From Gossypium raimondii (taxonomy: Eukaryota; Streptophyta; Magnoliopsida; Malvales; Malvaceae), in contig NC_068569.1 in NCBI RefSeq assembly GCF_025698545.1, forward strand, positions 6,572,001 to 6,636,000: 64,000 nt of DNA. The letters run 5' to 3'. The notes beneath the pieces are model-generated. The model did no database searches. It was not told the DNA's origin and worked only from the letters and a program-made list of their open reading frames with translations. Shown piece by piece: positions 1 to 64,000 of this stretch (positions are counted from its first letter, which is position 1; each line of letters starts with the position of its first letter). The translations under genes and the position numbers were made by a program.

Positions 1-3000
1 CTCAATAATGCTATTACTTTTTTTTTTAACTACGTTTCCTAATTAAGCACGCAAACTCTTCTATAATTAGGAACAAAATCTCAATATTAAACTTTATTAA
101 AGATTTAAAACACTTGAAAAAGTTAAATACATATAATAACAACGCGAATCAAATGAATAAAATTTCGAGTAAATATGAATAGAATGGTAACTTCTACATA
201 TAGCATCAGCATTAGGTTGGGTAATATAGGGAGATAAGGTGTTAACATTGAGCTATAAATTTCTAGAAGCAAGTTGGCAAATTTTGGTAAGTTAATAGAA
301 ATGATATGAACTTTCTAGAAACAAATGAAAGATGCAGTTAAAATGCTAATACAAAACAGGGAAGCTGGCTTACCAAAAAGCTAGGTAATTATTACTAAAT
401 TTCCTATGATTATAACTCTCCAACAATGCCTATCATTAATTAAAGCCATCTTTTTCTTCTTCCCTTTTTTTTTTTTTTAATTTTTATGGAAGTTGGTTTA
501 GCTTGTGAAATTCGCATGATTGGATGTGTTTAATTAAAAGTTAGTTGCATGTTAATTTGTGTAAACCCATTGTCTAGCTTAAAATAGATTTTTCTTTATT
601 TTAACTGTTAGAAAGATTACTTAATTGTTTTTTGAAGGAAAGATTCTTTTATCTTTTACTCCCATAGATTTTAAGATTATAAAATATTTTTATAAATTTT
701 TATTTAATACATAAATTTTAATTTGGTGTATTTTGATTGTGTTTTATAAAATTGAAATAAATTAAAATTGTATGTATAAAATTACTCAAAATTAAAATTA
801 ATGTATAACACTCTACATTAATTAAAGTTGATGTATTTTAGTATTTCTTTTCCTGTTTAAGGCGTTTTCTTATTAAATTTGTAAAAGAAAAAAAAGAAAA
901 AAAGAGTAATTCATAGAATTGCACTGCTCTTTATCCTTGTTCAATATCTCTTTCACTTCACCAGACTACACACCAGAAAAACCTATTACCACTAGGCACT
1001 TCAGGTTAATGTTTAAAATATGAGCTTTTGATAATAATAATAAGCTACGAAATTATTGTTATTATTATGGAGGAGTTTGGATTGTTTAGATTTAAATAAT
1101 GTACATAAAACTTTAAATCAATAATATATATTTTTGCCTAATATATAGTTTTATTGAGAAAAGCCACATAAATTATTACTAATTTATCATAAACACGAGA
1201 ATTAATAAATTAACCGGCCCTAAGGTCTTACATCAAAATTAAAAATAAGTTGTACGTATTATAGTCGTTATTAATTTTTCTTTTTAATAAGGAAGGCAAT
1301 TGGAGATTTTGGAATTAAGTTTTGGGTCGGTAAAACTTTTAAAAATTTTAAGAGTTTGTTTAGAATTTTTTTTAATTGGGGTAATAAAGCATATATAATA
1401 AAATTAAATGTATAGAAAATCAAAATAAAATTTTGATTCAACAATAAATTTAAGAATTTATTAATGCTGGGATGTCAATCCCACAGTATCTATATTTTAT
1501 AATTTCTTTTAAATTAAAAATTAAAAAACTTCAAATAATATAATTTATTGGTGGTTGGCAAATTATTTTCACCGCCGTAAATTATGCATCAATATTTCAA
1601 AATGATATCGGGTTCCACCCAAGTATTCATGGGTCTTGTCATCTTAGAAATATATATTTTTATTTTCTTTGTGTAAATTGATATCGGCCATTTCACTAAT
1701 TAAAATAAATTTAAAATATTTAGTAATGCCGTTCATGCATATGGAAATGGGAAGGCTTGTTGTGCTCTATAATTATCCAATAATAAAAAAGGCATCGAAG
1801 AATATGGGCTGACCGGAAATCTACCGGCATTTGGCGAAATCTTCGGCACTGTTTATTATACATCCATGATTAAACATGATCGTGAAAGAGCAATAATTAA
1901 GATTATTATGAGGTCTAAATGTTGGATTTAAAAAAGAAAAAAAAAAGGAAAAACTCGACTAATTGCAAACTTAAAAAATAAATAAAAGAATGATTAAGGG
2001 CTTTGTGGCCTGCATCCATCCACCTTCGTGGAGCTTTTCTGTCGCTCCAAAATCCTACATAAACCAAATTAAAATTTATGATCATCAATCATCATACTAA
2101 TTTTTTTTTTTTGTTTATTCATCTATTCATTCTTAGAAATAAAAACTACCGGTTCATGCAATAATCTTTAAAAATTATTATTTAATAAATTTCAGTTTAC
2201 ATGTTACTATGCCACGGACCATATTGTACCCGAAAATAATTCTATTATTCTATTATTATCATTATTAGGCAATGTATACAAATCGTAGTATTTGTGATAT
2301 ATTCTTACAAACATTTCAGTAAAATAAAAAAAAGTGTTTCTTTATTAATTAATCAAAACTCATGCATGCTATAGATAAATCACATGGTCACTTGGACTTT
2401 AGCTTTTATGATAAAAGTTGAATTAGGTTAGATGAAAGTTTGACATTAATGTTTCTCATTATATCGCAAATTAATCAAATAATATGGATGGCTATAGACA
2501 TATTCATCCTCAGAATTGCATTTGAAAATAAAATGTAACTTTTTTTAATAATATTTGAAAATATAACGATTATTATTCTAAAATAGATTATGATACATTC
2601 ACGATATGAGTGGAAAAAATATGTAAAAATCAATGAAGTTTTTGTAAAAATGATAAAATTAAGGTATTTAAAATTATGATGTTTTGAGTTTAAATCTCTA
2701 TCATATATGTATTTCTTTAATCTTATAATAATATTTGTTACGAATCATTTCAATATTTTAAATGTATAATAATCTATCTTCAACCGAATAATGGTTTGTG
2801 AGAGGCATTGCCCCAAAAGTAATGCCTTTTTTAGGTAAACCCAACAGCTTTGACTTGTCTCTTTCTTAATGGCACATTATGTACTTACAAAATGCAGGAA
2901 TGGGTCCTCAAATGGCCGAAAAGATCAAATTTCTTTGCCCATGTTCCAACTACATAAACATGAATCTAATCTTTCCCCCCAGTGGTCACGTGGAAAAGCT

Positions 3001-5595
3001 TATCCCTACATAAGAAAAGAAATATCTAAGGACTATATACCCTTAGTTCTTCCCAAGTTTTCCTTCTTTATTATGTGACAAATTATTATGTATTAAGAAG
3101 GCTAATTTTAGAAATATAAAATACAAGAAGTGATTTCCCTACTTCTTTCATGTTACTACATGATATGTAATTTTTGCGATGTGGTTACAAAATTTAATTT
3201 AACAACTAAATTAAGTAAGTGATAAACTAGCAAACTAATTTAGAGAATCACTTATCTTATATAAAGCCGGGGACAAAGATCTCAATGCCGATTTCTAGGA
3301 AAAATGTACAAAACCATGCCAAATTAATGCTCATGTCAACGATTTCAGGGCAAGATAAATGTACTTAAATTTATGTTGAGGATACACCATTTTGATAACC
3401 TCCACCTTTATAAAGTAATTACTAATTCGAATTTTGATACTAATTTGTTTATCTCATAATGACAACTTTGGAAATGTGGGATATTCCAATGAAAATATCT
3501 TATTAAAGCTTATCAAAGAGGGAGGAACAGTGAGAAAACTAGATATGATGCCATTATCCAAACCTAACAGAACTGAAAAATGTTATATAGCTGGAAAGTG
3601 GATGGTGTTCAATTAAAAATGGCCAATGCTAAGCATTCAAATAAAGGACAATTATCTCAAATAAAAAGTACATCCAAATTTTCCATGAAGATGCAAAAGG
3701 GAAAAAAGAAAAGGAAAAACAGTAAAGGGATAGAACACAAGAGACAGAAAGGTACATAAATTGCTGTAAAATTGTAGGAGTTCGCATAATTGGATATTAT
3801 TAGAAGGGTTCAAACAAATGCTAAAGAGATAGATGAAAGGATATGAGTTTAAAGAGTGTTAGGTTATCTGTCTTTCAACTCTCCCATTCTCGACCCACGC
3901 ACTTGAGTTTAGCTCTTGTTTCCTTAGCAACGTTCCATTGCCATGCAAAAAATGGTCGATTTTTTCTTTTTTTTTTTTTGGGGGGCTGGGGGCTGGGGAG
4001 GGTCTACTGACAAAGGCACTCAAGTTTTGTTATCAGAATTGACAGTAAGGGCACATGCCCATACTTAATATCACATCTATCAAGTTTTATAATGGTAGGA
4101 CACCATTTTGCCCATACATCAGGAAAAATAACCAAAACCCCCATGTTTTTTTGAGGGGCCAACACCCACAAAAATGAACCATACCCTTTTTCTTAGGGCA
4201 AGACTTTTGTCAGAAAAGGACACGTATCTTGTCTTCCAATGCTGGTTTTTGATAGTTTGTCAGTAAAAAGTAGCTGAAAGTCTTACAATTTGACCGGTTA
4301 TTAATGAGTATTTTAGAACATGGAATGAACCGTAAATCCACTTTTTTTTTTGTTGCTAATTACATCTTAACGATCATCTAACTACTGGATTCGTGCTAAG
4401 TATATGTGTCCTGGAAAAAGTATTTGGTGTTTGTTCTCAATGAGTGAAATGCTGATGAAATTGATTGAAAAAGTTTCTATCAGTAGCAGATATAGTCCTA
4501 GATTTCTCTCTACCAATTTCCTTCATTTTAAGTTTACAGCTTAGAGATATTTTTGAGATAAAAAAATGTGGGTTCAGATAATCAAGCAAGTCAAACAACT
4601 AGCATTGATGGGGTAGCCACTGGCTATTGCCAATGAGGTGCTTTCCTTTATAAATATGGGTTATGAGGACACTTTTACCTACTCCATGTAGATGAAGAGT
4701 TTTTCAAAATGGAGTGATGATTTAATGAAGGATTAGTCGGATTAGGTGGAACAACACATCAAAACTAAATGAAGCTTTCAATGCTATAAATGTGTGGGGA
4801 TGTGTAGGTGTAAACTATTAAAGAGTGAGCAACTGGCATGGACTGCAATTCTTGCAAGTAAACTCCCTTCACTTGGCGTCGAAGTTAATCTTAAAACCAA
4901 TGGGTTGAAATGACGTTTACTTACCTAATAGCAAAGGTGAGGCAGTTTTCAACAACGAATTGTTTCTCATGTTATCATCCTTTTTAGTGTTGGAGAAGAT
5001 TAGTTTTTTACTTTTCTGAAGTTAGGGCTTACTTTAGTTTGTTCTTTAGTTACAATCTATCATGGTCGAATAGTATCTCTGAATTCTAATTTCGGTATTT
5101 GTAACTCCATTTTTTATTCATTTTTGTAAAAGAGAAAAGAGATCATATTTATTCCCCAAATAAAAAGAAGCCCATTTAGGTTATGGGCTAAACCAGTCAA
5201 CTATCTCAAAGCAAAGTCTGGGCCTGTTTCTTCAGGTAATTTGAGAAGTTGGGAATTTGGGTTCTAAAGAATTTTAACATTTCTGCAGTATATTTTTCTA
5301 TTTTAAAATACATAAAACTTCAATATGTATATATAGAGAGAGTGCTAACAAGGTTTACATCGATTAATACATTAAAAAAAAATTTATACATACCCAAAGT
5401 TTTATTATAGCAGTAGGAGGTAAAAAGAACAATTTTCACACCATATTAATCAAAGAGGAAAACAAAGAGGATAGCATGGAAGAGACAAAATGGCAACCCT
5501 AGGACACCAATTCAGACATGTAGAAGAGAATGGGAAAATCACAAATAAAACCAGGAAAAGAAAAAGTCATTGTTCTAAAACATCATCACTCTTAA
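1..5595. other. AT-rich spacer, no gene recognised
   Basis: I see no convincing coding region, RNA gene or bounded transposon here. The open frames are short (70 residues or fewer), lack domain-like composition and have no plausible splice partners. There are poly-T/poly-A tracts, for example near 465 and 3965. The stretch 3.9-5.2 kb is less AT-rich and may be an old degraded repeat or gene remnant, but I could not assign it. Confidence 0.5.
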
Positions 5596-6198
5596 CTAAA
5601 GTTCTGCTTCACATGGTACCCTGTCAAAATGTTTGTACCAAGACAAATGCACCGTTACTGAGTAACAAACAATCCTCAGAGTACGATGATTGGACTTCCA
5701 AGTACCTACCTTAAGCCGAATCCTTGCCTTAAAATGAACATCAACTTGAATCTCCTTTGATGTTTTCTCGATCATGAGATCCTTAGATGTTGATGGTGAC
5801 ATTGCCAAATTTAAAGCCACGAGTTTCGGCTTGATTCGGCTCACATTCCTATGAGGTTGGAAGAAGGGATCGACGGTGCTGAACGCCAGGGTTTGATCTT
5901 CATATGTTACTGTGGACTCAATGTAATCATAGTAGACAGAGATTCTGCGGTTACGGTTAAATGCCCTAAGAACAAAATCGAATGTGGCATTGAGATGGTT
6001 ATTGGTTAGGTTGAAATTTTGGACTGAACCATTTTCAAGGGTGTAAACCAACTTTTTTGGACTAATGACTAGCCAAGCGATCAGCACGGCTAGACCGACA
6101 AGAACTATAAGGGCTAGCAAGCAAGTGGCCACGCATCTTACTAGGCTAAATTGTCTTCTCGGCTGTTGTTGTGCTGCAACACTTGTATTGCCTGCCAT
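5596..6198 (-). CDS. NDR1/HIN1-like (NHL, LEA14-type) membrane protein
   Basis: Single-exon gene of 200 residues starting at a true ATG. The N-terminal 20 residues are polar and basic. One strong membrane segment spans about residues 22-45. It is followed by an extracytosolic LEA_2/WHy-type domain with the family hallmark N-R-N-x-x-I-x-x-x-Y-D (residues 81-91) and the later F-x-P-H-x-N-V-S stretch (113-120). Length and layout match plant NHL proteins. These are type II membrane proteins of the plasma membrane or secretory system, related to NDR1, that act in pathogen and stress responses; this is family knowledge and not shown for this copy. A TATA-like run at about 6305-6322 (read on the minus strand) lies about 110 bp upstream of the ATG. 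There is no sign of damage. Which NHL subgroup it belongs to is not decided. Confidence 0.88.
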   Translation of the reverse strand: MAGNTSVAAQQQPRRQFSLVRCVATCLLALIVLVGLAVLIAWLVISPKKLVYTLENGSVQNFNLTNNHLNATFDFVLRAFNRNRRISVYYDYIESTVTYEDQTLAFSTVDPFFQPHRNVSRIKPKLVALNLAMSPSTSKDLMIEKTSKEIQVDVHFKARIRLKVGTWKSNHRTLRIVCYSVTVHLSWYKHFDRVPCEAEL

Positions 6199-6304
6199 TG
6201 TTTTTGCGGGACAATAGTTTGATAAGGACTCTGAACTCAGAGAAATGTCGAATGTTGTTTTATACAGAGTAAAAAGTTAGAGAATATTTTGCCTAATGAA
6301 CATG

Positions 6305-6322
6305 CCTATATATATATATAGA
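6305..6322 (-). promoter_or_regulatory. Probable TATA box of the NHL gene
   Basis: A TATATATATATA run about 110 bp upstream of the NHL start codon on the minus strand. Its position suits a core promoter, but it could also be a simple TA repeat. Confidence 0.4.
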
Positions 6323-7828
6323 CAAGAGAATGCTGAGATTGTATCCTGTTGTATTTATTATTTCGTTTCTTTAATGTTCCTTTTTCTTTTGCCAACTATA
6401 TTTGAGGGACTTTAAGGTTTCTTGGATGAAACTCAAGACATCTGAAAGATTCATGTTCTGTTCTTTTCTTCTGCTTCAAATGTTGTAAGATTCATTGCTG
6501 CAACCCTGCAACTTCTAAGTAGAACTTTCTTCTTTCTGTTGGTCGGCTGTTCTTTTATCCTGGTAGAACCAAGTTGAGTCTGAGCTTTTTCTTTTTGGTA
6601 ATTCGAATATAAATATAAAAAAATATATTTAAGATCAGGCTTGGACAAAATAAATTTATTTTATTGGACTAAAATCTAATCAGAACTATGAACATCTTCG
6701 ATATATTGGACGAAGATGCTTTATAGGGAGTATCAGTTTGAGGTTGATACCATGGTCCATACGCAAGTCTTAACTGGCTTTGCATAAAACAGATGGGTAT
6801 ATATATTATTTGCTAGACCGAAAAGACAAAGAGAAAACACGTTAAAGAATAATGCAAATTGCTGATGTTTAGAAGCTCAAGCGACTAAGATTAATTTAGA
6901 TGCTGTTCTGAATAGATTGCCACTTTAATTAGCACACTTCATTTGCCACTCAAAAAGGGTGAAATTTTTGTAAGACGGATAAGATCCCCAGAAATCTGGA
7001 GGTCTGAGGGGGACTAATGAAACTTAATTTTGGAGCGTGAAGGACAAAATTCCTTTCTCACTTATCTTAAATCATATGCCACTATTTGGATTCAAATGAG
7101 TTTCATCTCCACATTTATATTGATATTGGACATGAATATTAAACAGAACTAAAACAAATTTTCTGGCAGCAAGCATTATAAATTTCTTTCAAAAATAAAA
7201 ATGGAAAAAAGTTCCATTTCAAAATGGTCAAAATAACACTATACTACTACTTTTCCTACAGTTCCTCTCTTCTTGGCTAAGCTGGCACAATTCATAGGCT
7301 CCACTTGATATCAGTTGGCAGAGATTGCTGGAAGAGCCAAAAGTTTAACCCTTAAATCTGGGCTAACCATACATGAATATTATTGAGTTAATTATGACTG
7401 AAAAGATGTCCATCAAGCAAAATAGTTTGCCATTTCAACTCAAATTGAAGGATCATCATTGGCTTGATTATTACTAATGTAATGAAGGGTATCTGTTAAT
7501 AGGATATGCACAAAGATTCTTTGTCACTTGCTGTTTCCTTTGCTTCATATCCAAGGTATTCCAATCAACTTTTTTTTAACATCACAATTTCTGGAAATGG
7601 AACTTGTAATATAGTTAACAAATTTTAAAGCTCTACATAATCGAACAGAGTTTGCGTCACTCAAGGTATTTATTCCCTGCGGTGAAGGGGTAAGAGTTTT
7701 GAGCAAAAGTCTTATCTCATGTGATTAACTATTTAACTCAGATTTAATTTTTAACTTTTTTTAGAAGATAAGTTCCATAATTATATCCGAATACTTTTAA
7801 TAAAATGAAGAGTCTGAGTACAAGTACA
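6323..7828. other. Spacer, no gene recognised
   Basis: AT-rich DNA between the NHL gene and a GGCCGGGC-type repeat. The only longer open frame (6451-6648, minus) has no recognisable features and is treated as chance. Confidence 0.5.
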
Positions 7829-8480
7829 AGTGTTTATGGATTGAGTCGAGTCCAATCAAAATCTTAGACCTATTTGCTAGACCCGACTTGGTTCGGCCCG
7901 AAAAATAGGTTTAAAATTTTGCCTAAGTTCGGCCCAGATAAAAATGCTAAAACACGGGTCTGACTTGTATTAATTTTTTATATTATTATTTTTAAAAATA
8001 TATAATATATCATAAATACTAAAAACACTAAAATAAATATTTCCCAACAAATTGAAAATAAATTTAAAAATATATATGTATACTTAAATAATATTAAGAT
8101 AAGTGTAACTTAACAAGCAAATGCCTCTAAAATAGTAAAAAAATTAACAATAAAACACGAGTTATACAATATCTAAACAATAACAACAAAATAATAGTAA
8201 CCTAATATTGATATTGTAGCAAAATAGTGATAAAATAATAAGAAAATAATAGCAAATCAGTAAAAAGAATGAGAAAAAGCCAAAAAAAAAACATATTTTT
8301 TTTTCAAATTTGGGTTGAGCTGGGTTGGGCTCGAACAAAAGAAGCCTTACTTGAGGCTTAACCCATTTTCTAAAGGAGTTATTTTTTAACCTAATCTCAT
8401 TTTTCGAACTTATATTTTTATCTAAATTTTTACACTTTTCGAATAGAATTTCAAATCAAACCAGGTGGACTGGCTAGTAC
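7829..8480. repeat. Diverged member of the GGCCGGGC inverted-repeat family
   Basis: The left side reads as G/C-rich text with 'gttcggcccgaaaaatag' and 'ttgcctaagttcggccca'. The right side carries the complementary-sense text, 'gggttgagctgggttggg' followed by 'cccattttctaaa'. These match, in order, the ends of the better preserved copies at 23.2-23.9 and 24.3-24.7 kb. The centre is AT-rich filler. The edges are approximate because the terminal repeat is worn. No coding capacity; a non-autonomous element. Confidence 0.55.
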
Positions 8481-8955
8481 AAGTAGTTATTTTCTTACAC
8501 CCCCAAGTGTTGCTGATGCTCTAAAATTGATATATGCCACGTACATATAAAGTAATTAAATCGAGAACTAATGAATTTCAATATTATTAATCTTAAAACA
8601 GAAATTGATCTTTACCTGCTGGGCTGGCTTACTTTCTTTCCCTTCAGTGAAACTTTGCTTTTTCTCCATGATTCATGCTTCACCTCTAAGCAATTCCTAA
8701 ACCATCTTCACTGCAACTTTATTACGGAATATGGATGGCAAGAAGATGGAGTGTATTAAGTTTTATCTTGCTTATAATAAGGGCATGGTTTCATCTTCCC
8801 ATTCTGAGGCCAACTTTCTTGTTCATTGCCTTCTCTGGTGATCTTCACATGACATATCAAAACCTGCCTAAATTTTAATTCAAAATCATGCATTGCGCCA
8901 TTAATTAGATGGAACTTCTACTTGGCATCTTCCCTTTTTCAATAACACTGGAAAG

Positions 8956-8957
<2 letters not shown>

Positions 8958-8987
<30 letters not shown>
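8958..8987. repeat. (AT)n microsatellite
   Basis: About 15 uninterrupted AT units. Confidence 0.95.
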
Positions 8988-8989
<2 letters not shown>

Positions 8990-9294
8990 TTTAGCTAAAT
9001 AACTAATGGGGAGAAAGTAGAATCCGAATCCAAGCAAAGTTCTTTTTTTTTTTAATGGGATAAAGCATGTTAAAAAAAGAATACGCGCTACACGCGCCTG
9101 AAACGTCTACCAAGCCCTTATTATAAGCAAGATTAATCCGACGGAACAAAGCGTGCGGCGCGTGGGAGGGCTTCAACGTTGAAGCATATATAGTACAATT
9201 TTATTGGTAAGGCAGGGAAAAGATGCAAAAGAATAAGGCATAAAAAAGTAGTAAAGTTGTGGTCACCAAATGTGGGGCAATGAAGTTGGTCGCC

Positions 9295-9302
9295 GCATAT
9301 CC
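9295..9302. promoter_or_regulatory. P1BS (PHR1-type) site upstream of the IPS1-like RNA
   Basis: GCATATCC fits the P1BS consensus GNATATNC, the site bound by PHR1-type MYB factors in promoters induced by phosphate starvation. It lies about 90 bp upstream of the TATA box at 9386. An eight-base consensus is weak alone; the context (a miR399-mimic RNA just downstream) is what makes it credible. Confidence 0.65.
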
Positions 9303-9385
9303 CTTGGAAGATGCTGTCGTTTCCTTTTTGGTAAAACCACAAAGTGAAGAAACCCGCATTTCAAATAATCACTTTGTTCCAACCC

Positions 9386-9397
9386 ATATATATATAG
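9386..9397 (+). promoter_or_regulatory. TATA box of the IPS1-like RNA
   Basis: An ATATATATATAG run lies about 265 bp upstream of the first miR399-mimic motif and about 90 bp downstream of the P1BS site. A start of transcription near 9415-9425 would follow from usual spacing. Confidence 0.6.
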
Positions 9398-9654
9398 TAT
9401 ACTAAGCCAAGTTAGCTATAAGCCATTCAAGATTATGCTTATGAGCTATTTCAAGATCGCAGGTGGTTTCACTTAGTCATGGTGCCACCCCCCACCCAAA
9501 AGAACTTTGGAAGCAAATCAAAAGGGTTTAGTGAGTGTTTTCAGCATGGTGGGAGGTGGCGGATAAATATGGAAGGTAAGTTTTGATATATAATTGGGGG
9601 AATGCATGGGTTTGGTTGAATTCAACCTCTTCCAGCCCCAGGAGCCTTTTCCCA

Positions 9655-9678
9655 CAGGGCAACTATAATCCTTTGGCA
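9655..9678 (+). promoter_or_regulatory. miR399 target-mimic motif 1
   Basis: CAGGGCAACT, then the bulge ATAA, then TCCTTTGGCA. Twenty of twenty outer positions pair with miR399. Confidence 0.88.
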
Positions 9679-9790
9679 TGCAGTACTTTTCAGTTGAAGA
9701 TGATCTCTTCACTTCATCATGTGATTGGAGAAACTAGGATTTTTTTGAATTGCAGTCATCAGTTTTCACTGTAAGAGCTGGTTTCTTCCT

Positions 9791-9814
9791 CAGGGCAACT
9801 TCAATCCTTTGGCA
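9791..9814 (+). promoter_or_regulatory. miR399 target-mimic motif 2
   Basis: CAGGGCAACT, then the bulge TCAA, then TCCTTTGGCA. It is nearly the Arabidopsis IPS1 form and starts 136 bp after motif 1. Confidence 0.9.
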
Positions 9815-10030
9815 ATTTTATTTCTCTTTGTGTCATCTGCTTAGATCATTGGAAGTATCATCTACAGCATGGCCTGGAGTTGGTTTCTATTTTGGTAATA
9901 ATTTTTGTGTTTTAGTGTTTCCTTTTTCTCTTTTCATATTTTCTTAGTGCTTGTTGTATGGAATAAGAAATGGTTTGGGTTGTTTGCGTTTGTGATTTTG
10001 GTTCAGTAATGTAATACAATTCATTTTGCA

Positions 10031-12299
10031 GCATAATGTTAGGTTTTTAAACCTCCAAGATAAAATTATGACACATCTCATTTTTCCTTTGTGTTTAGTT
10101 TATTCTTAATATGTTATGAGTTCATTAGTAGCTCCATCGTGCTAAAGGGATATGGCCAAGAACACGAGCCCCATGCAACCCACGAAACCAAAAAAAAAAA
10201 AAAAAAGATGATGAAAACTCTACACATGCATATAATATCTCAGTTATTTTTAATGTGCTATCTTTGAAATTCTAGATACAACCATACATGCATTTTTGTA
10301 TAGCAATTAAATTTAAATAAAAAATAAAAATGTATTAAAGCTCTGATCCTTCTTGGGGCTACAGTGGAGAAAGACATGAATGGAGAAAACGGAAATAAAC
10401 TGTGGTGGTTTGTGTTGATATATCAGACGAAGACACCTGACCTGACCACACTATCTAAGATGTCTGTTTTTAATCTAATAAATTAAAATTCATCCAACAC
10501 CAACAGTGGTGGATGTTCCCAAGGGCGAACAATAGAAAGTGGGTGAAAATCAGGAATATTCTCACCCTCTTACCAGCCAATATTTATAATTCAACACGTT
10601 TCTCTGTGTTTCAAATTCTTCACAAACCTATATCATTAATTCAGTAATAGCAAAATGATAATGACAGAAAACAATAAACTGGTAATGTTCATTTAACCGA
10701 ATTAATCGAAATTAACAAAAATTAACCGAATTGGTAATATATAATATTGGTTTTTCGAAAGTTCAATTAATTACCTGGACAAATAACTAAACTTTCAAAA
10801 ACCATCAACCGACCTCCGACCGAATTAGATAAGTTAACCAACCGAATAACCAAATTAGTTCGGTTTGATCGGTTGATTCGGTTTTAACTCAATTGACAAT
10901 TGTTGATACAATGTTAAATGGGTACACTTTATGTATTAGAAACAAAAAGAGTTAATTGCACTAGATTTACTTAAATTATGGCCTTTATTTTAAATTGGTT
11001 TTTAAATTTCAAAACACTCTACTCATCTTTAAACTAATAAAATTACATCAAATAAGTTATTTCATTACTAAAACTATTAATTGACATGTCAAGTCTTATG
11101 TGATATAATTTAAATAAAAAAATTGAAAACTAAAACACTATAATGAGACAGGGAAAAAAGTGAAAAGATTAAAAGAAATGTAAAATGACAAAATGTGCCC
11201 ATATCTTTAAAATGATATTGCATGTTATTTAATACTTGCATTGATAGGTATTTTATAGAGAAAACTTAGATAATGTAAGGAGGTTTTAAAGTTTGAGGAG
11301 TTATTTAAAATGTGAATCAATGGTTGAAAGAGTAGATTATTTGTTTAAATTCAGAAAGAACATTGTTTGTTGATTTACTAAAATCTTCATTTTGAAATTT
11401 GTTTACAGTAATTTGATGAATAGATTGGAGTTTGATTCCGACATCCTATAATTTTATTTCCTACGATTATTATATGAAATTTTAAGGTCGTATTTGGTGA
11501 GTGACACCAAAATTATATTTGGTTTTTAATTGCTTTGTTAAAATTATATTTAATTTTCACAATCAAAATAATTCTTAATAACTAGTTGGATTAAATATCT
11601 AATAATAAATTTTAATTGATAATTTTAAAAAATAATTAATTTATAATTTTAATTAAAAGTAAAATTATTTTAAATTTGTCTCCTATGTAATTTCTAAACA
11701 TAATAATACATATATAAAACATTTTATTTTAGTTAAAGGCTAATGTATAGGTACTGTAACCTACCATTCTTACAAAGTTTAAATACAACAATTCTACCCA
11801 CATTCTATTAAAATAATAACAAATATTAAATTAAATTTGTAACTGAAAAGGAACGAGTAATCTATTGAAGTAATAAGAAAAATCAAGTTGTAGGAAAGAC
11901 ACAATTACTTTTTTTCTTAAACTAATATAAAATACAATTAATTTTATTTTATTATCTTGTTTACTTTCCAGTCTTCCAAAAAAAAGTAAATAAATTTTAA
12001 CATATCAAATATTTCCAATTAATTTAATTTTGGGTGATTTGTTTAGAGTGTAACCTTACAGAGCACAGTGCTGCAACTTTGAAGTGAAAAATTAAAGAAA
12101 TAAAAAAATTGGATTATTATTTATAGTTTTGACTTCCCGGTTCTGATCCAATTAGCGGGAGAAATTTAAAATTTAAAGTTCAAAATCTACTTTCCAAAAT
12201 TATTTAATTAATAAAAGAATCACAGAATTATGGGCAATTTTAATTTTTAGTCTTTATCCTTCCCTCTCCTAAAAATATCATTATTCCAATTTACAGCTT
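10031..12299. other. Spacer with a worn 'aaccgaa/ttcggtt' repeat
   Basis: No gene seen. At about 10690-10890 the sequence alternates between 'attaaccgaatt'-like and 'ttcggttgattcggtt'-like text. This is a partly palindromic repeat whose edges and class I cannot define. The rest is AT-rich. Confidence 0.45.
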
Positions 12300-12360
12300 T
12301 GCCATTCTTCAATATAATCAATTATTTCTCTCTCAATCTTCATTTCGCTCTCTCTCGAAG

Positions 12361-12548
12361 GTACGCTATGCCCTTTTTTTCCTTTCTTTTTAATCTCACA
12401 TAACACTTATGATCTGGGTTGCTTCATTTTTTTTATTTATTTGCTTTTACTACTTTAGTTCTTCAGATCCAACCTCCAAATCGAGCTTGACGCTAAATTA
12501 GAAGAAGGAAACAAAAAATAGTGATTTGTTTTATTTTTCATTTTACAG
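12361..12548 (+). other. Probable 5'-UTR intron of CKS1
   Basis: A CT-rich leader (CTCTCTCTCGAAG) is followed by GTACGC, and TTTTACAG precedes CAAAATCGGAAA and the ATG. Both splice signals are good and the interval is T-rich, as plant introns are. The transcript start is not determined. Confidence 0.6.
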
Positions 12549-12560
12549 CAAAATCGGAAA

Positions 12561-13740
12561 ATGGGGCAGATTCAATACTCCGAGAAATACTTTGATGATA
12601 CTTATGAGTACAGGTAAAATTCAGTTTCATCTGAGTTTTACTAGGTTTAATATTTACTTCATTCTTTTCTAATTTTCAGAATGTTAAGTTTTGGTTCCTC
12701 ATTAAGTTTAAATTACTTTCATATTTGATTTTCTTTTGTGGTGGTGTACAGGCATGTTGTTCTCCCCCCTGAAGTGGCCAAACTTCTCCCCAAGAATCGC
12801 CTACTCTCTGAAGTATGTTTTTTAGGGTTTTACACATGTCACTGTTTGTAACTTATTTTTGTATTTTTACAGAAATGTCCATCTTTTTAACGCAGTTTTG
12901 TTTAATTTAATAATTTCCTCGAGTTTTCATCTGAAATAGTTTGCTTTGTCGGTTGTCTATTCAGGAAATTAATTTTTTATGACCATAATTTACGAGTTTT
13001 GATTTTGATTGTTCATGATTTATGAAATGTAAATAACCGGCTCGCAATTAAGCAACTCATTGCCTTCAGTACTTGCTTGTTTTCTGTCCCAATTGCTTGA
13101 GTTCGCAGATGCTTGTTTCACGAATGTGATTTTGTGCTGTAGGCAACTAATTGTTCCTATACTTGCCCAAATGCATAACTTGAGACTTCTTCCTTTTATG
13201 ATTCTTGTCCTATAAGATGAGTTTCTTGGTTTTTTGAAGTATGAATGAAATACAAAAGGCTCAAAATTGTGTTGTAGGAGAGCACGACTAGTTGTTCTTG
13301 TAGTTGCTCGTATGCATAACTTCTGGTTTCTTGAGTTTATGATTCTTGTCTTATAGGATGAGATAGATTTGTATCAGTTACCTTAGTTTTGAAGTATGCA
13401 TTGGATGAATAAAGCTATATTCAAAACTTGAGATATTTGTATTCTATTCTAATGGTTTAGAGTTCATCTTTTGCCCTGTTTCCTTTGTTTTGAGGCTTAA
13501 AGTATTGATGCTGTTATGCCAAGTCCTTTAGCTTTTATGGGTTTGGAGTAGTTTCTGATTTTGGTTCATGTTGCTTCCCTTTTGTAGAATGAATGGCGTG
13601 CAATTGGAGTACAGCAGAGTCGTGGTTGGGTCCATTATGCAATCCATCGCCCCGAACCACACATCATGCTCTTCAGGAGGCCTCTCAACTATCAGCAGCA
13701 GCAGGAGAATCAGGCCCAACAAAGTATGCTTGCTAAGTAA
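12561..13740 (+). CDS. CKS1: Cyclin-dependent kinase regulatory subunit CKS1
   Basis: Three coding exons: 12561-12613, 12752-12812 and 13588-13740, all with GT-AG borders. They join in frame to 88 residues, the same length as Arabidopsis CKS1. The protein is almost all CKS domain: [10 protein letters not shown] at the start, the hinge H-R-P-E-P-H at residues 58-63 followed by [10 protein letters not shown], and a short Gln-rich tail (74-83). CKS proteins dock on CDKs in the nucleus and cytosol and, through an anion pocket, bind phosphorylated substrates to drive multisite phosphorylation in the cell cycle. Expression and copy number cannot be judged here. Intron 2 (12813-13587) contains an internal tandem duplication. 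No damage is seen. Confidence 0.96.
13139..13410 (+). repeat. Tandem duplication inside CKS1 intron 2
   Basis: Two imperfect units, about 13139-13250 and 13273-13410, share 'atgcataactt', 'tttatgattcttgtc', 'tataa/ggatgag' and 'ttttgaagtatg' in the same order. No coding meaning is seen. Confidence 0.6.
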
Positions 13741-14134
13741 TTACATTAGTATTTAGCATCCAAAACAAGAAGGGTGAAACCAAAGCTACTTTGTTAGTGT
13801 TTATCCTCTTCCTAAACAGTTTGGGTGTTGTGGATTCCTGGATTGTTTTGTATTTTAGTTCTCCACTTTGGAGAATTCCATGTCAGGATTGCTTTCTTAC
13901 TTTCTTTATCTGACTACCTAGTGTCATTGGTACTCCGCATCTTAAATTGTTTAAATAGCATGGATGAATAATTTTTTCTTAAACCTTAATTAGATCATCT
14001 TAATTTACTGGTGTTTCTTGCCAATTTTGATTATCTTTTGTGCAATCTGTGTCCTCATTTTAAGTTTTTGATATATGTCATAATTGTAATTAAAGTTTTA
14101 AAATTTTGAAGTATTTGTTTCGCGTTCGAAGTAT

Positions 14135-14694
14135 TTAGGGTGCTTTTGTATAATAAAAGAAGAAAAGTCGTTTTTGATCTATTTTACTCCGTAATAAAGT
14201 GGTCAGGTTTAACATCGGTGGCATGGAAGCTATTTGATGGAATGCGTGGAACTTGGACTCCGTTTCCTCAATCCCGCCAAACTTGCATTTCATTTGCTCA
14301 AGTCTACGAAACTCGGCCTCCGTTGGCTGCTCAACTTCCATTTGATTAATGTGGTGCTCCATATTATCAACTCCTCCGAACCTGGACGCTATTGCCTTCA
14401 TCTTATCGAACAAGTCCTTCATTTTGCAAACATAGAAAAGCATAAATAAAGGAAAATTCTTAAAATCGGAAGAAGAAAGAAAGAAAGTAGATATATTAAC
14501 CTATGGTTTTTCCTATAAATTTTATCAGCCTCGTTATTTTTCATTATTTTTTCCTCCGGGGTTAGGGTTGGAGTGCGGGCTTTTCGTTTGCGTCCATTGG
14601 GAGCTTCATTCACCTCACTCCCATTAGGTTGAGAAAAAAGCATTTCTTTTAAATCTGATGTGCAAGCTTCTCTCTGCGACCTGTGATGTTCCAT
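14135..14694 (-). pseudogene. Fragment of an unrecognised coiled-coil gene family (copy 1)
   Basis: I do not recognise this family. On the minus strand, exon-like text from 14694 to 14501 encodes a basic stretch (R-K-R-K-A, then E-E-K-I-M-K-N-N-E-A-D-K-I-Y-R-K). It aligns with the end of exon 1 of the larger locus at 27.9-39.1 kb, where the same place reads R-E-N-D-K-K-Y-R. A GT donor follows at 14500. A second block, about 14425-14200, gives repeated G-G-V/I-x-x-x-E motifs with Glu/Lys-rich helices, again as in exons 2-3 of the larger locus. The N-terminal part of exon 1 and everything after the helical region are missing. The acceptor does not join the two blocks cleanly in frame. Best read as a truncated relic; a short expressed protein is possible. 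Confidence 0.6.
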
Positions 14695-15000
14695 TGGATT
14701 TGAACTTTGAACCTTTCAATTTGTCAAATAACCAGCAAAGATACAAGCAGCTCTGCAGGGACATCAGCCAGTGTTGATAAGCTTATGCACGAGCAAGCTT
14801 TTGAACTTTGTCGAGTAACCCGGTTTCAGGCTTTTGACAAACATTTCTGCATATTAATATCGTTTGGTTGATGCTCTGAACGCACTGACTCGAGTAAGGT
14901 TTTGAATTTTGTTTGAAACTAGCACCGACTTTGTTGATTTCTCACTTAAGAAAAACCTAAAAAAACCAATTCCTAAAACCAATTGACCGACAAATTATAT
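14695..15000. other. Spacer, nothing recognised
   Basis: About 300 bp upstream of coiled-coil copy 1 and up to the fold-back repeat. It holds no further exon of that family that I can identify. Confidence 0.4.
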
Positions 15001-16144
15001 TGTTACACTTTAGGTTTAATATTATATTTTCTTATAAAATTTATTAAAAATTAAAATTAATATAAATTTATAAAAAACTTATAAATATTATACAAATACT
15101 AATAAATTAGTTAAAAATTATAAAATTAATAAAACACATTTAAAATTTTATAAAAAAATCACCAAAACTTATAAATAATATATTAAAAATTTAAAAGAAA
15201 TTAGAAATTAATAATAAGCACATAACATCAGATCAACGGTTGGATAACGAGAATAGTTGTCAGATCGTTAGGGTCATTTTCATGTTGAATAAAATGTTCT
15301 AGATCTTTCATGAGTAAAACAATAATTGTAAGACCCCTCTTTTTTATTGATAAAATATTATTTTTATTTTTTTTTTCCAATTTTGTATGTACTGTATAGT
15401 AGTTTAGACCTTCAAAAGTTTAAAATTGTTTGCTAAATATTGTATGATGTAAAGTATTTTTGGTACAACTAGAAATCAAAATTTTATTATCCAACGGTTG
15501 CAAATATTAGCATATGTCAATGTCAAATATTTTGACTAAAGTTTTCAAAACCGAATTGATAGTCAAATTGATCAAGCCATTGGTTCATCGATCCGACCAG
15601 CTTGACCAGTCTATCTAGCTCAATTAAATAAAACACTAAAAATTCAAAATAATAAAAATACCAATAAGTCCGGTTCAACCTTTTTGTACTCGTTCCAAGT
15701 CGACAGATTCAATGATTTTCTTCAGATCGTTAGCATTGTCAATTCCCATTGCAATTTGTTCGACCAGTCATTTTGATCCAACTCAAACAACATTATTTTT
15801 AACGACTATTCCCATTATCCAATGGTCAGTCTAGGTTACATATTCATTTTAATTTCAAGAGTTTAATTTCTAACCAGAGGAACCACATTTTTATATATTT
15901 TTAATATTTTAGAACTTTTATAGAATTTTTATAATTTTATAAGTATTTATGATTTTTTAATAATTTTATAAGTTTATAGGAAGTTTTAAATATTTTAGTA
16001 TGTTTTTATTATTTTATAATTTATTAGATTTTTTTGTTTTTACAATAAGTTTTTATGATTTTTTATAAATTTTAAAATTTATATAATTTTTTAAATTTTA
16101 ACATTTTATGAGAAAATATAATATTAAATTATAAGTTGTCACAT
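15001..16144. repeat. Long fold-back (inverted-repeat) element
   Basis: The left arm is about 15001-15260 and the right arm about 15801-16144, in inverted order. The inner arm ends read AACGGTTGGATAACGAGAAT on the left and, when the right arm is reverse-complemented, ACCATTGGATAATGGGAAT. The outer ends share TTTAATATTATATTTTCTTA (left) and its near match with TCTCA (right). The arms are very AT-rich, and the 540-bp centre holds 'ccaattgatagtc' and 'ggttcaacc' text that may be another insertion. No transposase is seen. It could be a MITE-like or Foldback-type non-autonomous element. Confidence 0.55.
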
Positions 16145-17279
16145 GTCATCATCATATTAGTACGCCAATTGATTTTAACGGTCAACGTGATCAATGATGA
16201 AAACCATTAACAATAAAACTTAATTGATTTTTTATTAACATAATGTAGAAATGAAAAATTAAAAAAGTAACCTCAAGTAATTATAAATAAAAGATTATAA
16301 ATGCCACTTAGCATAAAAAATAAATATTTATCCGTCTTTTTCTCGAATTATTTAAATATAATCATTCTTTTTGGAAAGCATTTGAATAATTTATGAAAAA
16401 AATTATACATATGAAAGCTAGTCAGATGTAAATGTGTTCACGGCCAAAGTCAAGTTGACTTTGAGCTAGATTTAAACATGATATTAACACATTTTATATT
16501 TATTTAAGCTTGGTCCAATCTCAAATATGGGCCAAAAACTTTGCTCAATCACACTCATATTTGTAAATGGCTAGCCTAAACTTATTTTAGGTTTGTCCAT
16601 ATTATTTTATTTTTAAAAATGTTTATGCTATTTTTATTTTAATATTTGTTATATTTTCATTTATTAAGATTTTATATATAGGCAACATTTTTATTATTAT
16701 TTACATTAATTTATTATATATTAATTTTTATGTTTTATAAAATACATAATATACTATACTATAAACTTAGAAAATCGGTCGGATAAAGTTTGAGCTTTGA
16801 ATCTTAAGCACAAGCTCAATTCATATTTTAAATTAGTCTAATTATTTTTCCTAAACCAATTTTTCGGGATCAATATTTCTGTCCTAGCCTCCTAAATTGC
16901 TGGGCTAACCTTTGAATTTAAACGGATAATCTGACTCATGAATAGATCTAATAGGATATTTGACATTTAAAAAAATAAACAAATTTAATAATAAACTTCT
17001 ATGAAACATTTAGGGTTTGTTTGGACATCGCAAAGTAATTGGATGAAAATGTAATTACTAATGTATTAATTACACTCTGTTATAACTACAAAGAATTGTA
17101 ATTCTCTAGACAGTTTGGTTGATAAAGTGCAATTATATTATCATCTCATATATCATGTTTAGTAGTATAAATTATAATTACACGAGATACATAACTTATA
17201 TTTTAATAAAAATAATTACTATAAAATTTCAATATGATAAAGAATTTCTAAACAAATATATTTTATGTTGAATATGTTA
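16145..17279. other. Spacer, no gene recognised
   Basis: Very AT-rich. At 17010-17035 'tagggtttgtttgg' resembles the start of hAT-type MITEs, but no matching end was found. Confidence 0.4.
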
Positions 17280-17852
17280 AAATATTTTAATTATGATTTG
17301 AATTTATTTGAATTGATAAATTAATATATTTGAATTATATTTAATAATTTAAATAGTAAGTATTATTTTATGTTAATTACTGCAATTAAAATAGAATATT
17401 TTAAAATTTGATTAAATATTAATACTAAAGGTATAAAATCATATGTAAAACATGTGACATTAAAAGCTAATATATATAAAAGCACGAGTTTGAAATTTTT
17501 TGAACCTATGAGAATACCTTTTGATAATATTACGATATTGGCATTTAAAAATAATTATAATATTTAATTTATAATTAATAATTAAAAGATGACGTAAAAT
17601 AGTAGTTATGATAATCATACATTTAAAAATAATTATAATTTAATTTACAATCGTTAAATAAACAAAGTTGTGCAAATTTTATAATAGAATTATTACTCTA
17701 ATAGAATTCTAAGTATAAAATATAGGAAAAATATTGTGATAATTATAATTATAATTAGTAGTTAAAATTTTTATGTAAAAAAATATGTTATTTTATTTTA
17801 TTTTTTGAATTGTGCTAATTTTATTGATGTAAAATAGAGTTATTATTTTAGT
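17280..17852 (+). repeat. Direct repeat, left copy (flanks the LINE)
   Basis: Shares, in order, 'gaattgataaattaatata', 'attattttatgttaattact', 'aaaatcatatg', 'atatataaaagcacgagttt', 'ttttgaacc' and 'tataaaatataggaaaa' with 22450-22930. The copies are diverged and AT-rich, with no coding potential. Confidence 0.6.
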
Positions 17853-17864
17853 AGAATTCTAAGT

Positions 17865-20800
17865 TTTTTTTTTGTAATAATAGACTGGTTCTTATTAAAT
17901 AGCACTGCTAGCAAAAACTAAAAAATCTCGACACAAAGACAATAATAAATGACAAACAACAGCTGTCCCTCATAAAACAAAGCATAGATAGTATCGTCCA
18001 AAATAAAAGAAAAGAAAAGCAAGATGAAACGCCAAAACCAAAGAAGATCGACTTTTCAATCCCTATGACCAAATTTTGTTGCTCTCCTCAAGCTCAAGAA
18101 TAAAGGAAATAAAACGAAAAGGGAGCAAAGCTTTGAAGAAACCTGGAGATTACAACGAACCTTCTCCAAAAAATCAAAGCACCAACATCAACATACTTAA
18201 GCCATCTGTTCCCAGTTTGACCGATCCTTCCACACCACCAACCGAACCAACTCCGGTACATCGGCATCCCAACTCCCACAACCGCCTCTTCTTCGACCTT
18301 CCATCGCCAGAAGGTGGGCTGCCTCATTAACCGCACGATGCACAAAAGAGTATGTAATCTCTGTAAAAAAACTGTTCATTTGTTTGATATGGCATATAAT
18401 CGGTCTAATAATCGATTTATCCGCTTCATTTCTCCTGACGGTTTTGATGACAGTTAGGGAATCACCTTCCACAACCAGTCGCTGAAAACGCATGTTTCTC
18501 GAAAATATTAAAGCACGTTCACAAGCCCGTGCCTCCGCCACAAAAGGGTGCAAATGTTTTCAAGCAGATAAGTCTCGCCCAATAACATCACCTTTATAAT
18601 TTCTAGCAATAATCTGCTTGTAGTGGCTAACCCTTATCTTTGATAAAAGATGCATCAAAATTAATCTTAATAATACCCACATCCGGAGGCCTCCACAATT
18701 CATTAATCTCAGATCCGGTAATAAAGCAGGGGATCTCATGGCTCAGCCAGGTTTCCTGTTCATATCCTCTAATAAAACCCACCATTTCATGCCTCGAAAC
18801 TTTGACCCCTTCATGCACAAGCTTATTTCTATGAAACCAGTTGCTCCATAATGAAATAGCTATGATATTTTTATGGCGGACATCAGCTTCTATAAATGTT
18901 TTAACAAATTTGTCCTTTTGGCTCAGTGAAGCATCCGTCGGAGGAAGCCGAACGTGCAACATGGCCCATATATTCTGCAGAACCTCACAAGACCACAATA
19001 AGTGCTCAGAATTCTCCAGATCAACCGTACATAGTGGACACACTTTTTCCCCACCCAGAGCTCGGCGCGCCAGATTACAAAAGTGAGGCACCAGATTATT
19101 AAACAGCCTCCACACATGTATTTTGATTTTCTGAGGAATTTTAAGTGACCACAAATCTGTGTAGAAATTCTTGTATTCCTCATCTGTAGAGGATAAATTA
19201 GAACTACTATGTAACACCTCTGTCATAAGGGCCCGATAACCACTCTTCACCGTGTAATCCCCTGATCCTTCATAGTTCCAGACCAGAATATCCTCCGACC
19301 TACTTTCAGAAATGGGAATGGATAGAATTCTATCCGCTGTATTATCATCAAATAACTTATGAATAAGCTCCCTATCCCAGGTATTGCCCTCCATATCCAT
19401 TAATTGATTAACCATTGTCCAAGTAGTTCGAATGTTCTGACCTTGAATTCTGTTGTTCTCCTTTCCAGGTAGCCATGGATCATTCCATATGTTAATGCAA
19501 TCACCCCTCCCAACTCGCCATAGAAGCCCATCTCTAATTAAATCACGCGCATTACAAATGCTTCTCCAGGTATATGAAGGGTAAGATCCTACCTTAGCTG
19601 ATAAAATATCTGAGTGAGGATAATAACGGGCTTTGAACACCTTGGCTAATAAACTATTAGAACAAGATAACAAACGCCAAACCTGTTTAGCCAACAAAGC
19701 TTTATTAAACAGAAACAAATCTTTAAATCCCATACCTCCACAGCATTTTGGCTTACATAGTTTTTCCCAATTACTCCAATGAATGCCCTACATTGATTTA
19801 TTATTAATCCACCAAAATCTGTTCATAATACCCTCCAGTTTTTGACATAAAGTCTTAGGCAACAGAAAGCATTGCATAGCATAAATTGCAGATGCCTGCA
19901 AAACTGATTTAATAAAGACCTCCTTGCCCCCCATCGACAAATAGCGCAAGTTCCACCCTTCAATCCTTTTTCTAAATCGATCCACATAACTGGCAAAAGC
20001 CCACTTTTTCTTCCTCCCCACCATCATAGGCAAACCTAGGTACTTTTCGGGATTGGAAGCCACCCTAACACCTAGCATGTTGATAATCTCCTCTTTAACA
20101 CTTGACTCCACATTTGCACTGAAATAGATGAGGGATTTTTCAAAATTTACACGTTGCCCTGAAGCCATCTCATACTCACATATTACTTCTCTAACAACCC
20201 CAGCTCTTTCACTAGACACATCTCCAAATAATATACAATCGTCAGCAAAGAATAAATGGTTTATTACAAATTTTTCCCTACCAACAGGTGCACCTACCAT
20301 TCGTCCTTTAATTTTGGCCTCACGAATGAGTGTCGAAAAACCTTCGGCACAAATTAGAAATAAGTAGGGACTTAGAGGATCTCCTTGTCGTAACCCTCTT
20401 GATGGGGAGAACCATTCACCATTATAACCATTCAGATTGACAGAATAAGAAACAGAACAAACACATTGCATAACAAGAATAATCCAATCCATATGAAAAC
20501 CCAACTGCTTCATCATACCTTCCAAATAATCCCATTCAACACGATCATACGCTTTAATCATATCAAGCTTTAGTGCAAAATGGCCTTTCTTACCGCGCTT
20601 CTTCATTTTTAGAGAATGAAGGATCTCGTAGGCAATCAGCACGTTGTCCGAAATAAGTCTTCCTGGGATAAATGCCCATTGCGCTTCATTGATACAAAAC
20701 CCCAGCATTCCCCTCATGCGATTCACCAAGACTGTTGCAATAATTTTATAAACAACATTGCACAGACTTATGGGCCTAAAGTGTGACATATCTTTTGGTT

Positions 20801-22339
20801 TATCAATTTTCGGAATCAAAACGATACGCGTTTTATTAAGATCACCGAATTCAGCCTGACCATTCAAAATAGATAAACAAAACTGTGAGACCTCCGAGCC
20901 AACGATATGCCAATACCTTTGGAAGAAAATTGCTGAGAACCCATCAACCCCAGGTGCCTTCAACGGCGCCATCTGCTTAACTGCGTAATCAATCTCCTCT
21001 TTAGTAAAAACCTTCAGTAATTCATCATTCATACTATCCGTGACCTTTCTCTCCACTAAACTAAATAGATGTTCATCCCATCCTATATCCGACGCAGTGA
21101 AAAGATTACCAAAATACTCGTTTGCAATCTGAAGAAGCTCCTCATGCGAACTCGCTGTCCTCTCACGATCATCTTGCAACTCCTGAATTCTACCCCGAAA
21201 ATGACGTTGCACAGCAACCTTATGAAAATAGCTTGTATTCCGATCACCATTCTTTAGCCAGTTCACACGTGCCCGTTGCTCCCAGAATAATTCTTCCTTA
21301 TCAACTTCCAGATTAAGCTCCACTTGGACCTTCGTAATTTCAGCTAACACCTCTTCAGAAATATCTTGAGAATACAGCTTAGCTAATCTATCCTCTAAAT
21401 CAGTTCTACACCTTTTCTTTTCCCTGTCAGTAGCCCTACTCCACCTAAGTAAATGATACCCCAAATCCTCCAATTTGCCCAAAACACTGCCAGACTTCTC
21501 ATCCCACCACGTTTTGATCATCTCCTCAAAAGAGCCATCTAAACACCATTTGGCTTCGAATCGAAAAAGCTTACCAAAACTGCCTACATTATTCTTTGAC
21601 ACTCCCAAAGTATCCAACAATATGGGGCAGTGATCAGAAAAGGAATGACTCAAATGTACAAGCCGATACCCAGGGAATAGATTCACCCAATTCAACGTTG
21701 CAACCCCACGATCCAACCGTTCCCGTATATTTGTAGCTACCATTCGTCCTCGCTCCCATGTGAACCATCTACCAGTAAAGCCAAGATCCATAAGATTACA
21801 ATCCTCCAACGCCTCACGAAAATCCTTCATTTGTCGCTCTGAACGAAGATGTCCTCCCTTCTTTTCAAAAGAGCTCGCAATCTCGTTAAAATCTCCCAAA
21901 ACCACCCATGGGATAGATTGATCATGATTCAACTGACGAAGAAGCTCTCACGAAGCGGTCCTATACCGTTCATTCGGGTTTCCATAGAACCCCGTAAACC
22001 TCCAAACATTACCACATTCATTATCATGAACTTCAACATCAATATGAAACAAAGAAAAACTTTTAAGCTGCACCAAAGAATTACCTTTCCACCCCAATGA
22101 TAAACCTCCTTTAGTACCCACAGCCCCTACATCAATTCCATTCTCAAAACCACATTTCATCTGTATTCCCTCCATTCGTTTTGAACTTAATTTTGTCTCC
22201 ATATGAAACAAAATACAGGGATTTATGGCTCTCAATTTATTCCTGAGCCTATTGACTGTTCGCGGTCTCCCCAAACCACGAACATTCCAGCTTAGGATTT
22301 TCATTGCTCCCGGCTGCTCTGGCCCCCAGAGCTAGCCGA
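17865..22339 (-). mobile_element. L1-type LINE (non-LTR retrotransposon), 5'-truncated
   Basis: The element is bounded by a 12-bp target-site duplication, AGAATTCTAAGT, at 17853-17864 and 22340-22351. It ends (minus sense) in an A tract seen here as T's at 17864-17873. It holds only ORF2, starting 35 bp inside the 5' border; the ORF1 (gag-like) region expected of plant L1 elements is absent, so it was truncated during insertion. Order on the minus strand: AP-type endonuclease, reverse transcriptase, zinc-binding RVT domain, RNase H. It sits between the two copies of an older direct repeat. Two in-frame stops and one frame change make it inactive, but the perfect duplication shows the insertion is not very old. 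Confidence 0.95.
18197..22304 (-). pseudogene. LINE ORF2: endonuclease, reverse transcriptase, zf-RVT, RNase H
   Basis: Begins M-K-I-L-S-W-N-V-R-G-L-G, the standard start of plant L1 ORF2. The endonuclease shows M-E-T-K, G-D-F-N-E and S-D-H-C-P-I-L. A TGA stop at 21950-21948 interrupts it shortly before G-D-F-N-E, and the same frame then continues. The reverse transcriptase (about 20.9-19.9 kb) has Q-M-A-P-L-K-A-P-G-V-D-G-F, F-A-L-K-L-D-M-x-K-A-Y-D, G-L-R-Q-G-D-P-L-S-P-Y-L-F and the catalytic F-A-D-D. A TAG at 19790-19788 follows, and the frame continues through the zf-RVT region, with a C-P-L-C-x(7)-E-x-x-E-H-L-L-W-S-C cluster. The RNase H domain (N-F-D-A-S-F, then F-V-A-E-A-R-A-C-E-R-A-L, then a W-K-D-R end) lies partly in another frame after about 18.6 kb. 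RNase H at the end of ORF2 is known for one group of plant L1 elements. Confidence 0.93.
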
Positions 22340-22449
22340 AGAATTCTAAGTATTTTAATTATCACTTAATTGATAGTTAATTATGTCAATTAATTACTAT
22401 TTTAAATAATGTTTATTTACATTAATTACATAAAGTAAAATTATATTAA

Positions 22450-22930
22450 ATGCTAAATATGTTAAAGATGCTTTAATTATAATTTAGAAGTTTATAATAT
22501 AATATTTGAATTGATAACTTAATATATTTTAATTATATTCAATAATTAAAATAAGAAATATTATTTTATGCTAATTACTACAATAAAAATATAATATTTT
22601 AAAAATAATTAAATATTAAATGTATAAAATCATATGCAACACATGTGACGTTAGAAATTAATATATATAAAAGCACGAGTTTGAAAAATTTTGAACCAAT
22701 GAAAGTACCATTTATTTTCCTTGATATTACTAAATTAACTTTAAAAGTAAATATAATTTGATCTATACTTATTAATTAATAAAGTTAAACTAATTTTTGA
22801 AATAGATTTATTAATTAAATAAAACTCTATGTATAAAATATAGGAAAATTTTGTGATAATTATAATTTATTTTACAGTTATTAATTAAAAATCTTGAGGT
22901 AAAAGTTTTGTATTAATTTTATTATTTTTC
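22450..22930 (+). repeat. Direct repeat, right copy (flanks the LINE)
   Basis: Diverged partner of 17280-17852, same orientation and same order of shared blocks. The LINE separates the two. Confidence 0.6.
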
Positions 22931-23172
22931 TAAAACTGTGCTGATCATTTATCATACTACATATATATCCCACGACAATATAAATTAATTTACATTAATC
23001 TTGCATTCTTTATCATTCCTCCTCTGCGTCAACTCCATTGTCTAGTTCGGTGGTAGCCAGTCTTCAGTCGTGTGGTCCTCTAGTTTTATTTTTTCACAAA
23101 CTTCACCATTAGCATGTAGCAACTTCCGGCAACCAGGGAAAGGGAAAAAAAAAAGTGTGTTTTCCGGTACAT

Positions 23173-23919
23173 GGGTGATCATGGGCCGGGCCGGGCTTAG
23201 AAAAATTTCAGCCCGCTTCCTAAGATTGAGCCCAACCCGAAATATGGGCTTAAAATTTTTCTTGGCCCTGCTCGGGGAAAAACAACTAAGCTCGGGCCCT
23301 GCCCAGCCCATTTTTTATATATATAAAAATAATTTTACCATTTTAATAGCCTATATTTTTATAATTTTTAAAAGATTAAATTAACTTTTTTTATCATTTG
23401 AGGGGCAAAGTGTAATTTTACCTTTACTATTTTAAAATTTATAAATTATAAAGAGTTAAAAAAAGAATTTTTATTTTTATTTTAGAGTAGAACCCTTGCC
23501 CATGAAATATCATATCAACAAATTTAACAATACTAGTAATTAAAATAAAGGTGTAGTATATTAAAATAGTATATTACATAAAAAATACAGGTGTAGTATT
23601 TATAACAGTATATTAAAATAGTATATTTATAACAATATAATACAAATTTTATAACAATATATTTATAACAGTATATTAAAACAGTGGAAGAGGGGAAAAT
23701 GGGAAATGGGGGAAATGGGTTAATGAGATTGAGAAATGTATTTTAGAAATAAAAAATATATATTTATCATTTTCAGGCCGGTTCGGGTTGGGCCAGGCCA
23801 AAAAATTTTACCCGAGGCCTGGCCCGTTTTCTAAACGAGCCTCTTTTTTCCCAAACCCATATTTCGGGCCTATATTTTTACCTAAACCCTCCCATATTTC
23901 GAGTGGGCCGTAGGGCTTA
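23173..23919. mobile_element. GGCCGGGC inverted-repeat element, older copy
   Basis: Starts GGGTGATCATGGGCCGGGC, close to the terminal repeat of the copy at 24273. It runs through 'cagcccgcttcc' and 'gaaatatgggctt' and ends with the complementary-sense text 'ggcccgttttctaaacgagc', 'cccatatttcgggcctat' and 'gtgggccgtagggctt'. The final terminal repeat is lost. The centre is AT-rich with tandem 'agtatattaaaa' text. Non-coding; the open frames across it are chance. Confidence 0.65.
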
Positions 23920-24272
23920 TTGGTTTTTTTTAATTAGGGTTTAAAATTTATGACTTAAGTGTGGGACTATAGGATTTCATTTTTGATATTTTTAAATTTT
24001 TTAATTATTTATCATAATTCGATTTGATTTTTAATTTCTTTATATTAATAAGTTTGATTAAAATGAGCTTTGTTTTATGGGGGTTGGATATTATTTAATA
24101 ATTTAAATATAATATTTTTTAAGTAAATAAAAGTAATTTTAAAACTTTAAAATTATTTTTATTATTTGAAATATAAAATAATTATTTTTATATCATAAAA
24201 AATAAAAGTAACTATAGATAAAATAAAATAAAACGAATTCGAATAACTAGAATATTTAATTTGGATCCTAAT

Positions 24273-24732
24273 AGGTGCTCATGGGCCGGGCCGGGCCCAT
24301 AAAAATTTTTGGCCCGGGTCCTAGGCCCGAGCCCGAAATATGGGCCTAAGATTTTGCCCAGGCCCGGCCCGGAAAAAAATCATAAGCCCGGGCCCGGCCC
24401 ATTTTTATTTTAAAAATTTTAAAAACTTAAAAAAAGTATTTTTAAAATATTTTAAAATTAAAAAAATTAAAAAAAGTATTTTAAAAATATTTTAAAATTT
24501 AAAAAATTTAAAAAAAGTATTTTAAAAATATTTTAAAAATTAAAAAAATAAATATATTTATTATATCGGGCCAGGCCGGGCCCGGGCCGAAAAAGTGGTG
24601 CCCGGGGCCCGGCCCGTTTCTAAACGGGCCTCTTTTTTTACCAAAGCCCATATTTTAGGCCTATATTTTTACCCAAACCCTCCCATATTTTAGGTAGGCC
24701 GTCGGGCCGGGCCGCCCGGCCCATGAGCACCT
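24273..24732. mobile_element. GGCCGGGC inverted-repeat element with perfect 19-bp ends
   Basis: Both ends carry AGGTGCTCATGGGCCGGGC in inverted orientation, 19 of 19 matching. Inside, 'aggcccgagcccgaaatatg' on the left mirrors 'ccatattttaggcctata' on the right. The middle is tandem 'ttaaaaatattttaaaa' text. It has no coding capacity, so it is a MITE-like or fold-back non-autonomous element. I could not define a target-site duplication (flanks ...cctaat and ctataaac...), so the superfamily stays open. Confidence 0.75.
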
Positions 24733-25659
24733 CTATAAACTATTCAATACCTATGTCGGAATTATAGAAGAAATCAACGCACACAATCGCGCGAAGGGCA
24801 TCTCCTCTTAAATTACTATTTCTGTTTTTCCTTTTACAGCGAAGGAAAGAAAGAAATATCGAATACAAGCAGTTTTGACTTCTTTTTCTCCATCGTTCGA
24901 CACAGCCGCCAGTCATCACCAACAATCTTAGGCTCATTTTGGACATTGTTAGGAACAATTTAATAATAAATATTTTATATTTTATTTATTCATAAATTTG
25001 GTTTAAATTATATAACTATGATAATCTTACTAATTAGAAGTTGCACACCTAATGACGGGGAATAGATTTGATAAATAAAAATTTAAAATCGATTAAACTC
25101 TTTATCCTTAGAGTAAAATTGTTCATTGTTGATACACTCAATTTTAATGCAATTACCTTTCAAATTGTCATTAAACTTTACAACAAATAAATGAAAAGAA
25201 ATAATATATGTTATAAAAATTGCAAAATGAAACTGGGTCATTTATTTAAAAGTAATTAATAAGACATGAGATAATTAAGATTTGGATTTAAATTTTTTTA
25301 TAATAGGAGAAAAGCTATAGAGTTCACATAACGGAAAAACTCAATTCACTCAAAAATTTTAATTTTTAAATTAGTGGCGTAGAAAATATTAGCCCAAAAT
25401 TTAAATATATAAATTCATCCAAATTTAGCAACCAATGTTGTTTTTTTATAATTTAAATTTCACTTCAAATTATTTGGGAAAAAAACTTTATTTCTAAACA
25501 AAAATAACCCAAGAATTCCCGCTATAATCAAACTCCCTAGCTTCCACCACACATCAACAGACCACCGGTATTCTCGATTTGTTGAACCCCCAAAACATGG
25601 TCATCGGACACTACCATCGGAGTTTAAGTATCATATCTGATTCTGGATTAATTTTTCAG
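24733..25659. other. Spacer before the GDSL remnant
   Basis: AT-rich apart from 24.74-24.95 kb. A minus-strand open frame of about 70 residues there has no recognisable features. No further GDSL exons were identified upstream. Confidence 0.4.
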
Positions 25660-25889
25660 GGTTTGAGCTTCCACTTGTGACATGTTGTGGCTATGGAGGT
25701 CAGTACAAATACAACACTAAAAGCTTTCTGTGGAGGAATTTGTGGGTTCATGTGACAATCCATTTCGTGTAGTTTGGGATGGAGTTCCTATACTGAGGCA
25801 GCTAACAAGTTCGTTTTCGATCCAATTTCGTCTCCAATCCAACTGTTCCATTGAAGCAGGCATGCCAGAGCTGGAGGAATCCAAAATAA
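25660..25889 (+). pseudogene. GDSL esterase/lipase, last-exon remnant
   Basis: After an acceptor-like TTTTTCAG the text encodes F-E-L-P-L-V-T-C-C-G-Y-G-G, then in other frames G-S-C-D-N-P-F-R-V-V-W-D-G-V, Y-T-E-A-A-N-K-F-V-F-D and finally P-T-V-P-L-K-Q-A-C before a stop. These are the family's conserved C-terminal blocks in the right order. They include the catalytic W-D-G-V-(H)-Y-T-E-A-A-N region; here the codon that should supply the catalytic His is damaged. At least three frame changes occur within 230 bp and no other exons are present, so this is a dead fragment of a secreted GDSL esterase gene. Confidence 0.8.
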
Positions 25890-26408
25890 AGTGTCTCCTA
25901 AAGCATTTAGACACATGAATAAACCAAAGTACGTATATGTAATAACTGATACCTCATCGTTGCAGAAGATGATGTTATTATTGGCCTTAAAGTAATAAAT
26001 TTTGAATTTAAAAAATGTAATATATATATATGTACTCTTTTTTTTATAATTATAATATAATTAAAAATTAAATATTTTTAAATTTATTTGAAATAAAGAA
26101 ATTAATATCATTAAAATAAATAGATTAAATTATTTGTCTGTAAATAATAAATAATAAATTTCATTAAAAATGTTAAAATTAATCAAATTTAGTTTTATTA
26201 TTATTATGCAATTTCAAAATTCATCATCATTTATTTAATGAACCAAATATATTCATGTAGCCTAATCTGGATTTTAATATACTCTTTTAATATATATTAA
26301 ATTTCGTAATTTTACAGCAACAAATCTGGACAAATATTAAACAATTTTAATTGCATAACTAGAATTAGTCAATTATGTATAGTTTGCCTTGCAGCAGCTT
26401 TGAACTTA

Positions 26409-26877
26409 GTTATTGCAGAGTAATATTTTTCTCGTATCGTATTAAAAAAAATGCAGGGGTATTTATACATGTTCCTACTGCTAATATTATGGTTCACAAT
26501 AGGGTCTATTATTTTGTCTCGGTCTCGGGGTTGATGGTACTGACATTCTCTGGACATCCCTTAGCTTATTGGACGCATGTCTGCGGAGCATGCGGTCATT
26601 TCTGATCATGGGATTGACTCCCCAAGCGAGCCTCATACCTGCTAGTCACGAGCGGAGATCCCTTGTAGGGCTTGCGATTCCTTCTACGGACATAGCTCGT
26701 GACCTCATTCCTGTGAGGCTTATGCGAGCTCTCGTTGTGAACTATCTTTGCGAACATCTAGCATTCCAACGAGATCCCTAGCGAACTATGCATGTAGACG
26801 AATATTCTTCTTCTAGGTCGGAGATCCGAATCCTATTAGGTCATTTAGGCTGGCAATTCCTAAATCTTAACAGTTAT
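26409..26877 (-). mobile_element. Solo LTR with 5-bp target-site duplication
   Basis: A 459-bp LTR at 26414-26872 begins TG and ends CA and is flanked on both sides by GTTAT (26409-26413 and 26873-26877). Read on the minus strand it starts TGTTAAGATTTAGG and carries the promoter-like GTATAAATACCCCTGC near its end, the usual place for an LTR TATA box. Its base composition is clearly richer in G+C than its surroundings. No internal region remains, so it is the product of LTR-LTR recombination. The parent family (perhaps Ty3/gypsy) is not determined. Confidence 0.8.
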
Positions 26878-27863
26878 ATGGTGTTCCGCTTTTAGATACT
26901 GTAAAATTATCTGTAGAAACTACTCAAAATATACAAATAACACCTCCTCTATTAGTATAAATTACTATTTCTGCTCTTCTTTTGTTGTTTTAGGAAAAGA
27001 GTCTTTTATGTGAATCATACACTAAAGGACAAAAGAGTTTTTACTGTAAATTTTCAGTTATTTACGTATTTTATTAAAAAATAAGTAATTTTTATAATTA
27101 ATTAATATTTTTAGGTTAGTTTTATAAAAAAAAAAGACAAAGACCATTGACCAAGTCAATAACTACGGCTTGAAATGAAACCCAATCCCTTGGCATTAAA
27201 AAAAATGGTCGCCGACGTAGAAAAATCACTTAAAATCTTATTTATTTTAACGTCATAAAATTTACACCTTTTCTCTTCACCTACATAATGTAGTAACTAA
27301 ATCATTCTACTTTGTTTCACTGCTACATTACATGAGAACTAAATCAGAAAAAAAAAGAAAAAAGAAACCATAATGTGCCTTTTTTCCATTCTGGAGTAGG
27401 GGGAACAGAAAGATAAGACTACTAATATTTATATACGATGCAGTACAAGGAAATGATGGATGCTATTATCCAGAACAAAAGCCATTTTAATTAAACGGGT
27501 TTAACATTCAAAACTCAGACGACTTCCCAATTAATAGAACTCGCGCACTCAGATACATCACACACGTCAAAAAAGCCGTAGGTATAACTGAGCTTTCGGC
27601 ATTAATATGTTAATATTACTGTTTAAAAAGAAGATGGTAATAAATATATTATGGTCACACAGAGGAGATTTTAGCTGGCATGGCCGCGGCCCGGCAAATA
27701 AAAAATTTCATTCGGTCCTAAAATTGTTCTGTCTACCTTTCATCTCTTATAGTCCTACAGCTTTCTTTAGTTAGCAACTCAACTTGTTTTTTCCAACTGC
27801 TACGCAGTAGCTGCTGCTTTTTATCAGTCGCCGGCGTCGTGCTTTGAGGTGGAGGCCGGTTCC
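26878..27863. other. Spacer and 5' flank of coiled-coil copy 2
   Basis: No gene seen. The last 200 bp before the ATG at 27864 are CT-rich and GC-richer and look like promoter/5' leader, but I cannot place a transcription start. Confidence 0.4.
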
Positions 27864-29427
27864 ATGGGACACACGGAAAGTCAGAGTTGGAATATTTTCC
27901 CTTCAGACACGTCGCCGTTTGGCTTTGAACGGTACCAACAGTTCCCTAGAGGACTTTTTGATGATCACTCGTTCATCAATAACGGACCAAGCCTTGAAAT
28001 ATTGCAGCATGACGACACGTTTCCAACTTGGGCAGCATCTATAATGGTACCCGTGCCGTCGTTTCCAGATGGGGTAGCAAACACTAACCCTAACGAGTTG
28101 TCACAGCAGTTTAATTCTCGTGACAACTCTCAAAGAGACGTTGAAGGCGGAGTTGTCTGTATTGAACCAGATCCAAAGGACTTGGATCATGCTGGTCAAG
28201 CGTCAAATGGACGAATTCACAAGGATGATGAAGCAAGGATGCCACCATTGGGAAACGCCAATAGCCAAGGGGGAACATCATCTAGAGGTTGCAATGAAAA
28301 GAAGCGAAAGGGTCCCCAACTCACAGAAGCGGAGCAAGCTCAAAAACAGAAGAAAAGAGAGAATGATAAGAAGTATCGGACGGCCCGTAAGGTAAATTTG
28401 AATCCTTCTTAAATATCTCTGTTGCTTTCGTATTAGTGACGTTTTCTTTTTTTATTTTTTGGTCTTTTGAAAATGAAGATGGAGTGTGAAAAGCTGAAAG
28501 ACCTAGAGAAAAGAGTATCAAGATGTGGAGGGATCGACCAAATCGAGTCTGAGTTACCTAGACTCTGTAAAAAAGAGGTCGATTTCGATAGGTTCCAGCA
28601 ATTAATTGGAACCGAGCTTCGTCCACTACAGCAAATGGTGTCCAGGTATGAAGGAATTGATAAAATGAAGTTCATGTTGGACAAATATAAGGTATTTCAC
28701 GGGCTGTAATTTTCTCTACATTATATTAAGTTTCCTGTGAGTTTGACTGATGTAGAGATTTATGATTTTTAATGTGAATGAGAAGGAATTGGAGACCAAG
28801 AATGGAGGAATTGAGAAACTGGAAGCTGATTACAATAAACTAAATCAGATAAAATCTATCTTGGAGATTAATGAAGAAGAGTTCATAGTGGACAAGGTGA
28901 AGGGAATGGTGGACGAATTACATAAGTTGAAGGGAATTGATGAAACCGAACCCGCAAAAAATAGGATTAAAAAAATGGAGTTGCAGTGGGAAAAGCAGAA
29001 GCAAATGGTTAGCCAAAAGGAAGTTGAATCATTTCAGGCATCTCCTGGTAGTCCACTGGTATGTTTCTCTTGCCCTATATGTCCTCACACTTATTCTTCC
29101 ATACGTCATAATCGGGTTACACATTGATTACACACACATTCAGTCCATGTACGTCATTAATATTCAATACACATATGTAAGGTGAAAAGCATGTTCCTAA
29201 AGTTATTCTCCGTCTTGTTTGTGAGAAAGAAGTGCTTCTGTAGATTCCCAAGCCAACCGATTTTTACTTCGTGCAAGCAGTCCTATGTGGGCCCTAGATG
29301 GATGGTAGGTTTGGATGAGAGTTGGCTACATTGCGTTAGGTTTAGCTTATTTTTCATCTCACACTATAGTGTTTAATCTCACCGTCATCACTGCAGTTTT
29401 TGCACTTACCGCAATAAACGCTCCACT

Positions 29428-30229
29428 CAGTGGCGGAGCCATGTTAAGGCCCAGGGAGGCCATGGCCCCTCAAAGTTTAAGTTTTTTCAATTTAATCCTT
29501 TGTAAATTTACACTATTGCCCTCCCAAAAATATAAGTAGGCCCCCAAAGATTTAAGATTTTTGCAATCTTCCCCTTTGTATATATATTATAGCCCTCCTA
29601 AAAAAAATAAGTAGGCCCCTCCAATATTTTTATAGGATTAAAAATAATATTAAAAATTTTATTCTTGATAAAAACAAAGAGAAAATCTTATTGAATAAGC
29701 TAAATTACCCATAATGACTTTTGAATGATATTTTATTAAATAATAATAAATTAATGTTTATTTAATAGTTTACTTTAACATAATAATATTTTATAAGTAA
29801 TATAATAATATATATATATATATATATAAAAAGAAAAGAAAAGATGAAGAGACTTTTATCATCTTTCTTCTTCATATTGGTGCTTAACAAGAAAAGGAAA
29901 AAATTTCTTTATCATTTTTCCTCCAAATTTCAAGGGGAAGAAGAAAACATCGGCCACTTTGTTTAAAATTATGTCAAATAATAGCTTGTGAAGTAGTAAG
30001 CATTTTTATGAAAACGGAATAAAAAATGATTAACCGAGTCAAATGATAGTTATTTCGTCTTAATTGTTAGAATATTGCTTCTTTTGAATATATTTTTTTA
30101 TATGCTTAAATCGATTGTGATGTTAGAATATTGCTTCTTTTGAATCGATTGTTTATATATTTAAATAAACTGTTACATAATAATTCTAATTTTAGTTTTC
30201 CTCCAATTAATATCCTGACTCTGTCATTG
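29428..30229. mobile_element. Non-autonomous element with 'CAGTGGCGGAGCCA' inverted ends
   Basis: The left end CAGTGGCGGAGCCATG matches the reverse complement of the right end, CAATGACAGAGTCAGG, with transitions. Flanks ACT and ACA could be a worn 3-bp duplication. Inside are 'aggcccctc' text, a (TA)n run at 29807-29828 and a direct repeat 'gttagaatattgcttctttt' at about 30067 and 30122. No transposase is present. It lies in intron 3 of coiled-coil copy 2. This GGCGGAGCC-ended text is common in plant genomes; I do not assign a superfamily. Confidence 0.6.
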
Positions 30230-30664
30230 ACACCACCTATCCAAACTCAAAATAGATGATAAAAAAGTATAACTAATCTTTTGCCTCTTTCTCTCCTAAT
30301 ATTCTTGGCCGTAATTGGCCATTATGGGTTTGCACACTTGACATCATATAGATATCCAACCTGCAGGAGAAAAAAGGATCGCAGCTATTGGACTTGATAA
30401 GCGACTTTGACAATGTAGGGCTACTGCGTTACAGAACTTGCTTTTTTCCATTTTGTTTCTCGGATTCAGTATGTTAATTTCCTGTCTGTTTTGTCTGACT
30501 TATATTAATATCTCAGGTGCCAGATCAGCGTGGAATTAATCTAAATTTCTTTACCACCGTCCGTGGGATAGCCCCAAACATGCAGTACTCTGATGGGCTT
30601 GTTGAGCGACTTGGCCACCAATAGCTTTGGGGATTTATTAGGAGGGGCGCCGAAAAGGGTTAAC

Positions 30665-30855
30665 TATTAAGCAGTTAGTATTAAGCAGTTAGAAAGTTGT
30701 TAAGTTTGTTTAATGCAGCTATATTGTTGAGAGCAAATATTAAGAAAGAAGGATGCCTATATATACGGTATCTGGTGAGTTGAGAGGTTAAGAATTTTTG
30801 AATAACAAAAGAATATTTTTCATCATTTCTCTCTACTGTTTATCATATTCTTTCA
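30665..30855 (+). repeat. 5' LTR of the copia element
   Basis: 191 bp, starts TATTAAGCAG and ends TTCTTTCA, with a TATATATACGG promoter-like run inside. Nearly identical to 35720-35910. Confidence 0.95.
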
Positions 30856-33800
30856 TAGTATCATTCGCCATTTGATTCTGGATTGTTGTATCATGGCTTC
30901 CTCTGACTCTGTGTTTGGTGAACCGAGCTCTGGTCCGTTCGCCGGTGATCATGTCACGAGTCTGTTTCCTCGGCATGAGGTGGTTAAACTCGATGACGAC
31001 ACATATCTCCAATGGCGTAAACAGGTAAAACTAATCGTTGATGGCTATGGCCTTACAGGTTTTCTAGATGGTACGGTTGTTCCGCCGTCACGGTTTCTTT
31101 CTTTGCCCGATGGATCTCGTGCTCCAAATCCGGCCGAAGCGGTGTTTACGCAACAAGACCGGCTGCTGACTTCATGGCTTTTGTCCACCATCAGTTCGTC
31201 GCATCAATCTTCGTTTGATGATACATGCACGGCGTGTGACATATGGACAACGGCGAGTAATGTGTTTGCCGCTGATACTGGTGCTAAACAGTCACGGTTC
31301 CGGCATGAACTTCATTCTTTGAAGAAAGGTACTCTTTCTGTTAAAGCTTATGTTGCTAGAATTAAAGAGTTGTGTGCTATGTTAGCTGCATCTGGATCTC
31401 GTATATCTGATGAAGAGAAAATTGAGATAACTCTCGCGGGATTGCCGTCGGAGTTTGAGGCGGTTATATCTTCCGCTGGATTGTCGACCGGTATTCTGTC
31501 TTTACAACGTTTGGTTGATGCGTTGGTTGACTGTGAGAGCCGTCAAGCTCAAGTGCTGCAGGAAGTTCATTTGAATGCCAACCTCATTGAAGATGCGCCG
31601 TCGGTTGAAGGAGCCAATCGTGCGGGTCGTCCGCCGGTGCGTGGACGTGGCAGAACGTTCAGATCTCGTGTTCAATGCCAGATCTGTAGTCGCTTCGGTC
31701 ATGTGGCATAGAAATGCTACTATCGTTATCATCGCGACTCGAATACCTCATCCGTGGAGCATCAAGGGGGTTCGTCTGGTGTTGAGCGGTCTAGTTCTGG
31801 TGTGGTTGCGCAACATGATGAAGAACAGTATGGGGTTCCTCATCCGAAAAGTCAAAGGACTTTCTATGGCCAAGGGAATTATGCTAGTCAAAATAGGCAT
31901 GTTGATGGTCAAAATTGGTGTGCTGGCATGCAAAATGATAGTTTGGTGCGTGTGCCACATGTGCGTTCTGAGCAGAATGAATCTGGCCGCTTCTATGGCA
32001 ATGTTCAGAGGCCTAATGTGTGTCAATTTGGTAGTAATGATGGGCATGGTTTTAATGGTTCTAAGTCAAGAGAATTTGTTGATGGAAATAGTCGACCTGT
32101 GTTTGCACACTCATCACTTGGGCCACATATTGAATCAAACGTTGGGCCGCATGGTGTTCCATCCTCAAATTTTGTTCAAGTTGATCAAGCTGATCCCGGT
32201 TCGCCTGAACCGATTGAGATTGATCGGGTTGTACGATTGACCAAACCGCGTGCTCGGGTGTATACTGGGTCAGATATGTGTATTGGGCTTCCTCGACTAG
32301 GGGATCTAAATGCGTCTGATTATACTGATTCTTCAGTGTCGGAATCTCATGTTAATACTGCTCAACTCGGATCTCGTACTGGTGATGATGGTTCGTATCT
32401 TCCAATGCACGGTGGCACCACAACCTGGTACCCTGACTCGGGAGCAAGTCATCATGTTTGTCGTGATGTGTCAGCATTACGTGATGTCACGCCATATGTA
32501 GGTAAGTCGTCTCTTTTAATGGGTGATGGTACTCTGCGGTAATTTCGTCAATTGGTACTGCTATTTTACCTACTCAGTATAAGTCATTACGATTATCAAA
32601 TGTCTTAGTTGTGCCGAGTATACGGAAAAACCTCTTATCCGTCTCACAGTTTGCTCGTGATAATGGTGTGTTTTTTGAGTTTCATCCTAACCGTTGTGTT
32701 ATTAAGGATATGGTGACTTGGGAGACATTGCTGACGGCCGCGTTCATGATAGACTATATCAGTTTTCTGTGCCAATGGGCTCTACTACGTCTAAGGTTGC
32801 TCCATTTGTTGCTCATTCACAAGTTCCACATACAGTTTCAAATAATAATGTTTTTCCATTATGGCATAATCGTTTAGGCCACCCATCAAATTCTGTGGTC
32901 AAAACAGTTTTAAATAAATGTACTGTTGCTTCAAGTAAATATAGTTTGGATGGTATATGTACTGCATGTCAAAAAGGTAGGTCACATAAATTGCCTTTCT
33001 CCCCTTCGACCACTACATATCGTCCTTTTGAGTTGGTCGTGTCTGATCTTTGGGGTCCTGCACCTGTTGCATGTGGTGATAAAAGATATTATGTTTCATT
33101 TATTGATATGTGTACTCGTTTTACTTGGGTTTATCTTTTACGTCAAAAAGCTCAAGCACTAGAATGCTTCACTCAGTTTCAACAATTAATTAAGACACAG
33201 TTTGGTAAGTTTATTAAGCAGTTCCAGAGTGATTGGGGAGGCGAATACCGTGGGTTTACGTCGGTCTTAGAATATCAAGGAATCATACATCGACTGACAT
33301 GTCCGTATACTTCAAAACAAAATGGAGTAGCTGAGCGTAAACATCGGCACATTGTTGAAGTGGGTATTGCATTGTTGGCTCACGCAAATTTGCCTATGGA
33401 ATACTGGGGGTATGCGTTTTGCTGTGCAGTACATCTTATAAATCGACTTCCTACTGTTATCCTTCAGGAAAGTTCTCCGTTTAAGGCACTATATGGATAT
33501 GATCCGACCTATGATCATCTTAGAGTGTTTGGTTGCTGTTGTTATCCTTACTTACGTCCGTTTGTAAGTCATAAGTTGGAATTTCTATCTCAGCCGTCTA
33601 CATTTTTGGGATACAGTCCTCGTCACAAGGGGTATCAATGTCTTTTACCAGATGGTAAGGTTATAATTTCAAGACATGTGGTATTTGATGAGCAGAGATT
33701 TCTGTTTGCTGAGACTAGTCCAGACAAGTCTGTATCGACGACCAGTTAGACTAGTTCGAATATTGTTCCTCTCGTGTGGCCGTCTTATTACTCAACTCTT

Positions 33801-35719
33801 GAGCCTTGCATGATGACACCATCTTTACAAGGGTTGCATTCTCAGTCTCCTGATCCTGTATTAGATGTTAATTTGGAGCAGTCTCAGTCTCATGATTCTT
33901 CAGCTGATGTTGGGACTAGGTCGGGTAATCCTCCAGCTCATGATTCGTCAGCTGATGATGGGATTGAGTTGAGTGACCTTCCAGCAGTACATGGCTCAGG
34001 ATCATCAAGTAATAATAATACTCACTCTCAGTCTACTATGAGAATATCTGCAGATGTTTCATCGGCATCTGATAGTCAAAGTAGTAGGCCACCTATGGGT
34101 AATACTCACCCAATGGTCACTCGAGCTAAAGCGGGGTTTACAAGCCTAAGGTTTTAAATGTTGAAGCTGTTGAACCAACTACGATTGAAGAAGCTCTGGC
34201 TATTGTTGAGTGGCGCGATGCTGCGCAAGCTGAGTATGATGCTCTTATGCGTAATTCTACATGGGAGCTAGTTCCTACTCCGTCTAATCGTAAAATTATT
34301 GGGTGCAAATGGTTGTTCAGAATCAAAAGGAATTCTGATGGTACTATTGCTCGACATAAGGCTCGCTTAGTTGCAAAAGGCTGTTCGCAGGTTCCAGGGT
34401 GTGATTTTAAGGAAACTTTTAGTCCGGTGGTAAAACCAGCTACTATCAGAGTTATTTTGTCTATTGCTGTGTCTCGGAGATGGTCCCTTCGGCAAGTGGA
34501 TGTGAATAATGCATTTCTAAATGGCGATCTTGACACTGAGGTGTTCATGCATCAGCCTCCTGGGTACGTTCAGCTCGATTCTCATGGTAGACCTTTGGTG
34601 TGTCGTCTGAAGAAAGCGCTTTATGGTCTTCGTCAGGCTCCTCGTGCCTGGTTTGAGAAGCTTAAAGGGTTTTTAATATCGGTAGGGTTTACGGTATCGA
34701 AGTCTGATGCTTCTTTGTTTGTCAGGGTTCAATCAGGTTCAACACTCTATGTTCTTGTGTATGTTGATGATATTGTTGTTACAGGGGATGTGTCCACTGT
34801 TATAGATTGGTTTGTTCAGTTGTTGAATAATGAGTTTTCGCTTAAGGATATGGGCGAACTTCATTACTTTCTTGGAATGGAGGTTACTCGTTCTTCCTCA
34901 GGATGCCTTCATCTTTGTCAGAAGAAGTATATCCGAGATATTCTTATTCGATGCTCGATGGAGAATGCGAAGAGTGTTAATACACCGATGATAAGTTCTA
35001 ATATTATGACTCGAGATGAGGGTCAATGTTTAGCGGACCCAACTGAATACAGGAGTCTTGCTGGGGCACTACAGTATGTGGCACTCACGAGACCTGATGT
35101 GGCATATGCGGTTAATCGCATATGTCAGTTTATGCATTGTCCCACCTCTATTCATATGACTGCTTTAAAGCGCATATTGCGATATCTAGGTGGTACGCTT
35201 GAATTTGGGATTGCATTTCGTCCAAATACTAGTCTATCCTTAGTTGGTTATGCTGATGCAAACTGGGGGTTAGATTTTGATGATCGGAGATCCACTACTG
35301 GATATTGTGTGTATTTCGGTTATACTCCTGTGTCATGGTGTTCTAAGAAACAGCAAGTTGTTGCTCGATCTACTGCTGAGGCGGAATACAGGAGTCTTGC
35401 TGCTGTCACTAGTGAGGTTACATGGTTGCTATCATTGCTTCAGGAATTGCATGTTAAATCCTCAGATGTACCAAATGTTTGGTGTGATAGTTCCGGTACA
35501 GTTGCGGTTGCTGCTAACCCTGTTCTACATTCCAAGTTTAAGCACGTTGAGTTAGATTTGTTTTTCGTTCGTGAAAAGGTTGCAAGTGGTTCAATAGTAG
35601 TAGGAGAAGTTCCTGCGTGTGATCAAGTCGCTGATGTTCTCACTAAACCACTTTCGCTATCAAATTTTGCTCATTTTAGGAGTTGTCTAAGGGTTTTGCC
35701 TAGAGAGAAGATGGATGAA

Positions 35720-35910
35720 TATTAAGCAGTTAGTATTAAGTAGTTAGAAAGTTGTTAAGTTTGTTTAATGCAGCTATATTGTTGAGAGCAAATATTAAGA
35801 AAGAAGGATGCCTATATATACGGTATCTGGTGAGTTGAGAGGTTAAGAATTTTTGAATAACAAAAGAATATTTTTCATCATTTCTCTCTACTGTTTATCA
35901 TATTCTTTCA
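35720..35910 (+). repeat. 3' LTR of the copia element
   Basis: 191 bp, same ends as the 5' LTR. The TTAAC target-site copy follows, and then the host exon resumes (AAATACGAAATCCC). Confidence 0.95.
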
Positions 35911-36252
35911 TTAACAAATACGAAATCCCGTCGCCCCTGGTCTCCACTGCTCGACATATTTTCAACGACCATGGTGATATTACGACAAAATGTAAATTGA
36001 GTGGTCTTACTGTTCAAAATATATTTGTTTTTTTTTTGTGTTGCTATCAAAGAGATGGTTGACGTGTCCCTTCAAGATGTGAATGAAGGGATTATAAGGA
36101 AGTTGAGACATCCAATCATGGATGCTAAACGCGTCGAATTTGACGCCGAATTTTCCATGAAAGGTTTGATCACAATAGGTCATGGTTACTTTAGTCTCAA
36201 AGCTCGCCAGGACCGAGATAAATTGGAACAATGGGTAGCAAGTCTAAGGGTA

Positions 36253-38890
36253 TGTAACACTCCCAACTCGTATCCCTCGTCGGAATCGGATTACGGAGCA
36301 TTATCGAAGTTTACAGATCAAATAGACAAAAATTTCAAACATTACATATCATCAAAACAAGTCATCAAAGCATCATTTTAATACAAATTATAAACATATC
36401 AAATCCAAATCAATTTTGCCTAGTTCATGAGTACTTAAACATAGAATTAAATTCACATGCACCTATCTAGATTTAGTTCAATTTATCATGTCATAATATG
36501 GCTTCAAAAACAAACACATATTTATATGTATAAAACTAATCAAAATTAAACTTATAACCTCATTTACAATCAAACCACAAAATAACTATTATTTAGACAC
36601 CCTAGGTATATGCCGACACAATGGATAAACATCACCACATTTGAGTTCGGAATCTTGTTGGATGTTGAATTGACGATCAAAAGTTAAGTACCTAACCTGC
36701 ACACGGGAAACAAAACCGTACACTGAGCATAAACTCAGTGGTATTTCTATAATCCGAATATTTAAAGAGAAGAAATTACAAATATACAATTGAAATATAA
36801 ACACATATTAATATTTAATTATTACAACAACTATATCATATTTCATTTGTTTAACAAATATCTCAATTCTCATACTTGCTATATAAATAGCTTTTCACAA
36901 TTTATTTCATATTTTATTATACAATTGCAATATTCATTCAATATTCATTCCATAGTCATTTCATGAGTATATAACTCATATATTCCATAAATTTGCAACA
37001 TATTTCACATTCTATTTTCAATTCACTATTTCACTTCCATTTCTCATACCATATCATTTCAATATCAATTATAAAACTTTATTACTCATTTACCTCTATT
37101 AACACGACTCGAACTCGGACGGATACACAGATCCAACCAAAACACACCAGTTTGGCACCCAAGGCCTCATCAGATAATTCGAAGTAATAATTTGACACCT
37201 AGTGCCTCATCGGTTAAACCGAAGTAAATTGACACTCAATGCCTCATCGAATTAATCCGAAGTAGTAAATTGACACCCAATGTCTCATCGACTTGCAGTC
37301 GAAGAAATTTCTGAACTCTTGCAATCCTATGGCATGCCATCTATATTCGACTCAGCCCAATACAGTTAATAGAGTTTCAATTCACTTTTCAAATACAACC
37401 AATATTCATTTCAATTCAAATAATCAATATATTCAATATATATATACCAATTTAATCAATATAAATTTAATAAATTCATCACATACTAAATCAATCCATT
37501 TCAATTGCAAAACACAATAATTCTCACCTCAACAATTACCATATACATTAAATTGAATTATAACAATTAACAACTAAACTCGGATTATAGAAATACAAAC
37601 CAGAAATTCTGAGCTATTTCTCGTCAACTTTATATTTCCCCTTTTTAGTCAAGGATTCCAGTATGACGTTAGCTACGGAATTAAAACAATTAAAATTCAT
37701 CAATACACTACAATTCAATTTCATATTGCATATTTCAATTTTTACTCAACATTTGTCTAAATTCCAAATTAGTCCCTAAACCGAGACTAATTTTATTTCT
37801 TCACAATCAATTCTATATTTTCATTCAATTTTCACTTTAAACTAGATTTAAATCTCTAATTTCACTTAAATCCCTAAATTTTGAATTTTTCATAATTTAG
37901 TCCCTATTAGTCAAAATTTACAATTTGCTCTACAATTTAATACTTTTTCATTTCTAGCTTAAAATCTATCAATTTAATCCCTAATACTAAAATTATTCAA
38001 TATTAACAATATTTAAAAACATAATAATTTCTAAAATTTTGACATAGGTCGGGTAGCATTTAACACGAATTCTAAAATATAAATATTAGAAGAAAAGAGA
38101 CTAAATTGACTAACCAAGTAAACTTTTAACAATTTAAACCCCTAAAACCGTGGCTTTCTCCTTCCTTTCTTTCTTTTTCTTTTTTTTTTTCTTTCTTTCT
38201 ATTTCGTTTCTTTCTTTCTTTTATTTATTCATTATTTTTTATTATATATTATTATAATATAATATAATATATATACTTAATACTTAAGTAAATATTATAA
38301 TATATATAAACTTAAAGTTTTATAATGATTTTACAAAAAATCTATCGCCTCAAAAGGAAATAATGGCATAATTCTTTAGTCTTATTAGTTTTTTAAATTT
38401 ATTATTCAACGTTCACCTTATATGCAATTTAGTCCTTATACTTAATTTACTTTTAATTCAAGTAAATTCACTTAACCAAAACGTAATAAACTACACAACT
38501 AGCTTCGTAAATATTTTTAATAAATATTTAAGAGTCCGATTTACTGGAATAGAGTCTCGAATGCGCTTTTTTAATTTGATCCTTTTAATTAATTAACCAT
38601 TAAAACGTTAAAATTTCTTAATGAAACTTTAATATCACCTTAATGACACTCCGTATATATTTATAAAAATATTTACGGCTCAATTTTAAAAAAAGGTCCC
38701 GATACCTTATTTTCTAAAACCACTTGAACTTAATAAATAACTTATATAACACAAATTATCAAATTAAAAACCTTTTTAAAAATCACATTTGACTCGTAAA
38801 TATTAAATAATAATATTTACAAACTTATTCGTTAAATTTAGTGGCTTCGAAACTACTATTATTGACATTACTGAAAAACTGGCTATTACA
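36253..38890 (+). mobile_element. Long single LTR (Ty3/gypsy type) in coiled-coil copy 2
   Basis: Begins TGTAACACTCCCAACTCG and ends CTGGCTATTACA, the TGTAAC...TTACA ends of a long-LTR gypsy family common in cotton-like genomes. Length is about 2638 bp. Four tandem units of 'ttgacacccaatgcctcatcg' type lie at 37151-37304. No gag or pol follows, so it is a solo LTR or a lone fragment. No clean target-site duplication was found (GGGTA before, AAACA after). Host coding text lies on both sides. The very long LTR would suit a Del/Tekay-type chromovirus, which is an inference. It looks older than the copia insert. Confidence 0.75.
37151..37304 (+). repeat. Four tandem units inside the long LTR
   Basis: Four copies of a unit of about 36-45 bp: 'ttg(g)acac..', '..tgcctcatcg', then '..cgaagtaa'. 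The units differ at several positions. Confidence 0.75.
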
Positions 38891-39069
38891 AAACATTGAG
38901 AAAGGAACTTGAAAAGAATTCTCAAGAAATACAAGACAGCGAAGCCAAACAGAGACTCCTAACATCTGACAAATGCAAGATTTGCCTGGAATCCATGAAA
39001 CCATTTGTGGTAAAGGATTTACCATCTTTAACGCTTTGTCCGAGCCCAGCAGCCTCCAATGAGGCGTGA

Positions 39070-39908
39070 TTGTTACAGGTTTTGGTGCAAATGCACTATT
39101 GTTATACCTTTGAATGCATTTTAACTTTTTGGCCATTAAAAGGTTTGATCGTAATAGACTTAAAATTTTAGACGGAAGTATTTTGTTCCAATTAACCCTA
39201 GTTGTATTTTCTTTTCTTCTTTTACCTACATATATGCTATTTTTTTTTCTTTTTAGAGTTGCTTCATCATTTCATTTTCAAAGATGTTTTATTATTCTAA
39301 TATTTGTTAAATTTTGTTTATTAAAATTTTATTATTTTAAAAATAATTAATACAGTAAATAAATTTAATTACATATGCATAATATTATTTCAAATAAAAT
39401 TAGTTTCAATAAAGTTTAATTATTTATTAGATTTATAAGACATTATTCTTGATATATTATTATTCTTAATTATTTAATATTAATAAAAATATTATTGGAT
39501 ATAGATATCATTTTAATCAAATTTAAGCTATTTATTAATTTCATAAATATAATATAATTTTTGTTAAATATTTTCGTCTTTTTTTTCTATTGTATTTATG
39601 TAGGCTTTAGTCAGTCCCAACGATTGACGCATATAAGAACAAAACCTACAACGATTAACACTAACAGTCAGTCCCAAAACCTAAATTTTGGGTTTCCTCG
39701 AATACTTCTCTAAATTTTGTATGTACAACACATAAGAATTCCTTTAAATTTTAAAGAGATGAATCAAAGCTAAGAAGTAACATAAATGGCTAATAAAATT
39801 AAAAAGATAATAAGACTTCAATTTGAGCTCAAGAAATACCAAAAGACCCACCGATTAATCATCCTTAAAAGCTACTAATCTTTACAACCAAATCATAATT
39901 TCCAAAAC
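39070..39908. other. Spacer between coiled-coil copy 2 and histone H2B
   Basis: AT-rich, no gene. The last 100 bp are the probable 3' UTR of the H2B gene. Confidence 0.45.
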
Positions 39909-40334
39909 CTAAGAACTAGTAAACTTGGTGACAGCCTTAGTCCCTTCAGAAACAGCATGCTTAGCCAACTCCCCGGGCAGAACCAGCCTCACAGCTGTTT
40001 GAATCTCCCGAGATGTAATTGTGGGCTTCTTGTTGTAACGAGCGAGCCTCGAAGCTTCCTGAGCAAGCTTCTCGAAAATGTCATTAATGAAACTGTTCAT
40101 AATCCCCATGGCCTTGCTCGAAATCCCGATATCAGGATGCACTTGCTTCAGAACCTTAAAGATGTAGATCTTGTAGGTTTCGACGCTCTTCTTTGGTCGC
40201 TTCTTCTTCTTGTCGCCGGCTTCCTTGGGGAGCTTCTTCTCGGCTCTGGGCTTTTTCTCGGTTGGTGCCTTCTCGGCTTTTTTGCCTTCCGCTGGTTTTT
40301 TCTCAGCAGGCTTCTTCTCGGCCTTTGGTGCCAT
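39909..40334 (-). CDS. H2B: Histone H2B
   Basis: Single exon, 141 residues. The ATG at 40334 was chosen over an upstream in-frame codon because M-A-P-K-A-E-K-K-P is the standard plant H2B start. The N-terminal tail (about residues 2-50) is Lys/Ala/Pro/Glu-rich with repeated K-K-P-A-E units, as in plants. The histone fold follows: [19 protein letters not shown], then [12 protein letters not shown] and the C-terminal A-V-T-K-F-T-S-S. The Lys near the C-terminus (A-V-T-K) is the site of regulatory ubiquitination in the family. H2B pairs with H2A in the nucleosome. Lack of introns is normal for plant core histones. A TATA box and a CCAAT box lie upstream. No damage is seen. Confidence 0.97.
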
Positions 40335-40380
40335 AGGAATTTTGATTTCCAAGATGATGGAGAACACGGAGGTGAATTTA

Positions 40381-40413
40381 TGATATATAGGTGACCGGAT
40401 GAGATCTGATTGG
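40381..40413 (-). promoter_or_regulatory. H2B core promoter: TATA and CCAAT boxes
   Basis: On the minus strand CTATATATCA (40390-40381) lies about 50 bp before the ATG, giving a very short leader as is usual for histone genes. CCAAT (40413-40409) lies about 20 bp further upstream. A G-box-like CCACGTGG sits at about 40636-40643. I found no exact CGCGGATC histone octamer. Confidence 0.6.
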
Positions 40414-41029
40414 TGGGTTTTTCTCTGAGAAGATCGATGGCGTGGGAAGTAGGAAGCGTTGGATTTGAGAGGATGGCATTGGACGGATAGGATTTGCTTT
40501 TTCGTCTTTGAAGTTTAAGAATTTAAGCGGGGTTTTTTTTCCTTTCCAAATTTTTGAACTTTTGGCTGAGTTTTTGTATTTCGCGGGCGAATTTATGGAT
40601 GAATGATAATCCGTAACAAACCAGCTGCATCTCTCCACGTGGCAATTCAGTGATAAGAGCGCTTCTTTCCGTCGCAAGGAAAATCCAAAGTAGAAACGCT
40701 TCTTTATTTGAAATTCAAGCCTTTCTTCTTTGCATATATAATTTTCAGAAAGACCAAAAAACAGCCAAAAAATTACATGAAAAAATTGGTCATGGTAATC
40801 AGAAGTGACAAAAATTTGGGTTGAAAAGAAGGTAAAAGTTCCTTGGCATAGAATTCCTTGATCACACTCGTTTACTTATCTAGAGCAAACAATTTGGAGA
40901 CATGTAATCAACAGCAGATACAATTTTGACAATGATTAAAGATATAGCACAAATTAGTTTAAGGGTAGAATTATTAGTACTTACGATCCTATTATATATA
41001 GGGGGCATTTTTATTTCTTTTGGTTTTAT
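40414..41029. other. H2B upstream region and spacer
   Basis: The first 270 bp are probable H2B promoter. The rest is AT-rich, without a recognisable gene. Confidence 0.4.
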
Positions 41030-41645
41030 GGTATGTACATTGATTATACACACCTTCAATCTTTCCAGTACACGTATTTGCCTTCCCTTTTAATTGTGGA
41101 AGCAAGTGCTTCTGAAAATTCCCATGCGGGTCGCTGTTATTGGATTTGAACTGGGACCCTGACAATGTAACACCTCTGGGTTTTTCCTTTTCTTCTCCGG
41201 TTCAGCAAGCTAAGTTTCATTTCCATTCTACTCAACTTTTCTGTTTCCTCCAACTTATATAAACATTTCAGGTGTCAGATGAGGGTGGAATTAGTCTAAA
41301 ATTCTTTTTCCACATTGAGCGGGACGAGGCCCGACATGCAGTACTACTCTGATGATCTTGTGGATAATCTTATCACTAGACTTACTGATGGAAACATTGC
41401 CAGCAACTTGGACACCAACAGCTTCAAATATTTATTAGGAGGGGCGTGGGAAAGCGTTAGCAAATACAAAATCCCATCGCCTCTCGTCCCCACTGCTCGT
41501 GAAATTTTCAAGGTCCATGGTGATATTACCAAAAGCTGTAAATTCATCGGCCTCAGTGTTGATACTATATTTGTTTTTCTTTGTGCTGCTGTCAAAGAGA
41601 TGGGTGATCTGTCCCTTCATGCCAACGAAAAGATTATATATACTA
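41030..41645 (+). pseudogene. Partial coiled-coil family copy 3 (3' part only)
   Basis: Matches the middle and 3' part of copy 2, including intron text ('acattgattatacacac', 'aagtgcttctg') at 41037-41120. The short exon ends L-L-L-D-L-N-W-D-P-D-N at 41166. The next exon, from 41272, starts V-S-D-E-G-G-I-S-L. A one-base frame change separates that start from M-Q-Y-Y-S-D-D-L-V-D-N (41336 on). Copy 3 keeps the I-T-R-L-T-D-G-N-I-A-S-N segment that copy 2 has lost and continues through I-P-S-P-L-V-P-T-A-R-E-I-F and the F-V-F-L-C-A-A-V-K-E-M helix. It diverges from copy 2 at about 41640. No exons 1-3 are present. Segmental-duplication relic; function unknown. Confidence 0.65.
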
Positions 41646-42126
41646 TGCAGATTCCCATAAAAACCATATTATTCAAAATTTTCATTTTCTCGATGTTAGT
41701 GTTTAATATATATATTCAAATGATAAACATTAAACTTTAGCTTGTGGGACAAAAGGGAGTACTAAGATTTCCATTCTTCAAACATGAGTGTAAATATAAT
41801 CAGTGTTTGATACTCACCTTTCAGTAATAACATGAATGCTAATGGTTAGTTTTGCATGAAACCCATATGCAATGAGTTTCAGTTAACTAAAAATCAATAC
41901 GATAAATAAATACTGGTATACATGTGTGATATATACTATGCATGGAAATCAATGTGTTCCATGAAACGTAAATTTGAGTTAAAGCTTAGAAGGCTGACAC
42001 CGAGAGAAGTTACAAGAAAATTAAACAAAATGGCATACATGCACACATTTTATTTATTTATTTATATGCAAGAGATCTATCTTACCTATAATCTAGTCGC
42101 GTAGTAGAGGAGCTCTAGAGTTGGAG
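41646..42126. other. Spacer, no gene recognised
   Basis: AT-rich DNA between coiled-coil copy 3 and the end of the STOP1-like gene; the right part is probably its 3' UTR. Confidence 0.4.
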
Positions 42127-43326
42127 CTAACCTGGGTTCGCCTTAGGATTAGTAACAAGAGCTGGAGTATGGCCAACGAACAAAGCAACGTGACCCATAA
42201 GCTTATCTTTCCTTGAAAAAGTGGTACCGCAAGAGCACTGCCACTTGAGATCACCACAGTGCTTTTCATGAGTCCTGAGATCTGACAACACCGAGAATTG
42301 CTTGCAGTTACATCGTTTGCAAACATACATCTTGGGACAATGGCTCCTCTTGTAATGATTCTTCACACAAATCATGGATTTCAAGGGTTGGAACTTGGCA
42401 TGTTTCTGGTTCCACCTACAACCTTCCTGAGGACATGAATACTTCTTATTCATTTTCGTTGAACAGTTTCCCATGGCACTACTACTACTACTTCCCTCTC
42501 TAGGATTCTTCATGGGGTTAATCAAAGCAGCACTGCTCTTGTATTCATCCCCGTGAGCTCTCATGTGCATTCTCAAATTTGCGTCTCGCTTGAACCCTTT
42601 ACCGCAAACTTGACAGTAATGTGTGTACTTAGCTAATAAGTCTTCAGCATCCAATTCGATTATGTCATATTTCATAGCTGAAACCGCTTCACACCCTCCG
42701 CTAATTTCACTTCTTCGAGGCAATTCAACAAATTCTTTCCTTTCCAGCTTATCGTCATTACTGACTTGTAAACTTCGATTCCTATTATTGCCATTGTTGT
42801 TGTTACGGTCATTATTGCAGTGGTCGCCATACCAGCTAATCGTTTCAGCACTATAATAAAAGCTTTGCCCTTTTTCTTGAACAATGTTACCAACACAAAT
42901 ATCACTGAAGTTGGGTGGTTGAGAGATCCGATTATCAGGAATCACCCTAACATGCTGCTGATGCAATTCAGTGTTGATATTGTTACCTGAAGCAGTTCCA
43001 AGAGACATCTGTTGGCAAATAAATATCATGGAAGATGCTGTGACAATGATATCTTGAACCAAAGAATCCATGCTTGAGACGGCTAAAGAAGTTGACTCCG
43101 GATGAGCTTGATCAGGAGATATAAGGATGCTAACAAGTGACTGAGCCTCGTGAACTTTATCTTTCAGGATGGAGAGATTGTAGAGGAGAGTGGTTGAATG
43201 AGACTGATCTGGGCCTGAACCTGAACCAGCTTCGAGGGAAGATGGAACCATGTTTTCTTCAGCCAAGGGATACATTGGCGAACCTTGTGATGCACTGGGG
43301 AAACATGAAGCGGACCCTGAAATCAT
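42127..43326 (-). CDS. STOP1/STOP2-like C2H2 zinc-finger transcription factor
   Basis: Single exon, 399 residues from the ATG at 43326; the open frame runs further upstream but has no earlier ATG. The N-terminal 220 residues are low-complexity (Ser, Gln, Asn-rich). From about residue 222 the text is that of STOP1: [18 protein letters not shown], finger 1 to about residue 258. A second unusual finger is [12 protein letters not shown]-x-K-F-Q-P-L-K-S, then Y-V-C-K-R-C, and finally [22 protein letters not shown]1-type factors act in the nucleus in acid, aluminium and low-phosphate responses of roots (activating genes such as ALMT1 in Arabidopsis). This copy is shorter than STOP1 (about 500 residues) and nearer STOP2 in size. 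Oddity: C-N-C-K-Q-F, where the family usually has C-N-R-K-Q-F. Confidence 0.92.
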
Positions 43327-43499
43327 TTTCAAGAAATTATTGGTTGATTTTATCTTTTCTTTGTTGGGATTTGGATAGCACTCTCTAAAACTAACAGGCT
43401 TGTTTTTGAGGAAGACATTGAGGGAGAACAAAGAGAGCTCTAAGTCAACTTAAGAGCTTGTTTACGTTCATCCCCACTTAAGACCTTCCTCAGTTATTC

Positions 43500-46400
43500 A
43501 CTAATCTAGCAACTTTGTCGATTGGCGACGATTAAAAATAATTTTAAAGTCAATGACAAAGTTGGCATACGTTTTCATAATGAATTTGTTTAAGTTTGCT
43601 TTGCTATTAAAATTATTAATTTAATATTTTTTATATTAATGTATTGTTTTTTTCTAATTTTAAGAAATAAGTTTTTTTTCCCCTTTTTAGCTAAAATACT
43701 GCTGGTCTTATTTCATTTTGTGAGTAGACAGCGTAAGTCATTACAACTAAACAACATTATGGATCAACTCCTAGTTAGAACAAAGAGATTATTCCAACAA
43801 GTAACTAAGATTATTCCACAGGAGTCCGTCCTTAATCAAAGAGGGTGGTGGAGTTGATCATGCACAAACACTTTTTTGACTGTCCTGCAATGGAGTTTGC
43901 AGCCCTATTTGCATTCTTCTTATCAAAGTTAAACTTCAAGTTGTCAACTTCAGTCACCAATCTGTCATCTTTGCCTTAGCCTAGTTTGTGCATCCATCTT
44001 ACCCTCTCCTAAATAAACATATTGTGAGAGTGTCATGGTCTGGCACAACCATGAGATCTCACTTGGTGGATCAGACAAGGTCAAAGCCTTGAGTGAGAGT
44101 TCTCTGATGGTGGATCTTGAAGGGCAAATGTCATGCAAGAGCATCAAGCAGCAACATGATGACAGGCCATGTGTGAATGAGATCAAAGGGGGATGGTGAT
44201 TCCATTCAATGGGTTGAGCTACAAGGAGCCCATTTGTGGGGGAAGTGTGCTTGGAGAATGCCTTGTGATGGCTTTGGAGTGCTAGGTGAGAAAACTACCC
44301 TTGTTTCAATCATTTTAATGTTCCCTATGAGCATAGCGATAAAAGCTATTAAGCTCTTTACAGGTAGTGATAGGTGTCATATCTCCACCTCCCCCTCACC
44401 TTGGCTAGTTGATGGGATTTGCTTGGTGCAAACAAACGATTCATGACAAGAAAGATGCCATGGTGTGTGGCCACCGGATAAGTGGATGTTCAATGCCTCC
44501 TCAAGAGGAAACCTAAGGAAGATTTGTGACCAGTGGGCCCTGAATCGAACAATAACCAGAAAGTTGGGGTTAGACCTTCGATTTCTTTATGCCCAGCAGG
44601 GTCCTCCGCCCAAAGTCCATCGAGTTGCCTTTGCGATCATTAGATAATGCTTTGTAAGAGGGGCTTCGGGAAGTGACAGTTCATTGGGTTAAGTAGTAGG
44701 TGGACCACCTACTAATCTTGTGGGAATGTAGAGATAGCGAATGAGCCTAATGCCTCGAAGCTAGGATGAGCCTTATGTGGTTATAGAAGGATGAAATTGA
44801 AATTAGATTGAAAAAATGAAGCTTAAAAATTGAAAGATATAGCTATGTCAGTTTTAAGGGTTAAATCAAATAAAATATAAAACTTCATGGAATAGTTGTA
44901 AAATTAAATTGGACTGGTATATGCATAAAATAAACTGTTATAAGGCATTTTAAAATTGATAAATTGAAATGAATTATTATATAGATCGAGAATTGAACCA
45001 GTCGGAGGATAATTGCGAATAGGGTAATTTTGTGGATTGGTCCTTGATATTGTAATTGTCGTTGTCTTTATCATGTAAGATCGTATGGACTTAATTAATT
45101 CTTGATATGTCTATATTTTTTTTATTAGTTAGAAATGTTTTATATATATAGATTTTGGCAAATAAGGTTGATTCATATAAATAGGAGGAGAACCGGAGAA
45201 TGACAAGAGGAGGAGGAAGGTTACTCTGAAGTTTGAGAAGGCTACGTGTAGAGAATAACTGCTTAAGGTTGCTAACGATGAAGAAGATCCCTTTCTCATC
45301 ATTATGGTGGGTGTTTATAAGTGAGGTCCTCTTATTTGATAGTGATGACATGACAATGTCGTTATAGATTGATTATAATCATGGAGTGCATAGGGGACAT
45401 GCATGGTGAAACCCATTATGTTATTTCTTTTGAAGTGGTATGAGGTTGTTATGCTTAAGTGGACCTCGATAGTCTCTAAAAGGAGAGTGTTTGCATTGAA
45501 AACGAGTGACTTGACCATAACAACAAATGGCTTTATGCTGGATATGTTCCTGCTACCATCGGATAATCCCTATGAGAGATAACTTGTATGGTAGGCTAAG
45601 CAGTTGATGATGATTAAGAGGATGAGAGGTGGAGAGCTATTCGTAGACGTCTTTCCTATATACTCTCTTATAATGCCACGTGTCCAGCCTGGGTGAGGGG
45701 TATAACAAGATTACAATATTATGTAAGACTATTATTTATTATAATCTACAATATAATACTAGTTATATAAACGTATTAAAATAGTAATAGTTATATACTT
45801 ATAATTTTTTCATTGTGATTTATAATTTAGGATGACTTGTTATATAATTATATTAATAATCGGATTTATATATTTATGTAACTTTATGAATTTCAAAATA
45901 TATTTTGATTAATTATTGTATTTTAATATTATATTTTCTTTTAAAATTTAAACAAACTTTAAAATTTGTAATTTACATTGTTATAGATAATTTTATTTAT
46001 TAAAAGAACATGATTTGAAATTAAATTTACTAGTGGTTTTATTAGAATAAATCATGTTTAACCACTAGTGATAAGTATAACACTAATTAAATCAATATAC
46101 CATGTTATTATATATTTTGTATGATCATTAAATTTAAAATTTATAGATTTTAATAATTATAATTTATTTATAATACTTTCGATTGAGGTTTGAGATACTC
46201 CAAAGCAAATACTTCTCCTCAACAAATTTATTTATTATTTAATTTTATTTTAACTGATATCATATAATTATATTAATTATTAATATTTATTATAGATGTT
46301 TAGTTATAATTTCGAGTTTTTCCGAGATTTGGATTGGATTTATATCAAGTTTGGACCAGATCGATTTCAGACTTGGTCTTCTTGAGCTCGGATTTACTAA

Positions 46401-46600
46401 ATTTAATCCATATAAAAAGCCCACCCAAAGTCGGACCGGTAGCGGTAGGGGTTGGAATTGATGTTTTTGGGAACTAAATTTAATCCATAAAAATAGCCCA
46501 CCCAAATTTACAAGGTTGTTTCAAAACGACAGAACATAATACACAAAACGGTTGCTAAGAGTGTCGTCCAATAACAGATAAGATTACAAAAGGGAGGGAG
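43500..46600. other. Spacer with an unassigned less AT-rich block
   Basis: No gene is supported. From about 43.86 to 44.76 kb, and again near 45.2-45.7 kb, the DNA is clearly richer in G+C than the flanks and has short open frames on both strands, but no recognisable domain, splice pattern or terminal repeat. It may be the worn remains of a transposon. 45.7-46.3 kb is plain AT-rich spacer. Confidence 0.4.
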
Positions 46601-46650
46601 AGAACAGAGGTAAAAGAGACTGGGGTTTTTTTTCTTCCAAGGGAGTGGCA

Positions 46651-48813
46651 ATGGCAACCGCTACAGTTACAGCAGCATCTACACTTTCATGGCTTCACAG
46701 CTTTGGAGGAACACAAAACGAGACAACAAAAGTAGCAGACAAAAACAGGGTCTTCGTGGTTTTCGCCCAGAAGAAAGCTAAAAAGACTCGAAAGGTAAAG
46801 CAAATTGTTTCATACATTGTTGAAATTTGGTTTCTTTTTGTTTTTTTGTTTAGTAATTTGATTGAGTGGTCGTTGTTAATAATGGGTTTCAGATAATACT
46901 GAAGGAGGATGTGGAATACCTGGGGAAAAAGGGACAGCTTTTGGATGTGAAAGCTGGCTATTTCAGGAATTATCTTTTGCCTACGGGAAAAGCCCAGATT
47001 ATCACTTCTTCTTTGCTTAAGTGTGTTGTAACCTTAATCTCAGTTCTTCCCCCCCCCCCCCCTTTTGTGAATTTGTTTTCCTTTTTTCTTGCTGTTATGA
47101 TAGCATTCAATTGAGAAATAGAAGGATTGATATAAAATTGATTTGGGAGTATAATATATAAACATACATGATTGAGAAAATAATTAGTGGTTTTTTTTCC
47201 CTCAGGGAAATGAAAATGGAGGAGGAAAGAATTGAAGCGGAGAAGCAACGGGTAAATTTAGTGGCTTATGTTTTGAATTTTTTATTTTAGTGAATATCAT
47301 TTTGGTCATGACTTTCCATTAGGCAACTGAGCATCTTAATGATTTGAGGCTGAAAACATGTTTGCTATGCCAAATTTCAACCTTCCCTGATTGAAGTGAA
47401 ACTTGTCCTACCATATTGTGTTTATGTATGTATGTTTGCTCAGATTATATGGAATAATGTCGACGATACTTCTTTATGGTGTTGAAATCGAGCACTATAT
47501 TCATTTGTTCAATGCTGTTATACAATGAGCAAGATATACTAATGTTGTTTCTAAATGGTGTTTTATGGCTATTTCTTTGCTTGGCATCTGTGGCATTACA
47601 AGGGTAATTTGTTCAACATGACCATGATCTTGTGAATCTTTTAAATGATCTTGTTTTACTGCAGGTGAAAGAAGAGGCACAGCAACTTGCTCTAATATTC
47701 GAAACAGTTGGAGCTTTTAAGGTGAAGAGAAAAGGTGGAAAAGGAAAGCAAATTTTTGGAAGGTGAGTAGGGTCCAAATCCACACTAAGCAGTTCATGCG
47801 TTTGTTTTTTCTGCTTATCATTTTACTCTCTGACATTCGCTTGTTTCTGTCAGTGTTACTGCTCAAGATCTTGTAGACATTATCAAGGCACAACTTCAAA
47901 GGTACTGATCGTAAAATCTTTGTGGGATTTAGATGTTAACAAGCATCACAACTCTGCAAATTATTTTCAAAATTTATTGCTTTAAATAAGAATTCAAGCT
48001 ATTTGCCTTAGATTATGTATATGCCCTCACCATCATTGTTAGTGCAATCTGCATCTGTGGTTACAAGTTACAGCAAACAAATGAAGCTGGCATTCTGATC
48101 CATAAACTTAGTTTGTCTGTTGATTGACATGACATCGTGAATCATTTGCATTTCGTTAGCAAATTGTGATCTTCTATAAGTTTCAGTGTCACGCCTTTAG
48201 TAATAATGCCAAAGCTGGATGAAGAGACACCAACTATGGATTCCCATATCCATTTGTTTAAACTCGTGTATTAGCCCTAGACAAGAATCCTTTCTGAATG
48301 AAAAAATCTTAATCAAGAAACATGAGATAAAAAAAATTCTGACTGCAACATGCATTTCTCCTTGCAACTTTTCCATATGCATCGTTCTGGTCTAAAAATG
48401 GCAATATATAGTAAAAAATTGGATACCTGACACCATATGATCCATTTTTTGAGGACCGAGGTATTATATTTTACTGTTTGCAGTGGATTTCAATATGAAC
48501 CTTTGGATGTGCGTTGTTCAATTCTGCTTTAGTTTTGGCCTGGTTTGGATATCCGATGAATATTGCTTTTTAAATAGAAGGAATAGTATTGTAATATTCA
48601 CATGGTAAGTTGCAGTCTTGCAGATATCACATCTGCCGTTATCCCTAATGATGGCTGTTTAATTTTTCAACTATTAATTTGTTGATCTGTAGGGATGTGG
48701 ACAAAAGAATTGTTTTTCTTCCAGAGATCAGGGAAACAGGAGAATATGTAGCAGAGCTGAAGCTCCACCCTGAAGTTACTGCCCGAGTCCGAGTTAATGT
48801 TTATGCTAACTGA
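46651..48813 (+). CDS. RPL9: Plastid 50S ribosomal protein L9 (bL9c)
   Basis: Six exons: 46651-46794, 46893-47020, 47206-47251, 47665-47762, 47854-47901 and 48693-48813. All have GT-AG borders and join in frame to 194 residues. The start is the first ATG; an in-frame GTG two codons earlier is not a start. Residues 1-45, Ala/Thr/Ser-rich, are a probable chloroplast transit peptide. The N-terminal L9 domain follows: [14 protein letters not shown] and [12 protein letters not shown]-x-G-K-A (residues 67-82). A Glu/Lys-rich connecting helix spans about 91-115. The C-terminal domain has G-K-Q-I-F-G-S-V-T-A-Q-D-L (135-147) and ends V-R-V-N-V-Y-A-N. bL9 binds 23S rRNA at the base of the L1 stalk. Length fits nuclear-encoded plastid L9. 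Intact. Confidence 0.96.
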
Positions 48814-49392
48814 GGACAACTTCCTCTCCAAATGTGCAGCTTTGTCAGCCATTTGCATCAGTCTAAGCTATGTGAGCATCTAAATCCGAGTAGGATACCT
48901 GTATCTAACACTCATACACAAAAAGCCTGAGTAACAGGTTTGGAAAGAAGCGGTAATTATGCAAGATAAAAGAAAATAAAGTACATTGAAAGAGAAGGCA
49001 CTTCTCTTCTCAACCCCATGTTCACATCACTTAAGACAGTTGAGCACTGAGATCATAATGTCTAAATAAGGTTTTAATGAGAGGTGTTTTATGATCCCAA
49101 CTGGAGTCAAAAGTTTCACAATGCTCAACACTTCCATTGTTTGATTGCAGGAGGTACAAGATACAGGGAAACTTCAGCTTGCTGCCTGTTTAAGCGTGTG
49201 GCAACGTTCATTTTTTTTTTGTAGAACATGTATTTAGCTTTATTTGTATTTCCAGTTCATTATTATCTTTTAGAACGTAATGAGACGTTGAAAAGCATGA
49301 TTAGATTGCTTAATTTTATCTGAAACATCTATTCTCTATGGGCTCTACTGTGTTTTATATTCTAAACTTGCTATCCTATAAAAAAGACAAAC
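48814..49392. other. RPL9 3' flank
   Basis: Contains the probable 3' UTR of RPL9; no gene seen. T-rich near 49210. The poly-A tract at 49381-49388 serves as the Pol III terminator of the minus-strand tRNA. Confidence 0.45.
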
Positions 49393-49465
49393 TGTTACTG
49401 CCCAGGACCGAACTGAGGACCTTCAGTGTGTAAGACTGACGTGATAACCACTACACCACAGCAAC
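49393..49465 (-). tRNA. tRNA-Val (anticodon UAC)
   Basis: A 73-nt cloverleaf. The acceptor stem is GTTGCTG with CAGTAAC (one G-U pair), discriminator A. The D-arm is GTG-TAGTGGTTAT-CAC, which also serves as the A box. The anticodon arm is TCAGT-CTTACAC-ACTGA, giving anticodon TAC (Val). The variable loop is AGGTC and the T-arm CTCAG-TTCGGTC-CTGGG. The T-loop has G at position 58 where A is usual, and the T-stem has a G-U pair, so decay or mild divergence is possible. A run of T's 11 bp past the 3' end (seen as A's on the plus strand) is a good Pol III terminator. There is no intron. Confidence 0.87.
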
Positions 49466-51171
49466 CCCTCGTGTGAGAAAAATGATTTGTTTTATTAATA
49501 TTCGAAATTACGAGACTCACATGGCAACGGTCTTCATCTTCGCATTTATTACAAAGAAGATTTAAGTCAAATTAAAGACCTAATGACATGAATCATTAAG
49601 CTAGTAAGGCAAGTAATTAACTAAAGTGGGAACAGATCAGGTTGATCACAAATTTTAAGTTTCTCATTCAATAAATTGAGATATTACTTCTTATTAATAA
49701 GCAAAATTCCAACTTGAAATAATATAATTACATGCCTTTATCTGCATGAACGGTAAGCTTGCAAATAGATGATATTGATATCTACATTTACTTTGCCATT
49801 CACACATACTTTTCATTTGGTAACTACCATAACCTTTGAATAAACCTAACAACCCCCCAAACCAAAAAAAAATCAGTATGAAGCGCATTAGGTAGGCAAT
49901 ATCTCACCAAAAAGGAAGGACTAACCACACTAGCTATATTTTTTGGGGGGTTCATATGAATAGCCGGTGAGAGATCATTTTATTGCATTTTCCATGTGTT
50001 TGTTTTCAATAATCTGGCTCATCCCATTCCAACCATTAGTTAATTGTTTTTAATAATCTGATTCATAGAAGCTTAGTTCTGTATTATTGTTGCCTTACAT
50101 AGTTGTCATGGTTAGCAAACACTATGAAGCTTTGGTCACTTTCATGATAACCTGACCCGAATTTTTTTTTCTATTTAGAAAAAGAAGCACAAAAGCTGAA
50201 CGCCAAGAGATTTGGATAGCCATCCAGCTGTGAAGTTGAAGGCCACTGGCCAGTTTAAGAGATACATATCATCATCAACTTCCACGTGTCAATTTGTTGG
50301 ACCATATTGGAACCCCCCCTTCCCCTTAAAGTACACCAAAAGGAACCCTTTATGTGTATATATAATTTTCCAGTGTCATCGGCTACTATTAATTGGTTCC
50401 AGTTAGATTCAAAAACCACTTTTTTAGTAGTAATAAGAACATGACAACATATGCATACAAGTACTTGGCTGAAAAAAATTGGATAATAAAAATTATTGGT
50501 TAAGAAGTGTAATAAACAAAAGAAAAGGACTTGGAAAAGCATTATTGTGACATTTCCTCTACACAAAACAAAGCTATTTTAGGTTACTTTGAGTAGTTGA
50601 GTGAGCATATGAAAGAGAGAGAAGCGTTTTCATAGGAACCAAGCAAAGTAAGCTTAAATATTTTATATTGAAGCCCTTTGTTTATGTTTATATTTATATA
50701 TGAAGAGAATAATACTGGGAGGTTAGATGACAAGGCAACTACATGTGCAAATGTCAAATGATGATATTTCTATCTAATTCTCTTTATATTTGGACATGAT
50801 CTCACGCAAAGTGTCCACATGATTTGCTTACCAACATTTACCTAAACGTGCACTTAACAAATTCCATTTATACACAACTAGTGAAGTGAGTATGAGTGAG
50901 TCAATTATGTCACACCCTCTTTTTTGTTCCAAAGGGCATCCTTTGTTATGTGGTAATTTCATGTAAATACAAATTATTTGTGTGAATTCAAATAATGATA
51001 ATTTGGTTAAGTGACTTGCAAACTAAGGGATATTGTAGTTAGTTAATTAGGTGCGGTACTTCATTTCCATTACTTTTTCTAATTATGGTTTTACTCTTGA
51101 TCGATGAATGTAATTTAAACAAGAAAAATATAAATCAGATCTAGCTTACCCAGCAGCAGGATAGTCCATTA

Positions 51172-51203
<32 letters not shown>

Positions 51204-51940
51204 ATGATGGAAATTAAATGTATGTATGGGTTGGGCAGTTAACAACTCAGCTTTGCTATCCATTTATTCTTTGTCATTTAATGAAACAGACTGTGGCATG
51301 TAGTGAGAGAGAGTGACTGTGAGAGTGAAGAAAAGAATAGATATCAGACCCAAAAAAAAGGAAAATAAATAAATATATATATATAAAAGAGTATTAATGA
51401 CAACACCCCCAACCCAAAACTCACAAAGGAAAGATAACCTAATCCACGACTTTAGGTTGTGGTGCTGGTGCTGCCAAACCCTAGATAGCCAATGGCCAAT
51501 GCTAACCCCCCATATTTCTTGTGTGTTTTTACACTCTTTTTAAGTGTTATACATCACTCTCTTCCCACTTTAAAAAAAAGGAAATAATTCGAAAATTCAA
51601 TTTTACTTGTCGATATTTAGAGGTGTCTTTCATTTTCAAAATACGATTTTATTATACAGGAAAATAAAATTATTATAATAGATTTTTAAAAGGAAAAAGT
51701 TCATAAAATAAAATATGCTTCCGTCACTCACTTTTCGTGAATGGAAGGCAACCATGAACACTAACCACTTACTAGTTCAAAGTATTCAACTTCAACAAGT
51801 GGATCATCAGAAATAAGAAGTAAAAAGAAAACCAAAGAATTCAAAGAATATAGTTAATAATTGTAAATAATAATATTGAATTGAAACAATACAAATTATA
51901 TATGATTCACATTGATACATGATTTTTCTTCTTTTTGGGT
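49466..51940. other. Spacer, no gene recognised
   Basis: AT-rich. The open frames on both strands at 49.7-49.9 and 50.2-50.6 kb look like chance. A (TA)n run lies at 51172-51198. The right end is probably the ZAT5-like 3' UTR. Confidence 0.5.
51172..51198. repeat. (AT)n microsatellite
   Basis: About 13 AT units. Confidence 0.95.
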
Positions 51941-52819
51941 TTAGTAATGGCAATCTATCAAAGCTGGTGTGGTGAAAACAATAGCTTGTTGGGGTGCTCC
52001 GAATTGGAACTTGGCATCCCTGAGATCATCTTCTGGTGCAGGAAGATTAAGATCCAGAGCTAGGATATTTCTAGGCTTGGTTCCATCACCATTGCCTGAC
52101 TCAATTGGAATGCTAGTAGTATCAACACTCACAGCAGCTTGATTGCTTGCCGCCGCCCTGTGCCGTCTCATGTGGCCTCCAAGGGCTTGACCAGACAAGA
52201 ATTCAGAGCCACAGATTGAACACTCGTGAATCTTGTTACCCTTGTTCCCATGACTATTAGTCTTGTTGTTGTTGTTGTTGTTGTTACCTACTTGTAAAGC
52301 AAGAACCGCAGGGCTTTCTCTATTGAATTGATCAGCGTCTTCAACACCATGATCTTTGAATGCCAAAAAAAGTGGTTTTTTCTCATCTGCGGTGGCTCCC
52401 TTGGGCTTCTTGTGGCTTGCCCTATGCCCTCCTAGTGCTTGGAATGATGGGAAAGACCGGTTACAGGTTTTACACTCGTACGCATAAACTCCAGCCTTGT
52501 TTGTTGCAGTAACCATCTCCTGTTTCTCTTCAATATTGCTCCTCCTTTTTGGGCCATCACTTTGTGCTAACATGATTAGGCAGTTAGCCATGTCTTCTTC
52601 TTCCTCGGTGCTCTCGTAAATCTCACCGGAAGTCACCGGAGAGGAAATCGAATTGTATTCCTCCGCCACTCCACCGCCGCCGCCGCAAGCACTTGAGGAG
52701 CTAGAAGTCACAGTGACACCGAACGGGGACGATGATCTTTGACGCTTGGTACGCTTGCCTTTCATGATCAAGGCTTGATGATCAATATTAGACACCTCAA
52801 AATCCGGTTGAGCTTGCAT
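51941..52819 (-). CDS. ZAT5-like C2H2 zinc-finger protein with EAR motif
   Basis: Single exon, 292 residues from the ATG at 52819; a GTG two codons upstream is not taken as the start. Order of parts: basic nuclear-signal-like K-G-K-R-T-K-R-Q-R (residues about 20-28), a Ser/Gly-rich stretch, and an L-box-like E-E-D-M-A-N-C-L-I-M-L-A (about 75-86). Two plant-type C2H2 fingers each carry Q-A-L-G-G-H, at about 116-136 and 200-220. The DLNL EAR repression motif (A-L-D-L-N-L-P-A-P-E-D-D) is at about 254-265. This is the architecture of C1-2i/ZAT repressors such as Arabidopsis ZAT5, which bind promoters of stress and growth genes and recruit corepressors through the EAR. An Asn run (about 179-186) is low-complexity. 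No damage is seen. The exact ZAT orthologue is an inference. Confidence 0.92.
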   Translation of the reverse strand: MQAQPDFEVSNIDHQALIMKGKRTKRQRSSSPFGVTVTSSSSSACGGGGGVAEEYNSISSPVTSGEIYESTEEEEDMANCLIMLAQSDGPKRRSNIEEKQEMVTATNKAGVYAYECKTCNRSFPSFQALGGHRASHKKPKGATADEKKPLFLAFKDHGVEDADQFNRESPAVLALQVGNNNNNNNKTNSHGNKGNKIHECSICGSEFLSGQALGGHMRRHRAAASNQAAVSVDTTSIPIESGNGDGTKPRNILALDLNLPAPEDDLRDAKFQFGAPQQAIVFTTPALIDCHY

Positions 52820-52950
52820 ATCCACCCAAATCTAAAGAAAAATAGTACTAAAAGGAAATCAAAATAAGGCAGCTGACCTAACAGAGTAACAGACTAAGGG
52901 CTACAGAAAACAAATGCAATGAAGCAAAGATAGAGAGAGTAAGGGGGGAT

Positions 52951-52963
52951 TTTAATATATAGC
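52951..52963 (-). promoter_or_regulatory. Probable TATA box of the ZAT5-like gene
   Basis: CTATATATTAAA on the minus strand, about 135 bp upstream of the ATG. Confidence 0.5.
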
Positions 52964-55900
52964 GAATGGTGGTACCAGTTGTTGGTGTATTTTCCTTTAT
53001 ATATTGAAAATGTTTGTAGTATTAAGTGTTTTTTTTTTTTAAAGTCAAAACTCATAAAAGAAGAGAGAAAAGAGAAAAGAAAGCCGCCCCCGTGAATAGT
53101 TACTGTCACCATTTGTTTTGGTTTCTAACATACAAAGGTGTTATTACTAGCTAGTAGAAATTAAAGTTTTATTTTCACTTTTTTTATTCATCATTTTTCC
53201 AATAAAAAAATCATTTTTCATAAAATAAATAAAAAATCCTTCCATTCTTCTTTTTAGATATTCCTTAATTTAGTGATCATGCTTTTTTTTGAAAGTATAA
53301 ATATATATTTAAAGTTGTTATTGAATCTTTATAACCGAAATTAAAAGGGTAAAATGATGTATAAAATTTATAAACTAAATATATATTTAAAGTTGTTATT
53401 TGAAACTATACCCTTTTGTTTTAAAACTAAATAAAGTTAACTAAATTTAAAAAAATCACTAATTACAATGGCTTATCTGATTTTTGGTTTAGAATTGACA
53501 ATACTATATATCATATTAAGCATTCATTACTTAAATCTTTGGTGACAATATTATAATAATTTTAAAAATTTTATTTCTTGTTTAATCAGTTAGAATTTGA
53601 AGGGGTTATATATGTAGCTTTGGTAATATCTTATCTTAGAGAGGAGAAGATAAGTGTAGGTAAAGAGTAGAGTCGAGAATTAGGTGAAGTTGATAAGGTG
53701 CTGAAAAAGAGGGCAAAAGAGGGAGTTAGGACAGTTCAATTGAGTTGGTCTTAACTTTATCGCACACAGTTTGGCACCCAAGTTACAAACTAATATAACT
53801 CAAAATAATTATAAAAAAATATCCCCATTAAAAGAAAAGCCACGATTTGCACGTTAAAAGCATACGAATGCTACCCTCATTTTTACTCCTAAGGAAACCC
53901 AATTTTATTATCCCTTCCTTTTTCGGTTACATTTAATACTGATTTTGATACGATCAAAGCACGGTATATTGTATTTACGGCAAGATAGTAAGAGTTTCTC
54001 TTGCTTTTGTTAGTTACTGAGGGCTCGATTTTTATTTTGGATATAGAATAACTTTAAACTCATCATTAACGTGAATGATTAATCACTAAATTTATTGTTG
54101 TGAATTGTTATGTTTGGCTGTAGTCTCATGAAAAGCCTGTGGGAATAGCTAGCTAGGCTGTAAGTAATTAGGGTTAGGAGTAGGGGGGAAGTGCCCCAAT
54201 CCAACAAGAAAAGAAAGGGACACAACTCATCAACCGTCAAACTGTCAAGTGGGCTTTTGTTGAACAGAGCATGTTTATTTCACAAGTCAAGAAAATATGT
54301 TAACACATGGCTTCTGTGACTCATTTTCTCTTTTCGCTTTTCTCTATTTAATTTACCATTTATAATTTTCGCCCACCACATATCTACATGTTATTAAAAT
54401 AATTTCCCCACCACATGTTATCTAAATTAAAATACTACATTTATTAAAATCTTAAATTTGAAGTTGTAAATTGAAGGTACTCCCAAAATATTTTATTTAA
54501 ATACGTATTCATATTTGGAGTAAATTAAGAAAAAAAAAGGTGAATTTATTTTTAGAAAAGAAATAGGCAATTTAAATAAAATGTTTTTCGGATTAGCTAG
54601 GTGGTTTGAATTATAACCCCAAACGAATTAAGTTAGGTTTAAGACCAAAAGAAAATCCTAACATTGATCCATGCCATTAACTGAAGAATGAAATGCGAAA
54701 GTGCAAAAGTAGTAATGTAATTGGGTCACGTTTGCTATTCTTAGACAAATGCCTAATTCCCATGCCTTTCCGCCAAACCAAATTAATTTGTCTTCATTTT
54801 CATTTTTGTATTGCTTCCCTAACTTGAGGGTATTAGGGTGCCATTAATTCTTCTGTATTTCTTATCATTTTTCTAAACCTTTTTAATCTTATTCTTCACA
54901 TGCCAACAATCCCCGTTTATCTTCAATTTGTATTTCTAAAAAAATCTATCAGTATTTGAGATTTCACTAACACCTTACCTTATATCTCCAAATTTAGTTT
55001 TTTTGTTAGCCCATTATTCTTTCTAATATTTTACTTTGATTTTAGCTCATTGTTATTTACAATTATAAATTTTAAAAATTTATCAACTTTTAACCACATC
55101 TACATGCGATTCATTGCTCACAATCTTACGAACAAAATAACTAAAATTATAAAATAATTTTCATTTTGACGATGTGCAATTGTGTCTCTATCATCAAAAT
55201 GTGTCGGTATGTGTGAGTTTTGATTTGGATTATTTTTATTCTTTCATCTTTTGTATTCTTTTGATTCTACATTGTAATTGTTCAAACATGAATTTATTTA
55301 TTATATTTTTAATTGTAAACTCTATAAACATAATTATCAACCAAAATAATGTCTACTATCGAAATAGTTTTTGAACATAGCTTAACTTTATTTTCTCCTC
55401 TAAAACAATTAATTGACTAAATTAATCAGATGATATTATAGTGGTACACTAATACTATGTTTGGTAAGAGTATTATTTTTACACATGTTTTTGTATATGG
55501 TTTAGCAAAGAGAAGGAATTTTTTCTTACTTTGAAGAGGTTTTATTTTATTTTTATAAGTGTTATTACTTATATTTTCAATTTCAAGTTTAAATTACATT
55601 AATTATTCTTTATTTTATATCTAACTACTAATATATATATGTAAAAATAAATTTTATTTTATTTTATTATATTAACAACCAGATGAGGCATAAATAATAT
55701 AAACGTAACCCTTAAATAATTAGTACATGAATCCTTTTTTTTAACAATTATAGTTTCTCCAATAAATACTACTACTACTGATAATAAATAAATAAATAAA
55801 AGAAAGGTTCATTGTATATGATGATAGTAAGATGTAATGTTTTGCAGAGTGGGGCAAAAGTGGCCTGATTCTTGATGCTGTTAGTTATGCGAGGCACGTA

Positions 55901-58900
55901 AAGTAAGGTACGCAAAGGCACGGCCGCAAATCTTCAACTTTTTCAATACTCGTTTTTTATTCGTTCAGAAATTTAACTATGGTATTTAAACGTATATTTA
56001 GTAATTTTAATATAAATTATGTTTTAATTATTTTTGGATTTATTCCATTAATAGGTTAGTTTTCTTTTAACTTTACAAGTATAATTATATAACACAATTA
56101 TACTAATAATTAAAATATATACGAAAACACATCAAAATTATTTTTGAGAAAATCTATATATATATATATATAGCCAAATTACCAAAAAACTAAAATATAT
56201 TACATACAAATTATACCCGTTGAATTTAATTTAAAATATTTGTTTTCAAAATTATTCAACTTTAATTCAATTCCTGATATATAAAAAAAAACATAATCTT
56301 ATCAAGTGAGAGTCAGTTGAAACCGTAGAGAGAATGACTATTTTTATGATGCCAATTGCCAAATGGTTAGGAGAGAGAAAGTAAGAATACCCATTCCTTA
56401 TGTTACAAACTACGTAATTGATTTTTTATAAGCATGGATAAATAATTCAACGTTATATCAATAACTTAATTAATCGTGGTGCGGCGGTTAATGGACTTTT
56501 TATTTTTATTTTTTTATCTTGGTGATTAATTGAGAATAAATTGTAATTAAGAAAATAAATGGGAATTTCATATGAAGAAAAAGAAGAAGAAGCAAGTAAA
56601 AAGCAGATATGATCTGGATCTCATTTAACATGTGAAGTTAAGAAGCCAAATTTCAGTGTATTTGTGACACTCATGCAGGCTTAAATCCAAATTTGATAAA
56701 ATTAAAACTGTTGGATGATTTCTATCATATCATATATAGAATGAGTTGTCATGTTATTTAATTATAATTAGGTGGTGCTAATTTTGCTTGTGTTTATGGA
56801 GAAGTGGGGCCAGGTGGTGTGATGAGTTAATGCTGAATATCCACTCATTTTCAGTCTCAAGATTTGTATGTTATTGGCTTTTTTATATGGATGTCACTTT
56901 GGACTGGGTGGCAGCAGCCATGGTTATCATGTCAGGATCCAACTGTCTTTGAACTGACAACAACATCAACAAATTACTTTGTCACTTGCAGAGATTTAAG
57001 AGGAAAATCATATATTTATATATACCATTCATGCTTAGCTTATAGGAAAGAAAAGGATGCCTGGTCTAAAGTCTCTCTCAACCCGTTCTCACACCTTAAA
57101 CGTTTTTATTTTTTTAAAACTCTTTTCAAGTATGCTGGGTGTTGTGATATGGTAATTTGAGTGTTTTTTTTCCTCCAAATTTGACAAAGATTTGATATGT
57201 TTTGTCATCATATTTTTATAGGGAGTTCGATGAGTCGGAGATGTTTGAGTAGGTGTTTCAATTTTGTAACCTCTTTGAATTTTATATTTTACCAACAATT
57301 ATTATGCCAAGCTAAAAAAAAAAAAAAACCTCTTTTCAAGTTGATTTGTAGCTAAGATATACCTATCCTCTGATTGAATATATACATGATAAATTAGTCT
57401 GAAATTTGACATGATTTTTCGTCCCAAATCATGTTCTTTACTTGGTAAGCATTTGGAGATTTACTTGGTGGCAGCTGATGAGTTAGTATATTGTGCAAAG
57501 CACCTTGTCTTCTTCTCCTTATCTAACACTATTACTATTATTATGTATAGTGAAGTGAAGAAATTAAGTAAAGTAACCAATTGAAACGTCCAACTTTATT
57601 AATTCTATATATTTATTAGAGAGTAGTTTAAACTGTTGATGTTAGATGATATCACCTTAGTGTGATAGGCGTGAGATATGAATAAAGATTTTTGGCTTAG
57701 CTTTGGGCTCAAACTTCTTAAATGTCTATATTTAAATGAGGAAACCCTAAACCTAAAGTAAAAGCAATGCATAGGCAGAAGGGGGCGAAGTCAATGCCTT
57801 CTTTGATAGTTAAGAACAACCCCAATTGCATGAAAGAAGATGAGATAGAAGGGAAGTTTAAATTGCATGCCAAATAGCCCCCTTCCCCCTTTCAAAAATT
57901 AAAGGAAGAAATTTGGTAGCATAGTGTTAGTTTGAGGGATGACTTGTAGTAGCAGATATGATGCTTTTGAGAACAACTTTGGGTGAAGCAAAGAAGAAAG
58001 GGTAGCTATCAAAATCGAAGTCCTTTCCACTAAAAACAACGACTTTATGCCAACTATATCCCTTAAATTAGGCTTTACACTACTACACTGCTTACTCTTT
58101 CTCACTTGTTTCTAACTTGCTTCTCACAATTGCCTCGTGATTTCAGTTCTATAACTCTTCAAGCACTCATGTTAAATCAACCCAACCACCTTTTAACTCT
58201 ATTCCTATTCATTGCTCACACCACCCTTCACATTACCTCTCTTAATTTCCAATTCCAAATATGATCTCAAAGTTGTCATACAGTCTCTTTATTACAATAA
58301 ATATACATGTTTAATATCAATATATTATATTCATGTTTTGAATTTTGAATCTTTTAATAATTTACTTTAACTTTATGTTCATATAATTGAAGTACCAAAT
58401 CTAACTTACATATATTTGTTCTTCTAATCAAATTCTCATTATTATTTTTAGATCATTAAACAACTCTATGACCCAAACCAAAAGTTTATCTTATAGTTTT
58501 TAAGATATATATAATATAGAAGAAGCAAACTATTGATATATGATTTATTCATTTATTTATTTTAACTATTTTTATTTTCTTTTGTGATACCCCCATAGTA
58601 ATAACAACATATTTTTCATTTTCAAGTTGTTAGAGTTCACCTTGATTATGGCTGTGTTCTCCAATGCTTTTCAGATGAGTTTTTCCATTAAAAAGTGTTT
58701 TTCCCTAAAAAGCAATGAAGAACAGACGTCAGTGTAGAAAATTTTTAACTTATTTTAAGTGCTTTTTCACAGATGAATAAACATAAATTTTTAACTTTTT
58801 TCAGCCCAAATGTGCTTTTGGCTGGTATTTTACTTTTTTAACCATACTATTTTTTCTTTCAAATAGACGTTAGAGGACTTTTTTTTCCCCTTTTCTCTTT

Positions 58901-60609
58901 TGTCTAAACTTTATATTTAAATAATTTTTAAAATAATACAATTGTGTCAATATTTAATTACAAATATTTAATTATTACATTTAAATATAGTTTATATATT
59001 CTAATTAAATTTAATAAATAATTAATATTAATTACTTATAAATATTTAAATTAATATTATATATTAAAATATTAACAATAAGTTATAATAAATTGTTTTT
59101 ATATTTTTCTAAAATATCATAATATTAACTAATTTGAACATTATTTAAATACATATTTGTTACTTTATAATATCATGTTTAAAATGAATATTTTATTTCT
59201 CAAAAGCACTTTTGACAAGAATATCAAACACTCAATTTTTTTAAAAACATTTCTCAAAAGAACTTTTCAAACTAGCCCTATATTAGCAACCCACTTTTGT
59301 GAGATAATTTATACATTGTCTCGTTTACCTAATGTTGAGGTAAAGCTATATATATAAATATAATATTTGTTAGCTTCTGAATGGTAGAAGAGGCATACGC
59401 ATAGCATCCTATTACCATATGCATATTCTCACAATCTAGAAGCAGAAATTAGTTATGCAATTATAGCACATTTCATGCTTGTTTGGTATATACAAGAGTG
59501 AATTTTCTCGCCAATTTTTGTGGTTAATTTGAGTTTTGCTTAGGTGGCCTGGCCTAACTGCCGGTATTCTTTGTCCCTTAATTCCAACCTAATCATTTAG
59601 AGTATTGTGTTTTCTTCTCAGTTCATGATTTTCTTTCCAATGATTGTGTAACCAACTTACTTATTTTGTGCAAGTGCAATTTTGTTATTGTTGCCACATT
59701 TTGTATTTGTAAATTATAACTATCATTGGGTACAACAGTAATCTTGTAAACAATATCATTGAGAGAAATCACAGACCCGAAAATATTAATTTCCACAAAC
59801 CGTCGATTCTAGAACAATACAACTATCATATCAAATAATTTTCTATAATATATATAAAGTCAAATGTTGCATTCTCCTCTCCCCCCCCCCAAAAAAAAAC
59901 CCTTATTAAAGTTCAGTTGACATGTTCAGTTTTCTTTATTTTACTACACAATATACAGTTTATTGTATCATGATGTATAAAAAAGGAAACAGTCTAAAGC
60001 GATCGGCAAATAAATAATTTATTTGGAATTAGATGAAATAATTTATAGTAAAATTCCAATCAGCAACGAACATGAATGTGACATTAAAAGCTTCTACTTT
60101 TTTTTCCCCCAAGTAGTGTTAGATTGATGTAAACAAAAAAATACATATTTTAACATGACTTGTTTTTGTGTAAGTTCAATGAGAGAATGAACCATAAATT
60201 TAAGAATGACTTATTTGCTAGTTTAATTAATATTACAACTTGTGAAAGTGATGTAATCTTATCCAATTTGACACTATAAAGAATGGACATTAACATAAAC
60301 CTGAGGCCATCTTCTTTATTTTACGCCATTAATTAAGAGACATCCAAAAAGAAATAGTCTCAATAGGAGGAGGTAGGTCACGGGCCGAGCCCAGCTACAA
60401 TTTCATTTTCTAAAGGAAAAATTTAAGCCCTATTCCAATCAGATACCATGGTCAGTACTATTATTTAAAAATAATAGAATATCTAAAATCAATTTTCTAT
60501 TCATAATTAAATTCAAATTTGTTGGTTTTAAAGCCAAATTACTGGATTCAATGAGTAACTAATGTGTAGGAAAAGCAAACAACAATGGCGGAAGACCAAG
60601 CTGGTTTCT
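52964..60609. other. Long AT-rich spacer, no gene recognised
   Basis: No coding region is supported in these 7.6 kb. Items seen: a (TA)n run at 56155-56172; a less AT-rich patch at 56.8-57.1 kb with a 98-codon open frame lacking features; and a possible hAT-like MITE at about 58648-59280. The last of these has 'ggctgtgttctccaatgctttt' text at one end and inverted 'cttttcaaactagccct' at the other, with repeated 'aaaagcactttt', but no clear 8-bp duplication. A C10-A9 run lies near 59881. Confidence 0.45.
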
Positions 60610-63159
60610 TTATATTGGTGTCAAACCCACGACACCTGCATATACATTACCAGAACAAGTAATTATGAGATGAACTTAAAGTTTCAATATAATAAACGTT
60701 ATGCCTGGGAAGAATTCTTCAGGCAGGCATGCCCATCCATGATTGTCAGAATTCATAGGCACAACAGGACAACACCACCTAACTGATATCCAACGTTCAA
60801 ACCCTCCCACAGGAATTGAACATCCCTTGCCCCTATACTACTGAAGGTACTAATTTGGCACACTAGGGAGCAGATACATCACATTCATTCCAAGCCAAAG
60901 GCATACCAACTAAATCATCAGTTCAAGAGTCCATCCAAGACTTTTTCCTACTCCTAGCAGACTGCCAATCTATCAACATGAAAACCATGATATTTACAAC
61001 CCCTTGTCCTTTCCACTACTTCTCCTCCAAATTTTGTATAAATAAAAGTCAAGTCTAATTTATTCAGGTATTGAGAAAAGTTGGAGCCCCTTAAACAAAA
61101 CCAATGCTTGAACCGGGCCAATGAACCTCAAAATAAATTGAAATCCATCGGAAACTGGTAAAACAAGCCGCAGAAGGTACTGAGAGTCCCCCAAGTTAAT
61201 AACTTATGTTTTTGCATAGCTAAAATAGTAACCAAGTCAAAGATATTTATGCTCAAAACATAGATGCAAGAAACAAATCAGAGATGAGTCTGGAAAAAAT
61301 ATGAACTTCTTGTTTTCTCTGGAAACATATAGATATAGAACTATAGATTAAAGTGCTTGTGCACATACCACATGCCAATCTTCCACCTGCATTGCCTGTC
61401 GTTAGACTAAGTTCATGTCCACCTGTAGATGCATTAGTAAATAGCAATATAAGAAAATTTAAAACAAGCAAATACGAAGGAAGTTTTGCAGAATACGTCA
61501 GTGTGTAAGCGTACACAAAAAGAAATTTATTTTTAGGATCAAAAGCCACCCTCCAAACAACATAAAAATAGCCACTACAGGTCTCCCTTCTCTAACTTAT
61601 TGGGGAAGTTTCCGCACAACGCAAAGGTAAGAATTGCAAGCCAAATAAATAATTACCCTTTCCAAGGTCATCCTCAAGCTCATGAACTACAAATGCTCTT
61701 CCAATGACAGCATTTGGGCCACTTAGTGGTATCTGCACATGAAAGTCAAGAATTACAAAGGAAGCAAGACTGAGATCCCTCTCTCATTGAAAAGGAAATT
61801 CATGCCTGCAAAGCACACAAGGGAATATGCATGCATTACAACACCTGCTTGTCCACGATTGTTGCCTCTGCCACTCCTGCGTCACTCAAACTTTAAGTAA
61901 TGAATAATTTAATTTGTCCAAACTAATTTAGAAAAGAAAATGAGTAAAATTTAAGAATGCATTACCATCAGCATTAGCAACTATGTTTCCCAGGTCACCC
62001 GCATGGCGGACTTCGCTCTCAGGAGCACCATGTGTCATACGGTTAGGATTGAAATGTGCTCCTATCATTTAAAATTTTAAAAATAAAAAAAGTTATACAT
62101 AAAAAAACTCTAAAACATAAGATCCTATGGAATGAGATTCAAATGCAACAAGTCCTACCCGTTGACATGCATCCATTTGTTGTGTCACTATACTCATGCT
62201 ACATGTAAAACAAAAAGTAAAGATTAAAACCAGACTTCAAAAAAACTTTTATGTGCTGATATACACTGAGAATGAGCAGCTAAAGCCAAAAAACACTTAC
62301 AAGGTGGAACCCGTGAAGCCCTGGAGTAAGACCAGTAACGCGAACATTCACAGTTGTTGGACCTATTTATAGTGAAATTGAAAGCATTCACAGAAGACAG
62401 CAACACTCAATTGCCAAAAAGATAAGCCAACAGAACATGTATTGATGTAAAGTTTCACAATGTCTAAAATTTGTAAGAGGCTAGACAGTCGTTTCAACTT
62501 TAACGTGAACACTGGAATATTTAATATAAGTATACATCACCAAGGAAACACTTATATCAAAATCAGCTCTAAATAAACAGACGAAAATCGAGCTAACAGT
62601 TAGAACTAAAAATCTGGCATTCGCAATCGCAACATTGAAGCAAATATGATCCAGAACTGAGCACCACCCTAACCATAATCCTATCCAACCTCAAAGCATC
62701 GAAGATGGAAATGAATTCATCAACAAAAAGTTAGAAGGAAACCCCCCCCCCAAAAAAAAAAAATATATATTCATGCTCTTTCTCTCGCTTCTTCTCCATA
62801 AACAAACAATGAATTCACAAAAAGAAACAGAATTTCTCCAATAACAAGTACAAAACCAAAAACCCAAACCACAAGATGCATTAGAAAACAAGTAAATACA
62901 CAAAGATTGAAAAGAAAACAGACCATCATCTTCTTGAGTCAAGGTGACAACGCCTTCAACTTTAGAATCACCTTTAAGAACCGCGACAGCATTCTTGGAT
63001 ACAGCAAGCACGGAAAACTGCTTCTTGGGGACAGTAGCAGCATTGGAAAGGGATGGACGAGGGGTTAGGTGACGACAGTGCATGAAGGAGAGTGTGGTGA
63101 GATGGGATTATAGTGAGAATAGCGTGGACTACCATGGCTACTATTGCTGCAGCTTGCAT
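60610..63159 (-). CDS. CSD2: Chloroplast-type Cu/Zn superoxide dismutase, transit-peptide frame broken
   Basis: Eight exons (minus): 63159/63083-62924, 62362-62301, 62198-62159, 62061-61966, 61876-61845, 61732-61657, 61422-61369 and 60635-60610. The last is a 26-bp exon ending G-V-V-G-L-T-P-I-stop after a 733-bp intron. From the ATG at 63083 they give 181 residues in one frame. Cu ligands are H73, H75, H90 and H147; Zn ligands are H90, H98, H107 and D110. The disulphide is C84-C173 and the active-site Arg is R170: all present. H-E-Y-S-D has Ser where Gly is usual. The enzyme turns superoxide into H2O2 and O2 in the stroma. The usual plastid start, M-Q-A-A-A-I-V-A-M, is at 63159, but its frame is off by one and stops early. 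Starting at 63083 leaves an N-terminal extension of about 30 residues. So the enzyme may be mis-targeted, or this is an early pseudogene or a base error. Confidence 0.92.
61982..62002 (-). promoter_or_regulatory. miR398 target site in the SOD coding sequence
   Basis: In exon 4 the minus strand reads GCGGGTGACCTGGGAAACAT, the site known from Arabidopsis CSD2. It pairs with miR398 (UGUGUUCUCAGGUCACCCC...). It overlaps the codons for H-A-G-D-L-G-N. In the family, miR398 lowers CSD mRNA when copper is scarce. Confidence 0.8.
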
Positions 63160-64000
63160 TTGATGAGTGAGTGAACAGTGTAGGATTACGATGGAGATAA
63201 TGTGAGACGAGGTTGTCGTGGCTGCAGTGACCCCTGGGATTTAACTAGAATCTACTGTGCTTTAGCTTAAATCGTGTCTGGGAATGAGGACAATCTGGTT
63301 TGCACGGACCTTAAGAGATGTTTTCTCATCATAAAATGTGTTTTTTTTTGGTAAATTACAACTTCGGTAACTTATATTTGCTTAAATCATGATCATTGAG
63401 TCACTAATGACACTTAACAAACCGCTATCGTTAATGACTGTATAATAACATTTAAAAGTTCGGTGAACATCACAAATTTAAAAGAAAAATCATCTAATAC
63501 AAAAAGATTTGTTAAAACTGAGTGTTTAATTGTATAAAAAGTTAAATGCTTAAGAAAATATAATTATCAGTATACAAATGTTTAATTAAATTTATTAAGT
63601 TATTGCTTTTATAGTTAAAAATTAAGTTTGTTGAGGGGTGGAATTTTTTGGAATAAATATTTTAAATGTTGCTTATCAGGTACCCAATTGATCTCCCAAC
63701 AATAAAAGATATTGTTTTTCGATGGGAGTTTTATCTCCCGTGCTCTATCGAGAGTCAATGTGCTATGAGCAGCTGCCCGGTGAGCTTGGTTCGCAGAGCT
63801 AAGAGTACTTAAATTGGTGGAGCTACAAGCCCCAAGAGAGGTGCCAGTATAAGGCGCGTCAATAATTCTGGAGTTCACTTGGGCATATAGGATTTTAGAT
63901 CGCCAATACGAGACACTTATCCCTTAAGTGGTGACCTATATGCTAGAGATAAGAGGTTCGAAACCTAACAATGGCTAATGCTCACGGCCCCTTTTTGGAT
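63160..64000. other. SOD upstream region and window end
   Basis: The first 150 bp are probable SOD promoter and leader. No gene is seen beyond. At 63905-63970 'gtggtgacctatatgctag' followed by 'aagaggttcgaaacct' resembles a Pol III A/B-box pair, as in a tRNA-derived SINE, but the unit is cut by the window end. Confidence 0.35.

Follow-up and report, generated by a model that had tools for sequence, protein, structure and literature searches.

The 64-kb stretch of DNA analysed here (the window) contains, on its forward strand, a putative non-coding transcription unit that carries two candidate miR399 target-mimic sites and is preceded by a P1BS, a motif B and a TATA-like element (Table 1). Candidate splice signals lie within the same unit, with a donor upstream of both sites and an acceptor between them.

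Table 1. Features of the candidate mimic locus (positions are those of the window; a slash marks the splice point).
Feature	Position	Strand	Description
P1BS (PHR1-binding site), GCATATCC	9295..9302	+	Exact match to GNATATNC; ~350 bp upstream of site 1
Motif B, GAAGATGC	9307..9314	+	Matches GAWGATNC; 4 bp after P1BS
TATA-like element	9387..9393	+	Pattern match; putative transcription start near 9417
Putative non-coding transcription unit	9417..10040	+	~620 nt unspliced; ends placed from TATA and poly(A)-like hexamers
Candidate splice donor AAG/GTAAGT	9573..9581	+	Would open an intron at 9576; lies 5' of both mimic sites
miR399 target-mimic site 1	9655-9678	+	CAGGGCAACT-ATAA-TCCTTTGGCA; loop ATAA, 4x1
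Candidate splice acceptor ending in GAATTGCAG/	9736..9755	+	98.4th percentile of 6697 AG sites; would remove site 1
miR399 target-mimic site 2	9791-9814	+	CAGGGCAACT-TCAA-TCCTTTGGCA; 3-nt CAA bulge with G11-U
Plant poly(A)-like hexamers	9962 and 10008	+	Pattern match

The genes of this AT-rich window look like those of a flowering plant, and its transposon proteins are reminiscent of cotton and its relatives. The closest gene upstream for which the scanned ORFs gave a Pfam match encodes an LEA_2 domain protein (5599-6276, minus strand), and an (AT)15 microsatellite (8958-8987), a potential marker, lies just upstream of the promoter of the mimic gene. Downstream, the window holds a LINE-like element (18630-22331, minus strand), with a zf-RVT match on 18630-19787 and adjoining long ORFs that look by eye like endonuclease/reverse transcriptase, and a Copia-type LTR retrotransposon (30806-35722, plus strand; gag 30806-31708, RVT_2 34130-35722). 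Pfam also matched a core histone gene (39912-40514, minus strand), H2B by eye, and two fingers of a C2H2 protein (51944-52831, minus strand), ZAT type by eye, and a tRNA-Val (anticodon TAC) was found at 49393-49465 on the minus strand. A further Pfam-matched gene encodes a STOP2-like C2H2 zinc-finger protein (42130-43449, minus strand); factors of the STOP1 type take part in responses to acid, aluminium and phosphate.

All 20 outer bases are common to the two mimic sites, and only the four in the centre vary (ATAA versus TCAA). An earlier note, made from the letters of this DNA, had reported two 24-nt motifs spaced 136 bp apart, and the pattern search recovered both: allowing up to 3 mismatches on either strand of the window, it returned exactly two matches, 9657-9678 and 9793-9814 on the plus strand, each with 0 mismatches. 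The 24-nt coordinates in Table 1 correspond to these 22-nt pattern matches plus the CA preceding each. Start to start the sites are 136 nt apart, with 112 nt intervening. No third site was found in the window when the 20 fixed bases were searched around a free centre with up to 5/20 mismatches. None of 100 dinucleotide shuffles contained the mimic pattern, and when 300 scrambled 20-base queries were run, the fewest mismatches reached on either strand were 4 for 7 queries, 5 for 46, 6 for 178 and 7 for 69. Since no shuffle matched and even the best scrambled query was left with 4 mismatches, we do not consider the sites a product of chance. The mimic motif pattern had no match in viral contigs or in genome contigs, as expected for a plant gene.

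The similarity between the sites reaches 8 nt further upstream as a pyrimidine-rich lead, giving a repeat of 32 nt in total with 84% identity. Beyond it, the 100-nt flanks are unlike, with an equal or higher score in 175/500 and 427/500 shuffles. A larger, recently duplicated unit is therefore not supported, as the 32-nt core is all that the sites have in common and the flanks are at shuffle level. Arms that are kept while centres and far flanks diverge are the pattern that would be expected under selection for pairing.

Duplexes were computed with five miR399 sequences, all of them Arabidopsis ones, on which the resulting energies depend. Both sites pair bases 1-10 and 12-21 of miR399b/c. The complementarity of all 20 outer bases to miR399 claimed earlier thus holds for miR399b/c, but not for miR399a, d, e and f, which pair more weakly, with extra mismatches in the 3' half. 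The centre also needs qualification: loops do lie opposite miRNA position 11, where a 4-base bulge had been described in each motif, but as modelled with miR399b/c the first U of UCAA in site 2 can pair with G11, leaving a classical 3-nt bulge, while site 1 presents an A opposite G11 and forms a 4x1 internal loop. In these models the two sites are not equivalent in loop design. Their computed strength, in contrast, differs little. With miR399b/c the duplex energies were -34.5 kcal/mol for site 2 and -32.2 kcal/mol for site 1, as against -41.9 kcal/mol for an unbulged control, a gap between the sites of 2.3 kcal/mol that narrows to 0.7 kcal/mol with the other four miR399. The idea that the two sites might have different affinities for miR399 variants is therefore compatible with the two loops, although the calculated gap is small. 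Unequal potency of the two loops is possible by analogy, because decoys with bulge and mismatch loops have served, as transgenes, to tune miRNA inactivation, as described in passages of PMC3121747.

Folding predictions gave a mixed picture. The predicted mean unpaired probability was 0.54 for site 1 and 0.48 for site 2, compared with 0.41 for the whole RNA, whereas predicted 8-nt opening at the site ends was 0.016 and 0.025, compared with a median of 0.035. As support for function, accessibility is thus equivocal: one measure lies above the values of the RNA and the other below them. A shared stem-loop beside the site has been reported for Brassicaceae IPS1; here, no common stem-loop beside the sites was evident by eye in 40-nt local folds. 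For site 1 these scored -4.4 on the upstream side and -6.2 on the downstream side, and for site 2 -7.4 and -2.5, respectively.

Upstream, P1BS and motif B form the only such pair within 25 nt of each other in the 64-kb window, and their order, P1BS then B with a 4-bp gap, is that of a published A-P1BS-B fragment. When 9100-9415, a region picked after the pair had been noticed, was shuffled 2000 times, one shuffle contained such a pair, and whole-window shuffles (n=200) held on average 0.18 pairs, with a maximum of 2. P1BS by itself is weak evidence, because it is common: there are 18 in the window, and one turns up in 3.5% of the 130-bp stretches drawn from it at random. A second P1BS-type site, the palindromic GAATATTC, is located at 10554-10561, downstream of the putative transcript. 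According to passages of PMC2936532, mutation of motif B abolished the response of Arabidopsis IPS1 to phosphate starvation, and motif B is found near P1BS in the promoters of IPS1-family genes from Arabidopsis, Medicago, tomato, poplar and maize. The start of transcription is less firmly placed and we only infer it, because TATATA runs are frequent in this AT-rich DNA.

Within the unit, coding potential is low. The longest listed ATG-started ORF on its plus strand is 35 aa, and none of four local ORFs (63-69 aa, two per strand) had a Pfam match at E 0.01, which bears out the earlier remark that the locus has no real open frame. Taken together, the exact sites, the module of P1BS and motif B and the lack of coding potential agree with the class first proposed, an IPS1/At4-type miR399 mimic. 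We consider it very probable that the locus belongs to this family, an assignment strengthened by the promoter module found upstream.

Two other miR399-related gene classes were considered, namely that the locus is part of a PHO2 5'UTR with its array of miR399 targets, or part of a MIR399 precursor. In favour of the former, PHO2 genes too are multi-site, with five miR399 sites apiece in three Medicago genes according to passages of PMC10319397. However, at up to 3 mismatches no unbulged miR399 site was found in the window, and one simple regular expression for the UBC catalytic motif had no match in its six frames; the PHO2 5'UTR was rejected on these grounds. The precursor was rejected in turn because no Rfam miRNA family reached its gathering score in the window, and of the nine Rfam matches that 8601-10800 gave at E up to 5, none fell over the mimic sites. 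Either identity is extremely improbable. Decay of a former two-site gene, leaving one or both sites non-functional or the locus silent, also has something to recommend it, as the loops are unlike and site 1 pairs slightly more weakly. We nevertheless regard it as improbable, since the outer arms carry no mismatch in either site and the promoter module is intact.

The main question is whether both sites reach the mature RNA, and it turns on the splice signals. Using splice-site weights that are approximate values for dicots and untrained, the donor at 9576 scored at the top (99.98th percentile) of 6040 GT sites. Its string AAGGTAAGT occurs a single time in the window on either strand, CAGGTAAGT is absent, and shuffling the transcript 2000 times gave AAGGTAAGT in two cases. 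The acceptors are good but not outstanding, with percentiles among the 6697 AG sites of 97.2 for 9657, 98.4 for 9755 and 98.9 for 9793, and weaker ones at 9683 (95.3) and 9693 (89.0). Branch-like TTCAC and TTCAT lie 44 and 39 nt upstream of 9755, and a branch-like sequence lies 25 nt upstream of 9793; the branch pattern searched for had no match ahead of 9657 or 9683. T content is 0.34-0.35 in the candidate intron, 0.27 in the preceding DNA and 0.46-0.47 in the following DNA, so that base composition is equivocal as intron evidence. Splicing from 9576 to 9755 or 9793 would delete site 1 and leave an RNA of ~444 or 406 nt by arithmetic. Splicing from 9576 to 9657, in contrast, would retain both sites, because the exonic AAG would restore AGGGCAAC.

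These signals make it possible, though we hold it to be on the unlikely side, that the locus is an IPS1/At4 gene in which an intron runs from 9576 to ~9755 (or 9793) and whose mature RNA carries site 2 only; site 1 would then be, with the same doubtful standing, an intronic relic or a feature of a minor isoform. The donor is the sole one of its kind in 64 kb and rare in shuffles, both acceptors that would remove site 1 rank high and have branch-like sequences upstream, and T content rises from the preceding DNA into the candidate intron. Passages of PMC5854128 add that the pipeline behind PDIL1, an Mt4-like RNA of Medicago, required more than one exon, which is a hint of splicing within the family. 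On the other hand, all 20 pairing bases are intact in site 1, which would be odd for a relic, and T content rises further downstream of the candidate intron, unlike the contrast usual between plant introns and exons. In addition, either spliced RNA would fall short of the length of IPS1 homologs, given as more than 500 nt in passages of PMC6508833.

A more elaborate arrangement can be imagined from the sequence, in which splicing sets the number of decoys per RNA and the locus produces a decoy RNA of adjustable valency. Each site starts as CAG/GG after a pyrimidine tract, so that both site starts double as candidate 3' splice acceptors (9657 and 9793), and joining the donor's exonic AAG to one or the other would restore AGGGCAAC. 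RNA left unspliced or spliced to 9657 would then carry two decoys, and RNA spliced to 9793 one. As these acceptors reach only the 97.2nd and 98.9th percentiles and no branch-like sequence of the kind searched for precedes 9657, we think such an arrangement quite improbable, even more so than decay. From the sequence evidence as it stands, our preference, unproven and held with modest confidence, is that both sites lie within the main mature RNA. The doubled sequestering capacity suggested in the earlier note for two sites in one transcript is likewise hypothetical.

The explanation that we favour for the locus as a whole, somewhat more probable than its opposite, is an IPS1/At4 gene whose main mature RNA includes both sites and holds miR399. 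By family knowledge, PHR1-type factors would bind P1BS and motif B (9295-9314) during phosphate starvation, and the bound module would turn on the ~620-nt non-coding RNA. Its sites would pair with miR399 on either side of the slicing position, while the central loop would block cleavage. Sequestration of miR399 would in turn spare PHO2 mRNA. This mechanism is established for Arabidopsis IPS1 and presumed to apply here. With both sites 112 nt apart, the mature RNA would resemble a short tandem target mimic (STTM) of natural origin, in which site 2 would offer the classical 3-nt bulge and site 1 a looser 4x1 loop.

IPS1 was the example on which target mimicry was founded, and in the later STTM design engineers placed two bulged sites on one RNA for stronger inhibition. 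If a naturally occurring mimic gene with a different loop in each of two sites is confirmed, it would suggest that plants arrived at an STTM-like design, and dose and loop type could be tested within a single native RNA. Should site 1 instead be spliced out, the locus would be a case of a mimic gene with splicing-dependent valency.

The literature agrees with the earlier statement that RNAs of this family are usually described with one motif. Passages of PMC11062440, PMC11393275, PMC6508833 and PMC9118565 describe the IPS1/At4 family by one conserved motif of 22-24 nt, and according to those of PMC3121747 IPS1 has just one site, bulged by 3 nt; one remark in PMC9118565, on two motifs in higher plants, is ambiguous. 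Within these partial texts, two full mimic sites were not clearly described for any IPS1 RNA, and the exact motif strings had no literature match. More than one decoy per RNA is workable in transgenes, where passages of PMC3121747 report that one RNA with decoys for two different miRNAs functions. For artificial tandem mimics, a table row in the available part of PMC9918958 sets spacers of 8 and 31 nt apart from those of 48, 88 and 96 nt; the column heads are absent there, and we read the row as weak (8, 31 nt) versus effective (48, 88, 96 nt).

Compared with IPS1/At4/Mt4/TPSI1 RNAs (Arabidopsis IPS1 is AT3G09922), the locus is alike in its miR399-complementary arms around a central loop, its promoter with P1BS and motif B, its non-coding character and, if unspliced, its length above 500 nt. 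It differs in having two sites where IPS1 has one, and in the 4x1 loop of site 1 as opposed to the 3-nt bulge of IPS1. With STTM constructs it shares two bulged sites for one miRNA per RNA, separated by a spacer. These are engineered, however, with spacer lengths of 48, 88 and 96 nt given in the portion of PMC9918958 cited above, whereas the arrangement here is natural, with 112 nt between two unlike loops. Medicago PDIL1 and maize PILNCR1 are similar in mimic type and phosphate context, as far as passages of PMC5854128 and PMC11393275 describe them; the comparison with the present locus is by description alone, and a second site goes unmentioned in those passages. We file the locus under the IPS1/At4 family; the family is an ordinary one, the two-site layout unusual.
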